Below, one piece after another: positions 1 through 23,587 of a DNA stretch of 23,587 nucleotides. Every line of letters begins with the position of its first letter. The stretch's first letter is position 1. The notes under the pieces are model-generated. The model made no database searches and was not told the DNA's origin. It was given only the letters and a program-made list of their open reading frames with translations. Made by a program: the position numbers and the translations under genes. This stretch comes from a bacterium (GTDB lineage Bacteria > JALSQH01), in contig JALSQH010000252.1 of NCBI GenBank assembly GCA_026985515.1, forward strand, positions 1-23,587. The letters are read 5' to 3'.

Positions 1-42
1 GAGAAACTGGCTATCTGGCAGGAAGCAGTGGAAAAAGCCTAA
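1..42 (+). CDS. C-terminal end of an unidentified protein (partial)
   Basis: The first 13 codons of the window are open and end in TAA at 40-42, giving the tail KLAIWQEAVEKA. The frame looks like an amphipathic helical C-terminus, but too little is present to assign a family. It meets the minus-strand gene at 39-368 tail to tail with a 4-base overlap (CTAA read both ways), the same tight convergent packing seen twice more in this window, which favours a real gene end. A chance open frame of this length cannot be excluded. Confidence 0.4.
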   Translation, partial: EKLAIWQEAVEKA

Positions 43-368
43 TTCATTGCCAGCCTGGAAGTGGCCTCAACAGTTATTATGGCACTGCTCAGGCCACTTC
101 CAAGTTCCTCTTCAAGATAACTTAAAACTTCCATTGGAGCTTCAATGACGAGTTCTACGAGACTTCCCCCTATCAGGGACCCGAAGAGGCGAAACCTCAA
201 ACTTCCATCTACAGGGACTCTTTCAGTTTTTTCAGGTGGAATCTTCATAATTATTTCCTCTACCCCCAGCGCCATGAGTGAATTGGATAGAAATTCGATG
301 TCTCTTCTGGCACTCTCGGTGCTGAAATTCCCATAAATTATTTTCATCTTTCCCATTTTTTCATCCAT
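39..368 (-). CDS. Small conserved-looking protein coupled to a BASS transporter (unknown function)
   Basis: This encodes a 109-residue soluble protein of unknown function. I chose the ATG at 368 because a GGAGGG ribosome binding site lies 6 bases upstream and because it overlaps the transporter stop in the arrangement ATGGATGA, typical of translational coupling; a longer frame from 407 would lie inside the transporter gene without such a site. No signal peptide or membrane segment is visible. Residues 9-45 alternate strand and helix, residues 56-77 are rich in small and hydrophobic residues, and residues 80-109 could form another helix-strand pair, so a small alpha/beta fold is likely. I recognise no motif. 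Being last in a transporter operon, it may act with that transporter, but this is inference. Confidence 0.8.
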   Translation of the reverse strand: MDEKMGKMKIIYGNFSTESARRDIEFLSNSLMALGVEEIIMKIPPEKTERVPVDGSLRFRLFGSLIGGSLVELVIEAPMEVLSYLEEELGSGLSSAIITVEATSRLAMN

Positions 369-1272
369 TATCTTCCCTCCTCCACACAGTAGCAAGAATG
401 GGGCCACTTATGTTGTGCCACACACTGAAAAAGGCACTGGGAAGAGCGGCCAGGGCTGAAAAGTGCTTTATTGCAAGAGCCATAGCAAGTCCAGAATTCT
501 GCATTCCAACTTCAATGGACACTGTTCTCCTCTGCTTTACATCCTTTATAAAAATTGCCGCACCCCAGTATCCAAGGAGAAAACCTGTTAAATTATGGAG
601 AATTACAGCCAGCACCACAACTGCACCCGCCTCTAAAATCCTTTCTCTGTTTAATGAGACAATTATTCCCACAAGAAGTGCAATGGTAAAAACCGAAATA
701 AGAGGAAAGACCTGATTGACACTTTTTGTCACCCTCGGGAAAAGATATCTCAGCATGAGTCCTGCTGTGACCGGTATTATGATTATGATGAGAATGCTTT
801 TGAACATTCCCCAGACAGGGACGGGGACCCAGTGACCTGCAAGAAGATAGGTCAAAAAGGGTGTCATAACAGGGGAGAGAAAGGTGTTAAAAGATGTCAT
901 TGAGACAGAAAGGGCAACATCGCCCTTTGCAAGGTAGGTTATCACATTGCTCGCAGTTCCTCCCGGGGAAGAACCAACCAGAACCATTCCCACTAAAAGT
1001 TCCGGTGAAAATCCAAATAATCTTGCAAGTATGAAACCAACAAGGGGCATAATGGTAAACTGAAGAAAAAATCCCACAAAGATTCCCTTTGGATCCTTTA
1101 CAACCCGGAGAATATCATCAAAGGTTAAGGTCATACCCATCCCCAGCATGATTATACCCAGACCGGGTACAATCACACCTTTCCAGCCTGCCATAAGAGA
1201 GGGATCAATCAAGCCCACAATGGCAAAGAGGATCACCCACAGAGGGAAGAGGTCAACGATTCTTTTCAACAA
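361..1272 (-). CDS. Bile acid:sodium symporter (BASS/SBF) family membrane transporter
   Basis: The 303-residue protein is almost entirely hydrophobic, with about nine to ten membrane segments, and carries the BASS hallmarks: a crossover region at residues 101-126 (SSPGGTASNVITYLAKGD) and a second one at 254-262 (EVGMQNSGL), both of which in characterised family members form the sodium and substrate sites in the membrane core. BASS proteins import organic anions such as bile acids, pyruvate or pantothenate with sodium; the substrate cannot be read from sequence. The start is TTG at 1270-1272, 6 bases after AGGAAGG; the next codon is also TTG. It is preceded by a 78-residue gene (50-base gap) and overlaps the following 109-residue gene by 8 bases, so the three probably form one transcript. 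Confidence 0.9.
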   Translation of the reverse strand: MLKRIVDLFPLWVILFAIVGLIDPSLMAGWKGVIVPGLGIIMLGMGMTLTFDDILRVVKDPKGIFVGFFLQFTIMPLVGFILARLFGFSPELLVGMVLVGSSPGGTASNVITYLAKGDVALSVSMTSFNTFLSPVMTPFLTYLLAGHWVPVPVWGMFKSILIIIIIPVTAGLMLRYLFPRVTKSVNQVFPLISVFTIALLVGIIVSLNRERILEAGAVVVLAVILHNLTGFLLGYWGAAIFIKDVKQRRTVSIEVGMQNSGLAMALAIKHFSALAALPSAFFSVWHNISGPILATVWRREDNG

Positions 1273-1322
1273 GTGTAACCTTCCTGTAATTTTAGATAAT
1301 TATTCACATTCAGGAGAGGAAG

Positions 1323-1559
1323 TCAAAATCTAGTTCCCCCGCGACCCTTCTCAGAATCTCCCTGAAGGGCATTGAGTATCCTCGCTATTTTTATTTTGAC
1401 TTCTATTCCTTCAAGAGGATCTTCAGACTCCCATACTCCAAGAGCCCTGGCCTCTTCAAACATTGCTTCAAGCAGGTTAAATTTTGCGTCAATGGAAAGG
1501 TTATCTTTCCTGATAAATTCATCTTCAAATTTTTTCCACAGTTCAGGATCCTTTATCAT
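1323..1559 (-). CDS. Small acidic helical protein of unknown function
   Basis: This 78-residue protein starts at ATG 1557-1559, just after GAGGTG. It begins MIKDPELWKKFEDEF and continues with LLEAMFEEARALGVW and a DPLEGIEVKIKIARILNAL segment, so three amphipathic helices with many charged residues are likely. The tail (from about residue 68) is rich in Gly and Arg and probably disordered. I do not recognise a named domain; the regular DPLEG/IARILN pattern looks like a conserved small protein rather than chance. It is the first gene of a probable unit with the BASS transporter. A TATAAT box sits only 9 bases before the ATG. Confidence 0.75.
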   Translation of the reverse strand: MIKDPELWKKFEDEFIRKDNLSIDAKFNLLEAMFEEARALGVWESEDPLEGIEVKIKIARILNALQGDSEKGRGGTRF

Positions 1560-1568
1560 TTCACCTCT

Positions 1569-1597
1569 ATTATAGCTATTTTGAATAAGATTTTAAA
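1569..1597 (-). promoter_or_regulatory. Predicted sigma-70-type promoter for the 78-residue gene and BASS transporter
   Basis: On the minus strand a perfect TATAAT (1569-1574) is preceded, 17 bases away, by TTTAAA (1592-1597, four of six matches to TTGACA). Transcription would begin near 1562, only a few bases before the ATG at 1559, so the GAGGTG in front of the ATG would be mostly untranscribed. Either the start site is further up or this mRNA is nearly leaderless. Confidence 0.5.
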
Positions 1598-1623
1598 ACG
1601 GGGAGACCGCGGAGCGGTCTCCC
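1595..1623 (-). terminator. Intrinsic terminator of the 791-residue lipoprotein gene
   Basis: A perfect 10-base stem (GGGAGACCGC at 1601-1610 with GCGGTCTCCC at 1614-1623, loop of 3) is followed on the minus strand by CGTTTTAAAA. This is a short U tract, so it fits a rho-independent terminator for the gene ending at 1651. The plus-strand side lacks a T run, so it acts in the minus direction only. Confidence 0.88.
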
Positions 1624-1650
1624 ACCCCTGCTCTCCCCCTCACTGATCCC

Positions 1651-4026
1651 TCACCTCTGCAACTCCACCGCCCCTATGTCGGTGGGGAGAAGAGACTCAT
1701 CAGTAAAAGACCATTCTGTTGAATATGTATCACCGCTTATCCAGTATAACTGCCTGTACTTACCACTTCTGTAACAATCGTCGTCCCTGTAGGCATTGCC
1801 CGTATAATCGTCGTTGCATGTATGTATACCCACAATATTCACACTCCTCATACCTCCGTAAAAATCGTAGCCTGAAACCGCGTCAATAAAATCTGGATCC
1901 CCGCCCCACAAACCAGATGAAGTTAAGCCAAGATAATCTGCAGAAGGGATATAGCCACCATCAACACCGGTAGCCGTTGTATCTTCATAACTGTAATCAA
2001 GTAACAACTTCAATCCTCCCTCCGTGACTGCACTGTTGTAGCGGGATTCGGCATCAGCCCCTGAGTTATTGTTAAGATCCACATCAAATTCTTTAAGGGT
2101 TGCAGCACTTTTATCTGAAAATTTCACGTAAATTGAACCATTACCCATGACGAATAAGTTAAACATTACTGAACCCGGACCACCATCACTGGTATCCCCG
2201 TCCATGAAAAGGTAATTTTCTGCAAAACTCTGCTGATATGGATAAACAAAGACACTGGAATCAGGACCTGGTTCAACTATATTACCCGTAAAGTAAAGCC
2301 ATTTCCCATATGAACTTGTGTATCTCCATAGTGGAAGATCAAAAACTATGTTGTTTCTGCTTCTCAAAATAATCGTATTGTACAAAATCCACACATACCC
2401 ATCTATGTAGGGATAAGGAGAATGTCTGGTGTCAATAATCTTTCCGCTCAGACTCTTCATATCAAGTATTGAATTGGATATTCCAAAATTGCTGAATCTC
2501 ACCATTGCGTGAGCCTCTCCTGGATTCAAATTCATGAAATAAAATTTCTGTACACTCTTCGTCAACTCCCTGCTAAAATACTCCTCTCCTGCACCCATGC
2601 TCCTGTAATCAGAAACATATATCCTGTTAAACCAGATCCTCTTCCCCTGGAGACCCTCTACAATCGTAACTTTCTCAGGATAAACGGTGGCTCCTGAAGT
2701 GAGCGCTGCAGGAAATTCACACTGATCAAAAAAGAGATCAGCCACATAATCTGAAGCGGCATTGGTTGAATCATCATAAGGGGTTCCCGAATCCAGAAGC
2801 AGCGCTGTAGATACACCTATAACATTCTTCCGTGATGGGAGTATCGCCAGTTTCTCAACCTTAGCTGTACCACTGCCGCTGGAGGAGAGGGACCCGTCAT
2901 AGATAAAAGCCATTGTAAAAGTTTGAAAATCAGGGGTACTGTAATCATTCTGGGGAATATCATAACCGGGATCATAGTAGATTACAGGTCTTGCACTTTC
3001 ATCCTTTGACCAGTCACTTCTGAATCCGCCTGTTATGAGCTCAAAAGGAGTATCCACAACCACCTGCTCATTGTAAAACCCCTCTGCAATGTAGATTTTT
3101 TTCCTCTCCGTTTCATTTTTCATCCTCTCTATTGCACTTGTTATGCAGTGATAGGGATAGACTGGTGTCCCCCACTTTGATCCATCTGTGACACTTTCGT
3201 CGTAACAGGTGTCAACTTTCCCTGCGGGAGCTTCCTTACCTGAGGAAACAAATATTGCTTCAGGCTCACCATTTGAAAGCAGTTTGAAAATATAAAAATC
3301 CTTCTCGTAACTGTATCTCTTCACACCACCTTCTGCTGGTTCCACACATGTTAAACTGAATCTCACCTTCCCCTCACTCCCGAAATCAAGTCTGAGAGAA
3401 TTTAGAGTTACCTCTGTTATTCCGTGACCAAATCTCATATATCCGTTAACCTCTTCTGTTACACCACTCATGGCAAAATTGTAGGTGCAGGTTATCTGGT
3501 CACCATATTTGTCAAAATCTGGATCTTCAACCACCACCTTCAAATCCACCACACTGCCAGATGGGTCGAGTATATCTGGAAGTGGTACTCCCCCGGGAAG
3601 AGTTAGATAAACAGTGTAACTGGCTGGTGAGTATGTTCTTCCCACATTCACCACCACCTCTCCTGTAACTGCCCCGCCATGAAGGTCGAATACTTCAACC
3701 TTAAAATGAAACTCTCCAAGCTTATCCGCTGTACCAGTGATTGCTGGATATGAAAAATTAACATTCTGTCCCTCAAAGAGTCCATCCAGATCGCTCCACT
3801 GATAATAGAGTGTATCTCCATCAGGATCGTAAGATCCCGATGCATCCAGAACAACCTGTTCACCCTTTAATACACTGATCTGTGTGGCAGAAAGGACAAG
3901 TACCGGGGAATGATTTACCTTAGCTGGTGGAGTGGGTTGAACTGGCCGGGGACGTTTTTTCCTGCAGCCACCAGACATAAAAATAAAAAGGGAAAGGAGA
4001 ATTAGGTACCCTATCTTTCTCCCCAT
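1651..4026 (-). CDS. Large surface lipoprotein with PKD-like domain and probable beta-helix
   Basis: The 791-residue product has a lipoprotein signal (MGRKIGY, hydrophobic stretch, then SGGC with Cys21 as the lipidated residue), followed by a basic, proline-rich linker at residues 22-38. Residues 40-129 fit a PKD-like Ig fold, with DASGSYDPDGDTLYYQW as its signature. A second beta domain covers about 135-250. From about 285 the pattern ITSAIERM, then YIAEGFYNEQVVV, then LITGGFRSDWSKD resembles the DUF1565/pectin-lyase-like beta-helix proteins common in Myxococcota and other environmental bacteria. A long beta-rich tail follows. The start is fixed by AGGAGGTGA before ATG. It is transcribed alone, ends in a terminator, and is divergent from a second lipoprotein. 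A surface adhesion or polysaccharide-binding role is plausible; no catalytic residues could be identified. Confidence 0.9.
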   Translation of the reverse strand: MGRKIGYLILLSLFIFMSGGCRKKRPRPVQPTPPAKVNHSPVLVLSATQISVLKGEQVVLDASGSYDPDGDTLYYQWSDLDGLFEGQNVNFSYPAITGTADKLGEFHFKVEVFDLHGGAVTGEVVVNVGRTYSPASYTVYLTLPGGVPLPDILDPSGSVVDLKVVVEDPDFDKYGDQITCTYNFAMSGVTEEVNGYMRFGHGITEVTLNSLRLDFGSEGKVRFSLTCVEPAEGGVKRYSYEKDFYIFKLLSNGEPEAIFVSSGKEAPAGKVDTCYDESVTDGSKWGTPVYPYHCITSAIERMKNETERKKIYIAEGFYNEQVVVDTPFELITGGFRSDWSKDESARPVIYYDPGYDIPQNDYSTPDFQTFTMAFIYDGSLSSSGSGTAKVEKLAILPSRKNVIGVSTALLLDSGTPYDDSTNAASDYVADLFFDQCEFPAALTSGATVYPEKVTIVEGLQGKRIWFNRIYVSDYRSMGAGEEYFSRELTKSVQKFYFMNLNPGEAHAMVRFSNFGISNSILDMKSLSGKIIDTRHSPYPYIDGYVWILYNTIILRSRNNIVFDLPLWRYTSSYGKWLYFTGNIVEPGPDSSVFVYPYQQSFAENYLFMDGDTSDGGPGSVMFNLFVMGNGSIYVKFSDKSAATLKEFDVDLNNNSGADAESRYNSAVTEGGLKLLLDYSYEDTTATGVDGGYIPSADYLGLTSSGLWGGDPDFIDAVSGYDFYGGMRSVNIVGIHTCNDDYTGNAYRDDDCYRSGKYRQLYWISGDTYSTEWSFTDESLLPTDIGAVELQR

Positions 4027-4037
4027 CTTTCACCTCC

Positions 4038-4070
4038 TGAAAAAATTTCAAAAAACATGAAAAAATTTCA
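4038..4070. repeat. Twin 13-base palindromic repeats in the lipoprotein leader
   Basis: TGAAAAAATTTCA occurs at 4038-4050 and again at 4058-4070, exactly 20 bases apart. Each copy is an inverted repeat (TGAAA, 3-base spacer, TTTCA). Read on the minus strand they lie in the leader of the 791-residue lipoprotein gene, and the copy nearer the gene runs into its AGGAGG ribosome binding site. They could be two operator sites on one face of the helix, or small hairpins in a U-rich leader. Confidence 0.8.
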
Positions 4071-4203
4071 GAAAAAAATGACATATATCTCTCCCTTCCC
4101 TTTCAACTTGCAACATTGATGCCACTGCTTTCAATTGCATAAAAATCAGAAGGTTACTTGCCTTTTGCTCCGGGTTGTTTTAAACTTAAAGAAGGAGGCA
4201 AAA

Positions 4204-6231
4204 ATGAAAATGATCTCAAATAGAAAACTTCTGAAAGTTCTTATTCCTTCAGTTCTTCTATCTCTGTTCCTTTACAGCTGCGGTGGATATATGGCCTATT
4301 TAGTGGCAGAGTTTATTGCCGAGCACAATCAACCAGAACCTGATAAGATAAACTTTAATCTCTATGACTTGCCCAGGATTTACAGAATAAAAGCAAATGC
4401 TGTGGAAATTTTTAAAAAAATTGAGTCTGAAGGTTTATCGGAAGACGACATAAACAGGCTTGAAGAAGTTATGCAGTATGAATCTTCCATATCCGATATT
4501 ATTTCAAAGCATCTTGTGACAGCCTACTATTCAATGATCTTAATAGACTTAAAGTACCTGCTGGAAAAATTGACTGCCAATGTGAATGGAGTACATACTA
4601 TATTTAAACCTCTCTCATCAATGAGCGACTTTTCCGCCATTTTTCAAAGAATGTTCTTTGAAAATCTGATACCCTTTATGAGTGATATTGAAAAGAGAAT
4701 TGGAATGCTTGCGTCTCTGGACCCTTCAAAAGTTCACCTTAAAGTGAAATACCTATCCTTGCATCTGAATATTCAGGGACTTCAGCAAATTCTTGGAGTG
4801 TTTAATCTGAAAATTGAACCTCACTCTTTCTATATTACAGATTCCCTTCTTCTCAATGGAAACTGGACCTATGTTGAGGTACTGCTCATCGGATCTCTTA
4901 ACAACTGGTTGTATGTTTTTGAAAACCTGCTCAGAAGTCTGACACTTGGAGATACAGTCACTTTTGGCCCCATTCTGGACAACTACTCCCACATAACCAC
5001 ATCAGAAGCAATCCCCAGAGAAATTTTCTTTGCCCATTTTCTCGCTGATTCCTTTCACAGGGACCCACAATTTCTCGCTTTTGATCCTCTGGAGGGGAAG
5101 AAAATTTTCTCATATGATTTAAGACTGCACCTTGATGCAGCTCTAAGTTACCTGACAGGTAGAGAAACCATTCTGAAATATCAGAACACTCTTTACGCTC
5201 CTCCAAATCCAGGATTGTTTGAAGCAATAAATCTTGAACTTACAAAGAAACAGGATGATAATTTCATTCAATTCCTTGAAGACCAGAATGATCCGGAACC
5301 CGGCAAATTTTCCACAGGTGACACAATTTACATCCCTGCTCTTGAAAATTTCATCCCCCAGCACTATCAGTTTAAAAATCCCTTATCAAGTGGAACAATT
5401 GAAAAACTGCTTGAATTTGGCAAGTCCCTTGAAGCACAGTTAGAAAACTTCAACCGAAAACCTTCACCTGTGGATATTTCCCCGATTCTCAACTCCCTGT
5501 TTAAGGATCTTCACGACTATTACACTCCCGACGAACCTCAACCTGCATCTTTCCCTGAAGGTCTTCTCAAAATCAATGCAGGCTCATTTTTTGCATCAGC
5601 CTTCACCGATTCCACCTTCACAGGATTGAGGGCTTTATTTCCTGCATGGGTCCCCAATCCCGACTACTCTTCATGCATTACAGATAGCGAAATTGGTAAC
5701 CGCCTCGATTTTATTCCAGGTAAGAGATGTACAACGGAGGATAACAACCCGGGATTTGAAGTTTTTGAATCATTGATGGTCTTTGAAATGGAAAAGAAAA
5801 ACCCCGATGGGTCATACCAGTTCTTTGGAAAATGGGTTACAGGAGGAAACTATTACTACGGTTTTATAAGCGGTGTAACTTCTGATCAGGGTCACTTTGA
5901 CCTCTTCTTCATTGATAGAGGCATACCAAATCATGATTTCTTTGGTGACATCAACCTTTACGGTGATGTAATAACAGGAAACATTGAACCCCTGCCGCCA
6001 GATAATCTCCTGCCTGAGGAAGGTGTACCACTTTACTATTCGGGTTTTCAATCCCCCGATTTTTATGGTCTTGTTGTAATTGATGCTTCAAAAATTCCTC
6101 TGATCCCTGTATGCAGAAACATTACCGGGAATAACAATCCTCTCTTTAATATAAACGCCATCATAAACTGCTTCAGACTTCAATATCACGAGCCACTCAG
6201 GAAAATAGCAGAGGGGATGGGGATAAAATAA
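4204..6231 (+). CDS. Large lipoprotein of unknown function
   Basis: The 675-residue protein starts at ATG 4204, preceded by AAGGAGG with 5 bases of spacing; an earlier in-frame ATG at 4135 lacks a binding site and would spoil the signal peptide. The N-terminus is a clear type II signal: basic residues, a hydrophobic run of about 15, then the lipobox LYSC with Cys26 lipidated. No residue is an Asp at +2 (GG follows), so outer-membrane sorting is expected if the usual rule holds. Residues 50-400 are mostly helical; the C-terminal 200 residues are beta-rich with many aromatic and Gly residues (around NYYYGFISG and FDLFFIDRG) and four cysteines that could pair. I recognise no domain. It faces the other lipoprotein gene across a 177-base divergent region; the fadR promoter follows directly. 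Confidence 0.85.
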   Translation: MKMISNRKLLKVLIPSVLLSLFLYSCGGYMAYLVAEFIAEHNQPEPDKINFNLYDLPRIYRIKANAVEIFKKIESEGLSEDDINRLEEVMQYESSISDIISKHLVTAYYSMILIDLKYLLEKLTANVNGVHTIFKPLSSMSDFSAIFQRMFFENLIPFMSDIEKRIGMLASLDPSKVHLKVKYLSLHLNIQGLQQILGVFNLKIEPHSFYITDSLLLNGNWTYVEVLLIGSLNNWLYVFENLLRSLTLGDTVTFGPILDNYSHITTSEAIPREIFFAHFLADSFHRDPQFLAFDPLEGKKIFSYDLRLHLDAALSYLTGRETILKYQNTLYAPPNPGLFEAINLELTKKQDDNFIQFLEDQNDPEPGKFSTGDTIYIPALENFIPQHYQFKNPLSSGTIEKLLEFGKSLEAQLENFNRKPSPVDISPILNSLFKDLHDYYTPDEPQPASFPEGLLKINAGSFFASAFTDSTFTGLRALFPAWVPNPDYSSCITDSEIGNRLDFIPGKRCTTEDNNPGFEVFESLMVFEMEKKNPDGSYQFFGKWVTGGNYYYGFISGVTSDQGHFDLFFIDRGIPNHDFFGDINLYGDVITGNIEPLPPDNLLPEEGVPLYYSGFQSPDFYGLVVIDASKIPLIPVCRNITGNNNPLFNINAIINCFRLQYHEPLRKIAEGMGIK

Positions 6232-6258
6232 AAATTCTCTCCCTTCAATCCCTTCAAC

Positions 6259-6287
6259 TTGACAGGAGATTGTCATAGTGGTAATAT
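6259..6287 (+). promoter_or_regulatory. Sigma-70-type promoter of the fadR-etfB-etfA operon
   Basis: A perfect TTGACA (6259-6264) and TAATAT (6282-6287, four of six matches) are separated by 17 bases. The predicted start point is near 6294, inside the palindrome that begins at 6287, leaving a leader of about 22 bases before the ATG at 6316. This is the best-matching promoter in the window. Confidence 0.85.
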
Positions 6288-6304
6288 GAATGAGTATTCA
6301 TTCA
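6287..6304. promoter_or_regulatory. FadR-type operator palindrome
   Basis: TGAATGAGTATTCATTCA is a perfect inverted repeat with 7-base arms around GTAT. It matches the Bacillus subtilis FadR (YsiA) consensus TGAATGA-MTAN-TCATTCA as I recall it; read on the minus strand the centre is ATAC, which satisfies MTAN. It overlaps the last base of the -10 box and the predicted transcription start, the classic position for repression by blocking RNA polymerase. The gene it precedes encodes a FadR-like TetR protein, so autorepression is expected. Confidence 0.85.
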
Positions 6305-6315
6305 GAGTGGATAAA

Positions 6316-6921
6316 ATGAAAAAAAATAACGGGTTGAAAAAACAGGTTGATAAAAGAGAAAAAATACTCTATGCTGCCGTGCGGGTTTTTGCAAAAAATG
6401 GTTTCTACAACTCCACCATTTCCCAGATAGCGAAAGAGGCAGGGGTGGCTGATGGAACCATTTACATCTACTTTAAAAACAAAGATGATATTCTCATCAA
6501 AGTTTTTGAAGAGGCAATGAGCGTTATACTGACCACCCTCAATGAAAAGATGAAAGAAGTTGACGATCCTGTGGAAAAACTCCGGATTTACATAGAAAAT
6601 CAGTTTGAACTGGCAACCAACTATCCTGATCTTGCAGAAGTTATTCAGGTTGAATTAAGGCAGAGTGCCAAATTCATGAAAGAGTACACCAACGAACCCT
6701 TCCGGAAGTACCTGAACATCATTAAAGACATCATAAACGAAGGTAAAGAGAAGGGCATTTTCAGAGAGGATGTTGACGCAGGATTGATGAAGAGGGTAAT
6801 CTTTGGAACTCTTGACGAAATAACTCTCCACTGGGTTTTAAAGGGTAAAAAATATGATCTGGCACCGGTGGTGGACAAACTGCATAAAATATTTCTTGAG
6901 GGAATTCTGAAAAAACATTAA
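6316..6921 (+). CDS. fadR: TetR-family fatty acid degradation repressor, FadR (YsiA) type
   Basis: The 201-residue protein has a TetR DNA-binding domain at residues 12-60 with helix-turn-helix 34-53 (ISQIAKEAGVADGTIYIYF), then an all-helical ligand domain. Segments VELRQS (112-117), FGTLDE (163-168) and KYDL (179-182) match what I remember of Bacillus subtilis FadR, which binds long-chain acyl-CoA and then releases DNA. The start is ATG 6316, preceded by a weak GAGTGG; the upstream ATG at 6286 and TTG at 6259 lie in the promoter itself and cannot be transcribed from it. The gene is 15 bases from etfB, and the operator overlapping its promoter is the FadR type. In B. subtilis fadR also shares an operon with etfB and etfA, so the assignment rests on protein, site and context together. 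Effector binding is inferred. Confidence 0.85.
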   Translation: MKKNNGLKKQVDKREKILYAAVRVFAKNGFYNSTISQIAKEAGVADGTIYIYFKNKDDILIKVFEEAMSVILTTLNEKMKEVDDPVEKLRIYIENQFELATNYPDLAEVIQVELRQSAKFMKEYTNEPFRKYLNIIKDIINEGKEKGIFREDVDAGLMKRVIFGTLDEITLHWVLKGKKYDLAPVVDKLHKIFLEGILKKH

Positions 6922-6936
6922 AAGGAGGAGGTTATC

Positions 6937-7686
6937 GTGAAGATCCTTGTACCAGTTAAAAGAGTTCCGGATCCAGATGTTAAAATTAAACTGAAAAAAG
7001 ATGGGTCCGGGATCGACACTGAAGGTTTGAAGTTCGTTATCAATCCCTTTGATGAAATCGCTGTGGAAGAAGCTATCAGGATCAAGGAGAGACTCGGTGA
7101 TGTGGAAATTGTGGTCGTTTCCATTGGTGGAGAGGAATCCACTGAACAGCTGAGAACCGCCATGGCTATGGGTGCCGACAGGGCAATCCTTGTGGTTCAC
7201 CCGGACTACATTGATCCCCCAAATGTTGCTGCCATTCTGGCGAAGGTCGTTGAAAAAGAGCAGCCTGATCTCATAATTGCCGGTAAGCAGGCAGTTGATG
7301 ATGACCTGGGTCAGGCGATGCAGATGCTGGCAGAGATGCTTGATTATCCCCAGGCTACCTTTGCATCAAAGGTGGAGATTGATGGTACAAAGGTAACGGT
7401 GGTCAGAGAGGTGGATGGTGGTCTCACCACAGTTGAATTCGAAATGCCAGGAATCATTACCGCTGAATTGAGATTGAATGAACCAAGGTACGCCTCTCTC
7501 CCGGGAATCATGAAGGCCAAAAGAAAACCACTTGACAAAATGACCCCTGCTGATTTAGGTGTGGAAGTTTCACCGAAACTCACGGTGAAAGCAATGTCTG
7601 AACCACCAGCACGGAAAGCTGGTAAGATTGTTGAAAGTGTGGATGAACTTGTGAAACTCCTCCACGAAGAGGCAAAGGTAATCTAA
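6937..7686 (+). CDS. etfB: Electron transfer flavoprotein, beta subunit
   Basis: This is the 249-residue small ETF subunit, the normal family length. It pairs with EtfA to carry electrons from acyl-CoA dehydrogenases to the quinone pool through ETF-quinone oxidoreductase. Visible landmarks are the N-terminal [12 protein letters not shown], the AGKQAVDDD segment (115-123) of the nucleotide (AMP) site, the VVREVDGG signature (155-162) and the recognition loop [20 protein letters not shown] (176-195), whose leucine inserts into partner dehydrogenases. The start is GTG 6937, 5 bases after GGAGGAGG. The sequence looks like a group I (non-bifurcating) ETF, although this needs structural comparison. 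No dehydrogenase is encoded in the window, so partners must be elsewhere. Regulation by FadR is expected. Confidence 0.97.
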
Positions 7687-7707
7687 CCCTAAAGAAGGAG
7701 AAGAGCC

Positions 7708-8685
7708 ATGGGAAACGCTATAGTATATATTGAAACAAGAGATGGTGCTTTGAAAAAAGCTTCACTTTCAGCAGTCAGTGCTGCAAAAGATTATGTTTCA
7801 AAGGCTGGTGGAGATGTAATTCTTGCAGTGCTGGGTAACAATGTGGACTCCGTTGCTGAGGAAGTAGCAAAACTTGGTGTGGCAAAAGTTCTTAAGGCTC
7901 AGGGGGCAGATCTTGAAAACTATGTGGCTGAAAGCTATACCCAGGTATTGAAACAGATAGCAGAGGCGAACGACGCATCCGCCATTTTTGGAACTGCAAC
8001 TGCACAGGGAAAGGACCTGCTTCCAAGGCTTGCAGCCGCCCTCGGAGCTGGAATGGCAAGCGATATCCTTGAAATCATAGATGATAAAACCTTTAAGAGA
8101 CCCATGTACGCCGGAAATGTAATTGCTGAGGTAGAAATTTCAACTCCTGTTAAAGTCCTCTCTGTAAGAAGCACAGCCTTCCCCCACGCTGAGGCAGGAG
8201 ACACAGCTGCACCCATTGAGGATTTCTCCTACTCACTTGACTCTTCAAAGGTAAAAACAAAATTCGTAAAATTTGAAGAGATCAAATCTGAGAGACCCGA
8301 ACTCACAGAGGCAGAGATTGTTATTTCTGGTGGTAGAGGAGTCAAGGGTCCTGAAGGATTCAAGATGCTTGAGGAACTCGCCGACATACTCAACGCAGCA
8401 ATTGGTGCCAGCAGGGCTGCCGTTGATGCTGGATGGGTACCCAACGATCTCCAGGTTGGTCAGACAGGTAAAATCGTGGCACCCAATCTCTACATCGCAT
8501 GTGGAATTTCCGGAGCCATTCAGCACCTTGCCGGTATGAAGGATTCAAAGGTCATCGTGGCAATCAACAAAGATCCAGATGCTCCCATTTTCCAGGTAGC
8601 TGATTACGGCCTGGTTGCAGATTTCTTCAAAGTGTGGCCGGAATTTGTTGAGAAAGTAAAGCAACTTAAGGCTGAAGAAGGTTAA
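7708..8685 (+). CDS. etfA: Electron transfer flavoprotein, alpha subunit
   Basis: The 325-residue large ETF subunit holds the redox-active FAD. The N-terminal domain (1-190) forms the complex with EtfB; the C-terminal domain (about 203-325) binds FAD, with SGGRGVKGPEGF (207-218), SRAAVDAGW (235-243), GQTGKIVAP (251-259) and the family signature beginning LYIACGISGAIQHLAGMKDS (261-280) and running on to VIVAIN. All expected flavin-contact residues I can place are present. The ATG follows AAGGAG and lies 21 bases after the etfB stop. A strong intrinsic terminator begins 3 bases after the stop codon, so this is the last gene of the fadR operon. Confidence 0.97.
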   Translation: MGNAIVYIETRDGALKKASLSAVSAAKDYVSKAGGDVILAVLGNNVDSVAEEVAKLGVAKVLKAQGADLENYVAESYTQVLKQIAEANDASAIFGTATAQGKDLLPRLAAALGAGMASDILEIIDDKTFKRPMYAGNVIAEVEISTPVKVLSVRSTAFPHAEAGDTAAPIEDFSYSLDSSKVKTKFVKFEEIKSERPELTEAEIVISGGRGVKGPEGFKMLEELADILNAAIGASRAAVDAGWVPNDLQVGQTGKIVAPNLYIACGISGAIQHLAGMKDSKVIVAINKDPDAPIFQVADYGLVADFFKVWPEFVEKVKQLKAEEG

Positions 8686-8688
8686 TTG

Positions 8689-8716
8689 ACGAGGGGAGAT
8701 TTCCCCTCGTTTTTTT
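8689..8716 (+). terminator. Intrinsic terminator after etfA
   Basis: ACGAGGGGA (8689-8697) and TCCCCTCGT (8702-8710) form a perfect 9-base stem with a 4-base loop, followed by six more Ts (8711-8716). It is a textbook rho-independent terminator closing fadR-etfB-etfA. Its T run ends only 7 bases before the next start codon. Confidence 0.95.
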
Positions 8717-8723
8717 ATGAAAA

Positions 8724-9755
8724 ATGCCTCTTTTTCGTGAGGAAGTTTTAGATTTTCTGGGAACTGTGGGTATTTATCAGATAGTGATGCCAACTCCTTT
8801 TCCACAGGCGGGTGATGTATACTCTTTTTTAATCAGAAGAGAAGATAAATTCATACTCTTTGATGCCGGTCTCAAGACAGAGGAAGCAAAGGAAGCATTC
8901 TTCCATTTTATAAAAAAATACAACATTGATCTGTGGCAGATTGAAAAGATTATTCTTTCCCACGGCCACATAGATCATTATGGTCTTGCCAGTTTCATCA
9001 GTGAAAAAAGTGGGGCAAAAATTTTCATTCATGAGAAAGACAGGCTCAAGGTACATAAAGATTACCTGAAAATCTACGACGAAGGCGCCGCAGTATACCA
9101 CGAATTTTTCGTAAAAAATGGCATGCCAGAAAAATTATCCAGGGCACTTATAGAGGTCGGAAAGAATTTTAATTTTTTTGCAGATCAGCTGGAAGATATT
9201 GACACAGTGGATGAAGGTGACATCATAGAGTACGATGGTGGCAGATTCAGGGTGATTCATCTTCCAGGCCACACACCGGGATGCATAGGCCTTCACGATG
9301 AAGAAAGAGGGATCATGCTGGGTGGTGATACTCTCCTGGCAAAAATTTCTCCAAACCCCATAATTGAACTGGGAGAAAAGGGCGAAGAAGAGAGGTTCAA
9401 AAGCCTTCCCACATATTTCTCCAGTCTCAAGAGAATTGAATCCCTTTCTTTAAAAATGGTAATACCTGCCCATGGAGAATGTATTACCGAACCATCCCGA
9501 ACGATTGCCACACTAAGAAAATTCTATTCGTTGAGGCAGAGAAAAATTCTGCATGTACTTGAAAATGGTCCTCTAACCCCATTTGAACTTGCAGTCACTC
9601 TTTTCCCCGAGAGAAAAAATGAAATTTTTCTCATCTTCTCAGAAGTGATAGGAAACCTGGATATGCTCGAAGAAGAGGGAAGGGTTGAGAAAGAAGAAAG
9701 GAATGGTAAGATTTACTACAGGAGAAGCAAAAATGAGCTGGCTGTTAACAGATAA
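8724..9755 (+). CDS. Metallo-beta-lactamase-fold hydrolase with C-terminal winged-helix region (LACTB2-like)
   Basis: The 343-residue protein has all metal ligands of the MBL fold: HGHIDH at 80-85, H183 in LPGHTPG, D202 in GGDTL and H250 in PAHGE. After the fold, residues 270-343 (beginning RKFYSLRQRKI) look like a helical/winged-helix tail, as in LACTB2-like enzymes, some of which cleave RNA and others small esters or thioesters. The substrate cannot be read. The ATG at 8724 is the first in frame but has no ribosome binding site, and it sits 7 bases beyond the etfA terminator; GTG at 8766 is an alternative. The alpha/beta hydrolase gene overlaps its end. A role in acyl-CoA or lipid metabolism would fit the neighbours but is inference. 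Confidence 0.9.
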   Translation: MPLFREEVLDFLGTVGIYQIVMPTPFPQAGDVYSFLIRREDKFILFDAGLKTEEAKEAFFHFIKKYNIDLWQIEKIILSHGHIDHYGLASFISEKSGAKIFIHEKDRLKVHKDYLKIYDEGAAVYHEFFVKNGMPEKLSRALIEVGKNFNFFADQLEDIDTVDEGDIIEYDGGRFRVIHLPGHTPGCIGLHDEERGIMLGGDTLLAKISPNPIIELGEKGEEERFKSLPTYFSSLKRIESLSLKMVIPAHGECITEPSRTIATLRKFYSLRQRKILHVLENGPLTPFELAVTLFPERKNEIFLIFSEVIGNLDMLEEEGRVEKEERNGKIYYRRSKNELAVNR

Positions 9756-10512
9756 AGGAAAAATTTATTTCAGAAGCAATACGGATCAGCTTGAAGACAG
9801 GCCACTTCTCATTCTTCTACATGGTGCAGGAAGTGATAGCAGGGTATGGACTGCTCTCTTTCCCCTTCTTAAAGAAGATATTTCTGTTGTTACTCCTGAC
9901 CTGCCCGGCCATGGTAAAAGCGAAGGGAAGGCTGCCAGTGATCTCTCAGAGTATCTCTGGATAGTGGATGCCCTGTCTGAGGAGTTCAGAGCGGAAAAAT
10001 TTTTCCTTGGGGGACATTCGATGGGTGGCGCGATCACCCTTCTCTATTCAATAAAGAATCGGGAAAAGCTCATGGGAAGCATCATTATTGCTTCATCATC
10101 AACACTGCCGGTAAATCCCCAGCTGTTTGATGTGATACAGAACAATTTCGAGCTGACAGCTTCCCTTTCCACGCAGTTTTCCTTTTCAAAGAGCGGGGAA
10201 GATGTGGATTTCTACAGGGAAATGACAACTCAGATGATAAAGGAAAATGGTTCTGAAACCCTATACATAGATATGAAGGCATGTGACAATTATTCTGTTG
10301 AGAAAGAGCTTAATACTCTTACCATGCCCAAATTGCTCCTTGCGGGTGAAAAGGACAGAATGGTTTCAATTAAAAACATTGAAGAATTTTATTCACAATT
10401 ACCCGACCCGAAGGAATTGAAAATCTTCAGTGAAGCCGGGCACATGGTTATACTGGAAGAACCGGAAGGGGTATCCTCAGCAATTAAAAAGTTTGTTCTA
10501 TCTGCTCACTAA
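9733..10512 (+). CDS. Alpha/beta hydrolase (esterase/lipase-like)
   Basis: The 259-residue protein has the complete alpha/beta-hydrolase set: the oxyanion segment LLHGAGSDSRVW (28-39), the nucleophile elbow GHSMGG with Ser96, acid Asp208 in GEKDRMV and His237 in EAGHMV. Members hydrolyse esters, thioesters or C-C bonds; the substrate is unknown. I start at ATG 9733, which follows AGGAGA with good spacing; the frame opens earlier (9685) but without such a site. It overlaps the metallo-beta-lactamase gene by 23 bases, so the two are probably translated together. Its end overlaps the universal stress protein gene, coming from the other strand, by 15 bases, and no terminator lies between them. 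Confidence 0.92.
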   Translation: MSWLLTDKGKIYFRSNTDQLEDRPLLILLHGAGSDSRVWTALFPLLKEDISVVTPDLPGHGKSEGKAASDLSEYLWIVDALSEEFRAEKFFLGGHSMGGAITLLYSIKNREKLMGSIIIASSSTLPVNPQLFDVIQNNFELTASLSTQFSFSKSGEDVDFYREMTTQMIKENGSETLYIDMKACDNYSVEKELNTLTMPKLLLAGEKDRMVSIKNIEEFYSQLPDPKELKIFSEAGHMVILEEPEGVSSAIKKFVLSAH

Positions 10513-11331
10513 AAAGGGCACATCAAGATTCCTTAACAGGTACATGGCTGTTGAACCCACAATCATCTCAATGAGGAAGTGGTGGCCAACAGCTCCCAGA
10601 ACGAGCATATCAAAACCCTCTTTTTTCACAAGTTGCTCAATCTCATGATGGGGGGAACCTTCGAGTTTTATGTATTCTACATCAATGCTGAATGGCTTCA
10701 TATAGATCTCCACTTCCTCCATTATTCTGTCAGCTTTTGAAGGAGAAGCCACAGTTACAACACCAAGGGGGAGGGAAAGTTTTTCAGAGAAGTGGGCAGC
10801 AAGTTCCATCGCCCTCCTTGCAACCTTGCTTCCATCGTATGCCAGAAGGGGTTTTTTTATCTCCCTGAATTTCTCCGGTACAATCAGAAGAGAGGTGGGA
10901 GTTTTTCTGAGTACCCCCTCGGTGGTGGAACCAATCTGATCCCTCTCATATTTCGAGTGAATTCCCCGTTTCCCCATTATTATCAGATCTGCAAGTTTCG
11001 CCTTTTCAACAATTCTGTTTGAAACAATTCCTGAATCAAGAAATGACTGACAGGTTATTCCACTCTTCTTCATTTTTTCACAGAAATTTTCAAGTATCAT
11101 CCTGCCCTGTTCCTCAAGCAATTCCTTCATCTTACCTGTTAAATTAACCAGAGGTTCCATCCCCATGGCACCTGAAAGATCATGAAAAAAAGGACCTTCA
11201 AGTGCAATAATATCAACCACATGTAATGCGATAACCTCTGAATTCCAGCTTTCGTGTATAAATTCAGCGTAATCTCCAATGGAAACATCATATTCGGAAC
11301 CATCAACCGGGGCAAGTATAACCTTAAACAT
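10498..11331 (-). CDS. Universal stress protein with two UspA domains
   Basis: The 277-residue cytosolic protein has two tandem UspA folds, about 1-152 and 160-277. Each starts with the usual strand and acidic loop (APVDGSE; AYDGSK). Domain 2 has the ATP-binding pattern Gly-2-Gly-9-Gly-Ser exactly (GAVG at 246-249, GS at 259-260); domain 1 has the same with ten residues between (GKRG at 120-123, GS at 134-135), so both may bind ATP. USPs modulate stress survival, motility or transport, and frequently sit near ion transporters; here ktrB-ktrA lie about 2 kb away on the other strand. The ATG follows AAAGGAGGG. A good promoter lies just upstream, so it is a single-gene unit. Confidence 0.93.
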   Translation of the reverse strand: MFKVILAPVDGSEYDVSIGDYAEFIHESWNSEVIALHVVDIIALEGPFFHDLSGAMGMEPLVNLTGKMKELLEEQGRMILENFCEKMKKSGITCQSFLDSGIVSNRIVEKAKLADLIIMGKRGIHSKYERDQIGSTTEGVLRKTPTSLLIVPEKFREIKKPLLAYDGSKVARRAMELAAHFSEKLSLPLGVVTVASPSKADRIMEEVEIYMKPFSIDVEYIKLEGSPHHEIEQLVKKEGFDMLVLGAVGHHFLIEMIVGSTAMYLLRNLDVPFLVSR

Positions 11332-11350
11332 TTACCCTCCTTTTTCTTTC

Positions 11351-11379
11351 AGAATAAGGATTTCTTAAAATTCTGTCAA
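11351..11379 (-). promoter_or_regulatory. Predicted promoter of the universal stress protein gene
   Basis: On the minus strand a perfect TTGACA (11374-11379) and TATTCT (11351-11356) are 17 bases apart. Transcription would begin near 11344, leaving about 13 leader bases that contain the AAAGGAGGG ribosome binding site. This is a conventional leader, unlike the divergent gene beside it. Confidence 0.7.
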
Positions 11380-11409
11380 TCAAAAGAACCCCAAAATTTA
11401 TCCATTCCC

Positions 11410-11438
11410 TTGCGAACTAATCCCATCAGGGTTAAAAT
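11410..11438 (+). promoter_or_regulatory. Predicted promoter of the propeller-ktrBA-ribF operon
   Basis: TTGCGA (11410-11415) and TAAAAT (11433-11438) are 17 bases apart. The -10 box ends 8 bases before the ATG at 11447, so the transcript would begin about at the start codon. No ribosome binding site is visible, which agrees with a nearly leaderless mRNA. Confidence 0.6.
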
Positions 11439-11446
11439 TTTACCAT

Positions 11447-13273
11447 ATGAAGAAACTTTTTTTTCTGCTGATGTTATTCTCCGCTCTTAATCTGAGAGGG
11501 GAAATTCTATATGTGGGATCAGCCACTGAAGGGCTTGTCGTTCTTGATCGCAGTGGAAATGATTTTTCAATTCTATCAGTGGTACCCCTCAATGGTGAAA
11601 TAAGAAGCATCAGGCGAAATGGAAATTTTCTCTATGTGGCAGCAGGAACGGGCGGTGTATATGTTCTCAGTCTGAGTGATCCCCGAAATCCGGAGGTGGT
11701 GGCGCAGTATGATACAAGAGGGTTTGCCTACGACATAGCCCCCTATAGGAACTTTGTTTTCGTATCAGATTTTGAGGACGGAGTAAAGATTTTCAGGCTT
11801 AATGGAAAAGAACTGCAGAAAATTGCGACCATTAAATTGATAGATATGAGTATGGGAATAAAGGTCTCCTTTCCCTACCTGTTTGTCTCCAACGGTAACA
11901 ATGGAGTGCAGATCTACAATATAAAAAATCCTTGCTCACCAAAACTTATCAGAGGTATCGACACACCCGGTATAGCATGGGACATTGATTCTGACGGCAG
12001 GTTCATCTACGTTGCACTTAAAGACAGTGGCTTTGCTATCTATGATTTTTCAAAACCTCCTTCTGCTCCACTGGTGTCTCAGACCAGCATAAAGGGAGTG
12101 GTTTTCAAATTAAAGTTAAAAGATAAAAAACTCTACCTGCTAATCACAGGATCAGAAGTGCATGAAGGAAATCCTGAGACAAAAGGACTGCTTATTTACG
12201 ATGTCAGCAACCCGGCTGAACCCTCTATGATCGGGAAATTCGACAGGGAACTGATTCATGATTTTTTTATTGAAAATGGGAAAATTTATCTTGCCCTGAC
12301 GAGCCACGGCCTTGGAGTTCTTGATGTTTCAAATCCCGCAAAACCTCAGCTTACATCCATTTTCAACATAGGTAACAGGGCAGTGGATGTGTGGTGTAAC
12401 GGAAGTGTGGCAGCAGTTGCAGATAATGAAGGCGGAGCAAAAATCATAAACGTTTCAAATCCTTCACAGGCAGTAATCACAACCTATGTACCATCCAGGG
12501 GAAAAACTCTCAGCGTGTGCGGAATGGGTGATCTTCTCTTCATTCCAGATACAGAAAAGGGTGTATATGTTTACAACATCTCCAACCCCCGGCACCCCTA
12601 CCTGGTAAGCACAATAAAAAAGAAGGGTGCAACAAGGGTGGTTTGTGAAAAGGGTTATTTATATGTTCTCTACCGGGGTTATGGTATTAAGATCTATCAG
12701 ATGACACCAAAACCATACTGGATAGCCGAGCTGCTTTCGGGGGGTAAACAGATTGAAGATATTGCCGTTGGAGAGGGCAGACTCTACCTCTCAGAAGGAT
12801 GGAATGGAATTACTCTCATAAACATTACAAGAATGACCCGGCCCGAACCAACTTCCCACATGGCTTCCCTTTACGAAACCACGGGAATTGCCGCAAAGGG
12901 GAAGTACTTCTACACAGCAAGGGACCAGGCAGGGATGATGATAGGTAATGCTGAGGATTTTTACAACACATTTGAGATTTCTCACGTCAATTTAAACATT
13001 CACACTGCAGGAATAAAAGTCCACAAAAACTACGTCCTTCTGGCAGGGAAAGCAAATGGGGCTTACGTGATTGATGTTTCAGATCCAGAAAAACCGTATG
13101 TTATTTCACACCTGAAGACTCCCGGAGAGGTGCAGAATATCTATATGTGGCAGAACAGACTCTGTATAGCTGATGGTTGGAATGGGTTTATCATCGCTGA
13201 CTTTACAGACAGGGAAAAGCCAAAAATATTAAGCGACCTTCTCTGGTTTACACCCTCAGCAATTGTAAAATAA
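11447..13273 (+). CDS. Secreted LVIVD-repeat beta-propeller protein, 14 repeat units
   Basis: The 608-residue protein begins with a Sec-type signal (MKK, then about 10 hydrophobic residues; cleavage probably between residues 13 and 19). The rest consists of LVIVD-type repeats, recognised by a strand such as LYVA followed by GxxxYDVSNPxxP. The strand recurs at about residues 22, 63, 105, 146, 188, 230, 281, 322, 364, 406, 447, 488, 530 and 573, that is 14 units spaced 41-43 residues with one 51-residue step at the middle. Two seven-bladed propellers would account for this. Such proteins are generally exported and bind partners or polymers; no catalytic motif is visible. It is the first gene of a long co-oriented unit, 13 bases ahead of ktrB. 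The start codon lacks a ribosome binding site. Confidence 0.92.
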   Translation: MKKLFFLLMLFSALNLRGEILYVGSATEGLVVLDRSGNDFSILSVVPLNGEIRSIRRNGNFLYVAAGTGGVYVLSLSDPRNPEVVAQYDTRGFAYDIAPYRNFVFVSDFEDGVKIFRLNGKELQKIATIKLIDMSMGIKVSFPYLFVSNGNNGVQIYNIKNPCSPKLIRGIDTPGIAWDIDSDGRFIYVALKDSGFAIYDFSKPPSAPLVSQTSIKGVVFKLKLKDKKLYLLITGSEVHEGNPETKGLLIYDVSNPAEPSMIGKFDRELIHDFFIENGKIYLALTSHGLGVLDVSNPAKPQLTSIFNIGNRAVDVWCNGSVAAVADNEGGAKIINVSNPSQAVITTYVPSRGKTLSVCGMGDLLFIPDTEKGVYVYNISNPRHPYLVSTIKKKGATRVVCEKGYLYVLYRGYGIKIYQMTPKPYWIAELLSGGKQIEDIAVGEGRLYLSEGWNGITLINITRMTRPEPTSHMASLYETTGIAAKGKYFYTARDQAGMMIGNAEDFYNTFEISHVNLNIHTAGIKVHKNYVLLAGKANGAYVIDVSDPEKPYVISHLKTPGEVQNIYMWQNRLCIADGWNGFIIADFTDREKPKILSDLLWFTPSAIVK

Positions 13274-13286
13274 ATCTGGAACAATC

Positions 13287-14645
13287 ATGAGAAATTTAAG
13301 AACATTCTTCACCCCTTCAAGAATAATTGTTTTCAGTTTTGCCGCCACAATCCTGACCGGAGCCCTGATCCTTCTGCTTCCAGGTACACACAGGGTAAAA
13401 GTCTCCTTTATAGACGCACTTTTCATGAGCACCTCTGCAGTGTGTGTCACGGGTCTATCCCTCTACGATATATCGAGCCAGTTCACTCATTTTGGCCAGT
13501 TAGTTATAATGACTCTTTTCCAGATAGGTGGACTGGGGATAATGACTTTTTCCATCTTCTTCGCCTACATTCTGAGAAAAGACATATCAATGATTGGCAT
13601 GCACACCATTCTCTCCACCTTTGCACCAGATAAAAAGATGAACAGACTGAAACTAATAACCGGCGTGGTCAGATTCACCTTTATTTTCGAAGGCATAGGG
13701 GCACTTCTGCTGACCCTCTACTTTATCCTTGAAGAGAGTTACCCGCTGGGAAAGGCGATCTATTACGCAATCTTCCATTCAATCAGTGCTTTCTGTAATG
13801 CCGGATTTTCCCTTTTCCCCGACAGTTTCATGAGATTCAAAAGCAGTCTCTTCTTCAATCTTGTAATAACTCTTCTGATTATCACGGGTGGAATAGGATT
13901 TATTGTAATCCTTGAAATCTACTACAGAATAAAGGGAGAAATCCAGAGTTTCAGCCTTCATACAAAAATGGCCCTCATCGTAACATTTATTCTCATCACT
14001 GCCGGTACACTTACAATTTATTTTCTGGAAAATCACTTCTACTTTGCCACCCATCACTTTACCACAGGTGAAAAAATACTTGCCTCATACTTTCAGGCTG
14101 TCACTGCAAGAACTGCCGGTTTCAACACCATCGATATTGGTGCTCTCTCAAGCGGCACACTTTTCTTTCTGGTGATGCTCATGTTCATTGGTGCCTCTCC
14201 CGGATCAACAGGAGGTGGAATCAAAACGACAGCAGCTGGTGTTCTCTTCGCAGTTTTTATCAACAGATTAAAGGGAAGAACAAACATCAGATTCATGAAC
14301 AGAACCATAGGACAGGAAACTGTCTCAAGAGCCATTGCCATCGCCATAAGTTCATTTATCCTCATCTCCCTCGCCCTTCTTACTCTGACATTCATCTATC
14401 AGATCCATCCATTCTTTAAGGGGAAGGATCCATTCCTGCAGCTGCTATTTGAAGAGGTTTCTGCCTTTGGAACTGTGGGATTATCAACGGGTATAACGCC
14501 ATCCCTTGATAATTATTCAAAAATTGTTTTAATAATCTTGATGTTTGTTGGAAGAGTGGGACCTCTTGCTCTCGCCTTTGCTATAGGAGGTGAAGGCAAG
14601 GAGGACAAAATCATATACTCAGAAGAAAACCTGATGGTGGGATAA
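13287..14645 (+). CDS. ktrB: Potassium uptake channel subunit of the KtrB/TrkH family
   Basis: The 452-residue integral membrane protein moves K+ (with Na+ in many KtrB systems) across the inner membrane. Four pore-loop repeats each contribute a filter glycine: CVTGLS (G56), CNAGFS (G173), RTAGFNT (G278) and GTVGLS (G398). The flexible gate loop GASPGSTGGGIKTT (302-315) and the conserved membrane arginine R423 (FVGRVGPLAL) are present. The length suits KtrB rather than the longer TrkH. The ATG at 13287 follows only a weak GGAA, and the stop overlaps the ktrA start (TAATG), as expected for a channel and its cytosolic gating ring. Confidence 0.95.
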   Translation: MRNLRTFFTPSRIIVFSFAATILTGALILLLPGTHRVKVSFIDALFMSTSAVCVTGLSLYDISSQFTHFGQLVIMTLFQIGGLGIMTFSIFFAYILRKDISMIGMHTILSTFAPDKKMNRLKLITGVVRFTFIFEGIGALLLTLYFILEESYPLGKAIYYAIFHSISAFCNAGFSLFPDSFMRFKSSLFFNLVITLLIITGGIGFIVILEIYYRIKGEIQSFSLHTKMALIVTFILITAGTLTIYFLENHFYFATHHFTTGEKILASYFQAVTARTAGFNTIDIGALSSGTLFFLVMLMFIGASPGSTGGGIKTTAAGVLFAVFINRLKGRTNIRFMNRTIGQETVSRAIAIAISSFILISLALLTLTFIYQIHPFFKGKDPFLQLLFEEVSAFGTVGLSTGITPSLDNYSKIVLIILMFVGRVGPLALAFAIGGEGKEDKIIYSEENLMVG

Positions 14646-15313
14646 TGAAGAAAAGATTAAAAGTGGCAGTAATAGGTCTGGGAAGTTTTGGTTCAGAAAT
14701 AGTTAAAACATTGTTCAATCTTGGCCACGAAGTTGTGGCCATAGACAACAGAAAGGAACTTGTTCAGGCCATTCAGCCATATGCCACCATTGCAGTGACC
14801 CTCGATGCAACGGATAAAGAGGCTCTGGAAGAGGCGGGACTTGTGAATATGGATGTGTGCATTGTAAGCATTGGAGAACCAATGGAAACCAGCATTCTGG
14901 CAACTCTCTATGCAAAGGAACTGGGAGTAGAAAGGGTAATCGTAAAGGCCACCAACGATACACATGCCACAATCATGAAAAAAATCGGCGCAGATGAAAT
15001 AATCAATCCCGAAAGAGACATGGCTGTGAGGGTGGCGTATAAGATAGCATCAAAGAATGTTTTCGACATCACACACTTTGAAAGCGGATTCAGTTTCATT
15101 GAAATCAAGGCCCCGGATGAACTGGTGGGACAGACCCTTATTGAAAGCAGAATAAGAAACAAGTATGGTGTCTTTGTTGTTGCCATAAAAAAGAAAAACA
15201 TGGATACACCCATAATCGTTCCCGATCCTGAAACCCCCATAGAAAGGGATGATATCCTAATGCTCATCGGGTCAAAAGAAGCGATAACAAAATTTCAGGA
15301 TAAGTTCTCGTGA
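14645..15313 (+). CDS. ktrA: Potassium uptake regulatory ring subunit, KtrA (RCK domains)
   Basis: The 222-residue protein has an N-terminal RCK/TrkA-N Rossmann domain (about 1-135) with the nucleotide loop GLGSFG (11-16) and an acidic residue at the end of the second strand (AIDNRKE, D34), and a C-terminal TrkA-C domain (about 141-222). Family members form an octameric ring that opens KtrB when ATP rather than ADP is bound, some also responding to NAD(H) or c-di-AMP. The start overlaps the ktrB stop by one base; the end overlaps ribF by four bases (GTGA). Confidence 0.95.
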   Translation: MKKRLKVAVIGLGSFGSEIVKTLFNLGHEVVAIDNRKELVQAIQPYATIAVTLDATDKEALEEAGLVNMDVCIVSIGEPMETSILATLYAKELGVERVIVKATNDTHATIMKKIGADEIINPERDMAVRVAYKIASKNVFDITHFESGFSFIEIKAPDELVGQTLIESRIRNKYGVFVVAIKKKNMDTPIIVPDPETPIERDDILMLIGSKEAITKFQDKFS

Positions 15314-16248
15314 AAATCGTAAGAGATTACAGAGAGCTGGATAAGTTTCCCCATCCAAGGGTTGTAACCATAGGAAATTTTGACGGTGTGCATATTGGAC
15401 ACCAGAAACTTATCAGCAAAAGTGTAAAAGAAGCAAGGGAGAGAAACATACCCTCGCTTGTCATCACCTTTTACCCGCATCCAAGAAAAGTATTTGCGAG
15501 GAGTGGAATAAAACTTCTCACAACAATTGATCAGAAAATTGAACTGATAGAAAAGCTTGGCGTAGACATACTCCTGATAATAAACTTCACAGAGGAGTTT
15601 TACGAACTGGATGGAAGGGAATTCATAGAAAGGATCCTTGTTCCTTACATAAAACCTGCCAAGGTAAATATTGGCTATGATTTCAGATTCGGAAGGGCAG
15701 GTTCTGGGGATTATCAGCTTCTGGACAAAATGGGAGAAAAGTACGACTTTGAGGTTGAAGAATTGCCACCAGTGATGATTGATGGTGAGATCATCAGCAG
15801 TTCCTCAATAAGAAAGTATCTGCTCAATGGGAAGGTGAGAAAGGCAGCTGCACTTCTGGGAAGGGAGTATTTCATCGATGGAAAAATTATTCCTGGAAAG
15901 GGAAGGGGAAAATCCCTTGGCATACCAACTGCTAATATGGAGCCATACAATGAGCTGATACCTCTTAGGGGTGTTTACGCCACAAGATTTCAGCACAGAG
16001 AAAAGATATATCCCTCTGTCACCAACATAGGATTCAACCCCACTTTTGAAAAGGAAGGCAAACTCTCCATAGAAACCTATGTTTTCTACTTTGATGGAAA
16101 TCTGTACGACGAAGAAGTGAGGCTCCACTTTGTTGAGAGAATAAGGGATGAGAAAAAGTTTTCATCTCCTGAGGAACTGATTGAAACTATCAGGAATGAC
16201 ATTAAAAAGGCAAAAGAGATTCTGGAAAATGAGGCAGATAACGGGTGA
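15310..16248 (+). CDS. ribF: Bifunctional riboflavin kinase / FMN adenylyltransferase (FAD synthetase)
   Basis: The 312-residue enzyme phosphorylates riboflavin to FMN and adenylates FMN to FAD. The N-terminal adenylyltransferase domain has GNFDGVHIGHQ (22-32), YPHP (55-58) and the SSSIRKY (164-170) nucleotide motif; the C-terminal riboflavin kinase has GKGRGKSLGIPTAN (196-209), GVYA (221-224), NIGFNPTF (239-246) and ET (255-256) with the expected catalytic Glu. Length is typical. The start is GTG, overlapping the ktrA stop by four bases, and the end overlaps aroE by 20. It supplies FAD for flavoproteins, the ETF at 6937-8685 among them. Confidence 0.96.
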   Translation: MKIVRDYRELDKFPHPRVVTIGNFDGVHIGHQKLISKSVKEARERNIPSLVITFYPHPRKVFARSGIKLLTTIDQKIELIEKLGVDILLIINFTEEFYELDGREFIERILVPYIKPAKVNIGYDFRFGRAGSGDYQLLDKMGEKYDFEVEELPPVMIDGEIISSSSIRKYLLNGKVRKAAALLGREYFIDGKIIPGKGRGKSLGIPTANMEPYNELIPLRGVYATRFQHREKIYPSVTNIGFNPTFEKEGKLSIETYVFYFDGNLYDEEVRLHFVERIRDEKKFSSPEELIETIRNDIKKAKEILENEADNG

Positions 16249-17083
16249 TACTATTGTTACAGGTATCGTTGGATACCCGGTCAGATACTCTCTTTCTCCC
16301 CTCTTTCAGAATTATCTCTTTGAGAAGTACAATCTGAACTATGTGTATCTGCCCTTTCCAGTGGAAAATCCTGACCTTCTTGAAACGGCGATTCGGGGAC
16401 TCATCGCCTCCGGAGTCAGGGGACTCAACATAACCATCCCCTATAAAGAAAGAGCGATGAAAATAGCAGACTGGAGTGATCAACTAAGCAAATTTGTAAA
16501 AGCCACCAATACAATTGTAGCTGGAGAAAAAGGGATTAAGGCGTACAACACAGATGGACCAGGTTTCTGGGACGCTATGGAGAAAAGATTTGAAATGGAA
16601 TATGGGGAAATTAAACTCTACATCCTTGGTAGCGGTGGAGCTGCAAGGGGAATAATTGGTGAGGGGGTAAAAAGGGGAATAAAAAAAATCACAATTTTTG
16701 CAAGGCATGAGGAAAAGGGGAAAAGTATCATAAATGATCTCCACGAGTGGACAACTGTTGAAAGTGAAGTGAGAATCTGGGATGAAATCATAAGATACTC
16801 CTTCCCTCCTTTCTCTGTCATCGTAAACACAACCCCACTGGGGATGAAGGGAGAGACCATTCCACTTGGATGGAACTTTGAAGATAAAAATTCAAGCATC
16901 ATTGCAGATATTGTATACAAACCTGTTGATACTCCTCTGCTCATCGAGGCAAAAAAGAGGGGGTTCAGAATCTTTCCCGGTTACCTGATGCTGGCGGGGC
17001 AGGGGATTCTCTCTTTCAAACTATGGACAGGTATCCTGCCATCCTTTGAAGAAACTGCTGAATTTATCAGGAGCCTGCTATGA
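16229..17083 (+). CDS. aroE: Shikimate dehydrogenase
   Basis: The 284-residue enzyme reduces 3-dehydroshikimate to shikimate with NADPH in aromatic amino acid synthesis. Substrate residues are in place: SLS (21-23), NITIPYK with catalytic Lys73, ATNT (92-95) and NTDG with catalytic Asp109. The nucleotide loop is GSGGAAR (134-140) and the end carries LAGQG and LWTG motifs. The usual NADP-specificity segment NRT is read as ARH (FARHEEK), so cofactor preference may differ. I start at ATG 16229 instead of the upstream in-frame ATGs inside ribF, because it gives the usual AroE length and begins near the normal VTGIVGYPV strand. It overlaps the next gene by ATGA. Confidence 0.95.
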   Translation: MRQITGDTIVTGIVGYPVRYSLSPLFQNYLFEKYNLNYVYLPFPVENPDLLETAIRGLIASGVRGLNITIPYKERAMKIADWSDQLSKFVKATNTIVAGEKGIKAYNTDGPGFWDAMEKRFEMEYGEIKLYILGSGGAARGIIGEGVKRGIKKITIFARHEEKGKSIINDLHEWTTVESEVRIWDEIIRYSFPPFSVIVNTTPLGMKGETIPLGWNFEDKNSSIIADIVYKPVDTPLLIEAKKRGFRIFPGYLMLAGQGILSFKLWTGILPSFEETAEFIRSLL

Positions 17084-17769
17084 AAATAGCAGTTGTGGCC
17101 GACACACATGTTAAAGAAAAGAACAATGATTACCACCTCCTTATAGACCTCCTGGAAAATCTTACAAAAGAAGATTTTGATTTCATAGTACTTTTAGGTG
17201 ATATTTTTGAATTTTACTGCGACAGTGAGAAAAAACTCTCAGAAAGTGTGAGTGACTTTGTAAACTTTCTGGAAAGGATCTCCAGAGATAAAAAAATCGT
17301 GCTCATTGAGGGGAATCATGAGTTTGGTGTTTCGATAAAAGGGGTCAAAATTGAGCCATTTCAATGGAGTGTTAAAATCGCAGGACAGAAAGTTATCTTC
17401 ACCCACGGAGATGTAATAGCATCACTAAACCCCCTTTTCCCCCCTGTAAGAGGATTGTTGCACTCTGAAAAGTTCGTTAACCTCCTGTGTCCCCTGTTAC
17501 CCTCAACCCTTCTCTGGAAAGTGGCAATGAAGATAAGTAGCAACAGCAGAAACAATGGCAAAATTGACAGCGAGGAGGTCAACAGAAGATTAAAAAAATT
17601 TTTTCTGATTCATGATGAAGCCAGCTATGTGGCTGCCCATTCACACAGGAGTTTTTTCGTACAAAATGGAAAAAGATTCCTGATTGTGGTGGGAGCATGG
17701 TACATGGAACACAATTACGCTATAATTACTGACAAGAGGATCGAAATCAAAAAATGGGAAAAAAAATAA
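17080..17769 (+). CDS. Calcineurin-like metallophosphoesterase, LpxH-like
   Basis: The 229-residue protein has the five metallophosphoesterase blocks in order: D8-x-H10, GDIFEF (40-45), GNHEF (78-82), THGD (108-111) and AAHSHR (185-190). The arrangement with a long helical insert (about 116-165) between THGD and AHSH resembles LpxH, the UDP-2,3-diacylglucosamine pyrophosphatase of lipid A synthesis. LpxH normally has GNRD where this has GNHE, so it may be a variant or a different phosphoesterase; I do not assign lpxH. No membrane segment is obvious. The start overlaps the aroE stop (ATGA) and the end overlaps the next gene by 16 bases. If it is LpxH, it indicates lipopolysaccharide. Confidence 0.9.
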   Translation: MKIAVVADTHVKEKNNDYHLLIDLLENLTKEDFDFIVLLGDIFEFYCDSEKKLSESVSDFVNFLERISRDKKIVLIEGNHEFGVSIKGVKIEPFQWSVKIAGQKVIFTHGDVIASLNPLFPPVRGLLHSEKFVNLLCPLLPSTLLWKVAMKISSNSRNNGKIDSEEVNRRLKKFFLIHDEASYVAAHSHRSFFVQNGKRFLIVVGAWYMEHNYAIITDKRIEIKKWEKK

Positions 17770-19193
17770 AAAATATTGTGGAAATAATCCTGATCCTCAC
17801 ATGGATCCCTGTTGCTGTCATGTACTTTTCTCCCTCCGAACCCTCTCTCATTTCAGACTCTATTGACATCTCCTCCCTCACATCGGGGACAAGGTGGTGG
17901 CTCGTGCTCTACAGAAATAAAAAGATCGGGTACTCTTACCTGAAATTGATTCCAGAAGATGGAGACTATTCTGTGGAGGATTTTCTCTTCATGAAACTTA
18001 CCACTTTTGGGAAACAGCAACTTCTCTATTCAAGATTAAAGGGCAAACTTTCCAAGGACCTGAGAATCATGACCTTTTCTTTCTCAATAACAACTCCCAC
18101 AGGTATTAACTTCAGCGGAGAGGGTAAATATGAGCATGGAAAGTTGCTCATAGATCTCAAAACGCCCTCCGGGAAAGAGACCATTTCCCTTCCCTCTCCA
18201 GAGGCACCCTTCCTTCCAGATCTTGCATACGATCTTGTAAACAGGAAAAAGGTCAGAGTGGGAGAAAAATTTACCTTTCCCTTCTATGACCCCCTTCTGG
18301 GAAAGGAAGTTAACGGAACAATTGAGGTAGTTGAGGAGATCCCATACAGATACATGGGCAAAATAATAAGGGCATACAGGGTAAAGTTTGTCTATGGGAA
18401 CACCCTCGTAACGGCAATTATCTCCCCCGAAATCGGGGTACTTGAGGAGGACTCGGGAGGAGGTTTTGTCCTGAAAAGGGTGACAAAAGAAGAGGCACTT
18501 GCTCCTCTTGAAAATGTTAATATCATCTGGTCAGTGGCAATTCCTTCAAATAAACCAATTTCAGAACCTGAAAAACTTACTGAGATATCCTACAAAATTT
18601 CAGGGATAAATCTTCAGGAATTTGATCTTGATGGAGGAGTGCAGGACCTTGAAGACAACATTCTCATAATCCACAGAGCCTCCATTCCACGGAAGATCCA
18701 GCATCTCCCCCTGAAAAAATTACAAAACTACCTCGCAAGAACACCCTTTATTCAAACGGGTGCTCAGGAATTTCAGACAGTAGTAAAAAAGGTTGCAGGT
18801 GGCGACGTTGTTGAAACTGCAAGAAATTTAAATCACTGGGTTTTTAAGTATCTGAAACAGGAACCAGTTGTATCTGTACCTTCTGCCCTTCAGGTTTTAA
18901 AGATGAAAAAGGGCGACTGCAACGAACATGCAGTTCTTCTTACAGCACTGCTTCGCACAGCTGGTATTCCTGCAAGAGAAGTGGCAGGGGTGGTTTATCA
19001 GAACGGTTACTTTTTCTATCATGCATGGGTTGAGGTCTTCCTTGGAAAATGGATTCCGGTTGATCCAACCTTTGATCAATTTCCTGCTGACGTTACCCAT
19101 ATAAGATTCATAATTGGGGGTATAGAGAATCAGGTAAAGGTTCTGGACATGATAAACAGGGTAAAAATTGAAGTCCTTGATTACAGGAGATAG
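17754..19193 (+). CDS. Membrane-anchored transglutaminase-like protein
   Basis: The 479-residue protein begins with a basic N-terminus and one hydrophobic segment (7-25), so it is probably anchored in the inner membrane facing the periplasm. Residues about 45-330 form a beta-rich domain I do not recognise. The C-terminal part (about 340-479) is a transglutaminase/protease-like fold with triad Cys389 (GDCNEH), His423 (YHAWVEV) and Asp437 (PVDPTFD). Family members act as amide-bond proteases or cross-linkers, and the acceptor here is unknown. The ATG lies in the last 16 bases of the phosphoesterase gene; only a poorly spaced GAGGAT precedes it. moaC follows after 3 bases. Confidence 0.9.
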   Translation: MGKKIKNIVEIILILTWIPVAVMYFSPSEPSLISDSIDISSLTSGTRWWLVLYRNKKIGYSYLKLIPEDGDYSVEDFLFMKLTTFGKQQLLYSRLKGKLSKDLRIMTFSFSITTPTGINFSGEGKYEHGKLLIDLKTPSGKETISLPSPEAPFLPDLAYDLVNRKKVRVGEKFTFPFYDPLLGKEVNGTIEVVEEIPYRYMGKIIRAYRVKFVYGNTLVTAIISPEIGVLEEDSGGGFVLKRVTKEEALAPLENVNIIWSVAIPSNKPISEPEKLTEISYKISGINLQEFDLDGGVQDLEDNILIIHRASIPRKIQHLPLKKLQNYLARTPFIQTGAQEFQTVVKKVAGGDVVETARNLNHWVFKYLKQEPVVSVPSALQVLKMKKGDCNEHAVLLTALLRTAGIPAREVAGVVYQNGYFFYHAWVEVFLGKWIPVDPTFDQFPADVTHIRFIIGGIENQVKVLDMINRVKIEVLDYRR

Positions 19194-19196
19194 GGG

Positions 19197-19718
19197 ATGA
19201 AAGAAATAAGCCATCTGAAAGATGGAAGAGCAAACATGGTGGACATTGGCGAGAAAAATCCCACCGAAAGGATCGCAGTGGCAAGGGGAAGGATCAGGGT
19301 GGGAAAAGATACTCTGAAAAAAATTGAGGATTTTAAGATCACCAAGGGAAACGTCTATGAAACTGCCAGACTTGCTGGTATAATGGGTGCGAAGGAAACT
19401 CCACATCTCATTCCACTCTGCCATCCAATTCCCTTAGAAAAAATAGAGATCATATTCTGGCCAGAAGAGGAAGAAGATTATGGTATAATAAACATTGAGA
19501 GCCTGGTCAAAACCCACTGGAAGACAGGAGTGGAAATGGAGGCACTGACAGCGGTCAGTATTGCAGCGCTGACGATCTATGATATGATCAAGGGAGTGGA
19601 AAAAGACGCCGTCATTGAGGAAATCAAATTGATCTACAAGAGGGGTGGAAAAAGTGGAGAAATAAAATTGGGAGAATCCTTAATACTCAAAAAAAGTGAA
19701 AATCCAGAACTCAGGTAG
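19197..19718 (+). CDS. moaC: Cyclic pyranopterin monophosphate synthase, MoaC
   Basis: The 173-residue enzyme converts the MoaA product to cPMP in molybdenum cofactor synthesis. Landmarks correspond to E. coli MoaC with a one-residue shift: Lys50 (KITKGNV), His76 (PLCHPI), Glu113/Glu115 (VEMEALTAV), and Asp129 with Lys132 (YDMIKG). Size and order are typical. The ATG follows AGGAGATAGGGG, which overlaps the stop of the upstream gene; 11 bases separate it from the HIT gene. The other Mo-cofactor genes are not in the window. Its presence implies molybdoenzymes elsewhere in the genome. Confidence 0.97.
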   Translation: MKEISHLKDGRANMVDIGEKNPTERIAVARGRIRVGKDTLKKIEDFKITKGNVYETARLAGIMGAKETPHLIPLCHPIPLEKIEIIFWPEEEEDYGIINIESLVKTHWKTGVEMEALTAVSIAALTIYDMIKGVEKDAVIEEIKLIYKRGGKSGEIKLGESLILKKSENPELR

Positions 19719-19729
19719 GAGGGAGAAAA

Positions 19730-20074
19730 ATGGAAGAATGCATTTTCTGCAAGATTGCCAATCATGAGGTACAATCAGAAATTGTTTATGAAGATGAAAA
19801 CTTCGTAGCCTTTAAAGACATAAATCCCCAGGCTCCGATCCACATCCTTATAATCCCCAGGAAACACATTCCCACAATTAATGACCTTTCTCCCGAAGAC
19901 GTGGAACTCGTGGGGAAAATGATACTTATTGCAAAGGATCTTGCCAGAAAATTTGAAATAGCAGAGAGGGGCTACAGGCTGGTCTTCAACTGCAACAGAG
20001 AGGCGGGACAGATGGTCTTTCACATCCATCTGCATCTTCTTGGTGGAAGAGCCATGGGCTGGCCACCGGGTTAA
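19730..20074 (+). CDS. HIT-family nucleotide hydrolase (HinT-like)
   Basis: The 114-residue protein has the histidine triad HIHLHLL (98-104; His98, His100, His102), an N-terminal CIFCKI with a potential zinc pair Cys4/Cys7, and the tail GRAMGWPPG characteristic of HinT phosphoramidases. HinT removes AMP from lysyl or other phosphoramidates; its physiological substrate is generally unclear. The ATG follows AGGAGGG. It is the last gene of the plus-strand unit. Its stop codon abuts, with no intervening base, the stop of the minus-strand gene next to it. Confidence 0.96.
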   Translation: MEECIFCKIANHEVQSEIVYEDENFVAFKDINPQAPIHILIIPRKHIPTINDLSPEDVELVGKMILIAKDLARKFEIAERGYRLVFNCNREAGQMVFHIHLHLLGGRAMGWPPG

Positions 20075-22747
<2,673 letters not shown>

Positions 22748-22748
22748 T

Positions 22749-23399
22749 TCACTCCTCCCATCCTTCTTCACCTATCAGAGGAACAAAGACGCATGGAGAA
22801 TCTTTCTCAATCTCATATTCATCACCCCTGCGTGTAACGATGTAAAGCACCTGGGAATATCTGGGTCCAACAGGTATAAGCAATTTCCCTCCTTCTGGGG
22901 AAAGTTGTTCCTTCAGGGGTTCGGGAATCTTTGGTGCCCCTGCAGTTACAATTATTCTATCATAAGGTGCAAACTCCTCCCATCCAAGGGTTCCATCACC
23001 TGTTTTAATTTTCACATTTTCATCACCCAGAGACTCAAGTACCTCTCGTGCTCTCTCCGCCAGCTGGGGAATCCTTTCTACAGAATATACCTCTTTTACA
23101 ATTTCAGCCAGCAGAGCTGTCTGGTACCCTGACCCTGTACCTATCTCCAGAACCCTGTGGTGAGGTTCCAGCTCAGCCCTCTCAAGCATTATGGCCACCA
23201 TGTAAGGCTGGGATATTGTCTGGCCATACCCTATTGGAAGTGGATAATCATTGTATGCCTCATCAAGATAGGCCCTGTCAACGAAAAGATGTCTCGGCAC
23301 CTTCAAAAAAGCTTCAATAACTCTTCTGTCCTTTATTCCTCTTCTAATCAGCTGCTCCTGTACCATCCTTTCTCTCTGAACGGCAAACTTATCCTTCAT
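22749..23399 (-). CDS. pcm: Protein-L-isoaspartate O-methyltransferase
   Basis: The 216-residue enzyme uses S-adenosylmethionine to repair isoaspartyl residues in aged proteins. Motifs: PIGYGQTISQPYM (55-67), the SAM loop LEIGTGSGYQTALLAE (84-99), GDG (134-136) and VTAGAP (151-156). ATG 23399 gives the usual N-terminus; an in-frame TTG at 23429 would start before the predicted -10 box. Upstream of the ATG only a weak AGAAG is seen. It is the first gene of the pcm-acyP-eno unit, and the upstream divergent region holds its promoter. Confidence 0.96.
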   Translation of the reverse strand: MKDKFAVQRERMVQEQLIRRGIKDRRVIEAFLKVPRHLFVDRAYLDEAYNDYPLPIGYGQTISQPYMVAIMLERAELEPHHRVLEIGTGSGYQTALLAEIVKEVYSVERIPQLAERAREVLESLGDENVKIKTGDGTLGWEEFAPYDRIIVTAGAPKIPEPLKEQLSPEGGKLLIPVGPRYSQVLYIVTRRGDEYEIEKDSPCVFVPLIGEEGWEE

Positions 23400-23409
23400 A
23401 CTTCTATAA

Positions 23410-23439
23410 ATTTTAGCAGGAAAAGGCAATACTTGCGAA
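23410..23439 (-). promoter_or_regulatory. Predicted promoter of the pcm-acyP-eno operon
   Basis: On the minus strand TTCGCA (23434-23439) and TAAAAT (23410-23415) are 18 bases apart. The -10 box ends 10 bases before the ATG at 23399, so the mRNA would have a leader of only about 4 bases. The -35 box is inside one arm of the inverted repeat at 23433-23490. Confidence 0.5.
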
Positions 23440-23490
23440 TATTTAAAAGTGGAAAACCTGTAATTCGGTAGTGTAAACTTTTATTCGCAA
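23433..23490. repeat. 9-base inverted repeat in the divergent pcm control region
   Basis: TTGCGAATA (23433-23441) and TATTCGCAA (23482-23490) are perfect reverse complements, their centres 49 bases apart. One arm covers the -35 box of the pcm promoter, and the other lies just upstream of the -35 box of the promoter facing right. They could be paired sites for a dimeric regulator, or chance. Confidence 0.6.
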
Positions 23491-23495
23491 AAAAG

Positions 23496-23524
23496 TTGAG
23501 GTAGGATTTTTTAATGAATAAAAC
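23496..23524 (+). promoter_or_regulatory. Predicted rightward promoter leaving the window
   Basis: TTGAGG (23496-23501) and TAAAAC (23519-23524) are 17 bases apart, pointing to a gene beyond the right edge. An ATG at 23536 is open for 17 codons up to the edge, and the window ends in GGAGG (23582-23586), which would suit the ribosome binding site of a gene starting just outside. The 188 bases between pcm and the edge hold no other coding signal. Confidence 0.5.
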
Positions 23525-23587
23525 TTGGTAGGACGATGAAGGGAGTTTTAAATCTCAGAGGGACTCAAATTAATAAAAATTGGAGGC

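Follow-up and report, generated by a model that had tools for sequence, protein, structure and literature searches.

The fadR-etfB-etfA operon described here is, with a probability of roughly 0.9, an autorepressed operon that responds to long-chain acyl-CoA and belongs, in a diderm lineage, to a predicted FadR regulon for core beta-oxidation. Directly established were the protein's identity, the site and its overlap with the promoter, the three genomic copies with their targets and the conservation in other lineages. The mechanism itself is already known; the mildly new part is that one operator is conserved across many phyla, far outside Bacillus.

Results

The window is the whole of contig C252 (23,587 nucleotides), which is part of a 2.36-Mb draft genome that is 97.6% complete. 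A sigma-70-like promoter of fadR-etfB-etfA is located on the plus strand at 6259-6287 and is composed of the -35 element TTGACA (6259-6264), a spacer of 17 bases and the -10 element TAATAT (6282-6287). The predicted FadR operator is located at 6287-6304 and reads TGAATGAATACTCATTCA on the minus strand, to which it is assigned, and TGAATGAGTATTCATTCA on the plus strand; two perfect 7-base arms flank the non-symmetric centre GTAT, and the last T of TAATAT is also the first base of the operator. An earlier note on this DNA had described this promoter followed by an 18-base palindrome with an overlap of one base, which was borne out by direct reading and by the promoter scan, in which the same promoter was recovered with 10/12 matches and a TG preceding the -10 element. 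The palindrome had also been equated with the FadR consensus on the minus strand, and TGAATGAATACTCATTCA indeed fits TGAATGAMTANTCATTCA, the consensus of B. subtilis FadR. The operator spans roughly -12 to +6 of the predicted transcript and ends 11 bases upstream of the TetR gene (6316-6921); translation of fadR may instead start at an upstream in-frame ATG that lies within the operator, at 6286.

Three genes follow on the plus strand, namely fadR (6316-6921, a TetR-family regulator of 201 aa), etfB (6937-7686, electron transfer flavoprotein beta subunit of 249 aa, PF01012 with E 9.5e-43) and etfA (7708-8685, alpha subunit of 325 aa, PF01012 and PF00766), and the operon is closed by an intrinsic terminator found by the terminator scan at 8688-8711 on the plus strand, with a 10-pair stem and then a T run. 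The gene partners had been described as the same as in Bacillus, which holds for a FadR-like gene followed by etfB and etfA but not for fadB and lcfA, which are absent from this operon, whereas the order in Bacillus is lcfA-fadR-fadB-etfB-etfA (PMC4525379). Directly upstream of the promoter lies a large lipoprotein-like open reading frame of 698 aa (4135-6231) with no Pfam match. A gene for a hydrolase of the metallo-beta-lactamase fold (8724-9755) starts 13 bases past the terminator and is followed by an alpha/beta hydrolase gene; the former is probably outside the FadR operon because it has no operator.

The regulator contains the TetR_N helix-turn-helix domain (PF00440, 5.2e-16) and the YsiA-like ligand domain TetR_C_4 (PF08359, 5.6e-34), and it scored 214.7 bits on the NCBIfam FadR equivalog NF053878 (cut-off 200), while the two TetR_C_4 paralogs in the genome scored 91.7 and 69.9 bits. 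In the PDB sequence search, the FadR proteins from B. halodurans and B. subtilis matched best, with about 155-165 bits, and the next family reached 71. A model of the regulator was built with AlphaFold2 from 13 orthologs (pLDDT 91), and the closest folds to this predicted model were again B. subtilis and B. halodurans FadR (Z about 24), including the stearoyl-CoA-bound structure 3whc; the match to 3whb had a Z of 24.5 with 1.6 A over 185 residues, compared with a Z of 20.4 for the next family. The overall identity to Bacillus FadR is 43%, and the recognition helix is nearly identical, VADGTIYIYFKNKDDIL in the window protein and VADGTIYLYFKNKEDIL in B. subtilis FadR. The FadR-like character claimed for this protein is supported by a score above the NF053878 cut-off and by the sequence and fold searches. 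Three other types of regulator were rejected: the PsrA equivalog of NCBIfam gave 30.8 bits (cut-off 300), only TetR-family domains were present and not those of the GntR-family FadR of E. coli, and Thermus FadR reached 48.9 bits, where B. halodurans FadR reached 165.5, and has the operator TTRNACYNRGTNYAA instead of TGAATGA-N4-TCATTCA.

In a tree of 48 proteins, the window FadR grouped with FadR proteins of other lineages, including one from a Syntrophobacterales genome, in a clade of 26 rows (96/96), and the paralogs, one of them from the genome of the window, formed a clade of their own (100/99). Bacillus FadR stood outside the 26-row clade in an unresolved part of the tree, and the joining branch was likewise unresolved. 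A phylogenetic comparison with the FadR proteins of Bacillus and Thermus had been proposed earlier; the tree placed the protein in a FadR clade apart from the paralogs, and by its score in the PDB sequence search Thermus FadR is a distant relative, with another operator.

One of the paralogs, encoded on contig C9 (L119:4492-5100), is 38% identical to FadR, shares its contig with an acyl-CoA ligase and a thiolase, and its gene is without the FadR operator. It is conceivable that the palindrome belongs to another TetR protein such as this one and that FadR has a different site, and the weak FadR similarity of the paralog (91.7 bits) and the ligase and thiolase on its contig would fit. We consider this very improbable, since its recognition helix, VAYGLVYHYYKGKD, differs from that of FadR, it belongs to the separate paralog clade, and the palindrome co-occurs with FadR orthologs and precedes their own genes. 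A second TetR gene in the same genome also carries an 18-base palindrome, TGACTGACTGGTCAGTCA (L118:3765-3782; G000:C1:7764-7781), which overlaps its promoter TTGACA-17-TATACT; efflux genes of the TolC, HlyD and RND types come after this gene, so the same layout serves an efflux operon. We considered this gene as a regulon member and rejected it, because the operon that it heads is for RND efflux and its palindrome differs in both arms. Another genome, G015, encodes a FadR paralog with TGACTGACTGGTCAATCA just before its start (L099:1479-1496) and an acyl-CoA dehydrogenase after it, and therefore the second type of palindrome is not limited to efflux.

The pattern TGAATGANTANTCATTCA was found at exactly three places in the 2.36-Mb genome, all exact, while the reversed control pattern was found at none and no site in the genome had exactly one arm mismatch. 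By chance, 0.07 perfect-arm sites would be expected (first-order Markov, whole genome), or 0.004 with a TA centre. Besides the site in the window, the second copy (C30:2994-3011) lies 27 bases before a thiolase gene that is followed by a 3-hydroxyacyl-CoA dehydrogenase gene (fadA-fadB), and the third (C84:4847-4864) lies 42 bases before the gene of a 614-aa acyl-CoA dehydrogenase that is weakly similar to Bacillus FadE. At each of the three sites, the start codon of a beta-oxidation operon is no more than about 45 bases away, and there is a promoter of the form TTGACA-16/17-TANNNT, the -10 element ending from one base inside to five bases before the operator. Genes for LptF and LptG adjoin the acyl-CoA dehydrogenase of the regulon and indicate an organism with an outer membrane, which supports the earlier guess of a Gram-negative host.

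The earlier note had suggested scanning the genome for further copies before acyl-CoA ligase, acyl-CoA dehydrogenase or thiolase genes. Both other copies do precede a thiolase operon or an acyl-CoA dehydrogenase gene, but the acyl-CoA ligases are without a site. Upstream regions of 11 AMP-binding loci, 12 acyl-CoA dehydrogenase loci and the CCG-domain loci, a few of them cut by contig ends, contained nothing better than 4 mismatches. No site was found before the ligases, the other acyl-CoA dehydrogenases checked or the FadF-like iron-sulphur protein of 702 aa, and therefore the regulon is smaller than that of Bacillus. Arms with 2-3 mismatches gave 187 sites as against 74 for the reversed-pattern control, which is of similar order; weaker members of the regulon are not claimed because relaxing the arms to three mismatches adds background only.

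The comparison genomes included one of the same family as the window genome and were otherwise related to it only at the level of the domain. In the same-family genome the fadA gene is 89% identical, and its promoter and operator have been preserved, in contrast to the more distal upstream DNA, which has diverged. A sample of 336 genomes across the domain, in which a FadR ortholog was defined by NF053878 with E at most 1e-38, contained 34 genomes with a FadR ortholog, 31 with a perfect-arm site and 20 with both. A perfect-arm site was thus present in 20/34 FadR-positive and in 11/302 FadR-negative genomes (Fisher p 9e-16, with related genomes treated as independent), and some two fifths of the former had none. 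By our own tally, about 30 of the 43 sites in FadR-positive genomes precede fadR, acyl-CoA dehydrogenase, thiolase, fadB or ligase genes. Among the FadR-negative genomes, sites before such genes were found only in G001 (the same family as the window genome), G318 (congeneric with a FadR-positive genome), and G115 and G252 (both encoding a weaker FadR relative), and in none of the other seven.

Most of the FadR orthologs examined had the same site, with 0 or 1 mismatch, before their own gene, and the fadR-etfB-etfA linkage was found again in several families. A near-consensus promoter was present at the operator in 12/28 cases, compared with 2.3% of random positions. The scan of a Bacilli-like class, which covered small genomes only and serves as background, gave 1 exact site in 247. 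Short palindromes do arise: in every 30 to 40 FadR-negative genomes there is about one perfect-arm site. A chance palindrome over an ordinary promoter was considered on this ground; its probability is negligible, and it is refuted in practice by three copies against the small number expected, by their position before beta-oxidation genes in every case and by their conservation across lineages. Two FadR-positive genomes, G036 (L218:1972-1989) and G315 (L222:2025-2042), carry perfect-arm sites before genes that by eye resemble NuoE/HydC-type NADH dehydrogenase subunits, which may be an additional target common to both genomes and connect beta-oxidation to electron disposal.

Discussion

In B. 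subtilis, five fad operons are under repression by FadR, and acyl-CoA of C14-20 inhibits the repressor (PMC4525379); it is from the Bacillus family that we infer DNA binding, repression and the ligand. A FadR dimer would sit on the 18-bp operator, from the last base of the -10 element across the transcription start, and would keep RNA polymerase off or stalled at the start of fadR-etfB-etfA. The same repressor would act on two more operons, fadA-fadB and that of the 614-aa FadE-like acyl-CoA dehydrogenase. As the level of long-chain acyl-CoA rises, this ligand would bind the C-terminal domain and FadR would leave all three operators, so that the dehydrogenase, the remaining beta-oxidation spiral and the electron-accepting ETF would be made together. 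Once the acyl-CoA is spent, repression would be re-established by FadR itself.

The inducer is the part of this scheme that invites another reading, in which the repressor and operator are the same but the natural ligand is a medium-chain, branched, dicarboxylic or aromatic acyl-CoA and there is no long-chain switch. With about 17 matches to the acyl-CoA dehydrogenase N-domain and 11 AMP-binding matches, the genome leaves room for many acyl-CoA substrates, the identity to Bacillus FadR is low and falls mostly in the ligand domain, and one other genome has a site before acyl-CoA carboxylase-type genes. We regard this reading as unlikely, although clearly less so than the two considered above. 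The targets resemble FadE, FadA and FadB and belong to general long-chain beta-oxidation, and stearoyl-CoA-bound FadR is among the closest folds to the predicted model. Furthermore, the TetR-type FadR2 of Desulfococcus multivorans, which has etfAB and fadF as neighbours, was specifically detected in cells adapted to myristate (PMC5109826). Control by long-chain acyl-CoA is therefore preferred.

It seems rather probable that FadR and TGAATGA-N4-TCATTCA form an old, widespread beta-oxidation switch of many diderm phyla, not a Bacillus system, in which the operator, the recognition helix and the fadR-etfBA linkage have stayed almost unchanged and lineage-specific targets have been added. Our literature search returned no paper reporting the operator outside Bacillus, which is weak evidence of novelty because the coverage misses most subscription journals. 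The finding leaves the known mechanism of FadR unchanged. It provides a testable fatty acid oxidation regulon for a lineage without cultured members, and a repressor-operator pair of Firmicutes becomes usable for annotating fatty acid degradation genes in many uncultured diderm phyla. Among the many acyl-CoA dehydrogenases of this genome, the site singles out one that is likely to serve general fatty acid oxidation.

As compared to known systems, E. coli FadR has the same name and an acyl-CoA-responsive role but is an unrelated protein of the GntR family, whereas PsrA and FadP of Proteobacteria are likewise TetR-family repressors of fatty acid degradation (PMC5343134). The same work, which surveys proteobacterial regulons on a large scale, lists GntR FadR, PsrA and FadP, and the portion of it available does not name a Bacillus-type FadR. 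Thermus thermophilus FadR shares the TetR family, the acyl-CoA ligand and the control of acyl-CoA dehydrogenase and etfBA genes (PMC5597230), but it is a distant relative with a different operator. A TetR-type FadR2 was already on record in the sulphate reducer D. multivorans, also a diderm, where it lies beside etfAB with a proposed control of fatty acid degradation; its locus, likened here by description, differs in also containing ligase, dehydrogenase and fadF genes, and the accessible part of the report gives no operator for it (PMC5109826).

The closest likeness is to FadR (YsiA) of B. subtilis and B. halodurans, with which the window protein shares the TetR_C_4 domain, 43% identity, the fold, the near-identical recognition helix and the operator TGAATGA-N4-TCATTCA. 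Three operons are predicted here against five there, neither fadB nor lcfA is part of the operon of fadR, the ligases and the FadF-like gene are without a site, the host is diderm and the protein belongs to a clade apart from Bacillus FadR. Common to both regulons are the etfB-etfA link and the targets thiolase, 3-hydroxyacyl-CoA dehydrogenase and acyl-CoA dehydrogenase (PMC4525379).
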